DNA of 64,000 nucleotides from Brevinematales bacterium. GTDB lineage: Bacteria; Spirochaetota; Brevinematia; Brevinematales; Thermospiraceae. The notes beneath the pieces are model-generated. The model saw only the letters and a list, made by a program, of their open reading frames with translations. It was not told where the DNA came from and searched no databases. The position numbers and the translations under genes were made by a program. Of the stretch, positions 1 to 64,000 are shown in pieces; the first letter of the stretch is position 1; every line of letters starts with the position of its first letter. Location of the stretch: assembly GCA_013177995.1 (NCBI GenBank), contig JABLXN010000002.1:1-64000 (forward strand), written 5' to 3'.

Positions 1-46
1 ATCTCTTTACCTTCGATTTAACCATATACTTCTTCCTCCTCTTCAT
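1..46 (-). CDS. Start of an unknown gene running off the left edge
   Basis: Fifteen codons are visible on the minus strand, beginning with an ATG at 46-44 that lies five bases after a strong AAGGAGGAA ribosome site (about 50-58). The visible peptide is very basic (MKRRKKYMVKSKVKR). Nothing more can be said about its function. It diverges from trpA, so trpA is not preceded by trpB on its own strand. Confidence 0.5.
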   Translation of the reverse strand, partial: MKRRKKYMVKSKVKR

Positions 47-85
47 AGTTCCTCCTTATTATCCCTTCGTTGCCCCTTCTTTGTC

Positions 86-125
86 AAATGTGAAAATAGG
101 TATTCAGTTTCATATGTGGAACGAC
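86..125 (-). repeat. 40-bp repeat, uninterrupted copy
   Basis: Read on the minus strand, this 40-bp sequence starts GTCGTTCCACATATGAAAC and ends CCTATTTTCACATTT. The same sequence occurs at 4732 onward, where it carries a 9-bp tandem duplication (CATATGAAA) and is split by the 200-bp element at 4774-4976. A more diverged copy ends at 5650. This copy serves as the empty-site reference for that insertion. Confidence 0.75.
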
Positions 126-149
126 AGATGGTTTTGATAAGGCTAAAAA

Positions 150-178
150 TTGACTTTTTTTCTCTATCTCGTTACTAT
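150..178 (+). promoter_or_regulatory. Promoter of trpA
   Basis: TTGACT (150-155), a 17-bp spacer and TACTAT (173-178) lie 30 bp before the trpA start. A ribosome site AAGGA (196-200) precedes the ATG at 208. Confidence 0.7.
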
Positions 179-207
179 AAATAGAAAATCGTTCTAAGGA
201 AATACGA

Positions 208-966
208 ATGCACGGGCTTGATTTTTCTCATAAAAATCTTATCATCTATCTCACGGCAGGCATACCTTCGATGACTTTTCTTCAGGAGGCTATTCTTCAG
301 CTTCAATCCTATGTAGATGCCATTGAGATTGGAGTGCCTTATAGTGATCCGGTGGCCGATGGGCCTGTGATTGCCCATGCCTCTCAGTTGGCTTTAGAGA
401 AAGGGGTGAACCTGGATGGGATTTTGGGGGCGGTGAAAGAGATATCCTCACAGGTCACTATTCCTCTGTATCTGATGAGTTATTATGCCCCTCTGTATGC
501 CTATGGAGCTGAAAAGTTTCTCTCAGCTTGTCGGGAAGCGGGAGTTCGTGGGGTGATTGTCCCTGATCTCAATGTGGATGAAGGGGAAACTTTTTATCGT
601 CTTCTTTCGAGTGAGGGACTTGATCCTGTGCTTCTCGTTTTTCCCAATACGAAGGCAGACAGGGTAAAGCGAATTGCCTCAGTATCCGGTGATTTTCTCT
701 ACTATGTCAATTTCTTTGGGACAACAGGGGAACGCAGGGATAATCTCTCGTTTTCCCTTGATCATCTGAGAGATGTCAAACGCTGGGCAGGGAAGCCGGT
801 ATGCGCAGGTTTTGGTGTGGCGGACAAAGAGGGTTATGAAAAGCTTTCGGCTGTAGCCGATGGGGTGATCATTGGATCGGCAGTGATGCGGCGGGTTCTG
901 GATGCCATGAATGAAAAAGATGCCCTTGAGCACGTGATCAGTTTCGTAAAGGGGATTCGCTCGTAA
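208..966 (+). CDS. trpA: Tryptophan synthase alpha chain
   Basis: This 252-residue TIM-barrel enzyme cleaves indole-3-glycerol phosphate to indole and glyceraldehyde 3-phosphate, as the alpha partner of TrpB. The family signature around the active site is intact: EIGVPYSDP with the catalytic Glu at 40, then ADGP with the catalytic Asp at 51. The phosphate-binding part (VNFFGTTG, then GFGVAD and IIGSAVMRR) is also present. Length is slightly short of the usual 260-270 because the N-terminus is compact. No trpB or other trp gene is adjacent, which is unusual. It has its own promoter and is followed two bases later by a metallo-beta-lactamase gene. Confidence 0.95.
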   Translation: MHGLDFSHKNLIIYLTAGIPSMTFLQEAILQLQSYVDAIEIGVPYSDPVADGPVIAHASQLALEKGVNLDGILGAVKEISSQVTIPLYLMSYYAPLYAYGAEKFLSACREAGVRGVIVPDLNVDEGETFYRLLSSEGLDPVLLVFPNTKADRVKRIASVSGDFLYYVNFFGTTGERRDNLSFSLDHLRDVKRWAGKPVCAGFGVADKEGYEKLSAVADGVIIGSAVMRRVLDAMNEKDALEHVISFVKGIRS

Positions 967-968
967 CT

Positions 969-1721
969 ATGGAAATTGGTTCTTTTGGGAGCGGCAGTAA
1001 GCAGAACTGTTTTTATCTTCTCCATGAAGATGAGTTGTGGGTCATAGATTTAGGGATTTCTTACACCAAACTTCGTTCTCGTCTTGGTCTTCTCAAAAGA
1101 GAGATACAGACGGTGAGCGGCCTCTGGATTACCCATGATCATGATGATCATGTGCGGGGAGTTTCCCAGTTTGCCAAGCATACCCATGTGCCTATTTATG
1201 TTCATCCTGATACGGCACGGGCTATTCACGTCTCCTATCGTATGACGCCGATTGAACCCTACAAAACCTATCATTTCAGACATTTTTCTTTTTTTCCTTT
1301 TCCTGTGCAGCATGATGCTGTTTTTCATATGGGGTATCTGATCAAGACTCCCGGTGGAGTGCTTTTGTATGCGAGTGATGTTGGCAGGATTGATAATCAT
1401 CTTCTGTACTATGCAAAAAAGGCTCATATCATCGCTATTGAAGCCAATTATGATGAAGAGATGCTGAAGAATTCCTGGTATCCCCAGCCCCTGAAGGATC
1501 GCATTCGTGGGGGGAGAGGTCATCTCTCCAACCTTCAGACGCGGCATTTTCTTTCTCAGGTTATCTCTTCTCATACGAGGCAGGTGATTCTTTTGCACCT
1601 CAGTGAGAACAACAATACCAAGGAACGGGTGAGGGAAACGGTGATAGAGCCTCTTTCTCAGCGTTTTCCTCATGTGGCTTTTTTCATCTCTGATAGGGAA
1701 GAGTGGGTGGTGTATGAATAA
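969..1721 (+). CDS. Metallo-beta-lactamase-fold hydrolase, YycJ/WalJ-like
   Basis: A 250-residue MBL-fold protein. The metal-binding HxHxDH motif is visible as THDHDDH at residues 55-61. A later histidine lies near residue 115 (PVQHDAV), the Asp ligand is in YASDVG, and the C-terminal LHLSENNN is typical of the YycJ/WalJ group of putative exonucleases. No signal peptide, so cytoplasmic. It starts two bases after the trpA stop and is presumably cotranscribed, but nothing suggests a role in tryptophan synthesis. Family assignment is firm; the exact substrate is unknown. Confidence 0.85.
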   Translation: MEIGSFGSGSKQNCFYLLHEDELWVIDLGISYTKLRSRLGLLKREIQTVSGLWITHDHDDHVRGVSQFAKHTHVPIYVHPDTARAIHVSYRMTPIEPYKTYHFRHFSFFPFPVQHDAVFHMGYLIKTPGGVLLYASDVGRIDNHLLYYAKKAHIIAIEANYDEEMLKNSWYPQPLKDRIRGGRGHLSNLQTRHFLSQVISSHTRQVILLHLSENNNTKERVRETVIEPLSQRFPHVAFFISDREEWVVYE

Positions 1722-1752
1722 AAAAGGCTGTCCCAAAGGACAGCCTTTTTTG
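1721..1752. terminator. Bidirectional terminator
   Basis: GGCTGTCC (1726-1733), a CAAA loop and GGACAGCC (1738-1745), with an A-run before and a T-run after. It can end both the trpA operon (plus) and fba (minus). Confidence 0.9.
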
Positions 1753-1761
1753 TTAGTTTCT

Positions 1762-2766
1762 TTACTTTCCCAAAGCCTTCATGATCAGCGGGGCTTTGCC
1801 TGCTGAACCAAGAACCTTTTCGTTCTTTTCCATGTACATCTTCTTGAGGGCCTCACGAGCAGGGCCAAGGTATTTACGAGGATCAAACTCAGCAGGTTTT
1901 GTAGCAAAGATCTCGCGGATCTTGGCCGTCATGACAAGACGTCCATCGGAGTCGATATTGATCTTACATACGGCTGAGCGAGCCGCCTCACGGAGCTGCT
2001 CTTCAGGAATACCGATGGAATCCTTCAGTTGACCACCATACTTGTTGATGGTTTCCACAGCATCCCTTGGTACAGAAGAAGAACCATGGAGAACAATGGG
2101 AAAACCGGGGATTCTTTTCTCAATTTCTCTCAAAATGTCGAGACGGATCTCAGGTTTTTGTCCGGGTTTGAACTTGTAGGCTCCATGAGAGGTACCAATA
2201 GCGATAGCGAGTGAATCTACACCGGTCTTTTTCACAAAGTCTTCCACCTGATCTGGGTCGGTGTACACATGGTGTTCAGCTGAGACCTCATCTTCCACAC
2301 CAGCGAGCACACCAAGTTCACCCTCTACGGTGACATCATACTTGTGAGCGTATTCGACAACCTTTCGAGTAAGCTCCACATTTTCCTCGTAGGAGAGATG
2401 GGAGCCATCAATCATCACCGAGGAGAATCCACTTTCAATACAGGAAACACAGAGCTCATAGCTGTCACCATGGTCAAGATGAAGGGCAATAGGAATTTCT
2501 CCAAGCCCCTTTTCCTTGGCCATACGGCGCATCATTTCTACAGCCCCTTTGCCCATATACTGCAGAAGTGTCTGGTCAGCATATTCACGGGCACCCTTGG
2601 AAACCTGAAGGATCACAGGGGACTGGCTCTCAAGACAGGCAGAAACAATGGCCTGAAGTTGTTCCATGTTGTTGAAGTTATAGGCAGGTACAGCGAAACC
2701 CTCTTTGATAGCCACTTCAAACATCTTCCGTGTGTTCACAAAACCAAGGTCTTTGTAACTTACCAT
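1762..2766 (-). CDS. fba: Class II fructose-bisphosphate aldolase
   Basis: A 334-residue zinc aldolase that interconverts fructose 1,6-bisphosphate with dihydroxyacetone phosphate and glyceraldehyde 3-phosphate in glycolysis/gluconeogenesis. The motif HLDHGD is present with the probable catalytic Asp at 98 and zinc ligand His at 99. The VEGELG segment and the phosphate-binding VLHGSSS and KINIDSDGR segments are also present. The ~30-residue longer C-terminal half resembles the class IIB type. It lies 26 bp downstream of the small beta-barrel gene and probably shares its promoter at 3270-3298. Confidence 0.95.
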   Translation of the reverse strand: MVSYKDLGFVNTRKMFEVAIKEGFAVPAYNFNNMEQLQAIVSACLESQSPVILQVSKGAREYADQTLLQYMGKGAVEMMRRMAKEKGLGEIPIALHLDHGDSYELCVSCIESGFSSVMIDGSHLSYEENVELTRKVVEYAHKYDVTVEGELGVLAGVEDEVSAEHHVYTDPDQVEDFVKKTGVDSLAIAIGTSHGAYKFKPGQKPEIRLDILREIEKRIPGFPIVLHGSSSVPRDAVETINKYGGQLKDSIGIPEEQLREAARSAVCKINIDSDGRLVMTAKIREIFATKPAEFDPRKYLGPAREALKKMYMEKNEKVLGSAGKAPLIMKALGK

Positions 2767-2792
2767 ATATCCACTCCTTCTATGTAATTTCT

Positions 2793-3239
2793 CTAAAATC
2801 GCCAGCGGATACCAAGTCCGCCGTTGAGAAAGGGATCTGTGGCAGGAATAAGCCTCATCCCTGGTCCCAATTCAAAGAAGATCTCTAAAGGAATCTGTGG
2901 AGTAAAATAGGAAACTCCAAGGGGAATTCGTAGGCCAATATCGACGTGATCAGAGATATTCACAAGACCCCCAATTCCTGCATAGAGAAAGAGAGCCCCA
3001 CTGGATATACTCACATCCCATCGATAGGTGTAATCAGCTGTGAGAAGAAGAGAGGGGTTTTTTCCGAAATTCCAGCCAATGACTCCGTTGATGACATGGG
3101 TATTATTGGCAAAATAGCCAATGCTGATACCTGTTGGAGAACCAAGAAAAACCCCTAAGGCCAGATGCTTAAGGCTCACATTGGCCCCGTAGAAAGAACT
3201 TCCTAAAAGGAAAAGGAGAAGGAGATATTTTTGTTTCAT
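2793..3239 (-). CDS. Small predicted outer-membrane beta-barrel protein
   Basis: A 148-residue exported protein with a clear Sec signal peptide (residues 1-18, cleavage after YGA). It continues as alternating hydrophobic, glycine- and aromatic-rich segments and ends in an aromatic residue (RWRF), as beta-barrel proteins do. The pattern GSPTGISIGYF resembles the small barrel proteins of spirochaetes (DUF3996/BAPKO_0422-like); this family match is tentative. It is the first gene of a two-gene unit with fba, a pairing without obvious functional logic. Confidence 0.7.
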   Translation of the reverse strand: MKQKYLLLLFLLGSSFYGANVSLKHLALGVFLGSPTGISIGYFANNTHVINGVIGWNFGKNPSLLLTADYTYRWDVSISSGALFLYAGIGGLVNISDHVDIGLRIPLGVSYFTPQIPLEIFFELGPGMRLIPATDPFLNGGLGIRWRF

Positions 3240-3269
3240 GTACCCTCCTTATCAGGAAAAGGATAAGAT

Positions 3270-3298
3270 ATTATATCGAGAGAGGATTTTTTTTTCAA
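3270..3298 (-). promoter_or_regulatory. Promoter of the beta-barrel/fba unit
   Basis: On the minus strand TTGAAA (3298-3293), a 17-bp spacer and a perfect TATAAT (3275-3270) lie about 30 bp upstream of the start at 3239. Confidence 0.75.
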
Positions 3299-3335
3299 CA
3301 AAGAGGCAAAAAGAGAACATGGCTGAAATAAAAAT

Positions 3336-3364
3336 CTTAGGGGATGAAAGATTCATCCCCTAAG
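3336..3364 (-). terminator. Terminator of the sigma factor gene
   Basis: A perfect 13-bp stem (CTTAGGGGATGAA at 3336-3348 and its complement at 3352-3364) with a 3-nt loop, followed on the minus strand by ATTTTTATTT. It begins 9 bp after the sigma factor stop codon. Confidence 0.85.
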
Positions 3365-3373
3365 GAAGTGTAC

Positions 3374-4330
3374 TTAGTGGTCTCGCAAATAGCTATACAG
3401 ATGAGCCATGTCGGAATCCTGACGGAGCATCATCATGACGTTCTTTTCAATCTGACGGATCCGCTCTTTGGTGAGGTTGAGCTTTTCTCCTACCTCAGAG
3501 AGAGAGTGGGGCTCTTCTCCGTTGAGACCAAAACGATACTCAATAACCTTTCTCTCGCGCTCCGGAAACTTGCTGAGAATACGATTGATGTTTTCGCGAA
3601 GTGAATCCTGGATCACCATATCTTCAGGCACTGAGGTACTTGCGTCAAAGTAAGATTTTTCTACAATTTCGTCTAAACTCATATCAGAGTCTTCAGGAAG
3701 CATCTGGTCAAGCCCTGTGCCACTTTGAGACATATCAAGCAGTTTGAGAATTTCATTTTTCTCTATCTGCATGGCCTCTGAGATGGTATCAATGGAAGGC
3801 TCTTTGCCGTTTTTCTGGGTGTAATCGTTGATGTATTTCCATACCTGCATGAGCTGGTTATTGCGGTTCATCGGGAGACGAACCATTCTCCCCTTTTCGG
3901 AGATAGCCTTCAGAATAGACTGACGAATCCACCATACTGCATACGAGATAAAATGAAAACCACGTCTATAGTCAAATCGATTGGCAGCTTCAATGAGACC
4001 CAGATTTCCCTCACTGATGAGATCAGTCATGGAAAGCCCTAAGCCCTGATACTTTTTGGCTACTGAAACCACAAATCGAAGATTGGCCAACACAAGCCGG
4101 TCTCTGGCTTCTTTGTCGCCTTTTAAGATACGTTCTCCTAATTCTTTTTCTTCCTCTCTGGAGAGAAGCGGGATTTTCTCTATTTCCTTGAGATAGAGAG
4201 AAAGTGTATCAGAATGGGAAACCAACTCAGAAAGCGTCTTGAGAGAAGGAAGAGATTTTTGTTCCCTCTTTGAGGTAGCGTTTTCTCCCTCGTATTTCTC
4301 GGCTTTGAGAATAGTCATATTCCTTGCCAT
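3374..4330 (-). CDS. RNA polymerase sigma-70 family factor (group 1/2)
   Basis: A 318-residue sigma factor with regions 1.2, 2, 3 and 4. Region 1.2 is SLYLKEIEKIPLL. Region 2 includes DLISEGNLGLIEAANRFDY and FISYAVWWIRQSI for core binding and -10 recognition. Region 4 ends with LTKERIRQIEK for -35 recognition. Region 1.1 and the long non-conserved insert of a large RpoD are absent, so it is sized like RpoS or a small primary sigma. The start at 4330 is chosen because GGGAGGA lies five bases upstream; an in-frame TTG 42 bp earlier has no ribosome site. Whether this is the primary or an alternative factor cannot be told from the window. Confidence 0.9.
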   Translation of the reverse strand: MARNMTILKAEKYEGENATSKREQKSLPSLKTLSELVSHSDTLSLYLKEIEKIPLLSREEEKELGERILKGDKEARDRLVLANLRFVVSVAKKYQGLGLSMTDLISEGNLGLIEAANRFDYRRGFHFISYAVWWIRQSILKAISEKGRMVRLPMNRNNQLMQVWKYINDYTQKNGKEPSIDTISEAMQIEKNEILKLLDMSQSGTGLDQMLPEDSDMSLDEIVEKSYFDASTSVPEDMVIQDSLRENINRILSKFPERERKVIEYRFGLNGEEPHSLSEVGEKLNLTKERIRQIEKNVMMMLRQDSDMAHLYSYLRDH

Positions 4331-4377
4331 AGGCGTCCTCCCTGTAATTTTTATTTGCAAAAAGTGTGCCAAAACAG

Positions 4378-4406
4378 AATTTATTTTTTATCTCTTTTTA
4401 TTGTAA
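4378..4406 (-). promoter_or_regulatory. Possible promoter of the sigma factor gene
   Basis: On the minus strand TTACAA (4406-4401), 17 bp, TAAATT (4383-4378). The match is modest and the surrounding DNA is very AT-rich. Confidence 0.35.
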
Positions 4407-4581
4407 GGAGATAAAAATAATATGAAACGAGAAATGTTTTGTTTTTCTGAGAAAAGAAAAGGTTTTTCTCTGGAAAAAGAAAAAACGTATCAAAATGACA
4501 CAGAGAGTATTGTAAGAGGGAAAAAAGTGAGGCTTTTTGGATGAAGGAATTTTTCTTTGCGAGTTTTTGGCTTAAAATACC

Positions 4582-4612
4582 AACGGGCGGCCCTGTGAAG
4601 GTGCCGCCCGTT
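4582..4612. other. GC-rich perfect hairpin in an AT-rich gap
   Basis: AACGGGCGGC (4582-4591) pairs perfectly with GCCGCCCGTT (4603-4612) across an 11-nt loop. There is no proper T-run on either side, so it is not a standard terminator. The 250 bp between here and the sigma factor gene hold no convincing gene. Confidence 0.5.
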
Positions 4613-4773
4613 AGCGGAGGTGCGATATATCTTTTCTTATTGACGATTGGTGCATAAATATATTACGCAATTTTTCCAAAAAAGTCAAGTGATTTTGGGG
4701 GTTTTGCATAAAAAATTTTTTTCGGATTGGCGTCGTTCCACATATGAAACATATGAAACTGAATACCTATTTC

Positions 4774-4976
4774 GAGACCTTTGCACGAATGTGCGAAGGT
4801 CTCGAAAAAGTAGTAAAAAACAAAAAAATAGTATAAAAATGTTCCTTAACGTAATAAATAAAACTATTCCTTTGAACAAAAAAAGACAAATAAGCCCTTG
4901 TAAACAGAAAAAGCGGGGTTTCAGGGGCGTAGCCCTTGACCCAGACATGGGAGGAAAACACCCGTGCAAGGGTCTC
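4774..4976 (+). mobile_element. 200-bp MITE-like element, copy A
   Basis: A 203-bp element with imperfect inverted ends (GAGACCTTTGCACG at the left; the right end CGTGCAAGGGTCTC is its complement with one change). The left end is itself a 30-nt palindrome with a 4-nt GAAT loop. Further right it carries a hairpin around GGGGCGTAGCCC. It is flanked by the direct repeat ATTTC (4769-4773 and 4977-4981). Comparison with the uninterrupted repeat at 86-125 confirms the insertion point and one copy of ATTTC as target duplication. No coding capacity. Confidence 0.85.
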
Positions 4977-5600
4977 ATTTCCACATTTCTTATGAACAGG
5001 GAAACAACACAAAAGCTTTCTATTCTGATGCCTATTGAAAAAAGTTGCGCTTGAAAACCTTACGGCAAGAGAGGGCTATTACCCTGTTTCAGCTAAACCC
5101 TTGTTCTTTGCTGAAACAAAGTCATAGCCATCGCCCCTGCTGCGGTGCCATATCCAAAAAGCCTCTTCTGAAAAAGAAACCCTGCGGGCTGGTGAGAGAA
5201 GGCCCTGTTCTCCCTTTCTTTCTGGACCCCACAGGGCCGCTTTTGCGGTCGTTTGTCTTTTGCCGCAAGAGGGAAGTTCTCCCGGAGTGAGGGTGCGTAT
5301 CAGTTGAAGGTTGAAAGTTTGTAAAGTTTATAAAGTTGGGGGCAAGGTTCAGGAGGACGAGTTGTGGTTGCCGAAGTTCCGAGGACGAGTTGAGGTCGCC
5401 CACGGAGGAAGGACTTCCCCGGAAAGAGATGAGGTCTTTCTCCTTGCCCGCAAAAGCGGCGCACTATCCGTCCGAGGCGCATGCGTAGCAGGCGACGAGG
5501 ACAATAGTCCCCTTTTGCCCTGCGCGGGAGCGCTTTGTGAAAGAAGGGAGAAGGGTAACAAAAAGAACCAAGAATTGGAACAGAAAAGATGGTTGAACAA

Positions 5601-9284
<3,684 letters not shown>

Positions 9285-9301
9285 GGATGAAAAAACAAAA
9301 A

Positions 9302-9330
9302 CTCCCCACCGTCCGGTGGGGAGTTTTTTT
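9302..9330 (+). terminator. Terminator after pyruvate:ferredoxin oxidoreductase
   Basis: CTCCCCACC (9302-9310), loop GTCC, GGTGGGGAG (9315-9323), then seven T. It starts 18 bp after the stop codon. Confidence 0.95.
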
Positions 9331-9390
9331 ATTTTCCCTGTGCAAAGCGCATTAGTAGAAAAATTTTTACTACTAAAATGCGAAAAACTA

Positions 9391-9421
9391 TTGACAAAAA
9401 AGAAAAATCATATAATAATAT
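9391..9421 (+). promoter_or_regulatory. Promoter of the ddl-fts operon
   Basis: A perfect TTGACA (9391-9396) is followed by an AT-rich TATAATAATAT stretch (9411-9421) that offers -10 hexamers at 14, 16 or 19 bp spacing. The first gene starts at 9447. Confidence 0.6.
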
Positions 9422-9446
9422 ATGCGTGAAAAAAATGAGGTGAAGC

Positions 9447-10388
9447 ATGGAAGCGAGAGTGAAGCAGTTTCATGGCAAGCGTATAGGTGTGCTTATGGGA
9501 GGGGATTCTTCTGAGAGGGAGATTTCCCTCAGGTCAGGGGAAAACGTATATCGGGCTCTGTGTTCTCTTGGTCTGGAGGCTATCAAAGTGGATATTGGGA
9601 GTGATCCAATCGCTGTATTGCAGAAGACGTCGTTTGATATTGCCTATATTGCTCTCCATGGTTCTGTGGGAGAAAACGGGGTGATTCAGGCTCTTCTTGA
9701 ACTCATGCATATCCCCTATACAGGGAGCCGTGTTTTGGGCAGTGCTCTTGGCATGGACAAGAACGCTACCAAACGGATACTGCGCGGGTGTGGTATAGAT
9801 GTACCATTGTCGCTTGATGGTGAGGTCAACATTGAGAGAATGGTGGAGAGGGTGAATCATGCTCTTTCCTATCCGGTCGTGTTCAAGGCAAATTGTGAGG
9901 GCTCAAGCGTGGGAGTTGAGGTCTGCGAGGATGAGGCTAAACTTCGAGAGGTGCTTGAAAAAAATATTGAAAAATATCCTGATTATTTTATTGAACAGTA
10001 TATCCGGGGGCGGGAGATGACGATAGGGGTATTGGGAAAGTATCCTGATTTTCTCTTTTTGCCAATTCTTGAACTCAGGCCCAAGAATACCTTTTATGAT
10101 TTTGAGGCGAAATATACCAAGGGAATGACAGAGTTTATTCTTCCCGCGCCGATGGATGAAAAGGTGAGGCTTCATATTCAGTCTCAGCTCACGCAGGCCA
10201 TGAGAGTGATGAAGCTCAAAGGACCCCTTCGTTTTGATTTTATGTTTACGACGGATAATAGGGCGTTTTTTCTTGAGGTGAATACAAGCCCGGGAATGAC
10301 AGAAACAAGCGATATTCCAGCGATGGCACAGGCGGCGGGTATGTCTCAGGAGGAACTGGTTCTTCGTATTTTAGAAAGTGCGGAGTAA
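9447..10388 (+). CDS. ddl: D-alanine--D-alanine ligase
   Basis: A 313-residue ATP-grasp enzyme that makes the D-Ala-D-Ala dipeptide for peptidoglycan. The N-terminal GGDSSEREISLRSG motif, ALHGSVGENG, the nucleotide-binding FKANCEGSSVGV and the metal-binding EVNTSPGMTETSD are all present. A GAGGTGAA ribosome site precedes the ATG. It is the first gene of a division/cell-wall operon: ftsQ starts three bases after its stop. This resembles the classical dcw cluster end (ddl-ftsQ-ftsA-ftsZ), here without murC or murG nearby. Confidence 0.95.
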   Translation: MEARVKQFHGKRIGVLMGGDSSEREISLRSGENVYRALCSLGLEAIKVDIGSDPIAVLQKTSFDIAYIALHGSVGENGVIQALLELMHIPYTGSRVLGSALGMDKNATKRILRGCGIDVPLSLDGEVNIERMVERVNHALSYPVVFKANCEGSSVGVEVCEDEAKLREVLEKNIEKYPDYFIEQYIRGREMTIGVLGKYPDFLFLPILELRPKNTFYDFEAKYTKGMTEFILPAPMDEKVRLHIQSQLTQAMRVMKLKGPLRFDFMFTTDNRAFFLEVNTSPGMTETSDIPAMAQAAGMSQEELVLRILESAE

Positions 10389-10390
10389 CT

Positions 10391-11098
10391 ATGGGCCGCC
10401 GGTTAGGGTCGCTGGTGGTGAGTGTGTTTTTTGTGGCCGTGATTGTGGCGTTACACGGGGTGGTGTATCGGCTTTTGGTGGTGAATGAGATACTCTCGGT
10501 GAGAGAGATAGTGATAGAAGGGAACCGGTATATACCTGCTGAGGAGATTCTCCATGTAGCGGGACTCAGAAAAGGGATGGGGATATTTGATTTCTCCTGG
10601 GATGTGGTCATCACAAGGTTAACGAACCGTCCCTATATTCGCTCAGCCAGGGGAGAGAGAATTCTTCCGTGGACAGTGAAAATCCAGCTTGAGGAGAATC
10701 TACCGGTTGGGATTATAGTTTTTGGCACCAATGCCTTTTTTGTGGATAGGGACGGGATTGTGTATGCTTCGGCCCGCTCTCCAAGGGTGCCAAGGATAGA
10801 GATAGGTTATCCGGTTGTCCTGGAGAAAGGGAGGGTCCAGGACGACTGGGTCTTGTCTTTGGTGAAGTACCTTGGGAAGTTAACTAATCTTGAAAGGGTG
10901 GAGAGAATTGTTTTTGATCGGAAAACAGGGGCCCATGTATGGCTTCGGGATTTTCCGGTTGATGTCTGGGTTGGGCATGAGGTGCTTGATGAAGACATAT
11001 GGCAAAGGGTTTTTGCTCTGGAAAAAGAGGTCAGAGAGAAAAAACTCTCTCTGAAGACTATAAATTTACATAGGGAGAACGCCATTGGCTACCAGTAG
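10391..11098 (+). CDS. ftsQ: Cell division protein FtsQ/DivIB
   Basis: A 235-residue bitopic membrane protein with a short cytoplasmic start, one transmembrane helix (about residues 8-30) and a periplasmic POTRA domain beginning at SVREIVIEGNRYIPAEEI. A beta-rich FtsQ domain follows with a C-terminus rich in charged residues. It links early (FtsZ/FtsA) and late divisome proteins. Sequence identity in this family is low, but the topology, the POTRA pattern and the position between ddl and ftsA make the call strong. It overlaps the start of ftsA by 14 bp. Confidence 0.88.
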   Translation: MGRRLGSLVVSVFFVAVIVALHGVVYRLLVVNEILSVREIVIEGNRYIPAEEILHVAGLRKGMGIFDFSWDVVITRLTNRPYIRSARGERILPWTVKIQLEENLPVGIIVFGTNAFFVDRDGIVYASARSPRVPRIEIGYPVVLEKGRVQDDWVLSLVKYLGKLTNLERVERIVFDRKTGAHVWLRDFPVDVWVGHEVLDEDIWQRVFALEKEVREKKLSLKTINLHRENAIGYQ

Positions 11099-12332
11099 TA
11101 TGCCTTCTTCTCTTGTGGTTGGGCTTGATGTAGGGACAACCAAGGTATGTACCGTTATCGGGCATATCACCGAAAGGGAACTTGAGGTGATTGGGGTTTC
11201 CACCGTGCCTTCGCATGGGTTGAGGAAGGGGGTGGTCATTGACATTGAAGAGACAGCCCGTTCTATTGCGACTTCTGTGCAGAAGGCAGAGATCCAGGCC
11301 GGCGAGACGGTACAGGGGGTGTATATCGGGATCTCCGGTGGGCATATTGAGGGTATCAATAGTCGTGGTGTCATTGCTATCTCAGACAAGAATCAGGAGA
11401 TTACCGAAGCGGATGTGAAGCGTGTGATTGATGCGGCTACCGCCATTGTTTTGCCTGTGGATAGGGATCTCATCCACGTCATTCCCCAGGAGTTTATTGT
11501 GGACTCTCATGAGGGAATCAGGGATCCTGTGGGGATGTCGGCAAACAGGTTGGAAGCTGTGGTTCATATTATTACCGCCGCTACAACTTCTCTCAATAAT
11601 ACCGTCAAAGCGGTCAAAAAAGCAGGTTTTGAGGCACAGGATATTGTGCTTCAACCGTTAGCGGCTTCTCGCGCTATTTTGAGTGATGAGGAAAGGGACA
11701 TGGGAGTGTTGGTGATAGATATTGGTGGTGGGACAACTGATTATGTGGTCTTCAAAGAGGGGAGTCTCCGTCATACGGGTATTCTTTCTTTGGGTGGGAA
11801 TCACGTCACCAGTGATGTGGCCTATGGCTTCAAGACTTCGATCCCTGCGGCTGAAGAGATCAAGAAACGTTTTGGTTGTGCTGTGGCTGATTTTGTAGAG
11901 GACGATGAGGTTGTGGAGGTTCCAGGGGTGGGAGGAAGACCACCTGTTCTTGAATCCCGCCGGAAATTGGCGGAGATTATCCAGCCACGTCTTGAGGAGA
12001 TTCTCTCTTTAGTTTATCAATCGGTGGAAAAAACGGGGCTTCTTGATGGGCTTTTAGGTGGGGTTGTTCTCACCGGTGGTGTTTCTTTGACGCCCTATAT
12101 CACCGATTTAGCAGCGGCTATTTTCAATATGCCGGTACGTATTGGAAAACCGTTGGGAGTAGGCGGGCTTCGTGATATGGTGGATAGTCCTATCTATTCG
12201 ACGGCTGTGGGGCTTTGTCTTTATGCGATGGATAACGCTCCCCGTTTAGGTCCCACCAATCACAAGGATGAGGAGAAAAATATTAATTCAATTGTTGAAC
12301 GATTGAGAGAATGGGTGAAGGAATTTTTCTAA
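11085..12332 (+). CDS. ftsA: Cell division protein FtsA
   Basis: A 415-residue actin-like ATPase that tethers FtsZ to the inner membrane. Actin-fold motifs are visible: GLDVGTTKVCTVIG (phosphate 1), VIDIGGGTTDYVVF (phosphate 2) and VVLTGGVSLTPYI (adenosine). The C-terminal amphipathic helix RLREWVKEFF is the membrane anchor. A TTG start at 11085 is preferred because AGGGAGA (11072-11078) lies six bases upstream; the first ATG at 11100 has no ribosome site at the right distance and would lose only five residues. Confidence 0.95.
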   Translation: MATSSMPSSLVVGLDVGTTKVCTVIGHITERELEVIGVSTVPSHGLRKGVVIDIEETARSIATSVQKAEIQAGETVQGVYIGISGGHIEGINSRGVIAISDKNQEITEADVKRVIDAATAIVLPVDRDLIHVIPQEFIVDSHEGIRDPVGMSANRLEAVVHIITAATTSLNNTVKAVKKAGFEAQDIVLQPLAASRAILSDEERDMGVLVIDIGGGTTDYVVFKEGSLRHTGILSLGGNHVTSDVAYGFKTSIPAAEEIKKRFGCAVADFVEDDEVVEVPGVGGRPPVLESRRKLAEIIQPRLEEILSLVYQSVEKTGLLDGLLGGVVLTGGVSLTPYITDLAAAIFNMPVRIGKPLGVGGLRDMVDSPIYSTAVGLCLYAMDNAPRLGPTNHKDEEKNINSIVERLREWVKEFF

Positions 12333-12361
12333 AAAAGGGATAGAAAAACGGGAGGAAGACG

Positions 12362-13534
12362 ATGGAGGAAGGTTTTATGGAAATTTTTGAGAAACATGAA
12401 CCTGTCGCACGAATCAAGGTAGTGGGTGTTGGTGGTGCTGGTTGTAATGCTGTCAATCGAATGATTGAAGCAGGTATCAGGGATGTGGATTTCATTGCTA
12501 TCAATACGGATTTGCAGGTGCTCAATCAGTCTCTTGCCAAGACCAAAATTCAGATTGGGAAACAGGTGACCAAAGGGCTTGGTGCGGGTGCCAGGCCGGA
12601 GATGGGTGAGAAGGCGGCTCAGGAGGATGCTGAGACCATTCGAAAGGCTTTGGAAAGGGCTAATCTTGTTTTTATAACCGCCGGAATGGGTGGTGGTACA
12701 GGGACAGGGGCCGCTCCTGTGGTGGCTCAGGTGGCCAAGGAGATAGGGGCTCTTACCATTGGTGTGGTGACTATTCCTTTTGATTTTGAGGGAGCCAAAC
12801 GTATTGCAGCAGCCAAACAGGGGATTGCGAAACTCAAAGAGCATGTAGATACGATGCTCGTCATTTCTAACTCTCGTATTTTCAGGATTATTGAGCGAAA
12901 AACCAATGTTAAAGAAGCCTTCCACAAAATTGACGAGGTTCTCAAACAGGCTGTAGAGGGTATCTCCAATATTATTTCTGAAACGGGACTTATCAATGTT
13001 GATTTTGCCGATGTGAAAACCATCCTTTCCAACCGTGGTGAGGCTATCATGGGAATTGGTATTGGAAAGGGTGAAAATCGTGCCCTTGATGCCGCTAAAC
13101 AGGCCCTTGAAAATCCTCTCATCGAAAATTCTTCCTTCCGTAATGCGGGAGCTATGCTTGTCAATGTGATTGGTTCTCCGGATATGACGATGATTGAATG
13201 GCAGGAGGCCGCACAGACTATCTCTGAGCTTTGTCGGCCTGATGCGGAGATTATTGTTGGGGTTAATATTGATGAATCTCTCAAAGATTCTATTCGTGTG
13301 GTGATTATTGCCACTGATTTCCAGCAGGAACAGGCTCAGCCGGAAATGGATGATGGTATCTCAGCGGAGGAAATCTTCAGTGATAGACGTCTTGTGAAAA
13401 TAGACGAGACCAAAGGGGCAAGGCGTTTTCGAACCTATCAGAGTGGGTTGGCTACTCAACAGGCTCAGGCTGTAGGGGATGATGATCTCAATACCCCTGC
13501 TTATCTTCGTGTTCAGAGGCGTTTCAAGCCGTAG
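12362..13534 (+). CDS. ftsZ: Cell division GTPase FtsZ
   Basis: A 390-residue tubulin-like GTPase that forms the Z-ring. The tubulin signature GGGTGTG is at residues 110-116. The N-terminal GVGGAGCNAVNRM, the synergy loop region (ADVKTILSNRGEAIMGIG) and the C-terminal conserved peptide (TPAYLRVQRR) that binds FtsA are intact. GGGAGGAA precedes the ATG at 12362; a second in-frame ATG five codons later also has a GGAGG upstream. It ends the operon with a strong terminator. Confidence 0.97.
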   Translation: MEEGFMEIFEKHEPVARIKVVGVGGAGCNAVNRMIEAGIRDVDFIAINTDLQVLNQSLAKTKIQIGKQVTKGLGAGARPEMGEKAAQEDAETIRKALERANLVFITAGMGGGTGTGAAPVVAQVAKEIGALTIGVVTIPFDFEGAKRIAAAKQGIAKLKEHVDTMLVISNSRIFRIIERKTNVKEAFHKIDEVLKQAVEGISNIISETGLINVDFADVKTILSNRGEAIMGIGIGKGENRALDAAKQALENPLIENSSFRNAGAMLVNVIGSPDMTMIEWQEAAQTISELCRPDAEIIVGVNIDESLKDSIRVVIIATDFQQEQAQPEMDDGISAEEIFSDRRLVKIDETKGARRFRTYQSGLATQQAQAVGDDDLNTPAYLRVQRRFKP

Positions 13535-13543
13535 CATTCAGCG

Positions 13544-13571
13544 CTCCCCCTTCCAAAGGGGGAGTTTTTTT
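13544..13571 (+). terminator. Terminator of the fts operon
   Basis: CTCCCCCTT (13544-13552), short loop, AAGGGGGAG (13556-13564) and seven T. Confidence 0.93.
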
Positions 13572-13584
13572 GCTTTTTCCCCTC

Positions 13585-13613
13585 TTGACAAAAGCCCTAA
13601 AATATGCTATAAT
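13585..13613 (+). promoter_or_regulatory. Promoter of tRNA-Leu
   Basis: Perfect consensus: TTGACA (13585-13590), 17 bp, TATAAT (13608-13613) with an extended TG. The tRNA begins 12 bp after the -10. Confidence 0.92.
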
Positions 13614-13625
13614 ATATATACCAAC

Positions 13626-13709
13626 GCCGGGGTGGCGGAATTGGTAGACGCACTACTTTGAGGTGGTAGCGGGCGCAAGCTCGTGCAGGTTCAAGTCCTG
13701 TCCCCGGCA
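13626..13709 (+). tRNA. tRNA-Leu (anticodon GAG)
   Basis: An 84-nt class II tRNA. The acceptor stem GCCGGGG (13626-13632) pairs with CCCCGGC (13702-13708), discriminator A. The anticodon stem CTACT/GGTAG encloses the loop TTGAGGT with anticodon GAG at 13660-13662, reading CUC and CUU. A long variable arm (GCGGGCGCAAGCTCGT region) and the T arm GGTTCAAGTCC are present. The 3' CCA is not encoded (CAC follows). It has its own consensus promoter and terminator. Confidence 0.96.
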
Positions 13710-13716
13710 CACCCCA

Positions 13717-13751
13717 AACCGCCTTCTCTTTCGGGAGAAGGCGGTTTTTTT
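13717..13751 (+). terminator. Terminator of tRNA-Leu
   Basis: A 12-bp perfect stem (AACCGCCTTCTC at 13717-13728, complement at 13735-13746) followed by a T-run. Confidence 0.93.
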
Positions 13752-13776
13752 ATTCTTGGCAAAAGAGTTACCTTTT

Positions 13777-13977
13777 GAGACCTTTGCACGAATGTGCAAA
13801 GGTCTCAAAAAAGTAATAAAGAAACAAAAATTAGTATCAAAATATTCCGTGTTGTAATAAATAAACCAATTTTTTTGAATAAAAAAGACAAACCGGCCCT
13901 TGTAAACAGAAAAATCGGGGGAGAGGGGCGTAGCCCCTGACCCAGACAGGGAAAGAAAACATCCGTGCAAGGGTCTC
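13777..13977 (+). mobile_element. 200-bp MITE-like element, copy B
   Basis: A 201-bp copy with the perfect 30-nt left palindrome and the right end GCAAGGGTCTC. It is flanked by an exact 5-bp direct repeat CTTTT (13772-13776 and 13978-13982). It sits between the tRNA terminator and the 3' end of fliD, so it interrupts no gene. Confidence 0.88.
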
Positions 13978-14015
13978 CTTTTGAGGTTTTTGCCTCTTCG
14001 TGAAACGAGGTTAGT

Positions 14016-16058
14016 TTACTTGTTGGGGAATTGTCCCTGAAGCCATTTCTTTTGAGCTTCGCTTTGCTGGATAGCCTGGTTCATACGGCCATATTCCTGG
14101 CGGAGTTTGAGTTCATAGTCTTCTAATTCTCTATTCATTTTTTCTATCTCTTTTTCTTTGATGGCAATCTTTTGTTTGTTGCTGTCCATGCGAAGCGTGG
14201 TGAAGCTTCCCGGACCGTAAGAGTATCTCAGCTGGATGTTGATTTGAACCGCAATTCCTTCGTTCTTCACCATATCTCCCGTGGTATCAGAGGCAAAGAG
14301 TTGTTCTACGCCGTCAATTTTCGTTCTGATGGCATCCTTGAGTCTATTCTCATCCACCTGGAGAAGTCCCATTTTGGCGGTATTCCAGTCTTCGTCGCTG
14401 GTAGAAAAAGATCCAGCCTTTTTGGTATAGATACCAATCTGTTCAAGGACAGTGAGTTCTCTGCCATAGACTGTCGGGTAAGCATTCTGAGCGATGGTTC
14501 TCAGTTTGCTTCGGAGGGTGCTGAAACTCACATCGGCCTGAAACACGCCATTACGGAGGGTTTCCTGGCTTCGTTCACTGAGGGGGGTTCTGTCTTTGTC
14601 AGGGGCGGTGACAATGGCCAAGTACTCCATAACCTGATTGTACGCATGGACCCAATCTAAGATGGCCTGATATATCTTTTCGTAGTCATGGTCTATGGTA
14701 AGGGTGACAGGCATGCTTGAGGGATTTTTGAGGGTGAGAGAAACCCCGTCAATTACATCGTCGATGGTATTTTTGTCTCGTTTGACTTCAATTCCATCTA
14801 ACGTGAAAATAGCGTCCTGTGCTTTGGAAACAGGATTTTTCCCCTGAATACCACCTTCACTGACAACCGTCTCTACGGAGACATTTTGAATGGTTACCTG
14901 TTTGTCTGTGTTCGCGTTTTTGAAGTAGAGACGGACGATTTTTTTGCCCTTTTGCATCACCATCTGATTGGAATAGGTGCCTGAGGCAGTGGGAGAAAGG
15001 TATTGGACCTGGCCGTCGCTGAATTCGACGGCTATATAGTCCTGGAAGTTGGAAATACGCACGGGGGGAGCCTTTGGTTCTTCGTAATACACAATGAGGC
15101 TTCCCCCTTCGACGGTGACATTGCTCACCTGTACACTCTCCATCTTTTCAATCGGAAAGTCCAGGAGGTAGTTTGTAGGAGACTCTTCCACGGGAAGAGG
15201 GGTGATAGCAATGGAAAAAATGAGGGAGGTATTTTCTTTTATCTCTGGACCGTCGGGAAGGGGAAGATCCACTTCTGATTCGGGTTTGAGGGTGAGGGAT
15301 GAGGGAGAGATGATGGGATTTCCTTTTTTGGTGAGAGACCGGTTCAGGGGTGGTGTATAGATGTCTTTTTTGTCCTCTCCCATCTTGAGGATATCGGCTT
15401 TGAAGAGGGGATCAAGATTGCCTGAAAAGGTGAGTTTGTTTTTCTGGCCGGTTTTCTTGCCTGTTATCACAAGGACCCCTGTTGAAGGGGTATCGGCGAT
15501 GACCTTGGCTTCGATGATCTCGGCGGCCTGCTGGTTCAGTTGTTCGGCAAGCTGGTAGATATTTCCTCCACGGAAGCGAACTTTGACAGTCGTATCTCCC
15601 ATGGTAATGGAGAAGTCTCCCGGAGGAAGATTATCAAAGCGAGAAAGAGAACGGCTGGCAAAGGAATCTGCCTGGGCGATCTGGATAACCCGTATCTGGT
15701 AGGTGTCTTTTTTTGCTTTTCTCTGAGCAATAGCCGAAAGACTGTATTCATCGGTAGAGTTTGCCAGTTTATCCCCAAAGGGAGATTCAAAGCTGTAGAG
15801 TTTTTTGCTTTTCGTGTCTAATTCTCTCAGATAACTCACAAAATCCTGAATGATCTGATTCTCTATTTTGAGATCCTGAATTTCCTGCTGTTTTTTCAGG
15901 ATGGGGATGCGTTTTACCTCAACTAATTTTTTGATGGTGCCTTCGGTGTCAAATTTATTTTCTGTTCCTGGAAGGTTCAGAATAGGCTTATTGGTAATAG
16001 ATGCTCCCCATAGCGTGCTGACGAGAAAAATGCCCATCACAAGAAAACGTTTTTGCAT
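14016..16058 (-). CDS. fliD: Flagellar filament cap protein FliD (HAP2) with an N-terminal signal-like segment
   Basis: A 680-residue protein. After the first 20 residues it shows the FliD N-domain (LNLPGTENKFDTEGTIKKLVEVKRIP, given in part) with a coiled coil. A beta-rich middle with a long insertion (about residues 250-420) and the FliD C-domain (TLDGIEVKRDKN, then LTLKNPS and the coiled-coil end) follow. FliD normally leaves by the flagellar type III route without a Sec signal. Here residues 1-18 (MQKRFLVMGIFLVSTLWG) form a typical Sec signal peptide with small residues before a cleavage site. The ATG at 16058 is supported by AAGGAGG. No other flagellar gene is adjacent. Confidence 0.82.
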   Translation of the reverse strand: MQKRFLVMGIFLVSTLWGASITNKPILNLPGTENKFDTEGTIKKLVEVKRIPILKKQQEIQDLKIENQIIQDFVSYLRELDTKSKKLYSFESPFGDKLANSTDEYSLSAIAQRKAKKDTYQIRVIQIAQADSFASRSLSRFDNLPPGDFSITMGDTTVKVRFRGGNIYQLAEQLNQQAAEIIEAKVIADTPSTGVLVITGKKTGQKNKLTFSGNLDPLFKADILKMGEDKKDIYTPPLNRSLTKKGNPIISPSSLTLKPESEVDLPLPDGPEIKENTSLIFSIAITPLPVEESPTNYLLDFPIEKMESVQVSNVTVEGGSLIVYYEEPKAPPVRISNFQDYIAVEFSDGQVQYLSPTASGTYSNQMVMQKGKKIVRLYFKNANTDKQVTIQNVSVETVVSEGGIQGKNPVSKAQDAIFTLDGIEVKRDKNTIDDVIDGVSLTLKNPSSMPVTLTIDHDYEKIYQAILDWVHAYNQVMEYLAIVTAPDKDRTPLSERSQETLRNGVFQADVSFSTLRSKLRTIAQNAYPTVYGRELTVLEQIGIYTKKAGSFSTSDEDWNTAKMGLLQVDENRLKDAIRTKIDGVEQLFASDTTGDMVKNEGIAVQINIQLRYSYGPGSFTTLRMDSNKQKIAIKEKEIEKMNRELEDYELKLRQEYGRMNQAIQQSEAQKKWLQGQFPNK

Positions 16059-16154
16059 ATGGGCCTCCTTGCTTCCCTTTTCCCCTCACTCTTCCTATCG
16101 GTAAAAAGGGAAAAAAGTTGAGTTTTTTGAAAGAAAAATGTATCGGCAAAATAT

Positions 16155-16354
16155 GAGACCTTTGCACGAATGTGCAAAGGTCTCAAAAAAGTAATAAAAA
16201 ACAAAAAATAGTATAAAAATATTCTTTGAAATAATAAATAATCCTCTCTTTTTGAATAAAAAAGACAAATAGGCCCCTGTAAACAGAAAAAGCGGGGAAG
16301 AGGGGCGTAGCCCCTGACCTAAAAAGGGCAAGAAAGCACCCGTGCAAGGGTCTT
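16155..16354 (+). mobile_element. 200-bp MITE-like element, copy C
   Basis: A 200-bp copy with the intact left palindrome; the last base of the right end is changed (GGTCTT). Flanking 5-bp direct repeat AATAT at 16150-16154 and 16355-16359. It lies between the divergent genes fliD and the OmpR-type regulator, 25 bp upstream of the regulator's -35. Confidence 0.87.
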
Positions 16355-16379
16355 AATATGTTTGTTTTATAGTAAGAAT

Positions 16380-16408
16380 TTGACTTTTTTTGTCTTTCGT
16401 GCTAAAAT
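16380..16408 (+). promoter_or_regulatory. Promoter of the OmpR-type regulator
   Basis: TTGACT (16380-16385), 17 bp, TAAAAT (16403-16408), 36 bp before the ATG. Confidence 0.75.
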
Positions 16409-16443
16409 TTTCTTACAGAGGTTTGGTAAAAAAGGAGGACTCT

Positions 16444-17172
16444 ATGGAAAACAAGGTTTTTTTAGTGGTGAAGGATGCCGGTGGGGTTCAGGAACTTGTT
16501 TCTCATCTTGAGTTGCATGAGCCGCCTATTGGTGTCCGTGTGGTAAATCCAGACGAGGTGGATTTTGATCTGGTGTCGCAGGGAGATGTGGTGGTTATTG
16601 ACGTGAGCCAGTTGGGGAATCGTGGTGGTTTGATTCTCCAGGAGCTTCGCAGGAGAAATCCCTCTCTTCCCCTGATGGTGGTGTCTGATGAGGTGTCTCC
16701 GGAGAAGGCAGTGTACTATTTCAATATGGGTGCTGATGATTTTATCCGCAAGCCCTATGATACCATGGAACTCTTCTGTCGCCTAAAAGCTAGGCTCCGC
16801 GTGGCCAATTATGTCAGGGAGATCAAAAGTACCGAGCTCAAAAAGGGTCGTCTGGTCATGAATGGGCCTGTTCGGGTAGGTGAAGTTGAGGTGGACTTTG
16901 ACCGTATGGTGATTTTGAAAGGCGATGAGACTATTATGTTGACTCCTAAAGAAGCCGGTATGTTGAGACTTCTGTATCTGAACAAGGGACGGGTGGTGCC
17001 AAGGGCAGAATTTTTGAAAAATGTCTGGTTCATGGAGGACAACATTACCATCACTGATAGGGTGGTGGACACCAATATTGTGAATATCCGGGAGAAGATA
17101 GGTGATACAGGGCGTCAGCCTCGCTACATCAAAACCATTTTTGGTGTAGGGTATATGCTGATTGATGGATAA
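16444..17172 (+). CDS. OmpR/PhoB-family response regulator
   Basis: A 242-residue protein with an N-terminal receiver domain and a C-terminal winged-helix DNA-binding domain (LTPKEAGMLRLLYLNKG, then YIKTIFGVGYML). The receiver keeps the phospho-acceptor Asp (53, VVIDVS) and the conserved Lys (103, RKPYD). The acidic pair near the N-terminus is degenerate (VVKDAG: Lys10-Asp11 instead of two acids), so phosphorylation may be altered. No histidine kinase is adjacent. The start at 16444 follows AAGGAGGA. It stands alone between promoter and terminator; its targets are unknown. Confidence 0.9.
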   Translation: MENKVFLVVKDAGGVQELVSHLELHEPPIGVRVVNPDEVDFDLVSQGDVVVIDVSQLGNRGGLILQELRRRNPSLPLMVVSDEVSPEKAVYYFNMGADDFIRKPYDTMELFCRLKARLRVANYVREIKSTELKKGRLVMNGPVRVGEVEVDFDRMVILKGDETIMLTPKEAGMLRLLYLNKGRVVPRAEFLKNVWFMEDNITITDRVVDTNIVNIREKIGDTGRQPRYIKTIFGVGYMLIDG

Positions 17173-17190
17173 AGGTTTTTTCTTCAAAGA

Positions 17191-17224
17191 AAAAGGCGTC
17201 CACCAAAGTGGACGCCTTTTTTTG
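17191..17224 (+). terminator. Terminator after the response regulator
   Basis: A 10-bp stem AGGCGTCCAC/GTGGACGCCT with a CAAA loop and T-run. The minus-strand read also has a 3' T-run from the preceding A-run, but hydF ends farther right. Confidence 0.9.
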
Positions 17225-17278
17225 ATCAGAAGCGCTTTCCGGAAAATCCAGTTTTCTCTATTTCCAAGGACTATGTCT

Positions 17279-18499
17279 TTATTGTCTATAAAGTTCCCTA
17301 TACCTCTCATACACCTCGGGAAACATCTCAATAGCGCGGGGCAAAAGGCCATTTACCCAGGCTAAGAAAAGCCCATAGTTGAGAAGAGGGATATTTTTTT
17401 GTTGAATGAGGGACATGGTATACTCATACTGGCGTCTTGTGACCATACATCCCCCGCACATAATAACGCCGTGAAAGTCTTCTATCTCTTCTGAGCTGGC
17501 AACGTGCTTTTTCCAGGCAAAAGTAGCCGTGGGTTCCACTCTCTCATGAAAAAGGCGGGGAATTTTGACAGTCCCAATGTCATCTGGTTGTCTGTGGTGG
17601 CTACAGGCCTCGAGAATGAGAACTTTGCCATTTTGGGGAAAGTGGGAGAAATATCTGAGACTTTCAATGAAGGGGAGAAGATCTCCCTTTTTCTTCGCCA
17701 TAAGGATAGAAAAAGAGGTGAGTTTCTGGTCAGCTGGGAGGTCTTTAGCAACCTGATGAAAAGCCTGGCTATCCGTGATAACGAGGGAAGGTTTGATGCC
17801 TAATTTGTTGTAGAAGATTTTGAGTTCGTTTGCTTTGACCACCATGACGCCACAGTTTCTGTCTAAAAGTTCCCGGATGGTTTCTACCTGTGGAAGGATA
17901 AGTCTTCCCTTGGGGGCAGCACTATCGATAGGAACAACTAAGAGGAAAAAATCCCCCTCTTGTACAAGACCATCAAGAAGACCTGGTTCCTGTGGGATGA
18001 GATCTTTCATCTCGATGAGACGTTTTTTGACCTCTTCTTTTCCCCGTCCTGTGAGGTTGTCAACGCCAGCCCACGGATGGATGGTGAGTTCCTGTTTGGA
18101 AGGATGGAGATTTCCATCATAAAAGGTGAAGACAATGAGAAGGGGGCGGTGGGTTTTCATAAAGGTTCCAAGTATCTCTTTTTCCTCAGGACTCAGGGGT
18201 TCGTGTGCCGGTGTCACAAAAATGCCCACATCTGCGAGACGGAGCCTTTCGAGGGTTTTTTGTTTTCGGAGATGGCCAAGCTCTCCTTCATCGTCCAGAC
18301 CAGCGGTATCCACAAAAACCACGGGGCCTAAAGGAAGAAGTTCCATCGGAAAAGAAACAGGGTCTGTGGTAGTACCGGCATAAGCTGAAACAATAGCCAC
18401 GGGTTTTTCGGCTATGGTATTGATGAGAGAAGATTTACCTGCGTTTCTTTTGCCAAAAAGAACCAGTTTTATCCTTTCAGACAGAGGGGTTTGGGTCAT
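17279..18499 (-). CDS. hydF: [FeFe]-hydrogenase H-cluster maturation GTPase HydF
   Basis: A 406-residue scaffold/carrier that delivers the 2Fe precursor to apo-hydrogenase. The N-terminal GTPase domain has G1 (GKRNAGKSS, 16-24), G2 (AGTTTDP) and G3 (VDTAG). The C-terminal domain has the Fe-S ligands C299-S-H301 and C348-G-G-C351. Two departures from the family pattern are visible. G4, usually NKxD, reads TFYD at 125-128, and the residue before CGGC is Met347 where many HydF proteins have His. The ATG at 18499 is chosen because AAGGAGG precedes it; an ATG 21 bp earlier overlaps that ribosome site. Last gene of the maturation operon. Confidence 0.93.
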   Translation of the reverse strand: MTQTPLSERIKLVLFGKRNAGKSSLINTIAEKPVAIVSAYAGTTTDPVSFPMELLPLGPVVFVDTAGLDDEGELGHLRKQKTLERLRLADVGIFVTPAHEPLSPEEKEILGTFMKTHRPLLIVFTFYDGNLHPSKQELTIHPWAGVDNLTGRGKEEVKKRLIEMKDLIPQEPGLLDGLVQEGDFFLLVVPIDSAAPKGRLILPQVETIRELLDRNCGVMVVKANELKIFYNKLGIKPSLVITDSQAFHQVAKDLPADQKLTSFSILMAKKKGDLLPFIESLRYFSHFPQNGKVLILEACSHHRQPDDIGTVKIPRLFHERVEPTATFAWKKHVASSEEIEDFHGVIMCGGCMVTRRQYEYTMSLIQQKNIPLLNYGLFLAWVNGLLPRAIEMFPEVYERYRELYRQ

Positions 18500-18516
18500 C
18501 GTTTTCCTCCTTGGTT

Positions 18517-19602
18517 TCAATGCGAAATAGGCTTTTTTTCGAAATAGAAAGAGGGAGAAGAGAAATCTCTCAAAATACTCTCACCTCTTTCAAAAGAAAT
18601 CTCCTTTCCAACGGATGCCACACGAAGGGAAAGACAGGAAAGACACTCCCAGCCATCTTCATCAAGACATATCTTGTTGGGGTAGAGGAGATAGTGGTGT
18701 TTTTTTTCCGTGGGAGTGATATTGGGCATGAGGACATTTGCCCCTGCGGCAAGCATCATCTCCCTTCCTTGTGGGTGGAGAGAGCCAGCCGCTGTCGTAG
18801 CCGGAATATTTGCCCATGGAAGAAGAAGCCTGAGAAGAGCGGTGATGCGGATGGTTTCTTCTATGGGAAGGGGGCTCTCTGAAGCAAGGGGGGTATCAGG
18901 GTGGGGAAGAAAGGGCCCAATACCTACCATTTCTAACTGAAGCTCACGACACAAAAGGACATTACGGAGTCGTATGGCTACCGTCTCCCCTGGAAGTCCC
19001 ACCATAAAGCCAGATCCTACAGCATAGCCTTCTGCTTTGAGGTCGTCAAGTGCCTGAAGTCTTTTAGAGAGGGTTTTGCCCGGACAGAGACGAGCAAACA
19101 ACGATTCGTCTGAGGTTTCAAAGCGGAGGAGATAGCGGTTTGCTCCTGCTTTTTTCCATTCTCGGTACACTTCCCGAGGATAGACACCGCAGGAAAGCGT
19201 GAAAGCGACATCTTCTCCTGTTATGTGACGGAGTTGGTAAAGAAGGCGTGCCATCCGTTCAGGAAGTTCTATTCGATACTCACCACTCTGGAGAACAAAG
19301 GTCTTGAAACCAAAAGAGAGGCCTTTTTTCACCGTTTCGAGAATCTCCTCATCGGACAGGGTATAACGTTGCGCCTTGTGGTTGGATTTCCTGATACCAC
19401 AGTAGAGACAATCACAGAGACACTCATTGGAAAATTCAATGAGTCCCCGGAGAAATACTTTGTTGCCATAAGTCTCTGCACATACCTGTTGGGCTAAAGA
19501 GACGAGTTCGGTTGTAGATCTTGACAACAACCATTCCATCAGGGCATCAAAGGAGAGTTCCGTCAAATGAAGAGGATCGAAAAATGGTTTAGTAGTACAC
19601 AT
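18517..19602 (-). CDS. hydE: [FeFe]-hydrogenase maturation radical SAM protein HydE
   Basis: A 361-residue radical S-adenosylmethionine enzyme of H-cluster assembly. The cluster motif CLCDCLYC gives Cys61, 65 and 68 (CxxxCxxC). The barrel continues with QSGEY, RFETSD and GFMVGLPGET. HydE acts on the iron-cysteine product of HydG to build the 2Fe subcluster. It overlaps hydG by 14 bp and ends 17 bp before the hydF start, so the three are translationally linked. The close relation to biotin synthase-like enzymes is outweighed by the neighbourhood. Confidence 0.95.
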   Translation of the reverse strand: MCTTKPFFDPLHLTELSFDALMEWLLSRSTTELVSLAQQVCAETYGNKVFLRGLIEFSNECLCDCLYCGIRKSNHKAQRYTLSDEEILETVKKGLSFGFKTFVLQSGEYRIELPERMARLLYQLRHITGEDVAFTLSCGVYPREVYREWKKAGANRYLLRFETSDESLFARLCPGKTLSKRLQALDDLKAEGYAVGSGFMVGLPGETVAIRLRNVLLCRELQLEMVGIGPFLPHPDTPLASESPLPIEETIRITALLRLLLPWANIPATTAAGSLHPQGREMMLAAGANVLMPNITPTEKKHHYLLYPNKICLDEDGWECLSCLSLRVASVGKEISFERGESILRDFSSPSFYFEKKPISH

Positions 19603-20992
19603 CGCGCTTTCCTTGGGCTACTTCGTAGAGGCCCTTTTCTGTTCTTGTTTTGAGGTTTTTGTCTTCTATCTCGGAGACCAAAAGCTGGATGAGACGGAGC
19701 CCTTTTTCTCTTGTTTGGGGAGAGGCATAGTCTTCTAAGTATTCTCTAAAAGAGAATAGCCCATTGGGCATGCAGAATTTCTGGATGAGCCCGGGTTTGG
19801 CAAGGTCCATGAAATCCTGGCCTACCCGTCCTTTTCTATAACAGCCGGTACAGAAGGAAGGAATAAAACCATCATCAATGAGGGCTGAGATGACCTCATC
19901 AAGACTTCGGTGATCACCCAGGGAGAACTGGCTTCCTGTTTTCTCTTCTGGATGAGAGTAGGCTCCAGGGTTGGTTCTTGAGCCGGCGGAGATCTGGCTC
20001 ACTCCATAGTGAAAGAGTTCCTGGCGGAGGGTTTCACTTTCTCTGGTGGAGAGAATGATACCCGTATAGGGGAGGGCCAATCGAATAATAGCCACAATCT
20101 TTTTGAAATCTCTATCGGAAACAGGATAGGGAATATGGGTCGAGAGAGGGGCTCCCTCGGCTGGTTCAATACGGGGAACACTTACCGTATGAGGACCGCA
20201 CCCGAATTTTCTCTCAAGATGGTAGGCATGGACAAGAAGCGAAAGTACCTCAAAGCGATAGTCAGCCAGTCCAAAGAGAACACCTATGCCAACATCATCA
20301 ATACCCCCTTCCATAGCCCTATCCATCACAAAAAGTCGCCAGAGATAGTCCGATTTTGGACCAGAAGGGTGGTATTTTTTGTAGAGTATTTCATCGTATG
20401 TCTCCTGAAAACAGGCATAGGTTCCTATCTTTTCTGCCTTGAGGCGACGAAAACCATCAATATCAAGGGGGGCAATCTCCACATTGATCCGGCGGATAGA
20501 TGAACCTCTCTCATCTCGTGTGGCATACACTCGTCGAATGGCCTCTAAAAAGTAGTCAAGTGGTGTGCGTTCATCCTCACCCGTGAGCATAAGGATGCGC
20601 TTGTGTCCCTGTCTCAGAAGCATTTTCGTTTCTTCTTCAATCTCTTCGTAGGTCAGTTTTGCCCGTCCGAGAGCGGTATTGTCTTTTCGAAAAGCGCAGT
20701 AGAGACAATTGTTTGAACAGTAGTTGCCTATATAAAGGGGTGCAAAAAGCACCATTCGTTTGCCGTAAATGGCTTCTTTTACCTGATGGGCGGTAGAGAG
20801 AATGAGACGGATATCTTCTTCTGTTTCTGCCTGGAGAAGGAGAGCCACCTTGTCGAGAGAAAGCCCTTTGAGTTTCAGAGCCTCGTGGAGAATATCCTGA
20901 AGTTTGTCTTTTGTATAGAGTTTTTGAGCGTCTTCAAGCCTGTTGTACAGTTCATCCCTTGGGATGAATGACGTCTCGGTCAGTGTCCGCAT
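19589..20992 (-). CDS. hydG: [FeFe]-hydrogenase maturation tyrosine lyase HydG
   Basis: A 467-residue radical SAM enzyme that cleaves tyrosine to p-cresol, CO and cyanide for the H-cluster. The SAM cluster cysteines are 92, 96 and 99 (CSNNCLYC). The C-terminal auxiliary cluster has the HydG-specific pattern CxxC, 22 residues, C (CTGCYRKG to QKFC), which separates it from ThiH. GGGAGGAAAAAG lies directly before the ATG. The start overlaps the 3' end of the TM1266-like gene by 41 bp. Confidence 0.96.
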   Translation of the reverse strand: MRTLTETSFIPRDELYNRLEDAQKLYTKDKLQDILHEALKLKGLSLDKVALLLQAETEEDIRLILSTAHQVKEAIYGKRMVLFAPLYIGNYCSNNCLYCAFRKDNTALGRAKLTYEEIEEETKMLLRQGHKRILMLTGEDERTPLDYFLEAIRRVYATRDERGSSIRRINVEIAPLDIDGFRRLKAEKIGTYACFQETYDEILYKKYHPSGPKSDYLWRLFVMDRAMEGGIDDVGIGVLFGLADYRFEVLSLLVHAYHLERKFGCGPHTVSVPRIEPAEGAPLSTHIPYPVSDRDFKKIVAIIRLALPYTGIILSTRESETLRQELFHYGVSQISAGSRTNPGAYSHPEEKTGSQFSLGDHRSLDEVISALIDDGFIPSFCTGCYRKGRVGQDFMDLAKPGLIQKFCMPNGLFSFREYLEDYASPQTREKGLRLIQLLVSEIEDKNLKTRTEKGLYEVAQGKRDVYY

Positions 20993-21248
20993 CTTTTTCC
21001 TCCCTTGTTCGTGAGAGGATGGATTTGACCCTGACCCCGGGGAGACGACCCAATTTGCCTGTGAGAGCCCCTACTTCATCAGTGGTGGCTTCTACAATGA
21101 GAGAGATGACACGGAGATGCTCTTCGCGAAGGTTCATTCCCTGTCTGCCAAGAATACAGTCGCTATACTCTCCCAGAATACGGGAAACAACAGGAACCTG
21201 TGAGAAGTTCTCAATCATGATGCCGATGATACCGATTCTCTTGTCCAT
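20952..21248 (-). CDS. TM1266-type putative hydrogenase-system regulator
   Basis: A 98-residue protein with an ACT/ferredoxin-like fold pattern (RIGIIGIMIEN at the start, then HLRVISLIVEATTDEVGALTGKLG). Proteins of this TM1266 family are commonly found next to HydE/F/G and are named putative iron-only hydrogenase system regulators; no mechanism is settled. The ATG at 21248 has GGGAGG upstream. It is first in the operon, just behind an operator-like palindrome, which makes a regulatory role attractive but unproven. Confidence 0.85.
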   Translation of the reverse strand: MDKRIGIIGIMIENFSQVPVVSRILGEYSDCILGRQGMNLREEHLRVISLIVEATTDEVGALTGKLGRLPGVRVKSILSRTREEKDADTDRDVIHPKG

Positions 21249-21302
21249 CAGGCCTCCCTCTGGACTTGATTGGGTTTGCCTCCTTGAGGGGGAAGGGTCC
21301 AC

Positions 21303-21332
21303 CTCTCAGATATGTTTGAGTATATCTGAGAG
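21303..21332. promoter_or_regulatory. Operator-like palindrome on the hyd maturation promoter
   Basis: A perfect inverted repeat with 11-bp arms: CTCTCAGATAT (21303-21313) and ATATCTGAGAG (21322-21332) with an 8-nt centre. It covers the -10 hexamer and the expected start site of the hyd operon, the position of a classical repressor site. It matches neither the FNR (TTGAT-ATCAA) nor the Rex (TTGTGA-TCACAA) consensus. Confidence 0.75.
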
Positions 21333-21347
21333 AACGCCTTTTGTCAA
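21319..21347 (-). promoter_or_regulatory. Promoter of the TM1266-hydG-hydE-hydF operon
   Basis: On the minus strand TTGACA (21347-21342), 17 bp, TATACT (21324-21319), about 70 bp upstream of the first start codon. The -10 lies inside the palindrome 21303-21332. Confidence 0.85.
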
Positions 21348-21589
21348 TAGGGGAAAGAAAAAAAAGAAAGAGGTATTCATATAAATAAAAAATATGTGAA
21401 GGAGATGTTGTGGGGAGGGTTGATGAGAAGCTATTTCCTTATTTCAGCTTTTTGGCGTTTTTTGCTGAAACATGGGAATAGCAAGGGTCGTGAAAGAAAA
21501 TGACAGTTTTTCTCGAATGAGATATTGAAGAAAATAGGGAAAAATAAGCGAAAAAGTGGGAAGGTTTTTGCGAGTCTTTTTCTGAGAAA

Positions 21590-21618
21590 TTGACGGAAAT
21601 ACTCTTTTTCGCTATAAT
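21590..21618 (+). promoter_or_regulatory. Promoter of the peptidase-efp-acc-murF operon
   Basis: TTGACG (21590-21595), 17 bp, TATAAT (21613-21618), 24 bp before the ATG at 21642. The roughly 240 bp between this and the hyd promoter contain only an imperfect TTTCAGC/GCTGAAA hairpin (21442-21470) and no credible gene. Confidence 0.88.
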
Positions 21619-21641
21619 ATACCACCTTGAAGGAGTATGGG

Positions 21642-22715
21642 ATGTTTGATTTTGCAAAGCGGATCTCGAGGGTTCAGCAGAGTCTCTCCAGTGGGGAAGC
21701 GCTTCTTGTTTTACAGAGGGAAGAGGTATTTTATCTCACGGGGTTTACTGGTGATGATACCTTTGTGGGGATAACACCGACAAAAGTTTTTTTCATTACC
21801 GACAGGCGTTATACAGAACAGCTGAAGTATGAGGTGAAAATACCCTACCATCTTCTGTTGGTTGAGGGAACACGCGGAAGAAAGGAAAACGTCCTTTCGC
21901 TCATAGAGGAAGAAGCGGTGAAAAGGCTTCTTGTGGACAAGAGTCGTTTTCCTTTTTCTCTCTATGAATATTTGGCCTCTCAGGTGCCGGGTCTTGAGTA
22001 TGGAGAAACCTCGGTGGTGAAAGAGATGCGGATGGTGAAGGATGAGATGGAGGTAGAGATTATCAAGCAAAATCTCATGATTACGGAGTGGGGGTATTAT
22101 TATATTCTGAGGCAGACAAAGCCGGGTAAACGAGAGGAGGAACTGGCGGCTGAGCTTGAGTATTTTCTCAAAAAGAAGGGAGCGAAGGCGTTTTCCTTTG
22201 AGCCTATTGTGGCTTCAGGGTATAGGACTACCCTTCCTCATGGAACAGCTTCTTCTCGTATGATTGAAAAAAACGATATTGTGATGTTTGATTTTGGGGT
22301 TTTGAAGGATGGGTATTGTTCTGACTTTACAAGATGTTTTTCTCCCGTTAAAATAAAGAAACCAAAAATCCTTGAGGTAAGGAGTATTGTAGAGGAGGCA
22401 CTCAAGGCAGCCGAAGCAGTGGTAAGACCCGGGGTGTTGGCCGAGGAGGTACATGCTGCTGCCTATCGGGTTATTGAGAAGGCAGGATATGCGGCCAATT
22501 TCTGGCACTCGACGGGCCATGGAGTAGGGGTGGAGATTCATGAAGACCCTTATCTTCGCTTTGGATGCAAAGAGGTGCTGAAGGAGGGAATGGTATTCAC
22601 TGTAGAACCGGGCATTTATCTCCCTGAAGAGGGCTTTGGTATTCGCCTTGAGGATATGGTGGTGGTACGGAAAAACGGGGGAGAAGTATTGACTAAGGCT
22701 GAGTATGATGTGTAA
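21642..22715 (+). CDS. Xaa-Pro aminopeptidase/dipeptidase, M24 family
   Basis: A 357-residue two-metal peptidase that releases N-terminal residues ahead of proline. The creatinase N-domain is followed by the pita-bread catalytic domain. Metal ligands are visible in MFDFGVLKDGYCSDFTR (two Asp), HSTGHGVG (His), TVEPGIY (Glu) and IRLEDMV (Glu). The ATG at 21642 lies six bases after AAGGAG. Its place before efp, accB and accC matches the yqhT-efp-accB-accC order known from Bacillus, so it is probably the YqhT-type enzyme. Confidence 0.92.
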   Translation: MFDFAKRISRVQQSLSSGEALLVLQREEVFYLTGFTGDDTFVGITPTKVFFITDRRYTEQLKYEVKIPYHLLLVEGTRGRKENVLSLIEEEAVKRLLVDKSRFPFSLYEYLASQVPGLEYGETSVVKEMRMVKDEMEVEIIKQNLMITEWGYYYILRQTKPGKREEELAAELEYFLKKKGAKAFSFEPIVASGYRTTLPHGTASSRMIEKNDIVMFDFGVLKDGYCSDFTRCFSPVKIKKPKILEVRSIVEEALKAAEAVVRPGVLAEEVHAAAYRVIEKAGYAANFWHSTGHGVGVEIHEDPYLRFGCKEVLKEGMVFTVEPGIYLPEEGFGIRLEDMVVVRKNGGEVLTKAEYDV

Positions 22716-22732
22716 TAGATGGAGGAAGATAT

Positions 22733-23293
22733 ATGATATCGTCGAATGACCTTCGCAAAGGGACAGTGATCAAGATTGATGGAGAACTTTACAAAGTGAT
22801 ATGGTTTCAGCATCACAAACCTGGAAAAGGTGGAGCGGTTGTTCGTACAAAACTCAAAAATCTTCTCCGTGATGCTGTAGTGGAAAAAACCTTTCGAGCA
22901 GGAGAGGATTTAGAGGATGTGATGGTGGAGACCAGACCTGCTCAGCTTCTCTACAAGGAAGGTGAAGAGTATGTTTTCATGGATACGGAGAGTTATGAAC
23001 AGTTTCATGTGTCTGAAGAGGTTGTGGACGAGGCGGCAAAATATCTCAAGAACGAGATGATATGTAACCTTTCCTTTTACGATGGACAGGTGATTGCGGT
23101 AGAACCCCCTATGTTTGTAGAACTCGAGATTGTGGAGACAGATCCTGGTTTGCGTGGGGATACGGTGAGTGGGGGCTCAAAGCCAGCCACGCTTGAGACG
23201 GGAGCCGTGGTTCAGGTGCCGCTCTTTGTGCAGGTTGGTGAAAAGATTCGTGTTGATACACGTGATGACCGTTATATTGAACGCGTGAAGTAA
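22733..23293 (+). CDS. efp: Translation elongation factor P
   Basis: A 186-residue three-domain factor that relieves ribosome stalling at proline runs. The conserved loop reads KPGKGGAVVRTK with the functional lysine at 32, corresponding to the modified Lys34 of Escherichia coli. The C-terminal OB domain carries GDTVSGGSKPATLETG, near the family signature. No EF-P modification enzyme (epmA, earP or similar) is in the window. It is the second gene of the operon, 17 bp after the peptidase. Confidence 0.96.
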   Translation: MISSNDLRKGTVIKIDGELYKVIWFQHHKPGKGGAVVRTKLKNLLRDAVVEKTFRAGEDLEDVMVETRPAQLLYKEGEEYVFMDTESYEQFHVSEEVVDEAAKYLKNEMICNLSFYDGQVIAVEPPMFVELEIVETDPGLRGDTVSGGSKPATLETGAVVQVPLFVQVGEKIRVDTRDDRYIERVK

Positions 23294-23316
23294 AGAAAGA
23301 AGTTGGAGGTGTGAAC

Positions 23317-23763
23317 ATGTTTTCAGTAAAGGAATTGAAAGAGTTATATACTCTTTTTGAAGAGGCTGATGTTGGTGAGATAGAGTTTCAGCATGGTGAG
23401 CTGAAGGTAAGAATGGTAGCTGGGCAGGCGAAGGCACCCGTGGTTACCCCAGCGGTAGTCTCCCCGGCACCGGTTGCGGCTCCATCCCCTTCGTCGGAGG
23501 CAAAGCCTGTCTCTTCAGAACCCCCTATTCAGGATGTGACTTCGAAATGGGTAGGAGTGTTTACACGTTTGAACCCCAAAACCAAGGAAGCCTATGTGAA
23601 ACTCCGTGATACCGTGAAGAAAGGTGATGTGATTGCGCATGTTCGTGTGCTGGGCCATCTTCAGGATGTGGTGTGTGAGTATGATGGGAAGGTGAAGGAG
23701 ATTCTGGTAGAAGAAGGTCAGCCTGTTGAATATGGGCAGCCCCTTTTCCGGCTTGAGGTATAA
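23317..23763 (+). CDS. accB: Acetyl-CoA carboxylase biotin carrier (AccB) homologue lacking the biotinyl lysine
   Basis: A 148-residue protein with the AccB layout: an N-terminal helix region, an Ala/Pro/Ser-rich linker (about 38-70) and a biotinyl-lipoyl domain (76-148). The domain aligns without gaps to ordinary BCCP (VGVFTR, KKGDVI, then GKVKEILVEEGQPVEYGQPLF). At the hairpin turn where BCCP has EAMKM it reads VRVLGHL, placing Gly113 (codon GGC at 23653-23655) at the biotinylated Lys. The flanking Met residues are also gone. The frame is open and no shift restores the motif. It is followed 12 bp later by an intact accC. Without the lysine it cannot carry biotin; plant BADC proteins offer a precedent for such homologues acting as regulatory subunits. 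Confidence 0.88.
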   Translation: MFSVKELKELYTLFEEADVGEIEFQHGELKVRMVAGQAKAPVVTPAVVSPAPVAAPSPSSEAKPVSSEPPIQDVTSKWVGVFTRLNPKTKEAYVKLRDTVKKGDVIAHVRVLGHLQDVVCEYDGKVKEILVEEGQPVEYGQPLFRLEV

Positions 23764-23775
23764 GAGGAGGATGCG

Positions 23776-25119
23776 ATGATAAAGAAAATATTGGTGACGA
23801 ACCGTGGAGAGATTGCCGTTCGTGTGATTCGAGCAGCCAAAGAGTTGGGTATAAAAACAGTGGCCATTCATTCTGAGGCGGACAAGGATAGTCTTCATAC
23901 GCGGTTAGCCGATCAGGATGTGTGTATCGGTCCTGCTCTTTCCAAAGATTCGTATCTGAATATTCCTGCTATTATCAGTGCGGCTGAGATTACAGGCGCG
24001 GATGCGGTGCATCCGGGCTATGGGTTTCTTTCGGAGAATGCCAAGTTTTCCAGGATTTGTCGGGATCATAATATTACCTTCATCGGGCCGACCCCTGAGG
24101 CTATAGAACTTCTTGGAGACAAGGCGTCCGCCAGAAAGACCATGAGTGAAGTAGGTGTACCGATTACGCCCGGAACTGGTATCATCAAGGATGTTTCAGA
24201 AGCTATGAAGTTTGCTCATGAGGTGGGTTATCCGGTGATTGTGAAGGCCACGGCTGGTGGTGGTGGAAAGGGAATGCGTGTAGCCTGGTCTGATGATGAG
24301 CTTGCGAGTATTCTTCCTATTGCTCAGGCTGAGGCACAAACCGCCTTTGGGAATCCGGATGTCTATGTAGAAAAGTACCTTCAGAATCCCCGTCATATTG
24401 AAATCCAGTTTATTGCCGATAAGCATGGAAATGCCGTTTATCTTTTTGAGAGAGACTGTTCTATTCAACGGCGGCATCAGAAGCTTATTGAAGAGGCACC
24501 GAGTCCTGCTCTTTCTCCTGAGATTCGCAAAAAAATGGGTGAGGCAGCCTGTCGTGGTGCCCTTCATGCTGGATACTATGGAGCGGGTACCATGGAGTTT
24601 CTCTTTGATGAGGAGAGTCAGCAATTCTACTTCATGGAAGTCAATGCCCGTATTCAGGTAGAACATCCCGTGACCGAACTTATCACCGGTGTTGATCTCA
24701 TCAAGGAACAGATTCTTGTGGCTATGGGGGAAAAGCTCTCCTTCAAACAGGAGGATCTCAAGGTAAATGGTCATGCGATTGAATGTCGTATCAATGCCGA
24801 GGATCCTTATATGAACTTTATGCCTGTGCCTGGAAAGATTACTGAACTTCACTTTCCGGGAGGGCCTGGTATTCGGATTGATAGTCATATCTATGCGGGC
24901 TATGAGATTCCAAAATATTATGACTCGCTCGTGGCCAAGGTACTTGCCTGGGGGCGTGATAGACAGGAAGCTATTGCCCGTATGCGTCGACTTCTTGATG
25001 AGATGCGCATAGAAGGGATTAAAACCACGGCACCCTTTCATCGTCAGATGATGGACAATCCAGATTTTATCAAGGGGAACTACTCCACGAAGTTTATGGA
25101 AAACTTCAAACTCAAATAA
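23776..25119 (+). CDS. accC: Biotin carboxylase subunit of acetyl-CoA carboxylase
   Basis: A 447-residue ATP-grasp enzyme that carboxylates the biotin on the carrier protein with bicarbonate and ATP. The N-domain starts KILVTNRGEIAVRVIRA. The glycine-rich ATP loop is KATAGGGGKGMR, and the catalytic FMEVNARIQVEHPVTE is intact, as is the C-terminal domain. Nothing looks degenerate, in contrast to the adjacent accB homologue. The carboxyltransferase genes accA/accD are not in the window. Confidence 0.96.
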   Translation: MIKKILVTNRGEIAVRVIRAAKELGIKTVAIHSEADKDSLHTRLADQDVCIGPALSKDSYLNIPAIISAAEITGADAVHPGYGFLSENAKFSRICRDHNITFIGPTPEAIELLGDKASARKTMSEVGVPITPGTGIIKDVSEAMKFAHEVGYPVIVKATAGGGGKGMRVAWSDDELASILPIAQAEAQTAFGNPDVYVEKYLQNPRHIEIQFIADKHGNAVYLFERDCSIQRRHQKLIEEAPSPALSPEIRKKMGEAACRGALHAGYYGAGTMEFLFDEESQQFYFMEVNARIQVEHPVTELITGVDLIKEQILVAMGEKLSFKQEDLKVNGHAIECRINAEDPYMNFMPVPGKITELHFPGGPGIRIDSHIYAGYEIPKYYDSLVAKVLAWGRDRQEAIARMRRLLDEMRIEGIKTTAPFHRQMMDNPDFIKGNYSTKFMENFKLK

Positions 25120-25129
25120 AGAGGAAGGT

Positions 25130-25435
25130 ATGGAAAAATTTGTTATTACCAGAAAGGCGGTGGAAGACTTAGTGAAATGGACGGTTCAGGAGTTCGGGAG
25201 TGTCCGGCTTGCCGGTAAAAAAAGGCCGGTGGTGGTTTCTTTTGCTGGTTTTCGTCAGGTTGATGTGAAGTTGGATATTGAGATGAAAGTCGGTCTGAAT
25301 ATGCTTGAAACGACGGAAAAACTCCACCAGAAACTGAAAACGACACTTGAGAAACTTGCTGGTCTTGATCTTCGCCATAGTAAAATAACCGTAAGGGGTC
25401 TGTATGACGAATCGGTCGAAAAGCAAAGTGCTTAA
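25130..25435 (+). CDS. Asp23/Gls24-family protein (YqhY-like)
   Basis: A 101-residue cytoplasmic protein with the Asp23/Gls24 pattern (alternating strands such as RPVVVSFAGFRQVDVKLDIEMKVG, shown in part, and a final helix). In Bacillus the same place after accB-accC is taken by yqhY, an Asp23-family gene linked genetically to acetyl-CoA carboxylase activity. Position and fold pattern therefore agree. Its last 32 bp overlap the next gene. Confidence 0.65.
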   Translation: MEKFVITRKAVEDLVKWTVQEFGSVRLAGKKRPVVVSFAGFRQVDVKLDIEMKVGLNMLETTEKLHQKLKTTLEKLAGLDLRHSKITVRGLYDESVEKQSA

Positions 25436-25973
25436 TATTCTCATTCAAGTAGCCTGGATAGTGGTGGTTTTTGTTGGGCTTTTGTTTCTTGTGATTGTGA
25501 GTCGAAGTTCTCAGCTTCCATTTGAACAGGCTATTCATTTTTCCACTGGTATGTCTCCCTGGACGTTTCTGGGAGTTGTGGGCTGGGTTTTGACGCTGAT
25601 GGGTCTTGTCGCAGCGGCCTGGTGGTACTATGAACATTTTTATAGCCATACGATTTATGTTCGGACGCCGTATGGGGAACTTGAGATTCACAAGGCGGCT
25701 ATACAGGGCTATCTTGTAGAGCAGCTTGAACAACTTCCTGAGGTAGTGGATTGTGATGTGAGTGTGGCTATTTTCAAGAGGCGTTTTGTGGCTCTCGATA
25801 TTCATGTGCTTTTGGCTTCTGAGAAGTCCTGTCGGGAGTATGGGGAAAAGCTTCAGCAGGATATTCTTCAGATGCTTCTCTCTACCTTTGGGATCAAAGA
25901 TATCAAACGTTTTCACCTGCAGGTGAACGCTTTTGTTGGGGGGGAATCTCACAAAACGGTTCGCTACCGGTAA
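25404..25973 (+). CDS. AmaP-like membrane anchor protein
   Basis: A 189-residue protein with two transmembrane helices (about 9-31 and 50-73) and a cytoplasmic alpha/beta tail that resembles the Asp23 fold. This is the layout of AmaP, the membrane anchor of Asp23 in Gram-positive bacteria. The pairing with the preceding Asp23-like gene supports the call. Homology is weak and based on topology, context and pattern only. Confidence 0.55.
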   Translation: MTNRSKSKVLNILIQVAWIVVVFVGLLFLVIVSRSSQLPFEQAIHFSTGMSPWTFLGVVGWVLTLMGLVAAAWWYYEHFYSHTIYVRTPYGELEIHKAAIQGYLVEQLEQLPEVVDCDVSVAIFKRRFVALDIHVLLASEKSCREYGEKLQQDILQMLLSTFGIKDIKRFHLQVNAFVGGESHKTVRYR

Positions 25974-25982
25974 GGAAAACGG

Positions 25983-27350
25983 ATGTTTAGCTTAGTATGG
26001 CTGAGAGACGTTTTGACGCTCAATAATTTTGCGCTCTATGTGGAGAATCTTGCTGAGAAGCCGCTTGGGGTGACGGCCTTTTCTCTTGACTCCAGGACTA
26101 TTCAGCCTTCGGAGTGTTTTGTAGCTATCCCGGGTGAACGTTTTGATGGTCATGATTTTATCTACGATTGTGTTCACAAAGGGGTGAAGGTTTTCATTGT
26201 GGAGAGGGCTTTTTATAGAAAGACTCGAAAGAACCTTCCACCGGGGATATTCTTTGTGGTGAAGGATAGTCGCAAAGCCCTTGGGGTCCTGGCAAGAGAA
26301 TACCGCAAGTATCTCTATGCCAAGGTGATAGCTATAACAGGGAGTTCTGGAAAAACCACCACGCGGGAACTGATTAGCTACCTTCTCTCTCTCAAGTATC
26401 AGGTGCACTCTACCAAGAAAAACCTGAATAATGATATTGGACTTCCCCTGACGGTGCTTGAGGCGAAAGAGGGGGTTCATTTTCTTGTTCTGGAAATGGG
26501 GATGAATCATTTGGGGGAGATTGGTTATCTGTCTTCTATTGTTCATCCCTATGCTTCGGTGATTACCAATATAGGGTATGCTCATATCGGGAATTTAGGC
26601 TCTCTTTATAATATTGCCCGTGCAAAAGGAGAAATCTTCAAGGGCATGATGCCCAAGTATGGGGTGGCTTTTCTCAACAGAAATGATGAGTTCTATAGTT
26701 ATCACAAGAAACTCTCTCCTGTTCCGGTGGAGGATGTGATTCCTGATGAGATTACCATCATGGAAAATCTTGGGCTTGATGGCTATCTTCTCTACTATCA
26801 GGGGATGAGTTTTCGTTTTCGTTTACCGGGAAGGCACAATATCACCAATCTCGCTATTGCTCTCAAGGTGGCGGAGTACTTTGGGGTGGATATGATGCAG
26901 GCGGTGAAGGCAATTGAGGATTTTCAGCCTGTGAGTGGACGGAGTGAGGTTATCCGGACATCAAACTGGACCATCATCAATGATGCCTACAATGCCAATC
27001 CATCTTCTATGCGGGCGGCGCTTTTTCTCTTGAAGGATCTGCCCGGTCGTCGTGTGGCCATCCTTGGGGATATGTTAGAACTCGGGAAGCATTCTCGTTC
27101 TCTCCATGAGATGATAGGAGAAGTCATGGTGACCAATCAGGTGGCGGATCTTGTGATTCTTCATGGAGAGGAGTCTCGATATGCCTTTGAAAAGCTCAAG
27201 GAAAATCAGATGCTAGCCTTTTGGTTTCCTTCCAAGCAGGAACTCATCCGGAGTCTCAGGTCGCTTCTTCAACCGGGAGACACCATTCTTGTCAAGGCTT
27301 CTCATGGGATGAAGTTAGAAGAGGTGGTGGAAGAGCTCAGGAAGGGGTAG
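25983..27350 (+). CDS. murF: UDP-MurNAc-tripeptide--D-alanyl-D-alanine ligase
   Basis: A 455-residue Mur ligase that attaches D-Ala-D-Ala to the UDP-MurNAc tripeptide, using the product of Ddl. The N-domain shows FSLDSRTIQPSECFVAIPGE. The ATP loop is AITGSSGKTTT, the central MGMNHLGEIGYLSSIVHP is typical of MurF, and the C-terminal INDAYNANPSSMRAA carries the substrate-binding motif. It ends the peptidase-efp-acc operon, which has no link to wall synthesis otherwise. Confidence 0.95.
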   Translation: MFSLVWLRDVLTLNNFALYVENLAEKPLGVTAFSLDSRTIQPSECFVAIPGERFDGHDFIYDCVHKGVKVFIVERAFYRKTRKNLPPGIFFVVKDSRKALGVLAREYRKYLYAKVIAITGSSGKTTTRELISYLLSLKYQVHSTKKNLNNDIGLPLTVLEAKEGVHFLVLEMGMNHLGEIGYLSSIVHPYASVITNIGYAHIGNLGSLYNIARAKGEIFKGMMPKYGVAFLNRNDEFYSYHKKLSPVPVEDVIPDEITIMENLGLDGYLLYYQGMSFRFRLPGRHNITNLAIALKVAEYFGVDMMQAVKAIEDFQPVSGRSEVIRTSNWTIINDAYNANPSSMRAALFLLKDLPGRRVAILGDMLELGKHSRSLHEMIGEVMVTNQVADLVILHGEESRYAFEKLKENQMLAFWFPSKQELIRSLRSLLQPGDTILVKASHGMKLEEVVEELRKG

Positions 27351-27433
27351 GAAAGAGGGTGGGTTTGTTTCAAAGGTAAAAAGTCAAATGCATTGTATGT
27401 CTCCTCAATATGGATTTTTCTTTGCTTTTGTGC

Positions 27434-27439
27434 TATAAT
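27434..27439 (+). promoter_or_regulatory. Extended -10 promoter of the TPR/NHL/VWA gene
   Basis: TGCTATAAT, an extended -10, lies 30 bp before the start at 27470; no good -35 is seen, as expected for extended -10 promoters. Confidence 0.6.
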
Positions 27440-27469
27440 GAGAGAGCGGGAAAATGGATGGAGGCAGGC

Positions 27470-29548
27470 ATGAGAAAGGGCTTTCTGATTCTCTTTGGTC
27501 TTGTGGCGGGTGTACTCTATGCTCAGACAGTGAGTCAGATTCTTTCAGAGAAAGAATTTCGGGTGGGTATGCTTCGTTTTTACAACCGGGAGTATCAGGC
27601 CGCTATTCAGGTGCTTCAGAAGTCCCTGGATCTGGATCCGCTGAACTACAGAGCCCGTTATTATCTCGGGGAGGCCTATCTCCAGGCAGGCTACACCCGT
27701 CAGGCCATTGAGGAATGGGAGAATCTTGTTCAACTTGGCGGGGCTACCTATCAGGTGAAGCAGCGTCTCAACGATCTCTATTACCAGCTCTCGATGGACA
27801 AGAGTTATACGCTCTATGAAAACTATATCCTGAGTAGAGTGTACGATGGGCTCAGGGAAGGTGCTCACAAGGTGATTCGACCGGGTTTTCTCTTTTATGA
27901 TGAGAAAGAGGACACCTTTCTGATCTCTTCCGTGGGCAATCGTTATATCTCTGAGATAGACAATACAGGAAGGGTTATCCGTACCATTGGGCGAAAATGG
28001 TGGGACAGGAGTGTTCTCTCCGTGCCGATGGGGATTGCTCTCTTTGATGACAAGATTTATGTGGCCGATTATGAGAAGGACAAAATCTTCATTTTCAATC
28101 GCACGGGAAAACTGCTTGGTTCTTTTGGAAGTCGAGGGTATCAATCGTCTAATATAGCCGGTCCGATGGGAATTGTGGTGCATCGTGGGTATATCTATGT
28201 GGTGGACAATGGCAACGATAGAGTGCAGAAGTTTACCACAGAGGGGGAATGGGTCCAGACGATAGGAGAGGGAGAACTCAGTCGTCCCACGGATATTGTG
28301 GTCAATGGAGAGAAACTCTTTGTAAGCGATACGGGCAACAAGCGTCTTGTGGTGTATGATCTTTTTGGAAATTTTTTGCAGGAGATTCAGCTTTCCGGTC
28401 TCGAAGAACCACGAGGGATGACACTGAGGGATGATTTTCTCTACATTGTGGATAGCAAGCGGGGAATTGTGCTGTACAACCTCAAAACTGAAGAGACAGA
28501 AGCGGTTGATATGAAGGAGCGTGTCCTTGATAAGCCCTTTGATGTCGCGGTGGACAGGCAGTACCGTCTTTTTCTTTCGGATTTCAATAGTGTCAAGATG
28601 GCTATTTATGCCCCTCTTCAGATGAAGTATGTGAATCTCGGGGTGTCTATTCCCCAGATATGGGTGGACAGGTATCCGAGGATATTTTTGCATTTTCGTG
28701 TATGGGATAGGGAGGGCAATCCCATTTACAACCTGAGGCAGGAGAATATTGCCCTCTATGAGGAAAATACCCTTGTACCCTTCCTTCGTTTGGGTCAGAC
28801 ATATAACTATCGTGATAGGTTGTATCTCAAGATAGTGATTGAGATGGATGAGACCATGGCAAAATATCGGGAAGAGTTGCAGGAGTTTTTGAAACAGATT
28901 ATTGATCCAATGCAGGGAACAGACAAGCTGGATCTCACTCTTCTTGGTGCAGAAAACATAGATACCGGTCCCTATGCAGCCAATCTTCTCGGTACTCTTG
29001 ATAAAGTGGCAAAGCATCCGGCGGGAACCCTTCGAGATGTAGACAAGGCTCTGTATCAGGCGGTAACCTCTACCCTGAATGTCAACTTGAACAAGGCCAT
29101 CATCTATTTTACCTCAGGAAATACGTCGTTTGATTCTTTTCTCACCTACGAGCCTGATGTGATTATCACCTATGCCAAACAGAATGCGGTGCCTATCTAT
29201 GTGGTCCAGATGGGCAGTCGTCGTCAGCCCTTTTACCAACAGATGGCCTCCCGTACCTTTGGGAAGTACTATACCCTTCAGGATATGCGGGAGATTGTAC
29301 GGTTATATGAGACCATTCGGCAGGCTCCACCCCTTGAGTATGTCGTGGCTTATAATGGTCTCAATCTTCGAGGGCTTCCCAATTTCTGGGTGAATCTCAA
29401 ACTCAAGGTTCAGTACAAGGACTTTGTAGGGGTGGTGGATAGTGGCTATTTTGTGCCCGAACTCTTTTCCACACCGTTTGGGCCAAAACTTATTGATCTC
29501 AATCGTGAGCAGATGAAGTTTCGTCAATCCCAGACAGGTCAACCGTAA
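27470..29548 (+). CDS. Exported TPR - NHL beta-propeller - VWA-like protein
   Basis: A 692-residue protein with a Sec signal peptide (residues 1-19, cleavage after YAQ). TPR-type helices follow (about 25-110; YQAAIQVLQKSLDLDP, YRARYYLGEAYLQAG). A six-bladed NHL-type propeller spans about 150-400, with repeated blocks such as GPMGIVVHRGYIYVVDNGNDR and FVSDTGNKRLVVYD. The C-terminal part resembles a von Willebrand A domain (KIVIEMDETMAKYREELQ, then IIYFTSGNTSF). The metal-site DxSxS is not intact (EMDETMA). GGAGG precedes the ATG at 27470. Probably a periplasmic or surface protein-interaction scaffold; no enzymatic motif is visible. Confidence 0.75.
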   Translation: MRKGFLILFGLVAGVLYAQTVSQILSEKEFRVGMLRFYNREYQAAIQVLQKSLDLDPLNYRARYYLGEAYLQAGYTRQAIEEWENLVQLGGATYQVKQRLNDLYYQLSMDKSYTLYENYILSRVYDGLREGAHKVIRPGFLFYDEKEDTFLISSVGNRYISEIDNTGRVIRTIGRKWWDRSVLSVPMGIALFDDKIYVADYEKDKIFIFNRTGKLLGSFGSRGYQSSNIAGPMGIVVHRGYIYVVDNGNDRVQKFTTEGEWVQTIGEGELSRPTDIVVNGEKLFVSDTGNKRLVVYDLFGNFLQEIQLSGLEEPRGMTLRDDFLYIVDSKRGIVLYNLKTEETEAVDMKERVLDKPFDVAVDRQYRLFLSDFNSVKMAIYAPLQMKYVNLGVSIPQIWVDRYPRIFLHFRVWDREGNPIYNLRQENIALYEENTLVPFLRLGQTYNYRDRLYLKIVIEMDETMAKYREELQEFLKQIIDPMQGTDKLDLTLLGAENIDTGPYAANLLGTLDKVAKHPAGTLRDVDKALYQAVTSTLNVNLNKAIIYFTSGNTSFDSFLTYEPDVIITYAKQNAVPIYVVQMGSRRQPFYQQMASRTFGKYYTLQDMREIVRLYETIRQAPPLEYVVAYNGLNLRGLPNFWVNLKLKVQYKDFVGVVDSGYFVPELFSTPFGPKLIDLNREQMKFRQSQTGQP

Positions 29549-29940
29549 TGTTTCGACGACATACTCATCCGTGGTGGAAGAGTTTTGTGTATGCCTTTCG
29601 TGGGATTCGGCGGGTTTTTCTTCGAGAGAGGAATTTTCGTTTTCACTGTGCGGTTTCTCTTTTGGTCGTTGTGATGGGAGTGGTTTTTCGTATTGACTGG
29701 ACGGCATGGGCTGTGCTTTTTTTGACGATTTCTTTAGTTTTGGGTCTGGAAATTGTCAATACGGCTGTAGAGGAATTGTGTGATATAGTGAGTCCTCAAA
29801 GACAGGCTTCCATTCGGCGTATCAAGGACAGTATGGCGGGGGCGGTTTTTGTGGCCAGTGTAGGGAGTATCGGGGTAGGGGTGGCGGTCTTTTGGCCCTA
29901 TCTCTGGGAGGTGGTCATAAAACTCATCGGATCGAAGTGA
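29548..29940 (+). CDS. dgkA: Diacylglycerol/undecaprenol kinase
   Basis: A 130-residue integral membrane kinase with three transmembrane helices. Family motifs are the ERNFRFH start, GLEIVNTAVEELCD (metal-binding Glu and Asn) and IKDSMAGAV. In most bacteria this type recycles undecaprenol to undecaprenyl phosphate, which would serve peptidoglycan synthesis. The start codon overlaps the stop of the preceding gene by one base, and the 3' end overlaps the convergent ABC ATPase gene by 43 bp. Confidence 0.9.
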   Translation: MFRRHTHPWWKSFVYAFRGIRRVFLRERNFRFHCAVSLLVVVMGVVFRIDWTAWAVLFLTISLVLGLEIVNTAVEELCDIVSPQRQASIRRIKDSMAGAVFVASVGSIGVGVAVFWPYLWEVVIKLIGSK

Positions 29941-30614
29941 TGAGAGATTGTCTTTCGAATAGCCTGGAAAAGGGGATGCTCCGGGGAGAGATTTTTTCTT
30001 TCGCTCTCTTCTAAGGAAAGTCCCATATCCTCAAGCGGATAAACCGGCGGAAAAGAAAAGATCACCAAGCGGTCGGCTATCATGAGAGCCTCCATAATAT
30101 CATGGGTGATAAGAAGGGTGTACTCTTTTTCTTTTTTCCAGGAGTCTCTGAGCAGGGGAAAAAGCCTCTGTTTCAGTCCTATATCCCAGGAACGAAAGGC
30201 TTCATCAAGAAGAAGCCACTTACTCTCAAAAAGCCAGGCTCTCGCTAAGGCAACCCTCTGCTTTTGGCCACTGCTCAGGTGGGCAAGGCGTTTACCGGCG
30301 TTTTCAATCTCAAGGGTTTGAAGAGTATGCTGGAGGCGTTCTAAAGAGAGATGGGGAGAGACAAGGCGAAGGTTATCTAAAACAGAAAGCCATTCGACTA
30401 ACCGCAGGTCTGGAAAAACCATACCTACCGGTCGGACTGTATGAATCCAGCCTTCTTCCGGCATGTCAAGACCGGCCACAAGACGAAGAAGGGTAGTTTT
30501 TCCACATCCAGATGGTCCTAAGATGGCGGTTATTCCCGGCTCGATGGTGAGAGAAAAGTGCTCAAAGATCACCTGTTCCCCGAAGCGTTTGGTGATGTCT
30601 TGGCAGAGAATCAT
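29898..30614 (-). CDS. ABC importer ATP-binding protein (SsuB/TauB type)
   Basis: A 238-residue ATPase of the nitrate/sulfonate/taurine/thiamine-precursor class. Walker A is GPSGCGKTT, the signature is LSSGQKQR (one change from LSGGQ), Walker B is WLLLDEAF and the switch His is in LLITHDIMEA. The ATG overlaps the permease stop by four bases. The unit reads substrate-binding protein, permease, ATPase on the minus strand. The substrate cannot be told. Confidence 0.9.
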   Translation of the reverse strand: MILCQDITKRFGEQVIFEHFSLTIEPGITAILGPSGCGKTTLLRLVAGLDMPEEGWIHTVRPVGMVFPDLRLVEWLSVLDNLRLVSPHLSLERLQHTLQTLEIENAGKRLAHLSSGQKQRVALARAWLFESKWLLLDEAFRSWDIGLKQRLFPLLRDSWKKEKEYTLLITHDIMEALMIADRLVIFSFPPVYPLEDMGLSLEESERKNLSPEHPLFQAIRKTISHHFDPMSFMTTSQR

Positions 30615-31375
30615 ACGTCCTCTAAGGCAAAATAGTTTTTGAGTTGAGAGAGAACGGAAATAATGAGATGGTCAATGAGCCATCCGCACAGAAAAAGAAG
30701 TCCAGCCCAGGCAAAAAGTTCTTCTATATTGACGTAGGTTTTGGCCCAGAAGAGTTTACTTCCCATACCCTCTTTGGGAAAGGCCAGGACTTCAGCCATC
30801 ACTACAACCTTGAGAGAAAGGGAAATAGTGGCTCTGAGACTGGTGAAAAAAGAGAGAACAAGCGAAGGAAGGTAGAGGGCAACAAGACGTCGTAAGCCTG
30901 TGAGAGCAAAAACATCAGCCATTTCTTTCAGTTCTGAGGAGCTACTCAGGATAGCCTGTCGTGTATTCAGAAACCAGAGGGGAAAGGTGGTGAGAAAAAC
31001 AAGAAAGAGGGGCGATGTATCCTTGGGAAGCCAGAGAAGAAGGAGAAGCATCCATACAATGGCGGGAATACTCTGAAAAAACAGAATGAGGGGTTGAAAA
31101 AAGGCAAAAAGAGGGGGATGTTTCCCCGCCGCAATACCGAGAATGATTCCCGGCAAAGCACTCAAGAGTAACCCTCCAAAAAGGCGTCCAAAGGTGTGGG
31201 CAATATGAGAATAATTTTCAGGAGATTGTACGATGATTATCATCTGCTGAAGGGTTGTCCAGGGAGAAGGAATCAAGAGAGAAGAACCGGCCAGAAGGCT
31301 ACTTATCCACCAGAGGATGAAAAGGACAAGTAGCCCGCTGGCAAAGAAGAGTTTACCACGCAAAGAAGTTGTCAT
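30611..31375 (-). CDS. ABC importer permease (SsuC type)
   Basis: A 254-residue inner-membrane protein with about six hydrophobic segments and the cytoplasmic EAA-like loop (EMADVFALTGLRRLVALYLP) that contacts the ATPase. The N-terminal SSLLIPSPWTTLQQM is typical of the sulfonate/nitrate permease class. It overlaps the substrate-binding gene by 23 bp and the ATPase gene by four. Confidence 0.9.
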   Translation of the reverse strand: MTTSLRGKLFFASGLLVLFILWWISSLLAGSSLLIPSPWTTLQQMIIIVQSPENYSHIAHTFGRLFGGLLLSALPGIILGIAAGKHPPLFAFFQPLILFFQSIPAIVWMLLLLLWLPKDTSPLFLVFLTTFPLWFLNTRQAILSSSSELKEMADVFALTGLRRLVALYLPSLVLSFFTSLRATISLSLKVVVMAEVLAFPKEGMGSKLFWAKTYVNIEELFAWAGLLFLCGWLIDHLIISVLSQLKNYFALEDV

Positions 31376-32237
31376 CGGGAATGTTTCCTAGGACTTGTTC
31401 ATCAGTGTCCTTGAGGGCCTTGAAATAGGTCAGAACTTCCTGTCGTATCATACGAGCAGGGAGGTAGGTAAGCCCCATTCGTGGGATGGACTTTTCAATC
31501 ACCTCAGGAGGAACCTGAAGTCCCAGCCCTACCACGCCGAGTTTACTTGCTTCAGCCGGATTGGCATTGACCCAGGCCACTTCTTTTTGATAGGCCTGGA
31601 AGAAGCTTACCATTTCTCTTTGATGGCGGGAGAGAAAGCCTGCAAAAGAGACAATGGCGGTTTGAGGTACCCCACTTCTTGTGGAAAATATCTGGTTCCA
31701 TTCTTCCCGATAGACTTTGAAAAGACGTACCTGGGGGTTTTTAGAAAGAACGAGGGAGACCAGTGGTTCCGGCAGAACGGCGTTTTCTATTTTGCCTGCA
31801 ATCATGAGTTGAGCGATCTGCGGGGAATCTCCGTAAACAATCTCTGGTTTTATTCCCTTCATTCGAAAAAGGACACGGCTCACCATATCCGGGGAAGAAC
31901 CCGGAGATCCGATATGCACCTGTTTTCCGGCTAAGTCCTGCCAGTTGGTGTATGTCTGGTTGGTAGTGAGAAGGGCAAGCATCCCTGTCGAGGTGATTCC
32001 TATCAGCCTGAGATCAGGGGTTCTTTGATAGAGTTTGGCAGCCACATTAGCCGGAATGATAAACAGGGCCTCTTCATGCTGAACGATCTTTGGCAGGATT
32101 TCGGTGGTGACATCCTGATAGAATATGACCGTTATCTGGTTGGTCAAACGGAGAAGGGGAAGGGCGGGGGCAGCCTTGGGACTATAAATGGTGAGGCTGA
32201 ATACCATTCCAGGAAGAAGAAACATCCAGAATTTCAT
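31353..32237 (-). CDS. ABC importer substrate-binding protein (NMT1/SsuA-like)
   Basis: A 294-residue periplasmic binding protein with a hydrophobic signal segment (about 1-22). The bilobal pattern of the NMT1/SsuA class is visible: NVAAKLYQRTPDLRLIGI, DLAGKQVHIGSPGSSPD and MIAGKIENAVLPEPLVS. There is no lipobox cysteine. The ribosome site AAGGAGG is strong. Sulfonates, nitrate-like anions, thiamine precursors and other aromatics are all possible; nothing nearby decides between them. Confidence 0.85.
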   Translation of the reverse strand: MKFWMFLLPGMVFSLTIYSPKAAPALPLLRLTNQITVIFYQDVTTEILPKIVQHEEALFIIPANVAAKLYQRTPDLRLIGITSTGMLALLTTNQTYTNWQDLAGKQVHIGSPGSSPDMVSRVLFRMKGIKPEIVYGDSPQIAQLMIAGKIENAVLPEPLVSLVLSKNPQVRLFKVYREEWNQIFSTRSGVPQTAIVSFAGFLSRHQREMVSFFQAYQKEVAWVNANPAEASKLGVVGLGLQVPPEVIEKSIPRMGLTYLPARMIRQEVLTYFKALKDTDEQVLGNIPDDNFFAW

Positions 32238-32267
32238 GCTTACCTCCTTAATCTGTATAAAAGATAC

Positions 32268-32290
32268 CTTGCCTGTTTTGAAAAGGCAAG
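32268..32290. promoter_or_regulatory. Inverted repeat upstream of the ABC importer
   Basis: CTTGCCT (32268-32274) and AGGCAAG (32284-32290) with a 9-nt centre, 31 bp before the start codon. On the minus strand it overlaps a weak promoter candidate (TTGCCT, 17 bp, TATCTT). It could be an operator or a leader hairpin. Confidence 0.4.
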
Positions 32291-32303
32291 TCTTTATAAA
32301 ACC

Positions 32304-32502
32304 GAGACCCTTGCACGGGTGTTTTCTTCCCCTGTTTGGGTCAGGGGCTACGCCCCTCTTCCCCGCTTTTTCTGTTTACAAGGGCTTATTTGTCTTTTTT
32401 AGCCAAAAATAGGTTTATTTATTGCGGTAAGGAATATTTTTATGCTATTTTTTGTTTTTTATTCCTTCTTTTGAGACCTTCGCACATTCGTGCAAAGGTC
32501 TC
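32304..32502 (-). mobile_element. 200-bp MITE-like element, copy D
   Basis: A 199-bp copy in inverse orientation relative to A-C, between the importer operon and the end of galU. The palindromic end carries the same TTCGCAC variant as copy A. The flanking pentamers (AAACC and AAGCA) do not match, so the target duplication is lost or the copy rearranged. Confidence 0.82.
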
Positions 32503-32523
32503 AAGCAGGGCTTTTTGCCTATA

Positions 32524-33369
32524 TTACTGATAGTGCTCCTCAAAAAAGCGATGGAGTATCGTAGAGGCTACAGGGTGTTGCTTGCAATAGAGGAGAAGGG
32601 AGTAAAGATAACTTTCGGGTTCCCCTGTATCTAACATTGTCCCTGTGAGGGGAAGAGCCCGCATTTTTCCTTGTTGCGCCAGGGTGTTGATGGCGTCAAT
32701 ATGGTAGAATTCACCTGAGGTATGTTTTTGCCATCCCTTTTCTAAAAGAGTAAAGAGTTCGGGTTCAAAAAGATAACGTCCAATAGAAACCCAGTGGGTG
32801 GGGGCTTCTTCTTTTTTTGGTTTTTCTACGATACGGGAGACAGAGAGGGTGTCTCCTTCTGGTTTCCCATCGATAACCCCATAGCGACTGATGTTCTCAT
32901 GTTCTTCACGAACAACAAGATAGTTGGCATTTTTTTTCTGATAGGTAGTGATGAGCCGGCTGGACAATCCAGGAGTGGAAAGAACAATATCGTCAGGGTA
33001 GGCAACAAGAAAAGGTTCATCTTTTATCCATGGTTTGGCAAGAAGAAGGGCATGACCTGTTCCTTTCATCTCCTGCTGGCGGACGAAGGAGATATTGAGG
33101 TTTCGTGGGCGAATGGCTTCAAGGTGTTTGGTTTTTCCTTCTCTTTTGAACACTTCTTCTAATTCCACCTCCCGATCAAGGTAGTCTTCAAGGACCTTTT
33201 TTCTCCGGCTGGTAATCACCAGGACATCCCGAATACCAGCTTCTTCAAATTCGTCGAGGATCAGGTCAAGGAGGGTTCTGTCGTAGAGGGGAAGCATCTC
33301 TTTTGGAAGGGTTTTGGTGATAGGCAAAAACCGGCTCCCGTAGCCGGCGGCAACAATGATTCCTTTCAT
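32524..33369 (-). CDS. galU: UTP--glucose-1-phosphate uridylyltransferase
   Basis: A 281-residue nucleotidyltransferase making UDP-glucose for envelope glycans. The N-terminal AAGYGSRFLPITKTLPKEMLPL, the catalytic VRQQEMKGTGHALL, YPDDIVL and SRIVEKPKKEEAP segments fit bacterial GalU. A close relative (glucose-1-phosphate thymidylyltransferase type) is less likely given these motifs. Its promoter at 33399-33427 is good; no sugar genes are adjacent. Confidence 0.93.
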   Translation of the reverse strand: MKGIIVAAGYGSRFLPITKTLPKEMLPLYDRTLLDLILDEFEEAGIRDVLVITSRRKKVLEDYLDREVELEEVFKREGKTKHLEAIRPRNLNISFVRQQEMKGTGHALLLAKPWIKDEPFLVAYPDDIVLSTPGLSSRLITTYQKKNANYLVVREEHENISRYGVIDGKPEGDTLSVSRIVEKPKKEEAPTHWVSIGRYLFEPELFTLLEKGWQKHTSGEFYHIDAINTLAQQGKMRALPLTGTMLDTGEPESYLYSLLLYCKQHPVASTILHRFFEEHYQ

Positions 33370-33398
33370 ACGTTCTCCATGCTTTCAGGATAGCGTAT

Positions 33399-33427
33399 AG
33401 TATAGTGCAGGAAAGGAGAAAAGTCAA
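33399..33427 (-). promoter_or_regulatory. Promoter of galU
   Basis: On the minus strand TTGACT (33427-33422), 17 bp, TATACT (33404-33399), 30 bp upstream of the start. The -35 overlaps the end of the AlbA_2 gene. Confidence 0.8.
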
Positions 33428-34584
33428 TGAGGAATGAATTGTCTGTAAATAGTAACCACAACCCTTTCGTTATCTTTTTCGTTTTTGATATCAAAATGCG
33501 GGTATGCTTTTATGGCTCGAAGAATACCACTGCTGGCTCCTCTATAATCCAGGAGATACGGCGAAAACGAAGCGATAATATGATTTCTCGTTCGTCGAAT
33601 ACCTTTTTTAACCTGTTCTTCGGTGAGATTATTTGGAAGAGAGCCTGGACTGATAATTTCAATTCTGTTTTCAAAAACAAAAATTTTGATAGAATCATTT
33701 ATAAAATAGTCTCGATGGATAAGAGCATTCACCAGCAATTCTTTTATCACAATTTCGGGGATTTCTAATTCACCAATGCTATTGAAACCTTTTTCTTTAG
33801 GTTGTATCCGGTTTAGTTTGGAGATAATGAAATCAAATCCCTTCCTGTATAATTCATCAAGGGTACCATAAATGTTATCGCTACTGCGATAAGAGGTTTC
33901 TGTTATTTCATTTCCCCAGAACCAGATAGCGGTGATGTGAAAAGAAGGAAGAAGTTTTTGAAGATTTTTTCCAAAAAGAAGAGCTCCTGCTACATTGAGT
34001 TTGCCATCTTTTCCTAAACGAAGATTGGTAATATGTTTCTCAATTTCTTCTTCGGTTAATTCTTCTCCATAGAGGTTGTTGTAAAAATCAGCAAATTTTA
34101 GTTTATTGAGATCAGTAAGGGAACTATGTTCTAAAAGTCGTTCTTCTGCATAGGGATAGCCCGATGTTTGTAAAAGTCTTGCTAATTTTTCGTTGCTTGT
34201 TACTTTTCTCTTGTTAGCACCATTCTTGACCCAAATAACTCCATCTTTATCTTTGTATGGAATAGAGGTTCCTTTTGGTACTTTCACTACCAGAACACGT
34301 TTGTTGTTTATGAGAAAGTTTTCAGTGGTAATGTAAAGCGGCGGTTTTATTTGTTGTTCAGCTGCATTCACAAGAAGATTGTTGAGTCGGTTTATATCGT
34401 CTTTTGAAAGTCCTGTTATTTCCCACGTTTTATCGTGAACTCCTATGATAATAATGCCTCCTTCTGTATTGGCAAAAGCAATCATCTCCTGGGCGATGCT
34501 TATTTCATTGGTTATATTTTCTTTGAATTGAACTGTACTACTTTCTCCTCTTTGAATAAGTTCAAGAATATCTTTCTCTTCCAT
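33424..34584 (-). CDS. AlbA_2 (Schlafen-type) domain ATP-binding protein
   Basis: A 386-residue protein. The N-terminal AlbA_2 domain shows ESSTVQFKENI, MIAFANTEGGIIIIGVHD and VPKGTSIPYKDKDGVIWVKNGANKR (in part). The C-terminal half has the HATPase-like RIEIISPGSLPNNLT and IHRDYF motifs common in these 'putative transcriptional regulator/ATP-dependent helicase' proteins. The gene is visibly more AT-rich than its neighbours (roughly 37% GC by eye), which suggests recent transfer. GGGAGG precedes the ATG at 34584. Such genes are often accessory and sometimes sit in defence islands, but nothing else here supports that. Confidence 0.82.
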   Translation of the reverse strand: MEEKDILELIQRGESSTVQFKENITNEISIAQEMIAFANTEGGIIIIGVHDKTWEITGLSKDDINRLNNLLVNAAEQQIKPPLYITTENFLINNKRVLVVKVPKGTSIPYKDKDGVIWVKNGANKRKVTSNEKLARLLQTSGYPYAEERLLEHSSLTDLNKLKFADFYNNLYGEELTEEEIEKHITNLRLGKDGKLNVAGALLFGKNLQKLLPSFHITAIWFWGNEITETSYRSSDNIYGTLDELYRKGFDFIISKLNRIQPKEKGFNSIGELEIPEIVIKELLVNALIHRDYFINDSIKIFVFENRIEIISPGSLPNNLTEEQVKKGIRRTRNHIIASFSPYLLDYRGASSGILRAIKAYPHFDIKNEKDNERVVVTIYRQFIPH

Positions 34585-34716
34585 TCTACCTCCCTTTTTC
34601 AAAAATATATAGCAAGCTTTTGTATATATAGAACAAGGTAAATAAACCTCTTCTTTCTTATAGTTAGTATACTGAAGAGAAAGGGAAAAGTCAATCAGGA
34701 ATGTGTTGTGAATTGA

Positions 34717-35379
34717 TTAATCAAGAAGATGAATATGGTATCTGTTTTTGAGGATTTCCCGGAGTCTTCTCATAAAACGAGGACCGGGATCAAACTTTTC
34801 TGTACGGTAGTGGGGATAGTTTTCCCTGTAGAGAGAAAAGTGGGGAAGGTTGGTGTTCATATACTCATGGTGACCGATGAGATACTGAATGGAAGGAAAA
34901 GTGTCCACCAGTTCTTTTACAAGTTTTGCATTGGCTTCAAGTTGAGCCTCTGTGAGATCCCGGCTATTTTTGGCTATGTTTTCTATACCAATGGCCGTGT
35001 GGTTAAAACCGATGGTATGTCGGCCTGCCATCCACAGGGGAAGAAAAGCGTAAATACTACCCTCTTTATCTACAAGAAAATGTACCCCGATATTCACTCT
35101 CCCATAAGGAGAGAGTTCTGGTCGAGACCCCGCTGGAAGTTCGTCGGGGAGAAATATCTTGAGGGTAGAGGGGAGATCCGGGGTAACCGTATAGTGAATC
35201 ACTATCATCTGAGGGTTGATGAGAAGGTATGAATCAATGCCATAATGGTCTTTCATATACTCTCTTGTCAGGTTCAAACGGTGAGGACTGACTTCTCCTA
35301 AAAGATTGCTATAGGCAAGTCCAAAAAGAGGGAGGCACCACAGCCAGAAAAGGAAAAAAATGGCCAGATTACGGGGCAC
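34717..35379 (-). CDS. Exported N-acetylmuramoyl-L-alanine amidase (Amidase_2)
   Basis: A 220-residue peptidoglycan amidase with a signal peptide (about 1-22). Zinc-site and core motifs are MIVIHYTV, NIGVHFLVDKEGSIYAFLP, HTAIGIENIA, LIGHHEY and the final FDPGPRF with the Asp-Pro-Gly of the family. It lies just downstream of, and overlaps by 11 bp, the M23 peptidase gene, so two wall hydrolases are cotranscribed. Confidence 0.88.
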   Translation of the reverse strand: MPRNLAIFFLFWLWCLPLFGLAYSNLLGEVSPHRLNLTREYMKDHYGIDSYLLINPQMIVIHYTVTPDLPSTLKIFLPDELPAGSRPELSPYGRVNIGVHFLVDKEGSIYAFLPLWMAGRHTIGFNHTAIGIENIAKNSRDLTEAQLEANAKLVKELVDTFPSIQYLIGHHEYMNTNLPHFSLYRENYPHYRTEKFDPGPRFMRRLREILKNRYHIHLLD

Positions 35380-36250
35380 CTACATCTCCCTCATCTTCAC
35401 CCATGGCATCAAGAGCAAGAGAGTTGGTGTTGGTCTGGGGGAGAACGGCTATATTGACAGACGGATGTTCAACAGCATAAAAATGTTTGGCCATCAGATT
35501 GGTGAGAGGTCCAGTTGCAGAGTAAAATTTTGTCGGGATGGAAAAACGATCCATGTACCCTGTTCGTGTTACCATGAAATGGAGATGGGGGCCCTTTGTC
35601 CATCCCGTGTTTCCACTGTAACCAATGAGCTGTCCGGCTGAGACGCGATCCCCTGGTTTGACGACAGAACCTTTGTATTTGAGATGAACATAGTGGGCAA
35701 ATGTTCCATCATTGTGATAAATCACAATATAGTTGGCAAGTCCCCGGTAGGCTTTGCGATTTCCTCCCCATCGACTGTTATCCTTGACAAGCACCACAAC
35801 CCCGTCACGGGCTGCATACACTGGTGTCCCAATAGCGAGGGCAAAGTCAATACTGTAGGCGTTTTTTCCTTTGTGGGAGAAACGAGTTTTATAACCCTGT
35901 GTTACACGTACCACCTGACCAGGGGCAAGGGGAAGCCAGTATTCTACATCTTCGGGTTCTAAAAAGGGATCACCAAGTTCATAGGCAAAGCGAAACGTGG
36001 GAAGGTTTTTGTTACTGAGAATGAGGACTATCTGCTCAGAATAGGCAGGGATAACATGATGAATGATTTCTTCATTGCCATTTTCATTGGTGTATCGCAA
36101 AAGTACCTGGACAGGACAGGCGTACTCATTTTTTGCTGTGTATGTCCATTCCTGACCACTACGATTGGTTATCAGAGAAACTTTTGCCATACCTGCTATA
36201 GGCACAAAAACGGTAATGATTATCAAAAAAAGACGGGATTTTGAGTGCAT
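35369..36250 (-). CDS. Exported M23 (LytM-type) metallopeptidase
   Basis: A 293-residue protein with a signal peptide (about 1-22) and an N-terminal beta-rich domain. The LytM/M23 domain has zinc ligands in HKGKNAYSIDFAL (His...Asp) and the HLHF motif in GPHLHFMV, with GTPVYAARDGVVV and GNTGWTKG between. It would cleave peptide cross-links or act as a regulator of the amidase encoded next to it. The ATG at 36250 follows GAGAGGAG; an upstream TTG lacks a ribosome site. Confidence 0.9.
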   Translation of the reverse strand: MHSKSRLFLIIITVFVPIAGMAKVSLITNRSGQEWTYTAKNEYACPVQVLLRYTNENGNEEIIHHVIPAYSEQIVLILSNKNLPTFRFAYELGDPFLEPEDVEYWLPLAPGQVVRVTQGYKTRFSHKGKNAYSIDFALAIGTPVYAARDGVVVLVKDNSRWGGNRKAYRGLANYIVIYHNDGTFAHYVHLKYKGSVVKPGDRVSAGQLIGYSGNTGWTKGPHLHFMVTRTGYMDRFSIPTKFYSATGPLTNLMAKHFYAVEHPSVNIAVLPQTNTNSLALDAMGEDEGDVGAP

Positions 36251-36280
36251 GATGCTTTCTCCTCTCAAAAGTATCGGAAT

Positions 36281-36309
36281 AGTATAAAGGAAAATGAGAA
36301 AAAAAGCAA
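36281..36309 (-). promoter_or_regulatory. Promoter of the M23/amidase operon
   Basis: On the minus strand TTGCTT (36309-36304), 17 bp, TATACT (36286-36281), 30 bp before the start. Confidence 0.7.
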
Positions 36310-36384
36310 TTTTTCGTGTTTTTGTCGTACCCTTTGTATGGTACAGTGTTTCACTAAAACTGTATGATATTTATTCTTTCCTTT

Positions 36385-38031
36385 TCAGGCAATTCGTGTA
36401 ATTCGGTTTCTTCCTGTTTTTTTGGCCTGATAGAGCGCCTGATCAGCGAGTTGAATGGCGTTTTGCCAGGAAACTTCGATGGGAGAAGGGGAGACAATCC
36501 CTATACTTACCGTGACAGAAGAGGAAACAAGCGAAGCTGGATGGGGAATAGCTTTTTTGGCCAAGTTTTCCTGGATGCGTTTGGCGACAAGAAAGGCTCC
36601 TTCTATAGAGGTATTGGTGAGAAGAATCAAAAACTCTTCCCCCCCATAACGGAAGATGAAATCCCCGGGTCGATAGCAGGACTCCTTGAGCACAGAGGCG
36701 ACCTCTTTTAGACACAAGTCTCCTTTGGCATGACCCAGAGAGTCGTTATAGTTTTTGAAAAAGTCAATATCAAGCATCAAAAGAGAAACAGGGAGTTTGT
36801 CCCGCTGGGATCTTTTCCATTCGGTCGGGAGAATCTCCTCCATACCGCGTCGGTTGTAAAGCCCTGTGAGAAAATCCCGGTGGAGTTCTTTCTCCAGTTT
36901 TCGGATGAGATCCTTCTGGGAAGTGATATTGGAAAAACTCCAGAGGATTCGACAGGAGGCAGTGTCGCTTTCTCCAATTCGATACTGTTCAAGAAGATAG
37001 TGTTTTGACCTTTTGTGGTTTTTGATGGTGACCTCAAGGATTTCATGGCCCTTTCGAAAGGGATACACATGGTCCTTTGGAATGGAGAGGGCTTCTTGTA
37101 CGTCATCAATCGTGGTGATTCCATTTTCCGGATGGAGAAAGGAAAACTCCTGAGCAAATTGTTCGTTATGGAAACAGAGACTTTTGTCTTCACGGAAAGA
37201 GGCCACAGGATTGGGAAGGTGACGAAGAAGGGACATAATAAGCCTGTTTTTTTCCTCAAGTTCCTCTTGCTGGCGCTTGATTTCGGTAATATCTGTAGCA
37301 CTGACAATAAGAAGATCTTTTTTCCCGTGGTGGTAGGGAAAACTCTGGAGAATGATCCATTTTTCTTCTCCTTTGGCGTTCTGGAAATGGACTTCTGGAA
37401 AAAAGTGCTTCTTTGTCCAGAGTTCATCCCATCGTGTGGCATGAAGGGGATGAAAATCCTGAAAATGGTGAGAGAAAAATTCCTCACGATTGGTGATACC
37501 AAAAATAGCCTGAGCGGATTCGTTGAGAGAGATGCAGTGGCCACTTTTGTCAAAGATGAGAAGTCCCATCTGAGAGATGGAGATGATGGTTTGATTGAAC
37601 TCCACCAGTTGAAGAAGCTCTTCTGCCATGGATTTTTGTTCATTGATGTCGATCGAAGCCCCAATGATACGGGAAACGTTTCCCTTTTCGTCGAAAAGGG
37701 GGATGAGTCTTGTAATCCAGAAGGTGTCTTTGCCTTCAAAGGGGATAGTTTCTTCGTACCAGATGGTACCCCTTTTTTGTCGGCACTCTTCATAGTGAGC
37801 GACGATGGTATCAGCGAGGTCTGGTGGAAGAAAATCATGAGGATGTTTGTCTTTGATGGTTTCGCTTCTCAGGCCGGTGAGTCTCTCATGGGTGGGATTG
37901 AGTCCACTATAGGTGAAATCTTTTGGACCATGCACACGGACCAAAAAGATGGCAAGGTCACTATGTTCAAAAAGGGCAGAGGCAAATTCCACAGGATCAA
38001 AACCAAGGGCTTCTAAACGAGTTTTTGCCAT
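36385..38031 (-). CDS. Diguanylate cyclase with PAS domains
   Basis: A 548-residue cytoplasmic protein with no membrane segments. At least two, probably three, PAS domains (about 15-140, 145-260 and 265-375) end in typical ATDITE/IDINEQ caps, followed by a GGDEF domain. The active site is GGEEF near residue 460 and the product-inhibition site RxxD (RPGD) lies five residues ahead of it, so both catalysis and feedback look intact. DFLTGLYNRRG marks the domain start. The start at 38031 is just behind the nuclease stop codon. Its product c-di-GMP could act on the PilZ protein at 57050. Confidence 0.92.
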   Translation of the reverse strand: MAKTRLEALGFDPVEFASALFEHSDLAIFLVRVHGPKDFTYSGLNPTHERLTGLRSETIKDKHPHDFLPPDLADTIVAHYEECRQKRGTIWYEETIPFEGKDTFWITRLIPLFDEKGNVSRIIGASIDINEQKSMAEELLQLVEFNQTIISISQMGLLIFDKSGHCISLNESAQAIFGITNREEFFSHHFQDFHPLHATRWDELWTKKHFFPEVHFQNAKGEEKWIILQSFPYHHGKKDLLIVSATDITEIKRQQEELEEKNRLIMSLLRHLPNPVASFREDKSLCFHNEQFAQEFSFLHPENGITTIDDVQEALSIPKDHVYPFRKGHEILEVTIKNHKRSKHYLLEQYRIGESDTASCRILWSFSNITSQKDLIRKLEKELHRDFLTGLYNRRGMEEILPTEWKRSQRDKLPVSLLMLDIDFFKNYNDSLGHAKGDLCLKEVASVLKESCYRPGDFIFRYGGEEFLILLTNTSIEGAFLVAKRIQENLAKKAIPHPASLVSSSVTVSIGIVSPSPIEVSWQNAIQLADQALYQAKKTGRNRITRIA

Positions 38032-38036
38032 ATCTC

Positions 38037-38570
38037 TTACTTCCTGGTTTTTTCGAGCCATTGCCACTTTCCTGTACGTATAGCCTGGTTATAGGCATTT
38101 TCTATCCATTTTCTGTGGGTTTCCGGCGTTTTCCCGACAAAGTAAGGACGGGCAAGTCCTGTGAGGATGAGTTCTTCGTTGATACAACTCTCCGGAGAAA
38201 GGGTATAGACAAGGGCTAAGAGTCTCCCATACCGATCGTTTGGCTTTGCATTGTCCCATTCGAGACGTACTGGGGTTTGTGGTGGAAGTCGGGTGATAAG
38301 CCACCTTTTGGCTTCTAAACCTTTGGAGAGAAGGGCTTTTTCACTCACAGTATATCCAGAAGTGCGTAATTTTTTGATGTCTGAAGTCATTTTTCCGCCC
38401 CGGGATGTTTCGAAACAATCGACATAGAGGAGCCGTACGGTGGTGAAGGTGTTTTTTGAGAGGCTAACTTTGATGGTATCCCCGTCTATAATTTCTTTCA
38501 CGATGGCGGTTTGAGAAATCCATGCCCCCCAGAGAGGGGAGAAAAAAAGGAGAAGAAAAAAGATTCGCAT
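38037..38570 (-). CDS. Exported staphylococcal-nuclease-like protein
   Basis: A 177-residue nuclease with a signal peptide (about 1-16). The SNase core is present: IIDGDTIKV, then VRLLYVDCFET, which keeps the residues equivalent to Arg35, Asp40 and Glu43 (the usual Pro before Glu is Phe). DRYGRLLALVY carries the Arg87 equivalent. Probably a periplasmic or secreted calcium-dependent nuclease. It is cotranscribed with the diguanylate cyclase that starts six bases after its stop. Confidence 0.88.
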   Translation of the reverse strand: MRIFFLLLFFSPLWGAWISQTAIVKEIIDGDTIKVSLSKNTFTTVRLLYVDCFETSRGGKMTSDIKKLRTSGYTVSEKALLSKGLEAKRWLITRLPPQTPVRLEWDNAKPNDRYGRLLALVYTLSPESCINEELILTGLARPYFVGKTPETHRKWIENAYNQAIRTGKWQWLEKTRK

Positions 38571-38614
38571 CTTATCCCCCTTTGCACCCTGCCTATCAGA
38601 ACCTTCTGGAGAAT

Positions 38615-38643
38615 AGTATATCTTTTGATTGAAGAAAAGTCAA
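38615..38643 (-). promoter_or_regulatory. Promoter of the nuclease/diguanylate cyclase unit
   Basis: On the minus strand TTGACT (38643-38638), 17 bp, TATACT (38620-38615). Copy E of the 200-bp element starts 13 bp beyond the -35. Confidence 0.82.
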
Positions 38644-38655
38644 GTTTTCAATATG

Positions 38656-38855
38656 GAGACCCTTGCACGGGTGTTTTCTTCCCCGATCTGGGTCAGGGGC
38701 TACGCCCCTCTTCCCCGTTTTTTCTGTTTACAGGGGCTTATTTGTCTTTTTTATTCAAAAAAATAAGATTTTTTATTATGGAAAGGGGGACTTTTATACT
38801 ACTTTATATATTTTACCATTTTCTTGAGACCTTTCCACATTCGTGCAAAGGTCTC
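38656..38855 (-). mobile_element. 200-bp MITE-like element, copy E
   Basis: A 200-bp copy in inverse orientation, with an exact 5-bp direct repeat ATATG (38651-38655 and 38856-38860). It lies between two divergent promoters (38615-38643 on minus, 38890-38917 on plus) without damaging either. One base of the terminal palindrome is changed (TTCCAC for TTGCAC). Confidence 0.88.
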
Positions 38856-38889
38856 ATATGGGGAATGTGTTCCTTGTATTCTTTTTGGG

Positions 38890-38917
38890 TTGCTTTTTCT
38901 CAAAAATATGCTATAAT
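38890..38917 (+). promoter_or_regulatory. Promoter of the chemoreceptor gene
   Basis: TTGCTT (38890-38895), 16 bp, extended -10 TGCTATAAT (TATAAT at 38912-38917), 25 bp before the ATG. Confidence 0.8.
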
Positions 38918-38942
38918 ATATCAGGGTAAAAAGGAGGGCGGT

Positions 38943-40556
38943 ATGGGTGTGTGGAGTGCGTATTTTACGGATCGCTATAAAAATGGCGATGTGAAAATTT
39001 ATCGCAAAGCCCAGATTATGGCACCTGTGGTGGGTGTGGTTGGGTCTTTTAGTATACTCCTGGCATTCGTGATGTTTCTGACGGGGGCGGTGGCAGCCGG
39101 AGGGGCTATAGCGCTTCTGGTTCTCAGCTGTGGGGTGGTTCTCTTCTTGATGCGCATGGGAAGGTATTCGGTTTCGGTGGGGTTATTTCTCTATACGCTT
39201 TTTGTGGTGATGTTTCTTGCCATCAAGTTTGACCAGTACCAGAATGTGTATGAGACGTATGTCTTTGCCACCCTTGGACTTTTTTTGCTTGTGGTGGGAG
39301 GGCTTATCAGTGTCAGTAAGCAACAGATAGATGTATTAACTTTTCTTGTGGTTATGGCTATTGGGGTTTTGTATGTTCTGGATGCTTTGCCTTTGGATGG
39401 GTACAAAGTCACGCTTCTTGCGATTCAGTCTTTGGCTACCTGTTTTTTGCTGGTGGTGGTGGGGGGATATTTTGTGAGGCGTATGGTTGTGCTTCAACAG
39501 ACCCTCCTTGAGGAAGGGGTTCACTTAAGTGAACATATTCAAAAGAGTTATCAAAGAACCACAGAGGCTCTCACTCAAACGCAAAAGGATATTGAGAGCA
39601 TCAGTGGAAGGCTTTCTCAATCTTCACAGCTCTTGCATAGTACGGCGCAGGATCTTGAAAAATTTTTCTCTGAAATGGCCAAAAATATGCAGACCCTCTC
39701 GGGTATTCTTGTTTCCAATGCCTCCAGGGAAGAAGAAGTACTGGGTATCCAGCAGGAGGCGGGGAGATCGATTCAGACCCACTTGTCTAAATTAGGTGAG
39801 GGCATGAACGTCGTCTCAAAGACCATTCATCTTGTTCAGCAAAGTGCCAGTACCGCCGAAGAGAGAGAACATGTTCTTGTCAGGGTCTTTCGGACGATGG
39901 ATCAGGTAGATGGAAGCCTGAAGGGGCTTTCTTCTCAGATTACTGCTATGGTGGGTATGCTTGAGAGGCTTTTTGAGATCAATACCCTCATCAGTGAGAT
40001 AGCAGAAAAAACTCATATGCTTGGGCTCAATGCCTCTATTGAGGCCAGTCATTCCGGGGGAGAAGGCAAGGGCTTCCGTATCGTGGCCGAGGAGATCAGG
40101 CGTTTGGCCCAGAATGCAAAACAAAGGAGTATGGAGGTAGGGGAGTTTTTAAGCAATATTCAAAAAAGCATAGGAATTGTTGAGGATTCCATGAAGGAAA
40201 CGGTGGGATTTTTCAAAACAGTGCAGAGTGAGGTTCAGGAAACCCAGGTGGAACTCAAGGAAACCTTTGAGAATCTCCAGATGGTGGCAAACAATACGCA
40301 AACCATCAACGAATTTCTGGTGGATTTTTCGACTTTTGGGAATCAGGTGAAAGATGCCACAGAGAAGATGGAAAGGGAACTGAAAAATACCCTTGAGCAG
40401 ACAAAGATAGCCAGTTCTGTTGCCCAGAAGGTCTATGAGGAGGCGAGTTCGTTGAGAAGTCATTTCCTCAGGCTGGTTGATGAATCAGCCACACTCTCTC
40501 AACTCAGTAGGGAAAATCAGGAGGAGATTCAGAAACTCAGAGAAAGGATTGGGTGA
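38943..40556 (+). CDS. Methyl-accepting chemotaxis protein with six membrane helices
   Basis: A 537-residue chemoreceptor. Six transmembrane helices (about 26-176) with almost no periplasmic loops replace the usual ligand-binding domain. A long coiled-coil signalling domain follows, with the conserved hairpin tip (LNASIEASHSGGEGKGFRIV and EEIRRLAQNAK). There is no HAMP domain. It probably senses membrane or energy state, or a membrane partner, and signals to CheA/CheW, which are not in the window. The ATG at 38943 follows AAGGAGG; longer reading frames extend into the repeat upstream and are not real. Confidence 0.9.
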   Translation: MGVWSAYFTDRYKNGDVKIYRKAQIMAPVVGVVGSFSILLAFVMFLTGAVAAGGAIALLVLSCGVVLFLMRMGRYSVSVGLFLYTLFVVMFLAIKFDQYQNVYETYVFATLGLFLLVVGGLISVSKQQIDVLTFLVVMAIGVLYVLDALPLDGYKVTLLAIQSLATCFLLVVVGGYFVRRMVVLQQTLLEEGVHLSEHIQKSYQRTTEALTQTQKDIESISGRLSQSSQLLHSTAQDLEKFFSEMAKNMQTLSGILVSNASREEEVLGIQQEAGRSIQTHLSKLGEGMNVVSKTIHLVQQSASTAEEREHVLVRVFRTMDQVDGSLKGLSSQITAMVGMLERLFEINTLISEIAEKTHMLGLNASIEASHSGGEGKGFRIVAEEIRRLAQNAKQRSMEVGEFLSNIQKSIGIVEDSMKETVGFFKTVQSEVQETQVELKETFENLQMVANNTQTINEFLVDFSTFGNQVKDATEKMERELKNTLEQTKIASSVAQKVYEEASSLRSHFLRLVDESATLSQLSRENQEEIQKLRERIG

Positions 40557-40615
40557 GCCTTATTTGGGAGAGGTCTTGTTTGGAGGGAGGCAGAGGCTGA
40601 ATACGAAGAAGGCAT

Positions 40616-40644
40616 TTGCAAGGGAAAGGGTTTTGTGTTATAAT
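40616..40644 (+). promoter_or_regulatory. Promoter of the lipoprotein/truB operon
   Basis: TTGCAA (40616-40621), 17 bp, TATAAT (40639-40644) with an extended TG. Confidence 0.75.
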
Positions 40645-40662
40645 AAATTAGAGGAGTAAGTG

Positions 40663-40989
40663 ATGAAAAAGGTATTTCTTTTGGTGGTTTTGGGGCTTTT
40701 CTCCTGTACGGCTACGCAGGAGGAGAGGCTTATTCTTTCTCCCAAGGATGGAGAAACACTTCGTGGGGTGGTGATTATTTCGGTTGCTCCCCCCTCGACG
40801 ATGGTAGTAGATCGAGTGGAGATACGTATCAATGATAGCCCTCATGCGGTGATTAATGCCCCTGGTCCTTATACCTCGGAGTGGGATACGACAACTGTTC
40901 CCAACGGGTTTTATAAGATTTCGGTCTCTGTGTATGATATAGAGGGAAAGTTTCAGAGCGAGACCATAGAGGTGCAGGTTGCAAACTGA
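40663..40989 (+). CDS. Small lipoprotein with one Ig-like domain
   Basis: A 108-residue protein with a lipoprotein signal (LGLFSC, Cys16) followed by a single bacterial Ig-like domain: LILSPKDGETLRG, then VDRVEIRINDS and SVYDIEGKF. The pattern is the same as the Ig-like modules of the amylase lipoprotein at 52826-56755. Probably periplasmic, anchored to a membrane. GAGGAG precedes the ATG. Its stop overlaps the truB start (TGATG), so the two are translationally coupled. Confidence 0.75.
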   Translation: MKKVFLLVVLGLFSCTATQEERLILSPKDGETLRGVVIISVAPPSTMVVDRVEIRINDSPHAVINAPGPYTSEWDTTTVPNGFYKISVSVYDIEGKFQSETIEVQVAN

Positions 40990-41864
40990 TGGACGGTGTA
41001 CTCCCTCTTTGTAAACCTTCTGGGCCTTCTTCCTACGATATGATTCGCATGCTTCAGAAAAGGATACCTGTGTTGAAGAAAAGTAAAATAGGTCACGCAG
41101 GTACCCTTGATCCTATGGCGGAAGGGGTCCTTCTTCTCTTGATTGGGGAAGCCACAAAACTTTTTCCTTTCCTTCTGGAACATGACAAGGTATATGAGGT
41201 CTGGATTCAGTTTGGTGTGGCTACAGATACCGATGACAGTACAGGCAAGGTAATAGCCACATCTGATATGGTGCCTTCTCAAAAAGAGGTAGAATCTGTC
41301 GTAGCCCGTTTTCAGGGAAGAATCGTGCAGGTACCTCCTCGTTATTCGGCCTTGAAGGTGGAGGGGAAACGGGCCTATGAGCGAGCAAGAAACGGGGAGC
41401 ATGTAGAACTTCAGCCTCGCCAAGTGGATATTTTTGAACATATTCTTTTAGACTATGATGGGAAGGCAAGGGTGGTACATACCAGAGTACGCTGTTCTTC
41501 GGGAACCTATATTCGAAGTTTGGCCAGAGATATGGGAGAGGTTTTAGGGTGCTATGGTCATGTACTTCGCCTTGTACGGACGGAAACCTTAGGTATTGGA
41601 CTTGCAGACACGGTTTCTCTTGAGACCCTCTCAGGGGAAAACTGGACCTCTTTTCTTTTGCCTATGAGACGACTTCTTTTGTTTCCCGTACTTGAAATAA
41701 AAAATCCTCTCTGGGTTACTCAGGGGAGAAAATTAGAAGAGGGTTCTTTTGTATTGCCTCCTGCGAAAAATGGAATGTATCAGGTGGTTTTCAGGGATAC
41801 TCTTCTTGCTATTGGGGAGTGGCGGGAGGGACGGTTCTTTTATCGACGGGTTTTTCATGGGTAG
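40989..41864 (+). CDS. truB: tRNA pseudouridine-55 synthase
   Basis: A 291-residue enzyme that converts U55 in the T-loop of tRNAs to pseudouridine. The catalytic motif GHAGTLDPMAEGVL has its Asp at 41. YEVWIQFGVATDTDDSTG, PPRYSALKVEGKRAYERAR and the RCSSGTYIRSLARDMG motif are intact, with a C-terminal PUA-like tail. It overlaps both its neighbours by a few bases. Confidence 0.96.
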   Translation: MDGVLPLCKPSGPSSYDMIRMLQKRIPVLKKSKIGHAGTLDPMAEGVLLLLIGEATKLFPFLLEHDKVYEVWIQFGVATDTDDSTGKVIATSDMVPSQKEVESVVARFQGRIVQVPPRYSALKVEGKRAYERARNGEHVELQPRQVDIFEHILLDYDGKARVVHTRVRCSSGTYIRSLARDMGEVLGCYGHVLRLVRTETLGIGLADTVSLETLSGENWTSFLLPMRRLLLFPVLEIKNPLWVTQGRKLEEGSFVLPPAKNGMYQVVFRDTLLAIGEWREGRFFYRRVFHG

Positions 41865-43182
41865 GCCAAGGATTCTTCTTGTGTATCCTTATATTGAGGA
41901 TTTTGCGGCGTACGATCATTTTGCCAAACCTGTAGGTCTCTGGATGCTTGCCGATATCCTTCGTCCCGTGGCTGATATTGCCTATGTCAATATTTTGCAA
42001 AGAAATATCCCAGAGCTTGGTCTCAAGTCTAAAGCGGATGGAACAGGGCATTTTTATCAGCAGGTTACTGCTGTGCCTGAGGTTCTTTCAGATATTCCCC
42101 GTCGATGGAAAAGGTATGGTATGCCAGAGGAAATCTTGTATCAGAAGTTGAAGGGGCTTGATTGGCAACCCGATTGGATTTTTGTTTCGAGTGGTATGAC
42201 GTACTGGTATACAGGGCTTTCGTATACCATTCGGCTTTTGCGGGATGTCTTTCCCTCAGCTATGGTAGTGGTTGGGGGGATATATGCTTCTCTTTTGCCC
42301 GATCATGCCGCTTTGCAGGGGGCTGATGTGGTCGTTCCCTTTCAGCAACCTGCAAAGGTAGCGAATGTTTTGTCGCAGCTTTTGGGTGTTTCTCTCAGGG
42401 GAGAGAAGGTAGTTCCCGATTACTCTATAGCCCGGGAGTATGGCTATGCCCCCCTTCTTTTGTCTTTAGGGTGTGTGTTTCGATGTGAGTATTGTGCCAG
42501 CCACAGGCTTTTGTCTTTTGAGCCTTTGGATATAGCAAGGACTCTTCGGGCTTTTGATTGGCTGTATAACGAAAAGGGGGTCAGGCATTTTGCCTTTTAT
42601 GATGATACCCTTTTGTTTCAGCCGGAAAAAAGGCTAAAAATCCTTTTGCATCATGTTCTTGAAAAAGGCTATACCCCTGTTTTTCATACGCCAAATGGGC
42701 TTCATATTCGTTTTCTCACGGAAGATGTGGCAAAGCTTATGAAAAAGGCGGGTTTTGAGGATGTGAGACTTTCCCTTGAGTCTTCGGAGGAGGAATTTCA
42801 TCAAACCCATCAGCAAAAGGCTAAACGAGAAGAGTTTTTGAGGGCTATGGAGATTTTGTATAAGGTGGGTTTTTCTCGCCGTCATATCAGGGTATATACC
42901 CTGGTGAATGTCCCTGGACAGTCCCTTTCCTCGGTGGAAAAAACCATGCAGTTTATTTTTGCCTCAGGGGGGATGCCCATGTTGGCCTATTATTCACCTA
43001 TACCGGGTACACCTGATTTTGTCAGGGCTTCCTCTCTCACAGACCTTTCTGATCCTCTTTTTCATAATAACACCGTTTATCTTTATCGCAGTGGGATTGA
43101 TGTTTCCTATGTACAGCATCTTCACCAGCTGGAGGTAAACTATCGCCATCAGGTACAGAGAGAGGAGTCTCCCTCGCCATAG
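41857..43182 (+). CDS. B12-binding radical SAM protein
   Basis: A 441-residue protein. A B12-binding-like domain (about 1-185; RILLVYPYIEDF, VVGGIYASLLPDHAAL) is followed by a radical SAM barrel with cluster cysteines 206, 210 and 213 (CVFRCEYC). FAFYDDTLLF, GFEDVRLSLESSEEEFHQ and LVNVPGQS are typical of this class. There is no DxHxxG cobalamin motif, so cobalamin binding is uncertain. The substrate is unknown. The ATG at 41857 overlaps the truB stop; the longer in-frame extension lies within truB and is not used here. Confidence 0.8.
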   Translation: MGRPRILLVYPYIEDFAAYDHFAKPVGLWMLADILRPVADIAYVNILQRNIPELGLKSKADGTGHFYQQVTAVPEVLSDIPRRWKRYGMPEEILYQKLKGLDWQPDWIFVSSGMTYWYTGLSYTIRLLRDVFPSAMVVVGGIYASLLPDHAALQGADVVVPFQQPAKVANVLSQLLGVSLRGEKVVPDYSIAREYGYAPLLLSLGCVFRCEYCASHRLLSFEPLDIARTLRAFDWLYNEKGVRHFAFYDDTLLFQPEKRLKILLHHVLEKGYTPVFHTPNGLHIRFLTEDVAKLMKKAGFEDVRLSLESSEEEFHQTHQQKAKREEFLRAMEILYKVGFSRRHIRVYTLVNVPGQSLSSVEKTMQFIFASGGMPMLAYYSPIPGTPDFVRASSLTDLSDPLFHNNTVYLYRSGIDVSYVQHLHQLEVNYRHQVQREESPSP

Positions 43183-43228
43183 GAAAACCAAGAGAGGGAA
43201 AATTCCCAAGTCTTTTCTGAAAGCATGG

Positions 43229-44080
43229 CTATGGCAAAAGTTTTACGCCGCCGGTACCGGTGGAAACAAACTGGTAGGTGCGACCGGGGACAAGATCAAT
43301 GGCTATAGCCTGGCCGTAAAACGTGCGGATACCTAATTTTTTGGCAGCTGCGCTATTGGTGATGGCTTCTACAATGCGTTGTCCCATGAGATGGAAGTTT
43401 TTCCCATCAATACCCACCAGGTCCTCTTCCGGGATGTCAAACCCCCAGAGAAGCCCTTTCTCCCCTGAAAAAAGGGAATATCCTTTTTCGGGAGGGATGG
43501 TCTCTGTATAGATCCGGGCAGGAAAGGCAAGATTATAAGCACTCCCCTCAGCTACCACGCTGTACTCAAAATTGCATACCCCAAAATCTACATAAATCCT
43601 TTTTTCTGGAGTGAAAAAGGTCTCTCTGTGGCGAAGCAGGGGCTTATTTTGCCAGGGGCTATGGGTGTAATAAAAGAGAGTGAGGGTGTAGCCATTGGTA
43701 GTTGTTTCTACCGAGATATCCAGAAGCTTTCCCTCAAAATGGAGGTTTTTGAGGGTTTGGGTGAGGAGTTCTTTTTCCCTGTTGAGTCTCAGGTTTTCAG
43801 AGAGTATGTGAATATCTTTTTCAAAAAAGGCTAACAGAAAAAGAAATAGAAACCCCATCAAAAATTGAGGAAGAGAAAGAAAAAAAAGAGTGGTTTTTTC
43901 CGAAAGGTTGAAAAGAAACACCGACCACCTCCAGGATCCGTCTCCACTTATTCCCTGTTTGAAAAGGAGAAGAAGAAAAAGAAACCCCAGTATTGCCCAC
44001 CCCCAGGGAGTGAAAAAAAGAAAGGAGAATATCTTGGCCAGTCCATGCACAAGAGGGAAAAGAAGCTGAAAGGTTTCCAT
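43229..44080 (-). CDS. Membrane-anchored protein of unknown function
   Basis: A 283-residue protein with three hydrophobic segments in the first 95 residues, then a short coiled coil (ILSENLRLNREKELL) and an extracytoplasmic alpha/beta domain. Part of that domain (RIYTETIPPEKGYSLFS) resembles a stretch of the neighbour encoded at 44082-44675 (RLYSDQVAPSEGIEVFD), so the two may be paralogues. No enzymatic motif is recognised. It follows the neighbour by two bases. Confidence 0.65.
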   Translation of the reverse strand: METFQLLFPLVHGLAKIFSFLFFTPWGWAILGFLFLLLLFKQGISGDGSWRWSVFLFNLSEKTTLFFLSLPQFLMGFLFLFLLAFFEKDIHILSENLRLNREKELLTQTLKNLHFEGKLLDISVETTTNGYTLTLFYYTHSPWQNKPLLRHRETFFTPEKRIYVDFGVCNFEYSVVAEGSAYNLAFPARIYTETIPPEKGYSLFSGEKGLLWGFDIPEEDLVGIDGKNFHLMGQRIVEAITNSAAAKKLGIRTFYGQAIAIDLVPGRTYQFVSTGTGGVKLLP

Positions 44081-44081
44081 C

Positions 44082-44675
44082 TTACTTTTCCCTGAGTTCT
44101 ATCGTGCCATTTTGACGATAGAGAACGAGATAGCGTACAGGTTGCCAGGCTTTTCCGGGGTACTGGTGGACAGCTATGGTTTGGGTCTGGGAGATAGTGA
44201 TTTTTTCAGGAAGGGGAGAGGTGAGGAGAAGCAAAGCCAGTCTCTCTGCATCTCCACCAGTAGCGAGAGCGTTAGTAAAGGTATCAAATACCTCAATCCC
44301 CTCCGAAGGAGCGACCTGGTCACTGTAGAGGCGAAGGGGGTAACCAAAAACAAAGCGATTGGTTTCGTATGTCCAGGAGAGGAGACGAAACTCAAGATAG
44401 AGATCTGTTCCCCCCATTTCAAAGGTCTCACTTTGAAGGGGAATTCCAGAAGGACTATAGAAAATAACCTGTCCTCCTATCTCCGGTGAAGTCTGGGAGA
44501 GACTTATCTCACCCAGCGGAAACTCATTGGTGAGGGACTGAATAGCTTTTTGAAGATCAACTATGTTCTTTTTGAGGTTTGTTTGCCAGTAGCTGAGTAT
44601 CAGAAAAGCGGCTGCACAGAGAACAAGGAAGAGAAGAATCAGGGCTGTGACGGGAAGAGGCTTGTGTTCTTTCAT
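44082..44675 (-). CDS. Membrane-anchored protein of unknown function, probable paralogue of its neighbour
   Basis: A 197-residue protein with one N-terminal transmembrane helix (about 8-29), a short coiled coil and an extracytoplasmic domain that includes RLYSDQVAPSEGIEVFD. The ATG at 44675 lies behind GAGGTGG and overlaps the recN stop by four bases, so it is coupled to recN. No known family is recognised. Confidence 0.65.
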   Translation of the reverse strand: MKEHKPLPVTALILLFLVLCAAAFLILSYWQTNLKKNIVDLQKAIQSLTNEFPLGEISLSQTSPEIGGQVIFYSPSGIPLQSETFEMGGTDLYLEFRLLSWTYETNRFVFGYPLRLYSDQVAPSEGIEVFDTFTNALATGGDAERLALLLLTSPLPEKITISQTQTIAVHQYPGKAWQPVRYLVLYRQNGTIELREK

Positions 44676-46366
44676 AACCACCTCTTTATCATTTCTTGAG
44701 CGTGAGTTTTGGCGCTTTCATCCTCTCCTCCTAACATACGGGCAATTTCGGGTATCCGTTCCTCAGGTCCGAGAGGGATGAGTCTGGTATAGGTTTTGTT
44801 GTCCACCACTTCTTTGAGAACCTTGAAGTGGGTTGTGGCGGCAGAAGCTATCTGGGGAAGGTGGGTAATTACTAAAAGCTGTTTGTGAGAGGCTATCTGT
44901 CGCATCTTGGTAGCCACCTGATTGGCCGTAAGGCCGCCTATTCCTACATCAATTTCGTCAAAAATGAGGGTTTCCACCACATCAGAACGGGAGAAAATGC
45001 TTTTGAGGGCAAGCATGACACGGGAGATCTCCCCACCAGAGGCTATTTTTCGCAGGGGCTTTGGTTCTTCGCCGGGATTGGTTGTCATGAAGAACTCGAC
45101 GCGATCAATACCACTCTCAGAGATCTTGATGGGAACATCCTGAATCCTGAGAGGGGAATTCTCATCACGCACGTACTTGATATCCACGATGAAGGTCGCC
45201 TTGTCCATTCCTAAGGTGGCAAGTTCCTCCCCGATGTGTTTGGCAAGGTTTGTAGCCACTTCCTGTCTTTTTTTGGAAAGGGCAAGGGCTTTTTCGCTAT
45301 AGAGACGCTGGGTTTCTTCAATCTCTTTCTGGATGGAGGCGATTTCTTCTGCTCGGTTGGAGAAGCGGCGAAGTCTGTCCTGACATTCGGTGAGGTAGTC
45401 CAAGAGTTCCTGGACGGTGTTTTTCTTGTATTTTCTCTTGAGGTCTTTGATGGTTTCTAACCTTTCGATGAGACTATTCATCTTCTCGGGATCAAAATCG
45501 ATGGTATCACGGGCTTCTCTGATAAGGCTGGCTGCCTCCTGCGTCTGGGTGAAAACGGTATCCAGAATCTCATATATTTCCTGGTAGGTTTTGTCCATGC
45601 CGGCAATATCTGCTAAGGGATGGAGAATTTTTTGAAGCTTGGAGAGGACTGACCCATCCTGTTCGTAGAGCACCTGATGGGCAAGGGAAAAGGCTTCCGC
45701 TATTTTTTCGCCATTTTCAAGACGTTTCACCTCTTCTGTGAGTTCGTTTTCCTCTTCGGGGTAGAGTTTTGCCCCGGCAATATCCTCTACCGCGGTTTCC
45801 CAGAAGATTTTTTCCTCTTCTAAGCGACTTTCATCCTGCTGGAGGTCGGCAAGCGTGGCCAAGAGACTACTGAATTTCTGGTAGAGGTTTTTTACCTCTT
45901 CTCTTTCTTCAAAGAGATTGCCGTATCTATCTAACATGTCGAGGTGAACCTTTTGTTGAAGAAGAAGCTGGTGATCGTGTTGACCGTGAAAATCTACTAA
46001 ATACTCACCAATCGCTTCAAGTTTGGAAAGGGGTTCTTGAAGCCCATTGATAAAGACACGACCACGACCATCGGAGACAATCTCTCGTCTGATGAGAAGG
46101 GTGTCCGAGGTATCTATTTCTAAATTTTTGAGGATGTCTTTGAGAGCAGGTTCTTTGAGTATGAATTCACCTTCTACAATAGCCCGTTCACTCCCGGTGC
46201 GGATAACGGAGGTATCCGCCCTTTCTCCTGTGAGAAGGCCAAGCGCCCCGAGAATAATGGACTTTCCAGCCCCTGTTTCTCCTGTGAAGGCAATGAAACC
46301 ATCAGGAAATTCTACCTCAAGATGGTCTATAATAGCGTAATTTCGTATCGCAAGCCTCTGTATCAT
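44672..46366 (-). CDS. recN: DNA repair protein RecN
   Basis: A 564-residue SMC-like ATPase for double-strand break repair. The Walker A loop is FTGETGAGKSIIL near residue 30. YLVDFHGQHDHQLLL follows, then a long antiparallel coiled coil (about 150-370). The signature and Walker B read KIASGGEISRVMLALK and TLIFDEIDVGIGG. The ATG at 46366 has AAGGTGG upstream and overlaps the nadK stop by four bases. Confidence 0.95.
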   Translation of the reverse strand: MIQRLAIRNYAIIDHLEVEFPDGFIAFTGETGAGKSIILGALGLLTGERADTSVIRTGSERAIVEGEFILKEPALKDILKNLEIDTSDTLLIRREIVSDGRGRVFINGLQEPLSKLEAIGEYLVDFHGQHDHQLLLQQKVHLDMLDRYGNLFEEREEVKNLYQKFSSLLATLADLQQDESRLEEEKIFWETAVEDIAGAKLYPEEENELTEEVKRLENGEKIAEAFSLAHQVLYEQDGSVLSKLQKILHPLADIAGMDKTYQEIYEILDTVFTQTQEAASLIREARDTIDFDPEKMNSLIERLETIKDLKRKYKKNTVQELLDYLTECQDRLRRFSNRAEEIASIQKEIEETQRLYSEKALALSKKRQEVATNLAKHIGEELATLGMDKATFIVDIKYVRDENSPLRIQDVPIKISESGIDRVEFFMTTNPGEEPKPLRKIASGGEISRVMLALKSIFSRSDVVETLIFDEIDVGIGGLTANQVATKMRQIASHKQLLVITHLPQIASAATTHFKVLKEVVDNKTYTRLIPLGPEERIPEIARMLGGEDESAKTHAQEMIKRWL

Positions 46367-47229
46367 ACCTGCCACCTTAATTTTTTTCTGAGAAGTTGAT
46401 AGAATTGATGTTTATGGGGTTCATAGACGGTGAGTTTTTTCTCACTGAGCTGGACGTGGATCTCATCCCCTTCCTGAAGGTGAAAATTTTCCTGTCCATC
46501 GATCGTGAGAGCACTTTCCTGGGGGTCCCCATTGATACGCACCTTGATATGATGATGGGCATCTGTCACAAAAGGGCGAACGGCAAGAGTATGGGCACAG
46601 ATGGGGGTGATGACGATGGCGGGAAGAGTAGGGGAGAGAATGGGTCCACCGGCTGAGAGGTTGTAGGCTGTTGATCCCGTGGGAGTGGAGATAATAAGCC
46701 CATCGGCTGAGTAATGGGAGAAGAGTTCATTTTCGATGAAGACCTCAATGGGAATCATACGGGAAAGGGTACCCCTGGCAATCACCGCATCGTTCAAGAA
46801 GGGGGCAAGACGGTGGGTGCGGTTGTCTCGTGTGATACACACATCCAGAAGAAAACGTTCGCAGAGGGGGATGGACTCATTTTCAATCCCATCGATGAGA
46901 CTTCCACACTCCTGGGGGGAAACACTCATGAGAAATCCAAGTTTTCCCGCATTGATACCAACAAGGGGAATCCCAAAGATCCCAAAGGTTCTGGCGGCAT
47001 AGAGAAAAGTGCCATCTCCACCTATGACAAAGATGGCCTGATAGTCCTCATGACGGTAATGGATATCAAAATCAGAGATCACTTCGGCATTCTTGAGTTT
47101 GTACCACGCTGGTTCCACGACACAAAACTCTATTTCTCGTCTGGAGAGTTCGTGAGTGAGAGTAGTGAGGGCTTCGGCGACCTGTGGTCGACTACTCTGA
47201 GCGACTATCAGAATCTTTTTGAGTTTCAT
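46363..47229 (-). CDS. nadK: NAD kinase
   Basis: A 288-residue enzyme phosphorylating NAD to NADP. The nucleotide motif VIGGDGTFLYAAR has GGDG at 70-73, followed by FLNDAVIARG and ISTPTGSTAYNLSAGGPI. AAGGAG precedes the ATG at 47229; the open frame extends upstream but within the ParB-like gene and without a start signal. nadA and nadC also occur in this window at separate places. Confidence 0.95.
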   Translation of the reverse strand: MKLKKILIVAQSSRPQVAEALTTLTHELSRREIEFCVVEPAWYKLKNAEVISDFDIHYRHEDYQAIFVIGGDGTFLYAARTFGIFGIPLVGINAGKLGFLMSVSPQECGSLIDGIENESIPLCERFLLDVCITRDNRTHRLAPFLNDAVIARGTLSRMIPIEVFIENELFSHYSADGLIISTPTGSTAYNLSAGGPILSPTLPAIVITPICAHTLAVRPFVTDAHHHIKVRINGDPQESALTIDGQENFHLQEGDEIHVQLSEKKLTVYEPHKHQFYQLLRKKLRWQV

Positions 47230-48139
47230 TCTCTTTTTCTCCTTTTTGATGCCCGCTGAAGAAACGAACAAGTTTTTGCCACCAGGACCTTTTCCCGAAC
47301 CGTTTGGTGTAGTCTTCCATAGCTGTAATGAGGTCGATGGGGCCATAACGTTCTTTGAGATAATGCCAATGGTCCATAATCCAGATATAGAGATCACCGG
47401 CTGTTCGACCGGGAAAATGCTTGAGGATTTTGTTGGAGAGAATGAGATCAGTGACGGGTTTGTAGAGATTGAAAAACCACTCTTTTGAGGCCTCTTCAAT
47501 GGAGAGGGATTTCTTGAGCCTTTCTTCAAGAAGATATTTGTAGGTATTGATATGTTCTACTAAGCGATAGTATCCCCAGGGGTTGGTGAGAGAGAAGGAG
47601 ATGTGAGGAAGGACCTTGTCGATGTGGGTTTTCTCTAAAAAGAATCTATAGCCTTCTGCAATGAGGAGGCTTTTCTGGTCAAGTTTTTCTGATTGGAGGG
47701 GTACCTTGACAAAGAGTTCGGTAATCTCTGCGTCGATAAATTCCATGCCGAGCTGTCTTGCTACAGAAACCCGGTGGTTTCCATCCCGGACAAAGTAGAA
47801 ATCACCCACCTTGTAAACCTTGATCGGGGGGAGGGTGATCTCCTTGAGATGGGCAAGGTCAATGTTTTCCCATCGTTGACGGTTATGCTCGTGAAGAGGG
47901 AGAAAATTGGTATCAAAATCCTGATAACGCCCTTCGGATCCCACGATCTTGTCAAGGGGAATACTCTTGACCCCTCTATAGGCCATACCGTGGGGGGCAA
48001 GGAGGTGTTTCACTTCGTCAAAGCGGAGGAGTTCATCATTCTGGGAGAAGAGTTTTTTCATCAGCCTGGAGAAAAAAGCCTTGTTTTTTGCCTTCTCAAA
48101 ATCCCATCGGGCTTTGTTGTAGAGGTTTATTTGACTCAT
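47192..48139 (-). CDS. ParB/sulfiredoxin-fold domain protein of unknown role
   Basis: A 315-residue protein. Residues about 55-150 look like the ParB N-terminal/sulfiredoxin fold (IPLDKIVGSEGRYQDFD, then VYKVGDFYFVRDGNHRVSVARQ, with the GNHR box). The rest is helical and contains an aromatic-rich HWHYLKERYGP. Genes of this type (DUF4032-like, tentative) occur in several phyla without settled function. The lack of a helix-turn-helix and of a partner parA argues against a chromosome partition role. It overlaps nadK by 38 bp and the phosphoesterase by four. Confidence 0.7.
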   Translation of the reverse strand: MSQINLYNKARWDFEKAKNKAFFSRLMKKLFSQNDELLRFDEVKHLLAPHGMAYRGVKSIPLDKIVGSEGRYQDFDTNFLPLHEHNRQRWENIDLAHLKEITLPPIKVYKVGDFYFVRDGNHRVSVARQLGMEFIDAEITELFVKVPLQSEKLDQKSLLIAEGYRFFLEKTHIDKVLPHISFSLTNPWGYYRLVEHINTYKYLLEERLKKSLSIEEASKEWFFNLYKPVTDLILSNKILKHFPGRTAGDLYIWIMDHWHYLKERYGPIDLITAMEDYTKRFGKRSWWQKLVRFFSGHQKGEKENETQKDSDSRSE

Positions 48140-48828
48140 GGCTTCTCCTGGAGATAAGTGTTGAGGTCAATAATCTGGTAATCGTAGGCGTTAATCACAT
48201 AGGTGCCGTTTACTTTGGCTACTCGTGAGGCATTGCGGTCGTAGAGATGCGTGTGTCCGTGGAGCCATACCTTGGGCTTGAACGTCTTGATGAAGGAAAG
48301 AAACGCCTCAAACCCTCTGTGGGGAAGATCTTTTCCGTCATGAATCCCATACGGAGGGGCGTGGCTGATTACCACGTCAACGTAGCGGTGATATATCATT
48401 CTGTTATAGAAAAGAGAAGGGGACATGAGAAGGATTCTATTCCACATCTGTTTCTCATTGTACTGGTGTTCCCCGTAGTTGTAAAGGTAAGAACCTTCTA
48501 AACCGGCGAAAAGGACTTTGTTTTTTTCTATGACTTTCATATCAATATTTACACCGCCAAAAAAACATTTTTTCTGATAGTTGAGTTGATGATACTTAAA
48601 ATCATTGACTTCATTGAGGGTTTCACACCACTTTTTTTTTCTTGTGTAGTGATCATGATTGCCGCAGACATACAGAAGGGGCTTGTTGATGGTCGAGACA
48701 AGATAATCAAGATAGTACATGGGAAGATCCCCGCACGACACAATCAAATCCACATCTCCTGCGACGTTAGTGACGAGAGGGCTATAGAGCTTTTGATTAA
48801 CCACATCACTGACAACGAGAAGTTTCAC
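48136..48828 (-). CDS. Calcineurin-like metallophosphoesterase
   Basis: A 230-residue phosphoesterase. The motifs SCGDL (33-34 GD), CGNHD (56-59), VVISHAPPYG and WLHGHTH are present. The first metal motif, normally D-x-H, reads SDVVNQ, so the first His ligand is missing, as in some subfamilies. A GTG start at 48828 is preferred: AAGG lies just upstream and it follows the stop of the 50-residue gene by seven bases. An ATG at 48861 would overlap that gene. Confidence 0.82.
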   Translation of the reverse strand: MKLLVVSDVVNQKLYSPLVTNVAGDVDLIVSCGDLPMYYLDYLVSTINKPLLYVCGNHDHYTRKKKWCETLNEVNDFKYHQLNYQKKCFFGGVNIDMKVIEKNKVLFAGLEGSYLYNYGEHQYNEKQMWNRILLMSPSLFYNRMIYHRYVDVVISHAPPYGIHDGKDLPHRGFEAFLSFIKTFKPKVWLHGHTHLYDRNASRVAKVNGTYVINAYDYQIIDLNTYLQEKP

Positions 48829-48835
48829 AACAACC

Positions 48836-48988
48836 TTACACCTCTTTGATGTGGGACTCAATCATTTTTTCAAAATCAGCACGACTCATTTTGTCTTTGT
48901 AGAGTTCCCACATGGCTTCTATAGCATCTTCTTTGGTAGGAAACTTGACACCCTTCTGGGCATCATCGAGGGTTACCACAAATGGCAT
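48836..48988 (-). CDS. Small 50-residue protein upstream of the phosphoesterase
   Basis: An ORF of 50 codons with a strong ribosome site (GGGAGG, five bases before the ATG at 48988-48986). It encodes MPFVVTLDDAQKGVKFPTKE at its start and continues acidic and helical (EDAIEAMWELYKDK, FEKMIESHIKEV). It ends seven bases before the phosphoesterase start. The good ribosome site, tight spacing and normal amino-acid composition make it a real gene; its function is unknown. Confidence 0.75.
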   Translation of the reverse strand: MPFVVTLDDAQKGVKFPTKEDAIEAMWELYKDKMSRADFEKMIESHIKEV

Positions 48989-49036
48989 ACATACCTCCCA
49001 TATATCTTCTCTACTATTGTAGCATATTTTCTCTTC

Positions 49037-49945
49037 TCAGGCAAGCATTTTGTCAATACTCTGGCGGGCTTTTTCTCTGATGTCATCAGCCACTTTGACA
49101 ATAAACTTTTCTTCCACCAGGGCATCATGGAGTTTCTGCAGGGTGATACGTTTCATGTTCTTACATTCCATTCGGTGGGATGGTTCGAGAAATAGCCGGT
49201 CTGGGAACTTTTTTTGCAGGGCATAAACCATCCCCCATTCGGTAACAATGATGAATTCTCTTGTTTCGGGGTGTTTGGCGACAAAATCCATCATCTGGCC
49301 TGTGCTGCAGATGCCATCAGCGATCTCCTGAATTTCTTCTGGACATTCGGGATGAGCCATGGTGAGGGCGCGGGGATGAGCTTCTTTTGTTCTCAGAATG
49401 GCTTCAAGGTCTGCGGTTTCGTGTACGACACAAAAGCCCGGCCATAGGACAATTTCTTTTTCTGGAACATGTTTTTGCACGTAGCGACCAAGGTTTTTGT
49501 CAGGAAGAAAAACGATCTTGTTATTGGGAACACGTCGAACGATATCTATAGCATTGGCTGAGGTACAACAGATGTCGACTTCTGCTTTTACCTCTGCGCT
49601 TGAGTTGACATAGGCGACAAAGGTGTAGTCAGGGTATTGTTTTCTCCATCGGCGTACTTCCTCGACAGGGGCAAAATTGGCGAGTGGACAACCTGCATTC
49701 GTATCGGGAATAATGATTCGTTTGTCAGGATTGAGGATAGAAACCGTTTCCGCCATGAAATAGACGCCGCAGACAACAATGAGATCGTTTTGGATAGAGA
49801 GGGCGTGTTTTGCCATTCCAAGTGAGTCAGCTACATAATCGGCCACATCCTGTATTTCAGGAAGCTGGTAGTTATGGGCAAGGATATAGGCATTTTTTTC
49901 TTTTTTGAGATGGGAAATGGTATCTTTGAGTTGCTGTATGTCCAC
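49037..49945 (-). CDS. nadA: Quinolinate synthase A
   Basis: A 302-residue enzyme that condenses iminoaspartate with dihydroxyacetone phosphate to quinolinate. The three cluster cysteines are 86 (TNAGCPLA), 172 (WPGFCVVH) and 261 (RMECKNMK). The start is a GTG at 49945 with GGGAGG before it; an ATG two bases away is out of frame. nadB is not in the window, and nadC lies at 57896. Confidence 0.95.
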   Translation of the reverse strand: MDIQQLKDTISHLKKEKNAYILAHNYQLPEIQDVADYVADSLGMAKHALSIQNDLIVVCGVYFMAETVSILNPDKRIIIPDTNAGCPLANFAPVEEVRRWRKQYPDYTFVAYVNSSAEVKAEVDICCTSANAIDIVRRVPNNKIVFLPDKNLGRYVQKHVPEKEIVLWPGFCVVHETADLEAILRTKEAHPRALTMAHPECPEEIQEIADGICSTGQMMDFVAKHPETREFIIVTEWGMVYALQKKFPDRLFLEPSHRMECKNMKRITLQKLHDALVEEKFIVKVADDIREKARQSIDKMLA

Positions 49946-50005
49946 ATTGCCTCCCTTGCGTGGTACTTCAGAAAGGACGGACTCACTTATTCTATGTGCT
50001 TATTG

Positions 50006-50033
50006 ATTATAAGATATTTTTTAGAAAAGTCAA
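50006..50033 (-). promoter_or_regulatory. Promoter of nadA
   Basis: On the minus strand TTGACT (50033-50028), 16 bp, TATAAT (50011-50006), about 60 bp before the start. Confidence 0.8.
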
Positions 50034-50138
50034 GGGGGGAATTTCTTTAGAAAAGCAGGGATTTTTTGCTATTCTTCTTTCAATCGTTTGGATGTGTGTT
50101 CATGAAATAGAGAATAGCAAAGAGCCTTTTTTCCAAAA

Positions 50139-50166
50139 AACAGCCCCCATAAGGGGGCTGTTTTTT
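50139..50166. terminator. Terminator after the starch-binding lipoprotein operon
   Basis: AACAGCCCCC, ATAA loop, GGGGGCTGTT (50139-50162) with A- and T-runs on both sides. On the minus strand it follows the stop at 50175 by about ten bases. Confidence 0.9.
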
Positions 50167-50174
50167 GCACATTT

Positions 50175-52280
50175 CTATGGCCTTGCCTCTACTGTGGCGA
50201 CAATCTTCATATTTCCCACATCAAAGAGCACAGTGACCACATCGTTATTATCACAGGTGATGGCAATCTGTTTACCACTATCGTAGAGAGTAATGGGCCC
50301 TACCCGTGTCCAGCTTGTGAAAATCCATTGATCAATCCAGTTAGGGTTATTGATGACCTTGAATTCAAGAGCCGTCGTTGACGTACCCCTGGAAATTACG
50401 GTGGTGGTTACCGTGTTGCTGAAACTTATTTTTGAGGTTGCCCCGGCCGTGTGGGAGAGAGTGACAGAATTGGGATCCCAGTTGTTGTGATCCCCGGGGA
50501 GATACAGTGTTCGGCTTTCATTCCAGTTTGAGAAGATGATAGTGAAAAGACCATTAGGTTGACTGGACGAGAGGGTAGTGAAGCTCACAGGGGCATTGGT
50601 ATAGAGAGAGGTATTACCTGTATTATCTTTCACGGCGACATTGACATAGTAGGTGGTGTTTTCAAAGAGGCTTAAGAGAGTGGTAGAAGTCATATTTTCC
50701 GTCCAGCCAATCACAGAAACCCCAGGGCCGGCGTTGGTAACCTCTGCGAGTGTGTCAATAAGAGAGGCATTGGTGGTGTACGCAACCAGATACCTGAGAT
50801 AGGAAAAAGATGTGGAATTGTCAGAAGCCGCAGGCCAGTAAACAACAGCTGAAGAATTCTGGATATTGGAAACCTGGATAATACCTCCCGGGGAGGGGGC
50901 TTGGGTATCTTCTATGGTATAGGAAATCGTATTGGTGAAAGAGGGGAGAAGCCCTGTTTTGGTAGCATAGGCTTTGAGGGTATAGGTTCCTGCGGTGAGA
51001 GGGAGAGAGGATGAAGTATGCCAGTTTGCTCCCTCATTGGTACTCCAGAAGAGAGAAGCTCCAGGGGTGGCACAGGTGATGGTTACCGTGATATTGGTGG
51101 GATAGGTGCCGCCAGTGGGGAAGAATTGAGGGGTGGCTACCTTCGTTTCGTTGATAGTGTAGGTTTTCTGGTTGGTCAAGGATTTGAGTCCGTCTTTTTC
51201 TGCATAGCCGGAAAGTGTCCAGATTCCCGCGGGTAACATGATTTCATTTGTCTGTATCCAGGTTGTACCGTTGGTAGAAAGGTATATTGTTGCTCCCTCT
51301 GTTGTGGTGGTAGCCGTAATGAGGGTGGCACTTTCATAGGTTCCTGCGGGTGGGGTGAAAACGGGAGTGGCTACTCCAGAGGAAGATATACTGTACTCCC
51401 AGCTGTTAGTTATGGAAAGAGCCCCGTCTTTGGTAGCGTAGGCCTTGACCGTGTACCATCCTGAGGAGAGGGTAAGAGAACCAGTTGAGGAGGTAGTCCA
51501 GTTGTTGGTTGTCCAGAAAATAGAAGCTCCTGTTGTCGCTGAGGAAAAGCTGATGGTCTGAGCCGAGGTGTAAGCACCAGCGGCAGGAGATGCCTCTGGT
51601 GAGGCCACACGAATGGTAAAGGTTCCTACAATGGTATCAGATTGTATATAACCATATTTTGTGGCATAGGCTTTGACTTCGTAGGAGCCAAAGCCAAGGA
51701 CAAGGCTCACAGGAGAATTACCCGAATGAACGGTAACCCAGTTATTGGTTGTCCAGAAAATAGTACTCTCTGGGAGAGTGGTGGTAAGGGAGAGTGTGAT
51801 TGGATTGGCTGATTCTCCTGGTAACGGAGAAAAGAGAGGGGCAGGTACTTTAGCCACATTGGTATATACCTGAATCAAGATGGGACGCGAAAGAACACTA
51901 TACCCACCAGAAAGGATAACCTTTGTCCAGAGGTAGTAGGTTCCTTCGTTTGCCATCAAGAGATTGGTGGACAGAGTGATACTTCCGCTTTTTCCTACAT
52001 CCATTCCTATGAGATTGGTTGTTGTTTTTTCTCCAGGACACCACAGGATGAGAAAAGACTCAATATTGGAGACCGTGGAAACTGTTACCTTGACAGGGAT
52101 GTTTAACGAAGCAAAAAACTGGAGATTGGTAGGAGAGACGATCTGGATGGTGGTTTGTGTTTGAGTATCAGTAGTGACAAGTTCCGGAAAAGTTTCCTTT
52201 CCCTTTTCTCCTAAGGAAGTACAGGCACTTATAAAACTAGCGGCAAAGCCAAGAATGAGAGCTATTCTCTTAAAACGCAT
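50175..52280 (-). CDS. Lipoprotein with chitobiase-like repeats, FN3 and a carbohydrate-binding end
   Basis: A 701-residue lipoprotein (lipobox FISAC, Cys20). After an Ig-like start it has four repeats of about 90 residues of the chitobiase/beta-hexosaminidase C-terminal type. Each has a TIFWTTNNW- or SLFWSTNE-like block and ends YTLKAYATK. An FN3 domain (about 465-560) follows. The C-terminal ~115 residues (TLYLPGDHNNWDPNS) look like a starch-binding or CBM48/CBM20-like module. No catalytic residues are seen. As third gene after an amylase lipoprotein, it is likely a surface glycan-binding partner. Confidence 0.75.
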   Translation of the reverse strand: MRFKRIALILGFAASFISACTSLGEKGKETFPELVTTDTQTQTTIQIVSPTNLQFFASLNIPVKVTVSTVSNIESFLILWCPGEKTTTNLIGMDVGKSGSITLSTNLLMANEGTYYLWTKVILSGGYSVLSRPILIQVYTNVAKVPAPLFSPLPGESANPITLSLTTTLPESTIFWTTNNWVTVHSGNSPVSLVLGFGSYEVKAYATKYGYIQSDTIVGTFTIRVASPEASPAAGAYTSAQTISFSSATTGASIFWTTNNWTTSSTGSLTLSSGWYTVKAYATKDGALSITNSWEYSISSSGVATPVFTPPAGTYESATLITATTTTEGATIYLSTNGTTWIQTNEIMLPAGIWTLSGYAEKDGLKSLTNQKTYTINETKVATPQFFPTGGTYPTNITVTITCATPGASLFWSTNEGANWHTSSSLPLTAGTYTLKAYATKTGLLPSFTNTISYTIEDTQAPSPGGIIQVSNIQNSSAVVYWPAASDNSTSFSYLRYLVAYTTNASLIDTLAEVTNAGPGVSVIGWTENMTSTTLLSLFENTTYYVNVAVKDNTGNTSLYTNAPVSFTTLSSSQPNGLFTIIFSNWNESRTLYLPGDHNNWDPNSVTLSHTAGATSKISFSNTVTTTVISRGTSTTALEFKVINNPNWIDQWIFTSWTRVGPITLYDSGKQIAITCDNNDVVTVLFDVGNMKIVATVEARP

Positions 52281-52806
52281 ACGCTACCCCCATACCAATA
52301 ACGATATATCCAAAAAAGCTATCATAGACACCGGCATGATACGAGAGATCTACTCGTCCTCCCCAGGAAGGAGTGAAATGGTATATTCCAGCCGCATAAG
52401 GGGCAAAAATCATCCCAAATCCCATCTGATTACCACTCACTCCACCTGCCTTGAATCCAAAGCCGTACACCGCAGGAATGAGATCAATTCCACCTTCTAA
52501 AGTGAGGGCAGAAAGGTCAGGAAAGGTATAATATCCTGCGATTCCTATTCCCATCCCTGCATTCCAGAAAGAGGTGTTGGTTCCACCACTCATTCCTCCA
52601 AAAAGTACAGCTCTGGTTTTCACAGGCCAGGATATATTCCAGAGGTGAAGAAGGGGATAATCAAGAGAAACCGTGATTCCTCCTCCAAGGGCATCACCAA
52701 AAAGGACAAGACCAGGGCTTGCAGAGAGTTCAAAGCGGGAAACCTTGCCCCACATGAAGGGGGCAAGGCCTATAAGGATAAACAAAATAAGAGTTTTCTT
52801 TTGCAT
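52270..52806 (-). CDS. Predicted outer-membrane beta-barrel protein of the amylase operon
   Basis: A 178-residue protein with a signal peptide (about 1-20, MQKKTLILF start) and alternating amphipathic strands rich in Gly, Phe and Tyr. It ends GVAYAF with the C-terminal Phe of barrel proteins. GGAGG precedes the ATG at 52806. It lies between the amylase gene (20 bp upstream) and the repeat lipoprotein, which it overlaps by 11 bp. It may be a small porin or a surface anchor; no family is assigned with confidence. Confidence 0.65.
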   Translation of the reverse strand: MQKKTLILFILIGLAPFMWGKVSRFELSASPGLVLFGDALGGGITVSLDYPLLHLWNISWPVKTRAVLFGGMSGGTNTSFWNAGMGIGIAGYYTFPDLSALTLEGGIDLIPAVYGFGFKAGGVSGNQMGFGMIFAPYAAGIYHFTPSWGGRVDLSYHAGVYDSFFGYIVIGMGVAYAF

Positions 52807-52825
52807 ATTTTTTCCTCCGTCCTGA

Positions 52826-55800
52826 TTATGGTTTGAGGTACGGGCCATCTTCACCAATCTTGCCTGGGCCATTGAGAACATAGATGCGGGCATTTCCCTG
52901 ACCACTACAGGTAGCGGTGAGGGAGCCACCGTTGGCGACTACCTTGGTATCTCCTGTGATGGCATCCCGATAGGTTCCCCCGGGCAGATTGTAGAAGGTG
53001 GCGCTTCCTGAGATAGTCACAAGGGCGAAACTATCAATGCCACGAGCGGGGTCGGTGAAGCGTCTCTTGAATGCCATACCATCTCCGGAGATATAGGCCG
53101 TGGAATATTGACCCTTCTGCAGGGCTGGTATTCTCCGGCGGATCATGTTGAGCCTTCGGATATGCTGGGCAAGCGGGTAGGAGAGGGTACTTGCTACCGT
53201 TCCGGATGCCGTATAAACCCCATAATCAGAGGCCGTGACAGTTCCCTCTAAATAGTTGCCAAAATAGGCACGGCCTGTGTTGGCAAGTGGACCACTGGCC
53301 CCAAGATCACATGGAGCACCCTTTTTGAATTCTACTTCTGTACCATAGTAAATGCAGGGTATACCCCGGAAGGTGAACATCAACGTGAGGTTTTCTGCCC
53401 AATCCGCCTGACTGCCGTTGTAACGGGTGTTCATATCAGGACCATAGTCGTGTGAGTCCACATACACCACATTCCAGGTGGCATCACTATAATAATGGTC
53501 TGTGCCTACAGCTAAATTGAAGGCATCACGAGCGCGACCAAAATTCCAGTGCATAGGAAAGTCGATAACATCAAGACCCGAGCGACGAGACCAGTCTGGT
53601 GTGTGGTATTCATTCTCATATTGTCCCCTGAGACGGTGGTTATCACTTGTTGGTTGAAGAGCAATGGTACTGCTGTCATAGTTATCATCCCAGAGTTGCT
53701 TGGTAGAGTTCGTGTTCTGGGCAAGTGTTCCCCAGGCGTAGGTTTTGGATTCTTTCCATGTGTAGAAAGGTGTGGAAATAATAGGCTTTTCAAAATTCCA
53801 TATTCCTCTGTAGCGGGTACAAACCTCTCCAAAGATATAGAAGTTTTCTCCCCCTCTTTGTTTGAATTGGGGAATAAACTCCTTGTTGAAGGTGAGGCGG
53901 GAGATATGTTTCACTGTGTCAATACGGAAGCCGTCCACCCCCCAGTCGATGTACTGGTAGTAGGCTTCTCTGAGATACTGAGCTACCACAGGATTTTCGG
54001 TGTTAAGGTCGACACAATCTCCAGCGATCTGGGCGGTCTGGACGGTATAATCTTCCCATCCGAGGTTTTTCTCGTGGTGGTAGATGTGATCCACATCTGT
54101 CCAGTCCTCTTTCATGGCTGTGATTCTGGCACTATACTGGAGTCCAGCACTGAGGGAGTCATAATTAGCAGGTAACCGATTGGTATAAGGTCCTTTGGTA
54201 AAAGCATTGCTATAGGGTTCGGCCTGACGACGATAGAACATGGGATAAATATTCTCTTCCCCAAAGTTTCCCGTGTGATTGAGGACGATGTCCTGAATGA
54301 TCTTGATGCCCTTGGCATGGGCAGCCTGAATAAGTCTTCGATAGCTATCCTCAGCCGTGGCATCCTGAGAACTCTTGTAACGGTAATCTACCTTTTTGTG
54401 ATTGATGGCATGATAGCCATGATAGTCCATACCACTGGCGTTTTGAACCACAGGAGTGATCCAGATAGCAGAGAAACCAAGGGCTTTGATGTAGTCAAGT
54501 TTCTGGATGATACCCTCAAAATCTCCTCTCCAAGCAGGGTCATTGGGATAGTTGCCTGCGGCCATATCATCCCAGCAGTACACATTGTTTGCAGGATCTC
54601 CATCGTAGAAACGGGTGGTAATCAAGAAGTAAATGGTTTCTTCACGGAAATCGCCTGTACGAGTGTTGGTGATTACTGTTACCGTAAAGTTAGTGGTGCT
54701 ACTTGCTCCGTTGTTATCGGTTATTGTCAGGGTGACCTGGAAGGTTCCCGGAGAGAAGTAGCGGTTGGAGACCACCGCACCACTTCGTGTGCTGTATTCT
54801 GCCCCTGTGAATGTCCAGGAGTATGATACGATGGTTCCATTGGGGTCAAAGGAGGCCGAGGCATTGAAGCCAAAAGAATTGGAAACCATGCCGTAGGTAT
54901 CAGCAGAGAACTGAATGACAGGAGGCAGGTTAGTATTTGAGGTGATCACCGTGATAGAACTGGACCAGTTGCTATTACCGGCACCGTCAATGGCTAAGGC
55001 CTTGATGGTATGTGGACCATTGGTGCTATAGGCACTATTCCATGTGGTCTGATAAGGGGAAGAGGTGATAGTTCTGAGAAGCACATTATCCACGTAGAAG
55101 CTTACGGATTCGATCACCCCTGTGTTATCACTCGCGGCTGCTACCAGCAAAACTTCTCCTGTAACCTGGCTACCGGCGGATGGGGAAACAAGGCTTACCT
55201 CTGGTGGAACAGGGTCATCGGGATCACAGAGATACCATTTTCCGGTGATTTTACCTCCACTGATACCATTGGTGATAAACCAGTACTCACCAGGAGCCGT
55301 CAAAGAGAGATCTACCGTTTGAGGACTTCCCGATTGGCTGAAAATAAGATTGACAGAGGTGGCGTTGGTGAAGACAAAACGATACCAACTTCCACTTTCA
55401 GCTGTCATACTTTTGCCTGGCCAGCTTACCGTCGGCATACTGCCGGCAGGGGAGACATTCCAGTAATACACAGAAGGCGTTGTCCATCCAGAGGGATTTT
55501 TGAAGTGAACAATGATTCCTCCCTGGAAATCGGCGGTGAAAGTGATTGTGTTTGTGGAAGAGGAATTACCTGCGTGATCTTTTGCATATACCTTGAGGGT
55601 ATGAGAACCAGCTGTGAGGCTGAAGGTGCGTGAGAAAGAGGTGGTACCACTGGCTTCTACAAAATCTCCCCCATCAAGGGAAAGGTACACCTTGCTTACC
55701 CCGGAGAGGGTATCACTGGCATTTCCTGTTACGGTAAGAGAACTGGAAAGCCAACTTTGGCCGTCCGTTGGGGTGGTGACGGAAACAGAAGGAGGTGTGG

Positions 55801-56755
55801 TATCTCTTACGATGATTCGTGAAGAAGCATTGGTTTTGTTAGCGGAAGAAATGGCGGCAACTTCAATAGAGTTACTTCCTTCGGAGAGGGTGACTATATA
55901 CGACCAGGAAGTGGTTCCTGTGGTATTTTGCCATGAGCCACCATTGAGGCGAACGATGACTTTGGAGATGCTTGCGCCATCAACTGACGCTGTTCCCTGT
56001 ACGGTGAGAGAGGAAACGTTGGTGAGAATATCCACAGAAGGGGTAGTGATAACCACAGAAGGCATTCCCACAATAGCGGTGAAAGTGACTGTGTTGGTGA
56101 CTGAAGTATTGCTGGCTATATCTAAGGCGTAAATACTGAGGGTATGCGTGCCTTCATCAAGAGAAATATTGGTGGCAAAATTTTGACTTGTTCCACTGAG
56201 AGAAAGAGAATTCCAGGCCTGGGTATCTATCTTATACACAAGGGCAAGAAGTCCGCTATTATCAGAAGCACTCCCTGAGATTTCGAGAGAGGTCCCTGTG
56301 ATATGGTTATTCGTTGGGGAAAGAAGGTTCAGCGAGGGACGGACATTATCCTGAAGGGCGAGGGAGATATTTGTCTTGGCTGAGAGACCCAAGTTGCCAC
56401 TTCTATCCTCAGCAAGAAGAGAGAGTTCATAGGTACCAGCTGAGAGATTCGCAGAAAATTGCACATCTCCATAATGTTTTCCACTGGATATTCCCTGGGT
56501 GATGTTGGTAACCGTATTGCCGGCCTGTTTAATGAGAAGAGAAACCTTGACAACGGTGTCGTTATCACTCCAGCCGGCTGTGACTGACAACGTCGTTCCA
56601 CTCAGGGAAAGAGAATTGAACGCAACGATGGGGGTTTCCCGATCTTCATAAGAAGAGGAAACAGGACCAGAGACATCCTTCATCAGCTGACACCCTGAAA
56701 ACACCATTCCCACCAGAAGCAAGCCTAACCACCTGCTCCACCATACTTTCTTCAT
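52826..56755 (-). CDS. Multidomain alpha-amylase-family (GH13) lipoprotein
   Basis: A 1309-residue exported lipoprotein (lipobox VFSGC, Cys22). Domains in order are four Ig-like modules (about 40-410), a starch-binding CBM-like module (about 411-508; VHFKNPSGWTTPSVYYWN), one more Ig-like (515-605), a PKD domain (605-700; ASASFDPNGTIVSYSWTF) and the GH13 barrel (about 702-1220) with a beta C-terminal domain. Catalytic residues are visible: nucleophile Asp in DGFRIDTVKH (about 943), acid/base Glu in IFGEVC (about 974) and the third Asp in VDSHDYGPD (about 1098). It should cleave alpha-1,4-glucans at the cell surface. The ATG at 56755 has GGAGGAAGG upstream. First gene of a three-gene operon. 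Confidence 0.92.
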   Translation of the reverse strand: MKKVWWSRWLGLLLVGMVFSGCQLMKDVSGPVSSSYEDRETPIVAFNSLSLSGTTLSVTAGWSDNDTVVKVSLLIKQAGNTVTNITQGISSGKHYGDVQFSANLSAGTYELSLLAEDRSGNLGLSAKTNISLALQDNVRPSLNLLSPTNNHITGTSLEISGSASDNSGLLALVYKIDTQAWNSLSLSGTSQNFATNISLDEGTHTLSIYALDIASNTSVTNTVTFTAIVGMPSVVITTPSVDILTNVSSLTVQGTASVDGASISKVIVRLNGGSWQNTTGTTSWSYIVTLSEGSNSIEVAAISSANKTNASSRIIVRDTTPPSVSVTTPTDGQSWLSSSLTVTGNASDTLSGVSKVYLSLDGGDFVEASGTTSFSRTFSLTAGSHTLKVYAKDHAGNSSSTNTITFTADFQGGIIVHFKNPSGWTTPSVYYWNVSPAGSMPTVSWPGKSMTAESGSWYRFVFTNATSVNLIFSQSGSPQTVDLSLTAPGEYWFITNGISGGKITGKWYLCDPDDPVPPEVSLVSPSAGSQVTGEVLLVAAASDNTGVIESVSFYVDNVLLRTITSSPYQTTWNSAYSTNGPHTIKALAIDGAGNSNWSSSITVITSNTNLPPVIQFSADTYGMVSNSFGFNASASFDPNGTIVSYSWTFTGAEYSTRSGAVVSNRYFSPGTFQVTLTITDNNGASSTTNFTVTVITNTRTGDFREETIYFLITTRFYDGDPANNVYCWDDMAAGNYPNDPAWRGDFEGIIQKLDYIKALGFSAIWITPVVQNASGMDYHGYHAINHKKVDYRYKSSQDATAEDSYRRLIQAAHAKGIKIIQDIVLNHTGNFGEENIYPMFYRRQAEPYSNAFTKGPYTNRLPANYDSLSAGLQYSARITAMKEDWTDVDHIYHHEKNLGWEDYTVQTAQIAGDCVDLNTENPVVAQYLREAYYQYIDWGVDGFRIDTVKHISRLTFNKEFIPQFKQRGGENFYIFGEVCTRYRGIWNFEKPIISTPFYTWKESKTYAWGTLAQNTNSTKQLWDDNYDSSTIALQPTSDNHRLRGQYENEYHTPDWSRRSGLDVIDFPMHWNFGRARDAFNLAVGTDHYYSDATWNVVYVDSHDYGPDMNTRYNGSQADWAENLTLMFTFRGIPCIYYGTEVEFKKGAPCDLGASGPLANTGRAYFGNYLEGTVTASDYGVYTASGTVASTLSYPLAQHIRRLNMIRRRIPALQKGQYSTAYISGDGMAFKRRFTDPARGIDSFALVTISGSATFYNLPGGTYRDAITGDTKVVANGGSLTATCSGQGNARIYVLNGPGKIGEDGPYLKP

Positions 56756-56981
56756 TATCCTTCCTCCGAAAAACAAAAGTAACCGTTTTCATATTTGTTT
56801 CACGGTCCACATATAATACGAAAAGAACAGGGAAAAACTGCAATTTTTTTCAAAAAAATTTTTTCTAAGTTTATTTCCTGTAAAGAGATAAGAAGTAGAA
56901 ACCCTGTGCATTTTGCATAAAAAAAGTTCATAATAGAATATTTTTGTGCATTCTTTTCACAGGTCAAAAAAAAGAAGAAAT

Positions 56982-57010
56982 TTGCATTTTCGATTTCTTT
57001 GCCTTATAGT
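56982..57010 (+). promoter_or_regulatory. Promoter of the REC-PilZ gene
   Basis: TTGCAT (56982-56987), 17 bp, TATAGT (57005-57010), 40 bp before the ATG. The other ~200 bp of this divergent gap are AT-rich. On the minus strand a TATTAT preceded by TTGCAG at 19 bp near 56810-56845 is a weak candidate for the amylase promoter. Confidence 0.6.
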
Positions 57011-57049
57011 GAATTTGTCAATAACAGGACTTTATCTCAAGGAAGGTCT

Positions 57050-57892
57050 ATGGAGATACTCATTGTTACCCAATCTTTTTATGTTCGAAACCAGTTTGTC
57101 AATACCTTTTATCCACGGGGAGTGACGGTTTATCATACGGATAACGCCGAACAACTTCTTGAAAAGCTCAGACTCTATCCTGGTATTGAGTTTGTTTTTA
57201 TTGATGTGATTCATGAGGAGTATGCTCAGGCCCTGGATATTTTAGCAAAGGTAAAGGCCTTTGCCGTGACACAGAATCGCAAGATTTTTGCCCTTTTGAT
57301 TTATGTGGCTATTGACAAGTCTATTGCCGCCAAGGCCATTGAACACGGGTGTGTGGGGTTTGTGAAAAGTAATGTAGGTGGAGATGATCTCTTTCTCTAT
57401 ACGATGCAACTCTATCAGAAGCTCAAAGGGACACCTCCAGAACGGAAGTATGTTCGTATTTCTCTTGATCCATCCAATCCCAATGAACGGATAGGTATCA
57501 AGTTTCGTTCGCCAATCAATTCTCAGCTCCTGGTGGGGGTGATTCGGGATATTAGTTTTGGGGGCCTCGCTGTGGAACTGGTGGGGATGTTTCCTCAGGA
57601 GGCGTTGGCGGTCAATACCCAGATTACCAATATCCGGTTTATGCTCGATGATAGGGATGTGTATGCTGATGCCACGGTGGTTGCTTACGATTACCGGAAG
57701 CGGTTTTGTGCCCTGCGGTTTACCTATCTCAGTCATGATGATCAGGAGATTTTGGCTTCTTTTATTTTCAATCGTGTTTCTCTGGGGGGTGTTCCTGGTC
57801 CTCGTCCTTCGGGGGAAGAATCAAGTGGCGGAAACGAAGGGAAAGAAGGGGAATCCTCTCCTTCTGAACCAAAATCATCCTCTGAAGGATAG
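57050..57892 (+). CDS. Receiver-like plus PilZ domain protein (c-di-GMP effector)
   Basis: A 280-residue cytoplasmic protein. Residues 1-125 resemble a response-regulator receiver (EILIVTQSFYVRNQF, FVFIDVIHEE, GFVKSN), with an Asp in the acceptor strand but without the usual acidic pair. Residues about 140-250 form a PilZ domain with RKYVR and DISFGG, the two c-di-GMP-binding motifs. A low-complexity Gly/Glu/Ser tail follows. It is the likely receiver of c-di-GMP made by the cyclase at 36385. nadC starts three bases after its stop. Confidence 0.85.
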   Translation: MEILIVTQSFYVRNQFVNTFYPRGVTVYHTDNAEQLLEKLRLYPGIEFVFIDVIHEEYAQALDILAKVKAFAVTQNRKIFALLIYVAIDKSIAAKAIEHGCVGFVKSNVGGDDLFLYTMQLYQKLKGTPPERKYVRISLDPSNPNERIGIKFRSPINSQLLVGVIRDISFGGLAVELVGMFPQEALAVNTQITNIRFMLDDRDVYADATVVAYDYRKRFCALRFTYLSHDDQEILASFIFNRVSLGGVPGPRPSGEESSGGNEGKEGESSPSEPKSSSEG

Positions 57893-57895
57893 GTT

Positions 57896-58780
57896 ATGGA
57901 ATATTTTCCTTTTCGTCTGGAAAAAATACCAGAGGAACTTGTAGATGAGGCCATCCGACGGGCTCTTGAGGAGGACTTGGGAGAAGAGGGGGATATTACC
58001 ACGTTAGCCACTCTCGGGACTACTCCCCGGATAAAAAGGGCTTTTATTCTGGCCAAGGAAGAGGGTGTGGTATGTGGTGTGGATGTGATGAGGCGAACGT
58101 TTTCTCTTGTTGATTCTTCTTTGCGTGTGGAATGTTTGGTTCATGATGGAGAATGGATACAGAAGGGCAAGGTGATAGCGGAAATACACGGACCTGTTCA
58201 ATCGATTCTCACAGGGGAAAGGGTGGCACTCAATTTCTTGGGTTTTATGAGTGGTATTGCGACAAAAACAGCCCGTATTGTGGAGAAACTGCAGGGGACA
58301 AAATTGCGACTTCTCGATACCAGAAAGACTCTCCCCGGTCTTCGGGTGTTTGAGAAGTATGCTGTGACTGTAGGAGGGGGGTATAACCATCGGTATGGGC
58401 TGTATGATATGATCCTCATCAAAGAAAACCACAGGGTAGCTGCGGGAGGGATTTCTCCCGCTGTGGAACGGGCTAAGCGTCTCTATCCACAAAAGCTGAT
58501 TGAGGTTGAGGTTTCCACTCTTGAGGAAGTACGAGAGGCTCTTGGTACCTCTGCGGATATTCTGATGTTAGATAACATGAGTGATGAGGAGATTTCCCGC
58601 GCGGTAGCAATAGTGAGTGGTCAAAAAAAACTTGAGGCTTCCGGAAATATGACGGAGGAGAGGATTCTCAGGCTTGCTCATAGTGGCGTCGATTTTGTTT
58701 CTATGGGGGCTCTTACGCATACCCTGTCTCCTTTAGATGTCTCTCTCCTCATGGAAGAGTTTGTCTACGGCGAGAGATGA
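57896..58780 (+). CDS. nadC: Nicotinate-nucleotide pyrophosphorylase (carboxylating)
   Basis: A 294-residue quinolinate phosphoribosyltransferase acting after NadA. Motifs are EEDLGEEGDITT at the start, ERVALNFLGFMSGIAT, LLDTRKTLPGLRVFEKYAV (in part) and VGGGYNHRYGLYDMILIKENH. The C-terminal EVEVSTLEE and MLDNMSDEE are also present. Although nadA is 8 kb away, the two complete the quinolinate branch except for nadB. Confidence 0.96.
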   Translation: MEYFPFRLEKIPEELVDEAIRRALEEDLGEEGDITTLATLGTTPRIKRAFILAKEEGVVCGVDVMRRTFSLVDSSLRVECLVHDGEWIQKGKVIAEIHGPVQSILTGERVALNFLGFMSGIATKTARIVEKLQGTKLRLLDTRKTLPGLRVFEKYAVTVGGGYNHRYGLYDMILIKENHRVAAGGISPAVERAKRLYPQKLIEVEVSTLEEVREALGTSADILMLDNMSDEEISRAVAIVSGQKKLEASGNMTEERILRLAHSGVDFVSMGALTHTLSPLDVSLLMEEFVYGER

Positions 58781-58860
58781 GATTTTTCTTCTCAGACTTT
58801 GAGGCTACAGCGATGCTTTCACCAATTCTCACCTGGTTGATAGGCTGAAAAAAAAGCCTC

Positions 58861-60849
58861 TTACGAAGAGACTTCTTGGTCTTCCTTCTTTTGTTTCAAT
58901 TCTTCTATCTGATCGCGTACAAAAGCGGCCTTTTCAAACTCAAGGGATTCGGCATAGTGGAACATGAGTTTTTCCATTTCCTGAATGAGGCGTTTTTTGT
59001 CGGGGATGGAACGCTTGAGTTTTTCTATTTCATCAGCCTTTTCTTCGGTTTCTTTGAGTTTTCTTTCAAGAATGTCCGCAATCTCTTTTTTCACACTCGT
59101 GGGAGTGATGTTATGCTCTTTGTTGTAGGCCATCTGGATCTGTCGGCGACGGTTGGTTTCATTTATAGCCTGCTGCATACTCTCCGTCATTTGCTCAGCG
59201 TACATGATCACCTTTCCATTTACATGGCGGGCACTTCTTCCAATGATCTGAATCAGGGAGCGGGCGGACCTGAGAAATCCCATCTTGTCCGCATCAAGGA
59301 TAACGACTAATGAAACCTCAGGGAGATCAATACCTTCTCTCAAGAGATTGATGCCCACAATGACATCATAGATCCCCATGCGGAGTTTTTTGAGGATTTC
59401 TACTCTTTCAATGGTTTCTACCTCAGAATGGATGTAAGCAACCTTGATGTTTTGATCCAGAAGATATTGTGTGAGGTCCTCAGCCATCTTTTTGGTGAGA
59501 GTCGTGATGATAGAACGTTCCCCCTGGGCGGTGCGTAGGCTGACCTCTCGAATGATATCCTCGATCTGTCCTGTTGTTGGTCGTACCTCAACCTCCGGGT
59601 CAACAAGACCGGTGGGTCGGATGATCTGTTCGACAATAGCCTCACTATGAGTGAGCTCATATTCCGCCGGCGTAGCCGAGACATAAAGCACATGGTCCAA
59701 AAGACCATCAAACTCCTCAAATCTCAGGGGACGGTTATCAAGAGCAGAGGGAAGTCGAAAACCAAAATCCACAAGGGTTTTCTTGCGAGAATAGTCTCCA
59801 TGAAACATACCATTGATCTGGGGAATAGTCTGGTGGGATTCATCGAGGATGGTAAGAAATGGCCTTGGGAAATAATCTAACAACACAAATGGGCGTTCCC
59901 CTGGTTTTCGAAAAGAAAGATGACGGGAGTAGTTTTCTATCCCGTTGCAGTAGCCAAGTTCAAGAAGCATCTCGATATCGTACCTTGTTCGTGTTTCAAG
60001 CCGGTAGGCTTCGATGGTTTTGTTTTCTGCCTTGAGTTCAGCCACTCTCATGGAGAGTTCTTCTTCTATAGATTCTATAGCCAATTTGAGTTTGTCCTGT
60101 GTGGTGAGGAAGAGTTTGGCGGGGTAGATGACAATGCGGTCCAGTTCTTCGATGAGTTGTCCTGTAATCAGATGGAGGCGTTTGATGGCCTCGATTTCGT
60201 CGCCAAACATCTCTATTCGAATAATCTCACGAGAATACGCCGTATGGATATCAATCACATCCCCTTTCACACGGAAGGAAGCGCGAGAGAGTTCTATATC
60301 GGCCTTCTCATATTGAATCTGGACGAGGTGAGAGAGAATGCTGTCCCTGTCGATGATCATTCCTTTTTTGAGGAGAAGCATCAGTTCCTTGTAGTCTGTG
60401 GGAGCTCCTAGTCCATAGATACAGGAAACCGAAGCGACGACGATAACATCTCGTCTATCCATAAGAGAGGCGACCGCTGAGACACGCATACGGTCAATCT
60501 CATCGTTGATACTGGCGTCTTTTTCGATGTAAAGGTCACGCTGTGGGACATAAGCTTCTGGCTGATAATAATCATAATAAGACACAAAGTATTCCACCGC
60601 ATTTTCTGGAAAAAAGTCCCGAAACTCACGGTACAACTGGGCGGCCAAGGTTTTGTTATGAGACATGATGAGGGTAGGATACTGGAGGGCCTGAATAACA
60701 TGCGCCATGGTGAAGGTCTTGCCACTTCCCGTGACACCGAGAAGTACCTGCCGCTTTTTGCCTTCGCTAAAGTTTCTTACCAAGGCTTCAATGGCTTTGG
60801 GTTGATCTCCTGCCGGTTGAAAAGGGGCATGAACACGAAAGGAAGGCAT
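58861..60849 (-). CDS. uvrB: Excinuclease ABC subunit B
   Basis: A 662-residue damage-verification helicase of nucleotide excision repair. Walker A is GVTGSGKTFTMAHV, the beta-hairpin is YYDYYQPEAYVPQRDLYIEK, motif II is LDESHQT and motif VI is QIIGRSARHVNGK. The C-terminal UVR motif (SLEFEKAAFVRDQIEEL) binds UvrC/UvrA. It overlaps no gene but starts three bases after the lipoprotein gene, so it is cotranscribed with it. Confidence 0.97.
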   Translation of the reverse strand: MPSFRVHAPFQPAGDQPKAIEALVRNFSEGKKRQVLLGVTGSGKTFTMAHVIQALQYPTLIMSHNKTLAAQLYREFRDFFPENAVEYFVSYYDYYQPEAYVPQRDLYIEKDASINDEIDRMRVSAVASLMDRRDVIVVASVSCIYGLGAPTDYKELMLLLKKGMIIDRDSILSHLVQIQYEKADIELSRASFRVKGDVIDIHTAYSREIIRIEMFGDEIEAIKRLHLITGQLIEELDRIVIYPAKLFLTTQDKLKLAIESIEEELSMRVAELKAENKTIEAYRLETRTRYDIEMLLELGYCNGIENYSRHLSFRKPGERPFVLLDYFPRPFLTILDESHQTIPQINGMFHGDYSRKKTLVDFGFRLPSALDNRPLRFEEFDGLLDHVLYVSATPAEYELTHSEAIVEQIIRPTGLVDPEVEVRPTTGQIEDIIREVSLRTAQGERSIITTLTKKMAEDLTQYLLDQNIKVAYIHSEVETIERVEILKKLRMGIYDVIVGINLLREGIDLPEVSLVVILDADKMGFLRSARSLIQIIGRSARHVNGKVIMYAEQMTESMQQAINETNRRRQIQMAYNKEHNITPTSVKKEIADILERKLKETEEKADEIEKLKRSIPDKKRLIQEMEKLMFHYAESLEFEKAAFVRDQIEELKQKKEDQEVSS

Positions 60850-60852
60850 ATT

Positions 60853-61956
60853 CTACTGACTGGTGCTGGCGTATCGAAGGGAGAAACATACCACCTTGGC
60901 CGGAGAGGAGAAGGGAATGAAAATATAGTTCTGGTAAATATCCATGGGAAGTTTGAGACCTGTTTTCTGGATACTCCCTAAGTACCGCTGGAAGAGAAGC
61001 CTTCCTGTTGAGGCATCATAGACGCCGATGTTCCCTGTGTCATCAAGAGAAAAGATAACCTGGTAACTACTATTGTACACAAGGGGGGCATAACTAATAG
61101 GAGCGTAGGTAGCTACAGACCATACTTGATTGCCGGCGTTATCGTAGGCACGGATACCACCATTAAAGGTTTCCGCCGAAGGGACAAAAAGAGAGAGGGA
61201 GGTTGAGGCCATTGAACTTTTGACGGGGAAGGTTTTGAAAAGGGAAAGAGAAGGTGTGGTATCACTTCGGAGAAGGGAAGTACTTGAACCTATATACAGG
61301 GCGGTGTTCCATGCCAAGAAACTTCCGGTGGGGTTGGCGGTGTGGGTCCCACTATTGATGGCGGAAAAGCTTGAGCTATATTTTTGAATTCTGGTGGAGT
61401 TGTCTGTTTCACGAATGAGGGCATAATACTCTGTGCCTATTCTTTCCATAGCGATAATACCATTAAGAAGAGAATAGGTGGTACTGAGATTTCCGTTATT
61501 TGAGACCATCACAGCCTGACTGGAGGAGTAGAGGAGCATCCCATCAGGGGTGGCAAGAAAACGATTGGGGAGAGGTTTGATGGGAAAACTTCGCTGTAAA
61601 GAGATGGCCCCATTGAGAGTATCCACGGTATAGATGACGCTTCCCTGGGCACCGGTATTGGAGTATCCCACCACATACAGGGTATTGTCTATAGGCAAGA
61701 TGGTGGTGATGGTAAGAGGTGGGGTAATCTTCCACCGGAGAAGTCCACTTCCTGCATCAAGAGCATACAGAGTACCCCCTTCATCGGCAAAGAGGACAAG
61801 ATTCTGAGAGGGCATGGTTTCTATGCCAATGGTGATGGGAAGAGGGGTGTAATACTCCCAGAGGATACCGTTCTCATCAACAGTATCCAGGATGGTACAG
61901 GCACTGAAGAAAGCGACTATCCCCATCCAGAACACGATTTTTCTATGAAATTTCAT
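60853..61956 (-). CDS. Beta-propeller (PQQ-like) lipoprotein
   Basis: A 367-residue lipoprotein (FFSAC, Cys20). The rest has PQQ/BamB-like propeller repeats: NLVLFADEGGTLYALDAGSG, then LYVVGYSNT, LFVPSAETFNGGIRAYDNAG and IGVYDASTGRLLF. This pattern recalls BamB, but length and spacing are not decisive and no bam gene is adjacent. AAGGAGG precedes the ATG. It shares a transcript with uvrB. Confidence 0.72.
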   Translation of the reverse strand: MKFHRKIVFWMGIVAFFSACTILDTVDENGILWEYYTPLPITIGIETMPSQNLVLFADEGGTLYALDAGSGLLRWKITPPLTITTILPIDNTLYVVGYSNTGAQGSVIYTVDTLNGAISLQRSFPIKPLPNRFLATPDGMLLYSSSQAVMVSNNGNLSTTYSLLNGIIAMERIGTEYYALIRETDNSTRIQKYSSSFSAINSGTHTANPTGSFLAWNTALYIGSSTSLLRSDTTPSLSLFKTFPVKSSMASTSLSLFVPSAETFNGGIRAYDNAGNQVWSVATYAPISYAPLVYNSSYQVIFSLDDTGNIGVYDASTGRLLFQRYLGSIQKTGLKLPMDIYQNYIFIPFSSPAKVVCFSLRYASTSQ

Positions 61957-61998
61957 ATTTGCCTCCTTGGGTTATGTTTTGGCCTTTTCTCAAAAAGG

Positions 61999-62056
61999 TT
62001 GCTCTTTTTCTCTTTCAATGCTATAATAGTATAGATACATCAAGAGAAAAAATCAA
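61999..62056. promoter_or_regulatory. Overlapping divergent promoters
   Basis: Plus strand: TTGCTC (61999-62004), 17 bp, TATAAT (62022-62027), for the phosphatase gene. Minus strand: TTGATT (62056-62051), 17 bp, TATACT (62033-62028), for the lipoprotein/uvrB unit. The two -10 hexamers abut (62022-62027 and 62028-62033), so polymerase cannot occupy both at once. Confidence 0.75.
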
Positions 62057-62160
62057 GTGAAAATATTTTTTCTTCTCTATTAATATTACGCTTCTGAGTG
62101 GCGAAAAAGGAAATAGAAAAAAGAAAAAAGTTGAGAGAAGTGGAAAGAAGAGAGGGTAAT

Positions 62161-63654
62161 ATGACATTATGGTATGTTTTTGGGGGGAGCTTTGGTCTTT
62201 TTCTCATGATTCAGTATGTCGCTTTTTTGCTTTTTCTTCTGCGAAAGGGGGGAGCGAAAGAGATCAAGCCTGATCTTTTGTATATTATTGTAGCGGGTGG
62301 TTTGATTTCTTTGTTAGGGATTATTGGGATTGGGGAGGGTAAGTGGGGAGATTTTCCGCTCTGGAGGGTGGAAAGGGCTCTTTTGGTAGGGGTTTTGGGG
62401 TGTTTTGTTCTTTTGCTTCGGTATATTTTTGTATGGGTGAAGGACCTCGGCTTTGTGGAAACGGATGGCTATAGAGAATACACCCAGTGGTATGTCTTTT
62501 TTTATCTTCTGGTTGCCGCTTCTGTGATGGCTTTTCTTCTGTTTTCGCCTGTAGTCTGGTGGGAAAGGTATGGGCAAATCTTTTCGCTTGTGCTGTTGGG
62601 ATATTTTCTTTTGACGGGATTTTTGGAGGCGTTTGAGTTTTTTTCTCTCATACGAAGGGAAAAAGGCAAGATTTCATCTATCAACGGGCTTCGCTATCGA
62701 ACTCTTCTTGTGGGTGGTGAGGTAGCCATAGTGCTGTGGGTTTTGTCTTTGGCTTACTGGAAGATGCAAAATCCCTGGTCAGGGGTGTTCTTGGCCATTG
62801 GGTGTGTTTTGATGTCTTTGGCCATGTCGTTTTATCTGATTTTTGAGTATATTGATATTTTCATGAGAGAGGCTGAATCCAGAAAACGTTTAGCGGACGT
62901 GAATAAAAAGGTCATGGATGAGATTCGTATGGCTCAATCCCTTCAGATTTCTCTTCTCCCGCTTGATAGACAGAGGGCGGTGCAGAAGATTATTGATATG
63001 GAGATTTCTTATATGCCCATGCAGAGTGTAGGGGGAGACTACTACGATGTATTTGTACTTTCCGATGATCTTTTGCTTTTTCTTTTGGGGGATGCGTCTG
63101 GTCATGGTGTCTATGCGGCCATGATCTGGGCCATGCTCAAGGTTGAGGTTGAGGAACTCATTGAGGAACAAAAGTTTTCTCATTTGTCCGAGGCTTTTTC
63201 GACGCTTAATCGAAGGATTACGCGTATTCTTGAGAATACCTACTCCTATATCACGCTCTTTTCTGTTCTGGTGGATAAACGGGCGAAGAAACTGAGTTTT
63301 CTCTCTGCGGGCCATACCGATCAGCTGTACTATTGTGCCAAAGAGGATGCGGTGAAGTATCTCAAAAATAAAAATCCTATCGTGGGAACCTTTAAGCATG
63401 TACGTTTTCAGGAGGACGTCCTGAAGTATCATGAGGGGGATATTCTCTTGATGTTCAGTGATGGGGTGATAGAGGGAACCAATGTCCAGGGAGAACAGGT
63501 GGGGTTGGAACGCCTGACCCAGATGTTTGATGCGGTGGTCCGTGGGGCAGCGACCGCTTCAGATGTGATTGGCGGTATGCTTATGCATCTTGAGGATTTT
63601 TATGAGGGCACCATTCAGGATGATGATAGAACGCTGATGGCGATTCGTTTTTAG
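62161..63654 (+). CDS. Seven-helix membrane SpoIIE/PP2C-type phosphatase
   Basis: A 497-residue protein. Seven hydrophobic segments fill residues 1-245, followed by a short coiled coil and a SpoIIE phosphatase domain. AQSLQISLLP, MQSVGGDYYDVF (metal Asp), LGDASGHGVYAAM, FSDGVIEGTN and DDRTLMAIRF are all present, so the domain looks active. It would dephosphorylate an anti-sigma-factor antagonist in partner-switching. No such partner genes are in the window. The ATG at 62161 follows AGAGGG; a GTG 63 bp upstream has no ribosome site. Confidence 0.88.
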   Translation: MTLWYVFGGSFGLFLMIQYVAFLLFLLRKGGAKEIKPDLLYIIVAGGLISLLGIIGIGEGKWGDFPLWRVERALLVGVLGCFVLLLRYIFVWVKDLGFVETDGYREYTQWYVFFYLLVAASVMAFLLFSPVVWWERYGQIFSLVLLGYFLLTGFLEAFEFFSLIRREKGKISSINGLRYRTLLVGGEVAIVLWVLSLAYWKMQNPWSGVFLAIGCVLMSLAMSFYLIFEYIDIFMREAESRKRLADVNKKVMDEIRMAQSLQISLLPLDRQRAVQKIIDMEISYMPMQSVGGDYYDVFVLSDDLLLFLLGDASGHGVYAAMIWAMLKVEVEELIEEQKFSHLSEAFSTLNRRITRILENTYSYITLFSVLVDKRAKKLSFLSAGHTDQLYYCAKEDAVKYLKNKNPIVGTFKHVRFQEDVLKYHEGDILLMFSDGVIEGTNVQGEQVGLERLTQMFDAVVRGAATASDVIGGMLMHLEDFYEGTIQDDDRTLMAIRF

Positions 63655-63662
63655 GAGGAACA

Positions 63663-64000
63663 ATGATTGGCAGGATTTTGAGCCGGAGTTTCTGGTCATG
63701 GTGGGATAATCTTTCGTATAGTATGTTTACGGCTTTGGTAGCCGCGCTTAACCCTTCTTTTTTAGTACTTGTTCCGACGGTAGCTTTTCTTTTGACGTCG
63801 GAGATTGGCTTTGTGAAGCAATATGCAGACTTCTGGATAATCATTGGCTGTACAACCGTCGCTGGGATGTGGTTGTGGCCGCTTTCTGTAGTGAGTCATA
63901 GGATGCATGAAGAGATGACCAATGGCCCTGTGGTTGGATATTTCAAAAAACTCTGGCAGTTTATCCGGGAACATTTCTGGTCTTCCCTTGGTTTCTGGGT
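63663..64000 (+). CDS. Membrane protein, YesL/DUF624-like, cut by the window edge
   Basis: The first 112 codons of a gene starting at 63663 behind GGAGG, eight bases after the phosphatase stop. It begins MIGRILSRSFWSWWDNLSYS and has hydrophobic segments around 22-42 and 55-75. RMHEEMTNGPVVGYFKKLW follows, which recalls YesL/DUF624 membrane proteins. The match is tentative because the C-terminal part is missing. Confidence 0.7.
   Translation, partial: MIGRILSRSFWSWWDNLSYSMFTALVAALNPSFLVLVPTVAFLLTSEIGFVKQYADFWIIIGCTTVAGMWLWPLSVVSHRMHEEMTNGPVVGYFKKLWQFIREHFWSSLGFW

Follow-up and report, generated by a model that had tools for sequence, protein, structure and literature searches.

Fatty-acid synthesis has its committed step at ACC, an enzyme whose control in most bacteria is, to our knowledge, poorly understood. 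In plants, the BADC proteins are homologues of BCCP that do not carry the AMKL motif (PMC11926652). By NMR, plant BADC was found to contact BCCP at its thumb side, which led to the proposal of a "cap" model; inhibition had been observed in earlier work (PMC11926652). Plastid ACC is also known to dock at the envelope in plants (PMC7712654). In Bacillus, YqhY, a member of the Asp23 family encoded after accBC, restrains ACC (PMC5437119). Our search, which covered openly licensed literature, yielded no description of a BADC-like family in bacteria. Here we describe a biotin-less twin of BCCP, apparently undescribed in bacteria, which looks like a bacterial counterpart of plant BADC. The protein is encoded in a window of 64,000 nucleotides from a Brevinematales bacterium (assembly GCA_013177995.1, contig JABLXN010000002.1, positions 1 to 64,000 of the forward strand).

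Results

An AccB paralogue without the biotinylated lysine is encoded beside accC

The gene, here termed accB', lies at 23317 to 23763 of the window on the (+) strand and encodes a protein of 148 amino acids; a GTG at 23311 (+) is a possible alternative start. The frame is intact through to its C-terminal end (...DTVKKGDVIAHVRVLGHLQDVVCEYDGKVKEILVEEGQPVEYGQPLFRLEV), and profile matches reveal AccB-like similarity over the full length of the product. In the alignment with BCCP, the biotinylated lysine is replaced by Gly113, encoded by ggc at 23653 to 23655 (+), and the protein reads RVLGH where BCCP has EAMKM. With no lysine to bear biotin, the accB' product cannot carry CO2. The protein scored 84.3 bits against TIGR00531, under the BCCP equivalog cut-off of 115.2 that a true BCCP is expected to reach, and 39.8 bits against PF00364, above the cut-off of that model.

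The predicted fold is that of a true BCCP, having a biotinyl domain with a thumb as well as the N-terminal domain. In the AlphaFold2 model, the core has a pLDDT of approximately 91 and the linker is disordered. When searched with Foldseek, the predicted core was superimposed on E. coli BCCP from the complex with biotin carboxylase (4hr7_G) with a TM score of 0.94 to the target and an rmsd of 1.3, and the model also matched 1bdo and Arabidopsis BCCP1 (9a87). A profile of the Lys-less family could be aligned with E. coli BCCP from the BC-BCCP crystal (4hr7_B) along its entire length, the N-terminal domain included.

At the lysine site, each of the eight order-level relatives has VLG, and all four glycine codons are found there among nine genomes. 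A preliminary description of this DNA had named a sequencing error as what might overturn its central claim; such an error is excluded by these relatives and codons, and the claim itself, that an AccB homologue next to accC is without the biotin lysine in an intact and otherwise AccB-like frame, stands.

Examination of the surrounding DNA revealed a tight cluster in the order pepP-efp-accB'-accC-asp23-amaP-murF, with gaps of 9 to 23 bp and a single overlap of 32 bp. At its head is a gene for a PepP-like Xaa-Pro peptidase (21627 to 22715, +), assigned from sequence and found in the same order in relatives. Next is efp, encoding elongation factor P (22733 to 23293, +; TIGR00038, 259.5 bits), a conserved neighbor that adjoins accB' in both phyla considered below. 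The biotin carboxylase gene accC (23776 to 25119, +) scored 733 bits against TIGR00514, whose cut-off is 626.5 bits, and is the only match to Biotin_carb_C in the genome. In the position held by yqhY in Bacillus is an Asp23-like gene (25130 to 25435, +), whose match to PF03780 is weak, at 25.7 bits just under the gathering score of 28.0. It is kept after accC within the order, and both its position and the AmaP-like gene beside it agree with the Asp23/YqhY family. This second gene (25404 to 25973, +) encodes an AmaP-like membrane anchor, with 63.5 bits against NF033218 (cut-off 55). The Asp23/YqhY-like gene of the preliminary description is thus real, if weakly matched, and is followed by a candidate anchor. 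A possible promoter for the cluster, TTGACG-17-TATAAT at 21590 to 21618 (+), agrees with the consensus at 11 of 12 positions, such sites being no more numerous in the region than expected by chance. On the opposite strand, at 18517 to 21302 of the window (-), two radical-SAM genes resembling HydE and HydG are preceded by a short gene resembling a hydrogenase-system regulator; judging by these resemblances, the genes probably function in [FeFe]-hydrogenase maturation.

A true BCCP is encoded elsewhere in the genome

The genome comprises 2.38 Mb in 57 contigs and is estimated to be 100% complete. Besides accB', it has one match to Biotin_lipoyl, a true BCCP bearing EAMKVMNEI, encoded on another contig (G000:C19:11986-12594) and adjoining mutS. 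The search for further biotinyl domains proposed in the preliminary description thus returned a single carrier with its lysine. There is one AccC, that of the window, for two carriers. The carboxyltransferase genes are two in number, one AccD-like and one AccA-like, and the single biotin ligase has an N-terminus resembling an HTH; a normal biotin route therefore exists in this organism. Since AccC is single and the true BCCP of this route is remote from it, AccC must use the remote BCCP.

Lys-less copies occur in two phyla

We searched 100 genomes, including that of the window, with the BCCP model. Lys-less AccB proteins were found in 23 Spirochaetota genomes, three of them from the same genus, six more from the order, four more from the class, and ten more from the phylum, the lysine being replaced by G, N, H, or Q. 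A true BCCP was found alongside in 19 of the 23, one of these (in G028) being a fragment at a contig edge, and in all 14 genomes of at least 90% completeness. None was found in the other four (G007, G030, G040, and G058), which are 80 to 86% complete. Of the 19 spirochaete genomes outside a family designated f5, 18 have the Lys-less gene immediately before accC, and in the remaining one accC would lie off the contig. An EAMK gene is found directly before accC in 15 genomes without a Lys-less copy, and in genomes with such a copy the true BCCP gene adjoins accC in none of the 18 flanks seen. The two genes have swapped places relative to accC. The preliminary description had named an EAMK gene at this locus in relatives as an observation that would refute its claim; such relatives do exist in other Spirochaetota families, but a Lys-less copy was not seen in their genomes.

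Family f5 differs in that its Lys-less gene has moved away from accC; in three genomes it is followed by genes for a membrane sensor-kinase-like protein and a TerC-like protein, an arrangement which may indicate a signaling role for the Lys-less protein there. At these loci (L050:3883-5677, L051:2702-4457, and L053:2614-4348), the Lys-less accB and the sensor-kinase-like gene overlap slightly.

Other carriers were encountered in the survey. A short EVMKS carrier (L276:900-1190; genome G040, C342:5899-6111) lies between LamB/YcsF-like and AccC-like genes and seems to belong to a different type of carboxylase module rather than being an ACC BCCP. In G027 (L031:25-1917) and G039 (L069:4022-6049), frames of 631 and 676 amino acids end in a BCCP-like domain with EAMKMFNQI, and both genomes also have a separate EAMKMF carrier; the long frames possibly represent carrier fusion proteins in two spirochaete families.

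Outside Spirochaetota, 151 Chloroflexota genomes were surveyed and 50 loci read. In 25 genomes we identified Lys-less copies in which N, R, G, D, or Q replaces the lysine; most are beside efp, a place at which other Chloroflexota have EAMK. In Thermogemmatispora, for example, an EALNV carrier is encoded in the order pepP-efp-accB'-xseA. The second carrier was EAMK or ETMK in all 21 of the 25 genomes in which it was checked. The survey of orthologues suggested in the preliminary description thus found copies without the lysine in 23 Spirochaetota and 25 Chloroflexota genomes. The Chloroflexota gene is apart from accC and, as in f5, the link to AccC there consequently rests on homology. A search of 59 cyanobacterial genomes yielded no Lys-less copy, BCCP matches of the usual strength being absent from some of these genomes; the cyanobacterial BCCPs that were read had lysine in 30 of 30 cases.

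A general rule that a second BCCP always accompanies loss of the lysine was rejected, as a Rokubacteria genome (G322) has two Lys-bearing BCCPs. In this genome the second BCCP, with EVMKLMN, is encoded directly before a second accC (L301), making two complete Lys-bearing carrier-carboxylase pairs.

The thumb loop of the Lys-less proteins is basic

In true BCCP, the thumb loop follows the pattern S-P-x-P-[DG], with the second proline present in 152 of 158 sequences. Comparison of charge and alignment showed that the corresponding segment of the accB' product, residues 81 to 94 (VFTRLNPKTKEAYV; 23557 to 23598, +), is basic rather than proline-rich. Each of the 22 distinct Lys-less sequences from spirochaetes has a lysine in the column of the second proline, represented in the window by Lys88 (codon 23578 to 23580, +), and Arg84 is likewise invariant among them. 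The net charge of the thumb was +2.2 in Lys-less copies of Spirochaetota and +2.3 in those of Chloroflexota, compared to -0.3, -0.1, and +0.5 in Lys-bearing proteins of Spirochaetota, Chloroflexota, and other phyla. In genomes having two carriers, the thumb of the true BCCP had a charge of -0.7 in both phyla versus +0.3 and +0.4 in the comparison sets (p = 0.0006 and 0.0015, uncorrected for phylogeny), of which the Chloroflexota set may itself include two-carrier genomes. These values suggest that the two carriers may touch through complementary charges, although the change in the thumb could stem simply from its no longer packing on biotin.

Selection and origin of the Lys-less copy

Among three congeneric genomes, the core of the Lys-less protein differed at 1.7 to 5.5% of non-synonymous versus 67 to 82% of synonymous sites, and the core of the true BCCP at 2.3 to 8.2% versus 64 to 72%. 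Ratios of dN to dS were not used because dS is saturated. The Lys-less core is under strong purifying selection, no looser than that acting on the true BCCP. As a paralogue, the Lys-less copy is both old and conserved.

From 143 columns, with the motif columns left out, we built a tree of 103 carriers, which is weak. Within it, 19 of 22 spirochaete Lys-less copies fell in one clade (SH-aLRT 94) and the orphan true spirochaete BCCPs in a separate clade (support 90), the pattern expected after one old duplication. In AU tests, neither a single clade of all Lys-less copies (p = 0.59) nor one clade per phylum (p = 0.76 and 0.65) was rejected. The tree thus agrees with either a single early origin or several separate losses of the lysine.

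Discussion

The accB' product is likely an accessory subunit of ACC. The best explanation for the gene, which we hold to be probable rather than secure, is that it encodes a non-biotinylated accessory or regulatory paralogue of AccB working in the manner of plant BADC. This reading draws on the absent lysine, the conservation of the copy, its pairing with a true BCCP, the purifying selection on it, its basic thumb, and its cluster with accC. The true BCCP, encoded elsewhere, carries CO2 for the single AccC, and the Lys-less protein most likely binds AccC or an AccC-BCCP subcomplex by way of its N-terminal domain and basic thumb loop. So bound, it could act as a cap or scaffold, or as a brake setting the amount of active ACC that is assembled, in line with what has been suggested for plant BADC; the cap version is possible, but we are doubtful that it should be preferred to a plain inhibitor. 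Tethering to the membrane via the Asp23/AmaP-like proteins is a possible further step. The likeness to BADC had been raised in the preliminary description, and a long-conserved Lys-less paralogue is what one would expect of a BADC-like subunit; that it is regulatory is what we infer.

The swapped gene places may also be read as those of a relict, an ancestral accB that was deprived of its role by a second BCCP and has entered decay. Such a history would leave a Lys-less copy at the ancestral efp-accB-accC place with the working BCCP elsewhere, and would agree with a site residue that varies among G, N, H, Q, R, and D. A decaying gene is nonetheless difficult to reconcile with frames intact in all copies read, a core conserved above that of the true BCCP, a glycine invariant in the order under four codons, the newly invariant Arg84 and Lys88 of the thumb, and retention of the Lys-less copy across the whole phylum. 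We regard decay as very improbable, and the earlier judgment that this is not simple decay is upheld by the same glycine, core, and thumb residues. The preliminary description had offered two ways to explain the lost lysine, of which a second, true BCCP was found (C19, EAMKVMNEI). The other, rewired carboxyl transfer with accB' as sole carrier, either biotin-free or biotinylated at a different residue, has in its favor only that the carrier copy beside accC has no lysine. With the EAMKVMNEI BCCP, the biotin ligase, AccA, and AccD, and thus all parts of a normal ACC, in the genome, rewired transfer is not needed, and we give it practically no credence.

E. coli AccB has been reported as a regulator of accBC, and the accB' product might similarly act on transcription or translation of the acc operon with no role in the enzyme complex. 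The shared operon with accC would suit such a regulator, as would the sensor-kinase-like gene that follows the Lys-less gene in f5. Profile searches, however, revealed no DNA-binding domain in accB', the best conserved part is the biotinyl core, which an N-terminus acting on DNA would not require, and in Chloroflexota the gene is apart from accC; we consider this reading unlikely. Somewhat easier to entertain, yet still rather unlikely, is a protein-binding module belonging to an assembly other than ACC, such as one formed with Asp23/AmaP at the membrane or one that includes the f5 sensor kinase. The Asp23- and AmaP-like genes downstream in the order and the lack of an adjoining accC in Chloroflexota and f5 are in keeping with it, but the true BCCP present in every near-complete genome and the accC operon of most spirochaetes point to ACC.

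The BADC-like explanation can be extended to a wider proposal, offered as a conjecture that may well prove wrong: an ancient bacterial family of biotin-less AccB proteins would form hetero-complexes with true BCCP on AccC via complementary thumbs and so control ACC, in Brevinematales perhaps at the membrane via Asp23/AmaP. At least two bacterial phyla would then share the BADC principle, whether it arose once, very early, or by convergence. If true, it is not a plant invention, as a non-biotinylated BCCP paralogue is kept in two phyla, and small bacterial systems would be on offer for testing the cap/glue and inhibitor models disputed in plants. For annotation, an AccB encoded beside AccC in these genomes should not be taken for the biotin carrier.

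Several known systems are comparable to accB'. With BCCP/AccB (TIGR00531; E. coli 4hr7 and 1bdo) it shares the fold, the N-terminal domain, the position of the thumb, and the gene neighborhood, but it differs in having no biotin lysine, a score below the equivalog cut-off, and a thumb that is basic instead of proline-rich. A published Chloroflexota genome with more than one biotinyl carrier is similar in having several carriers, and the accessible part of its description includes no Lys-less carrier. The accBC-yqhY operon of Bacillus has the same accB-accC-asp23 order, but the AccB described here lacks the lysine, and a gene for an AmaP-like anchor lies downstream. The protein likewise resembles plant BADC of the plastid heteromeric ACC (PMC11926652), also a BCCP homologue that has no biotinylation motif and coexists with true BCCP. 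Plant BADC is proposed to bind BC/BCCP and modulate ACC (PMC11926652), and by analogy the accB' product may do the same. We call it BADC-like by anatomy, with no claim of common descent. It differs from plant BADC in being bacterial, in its place within an efp-accB-accC cluster, and in the basic signature of its thumb.
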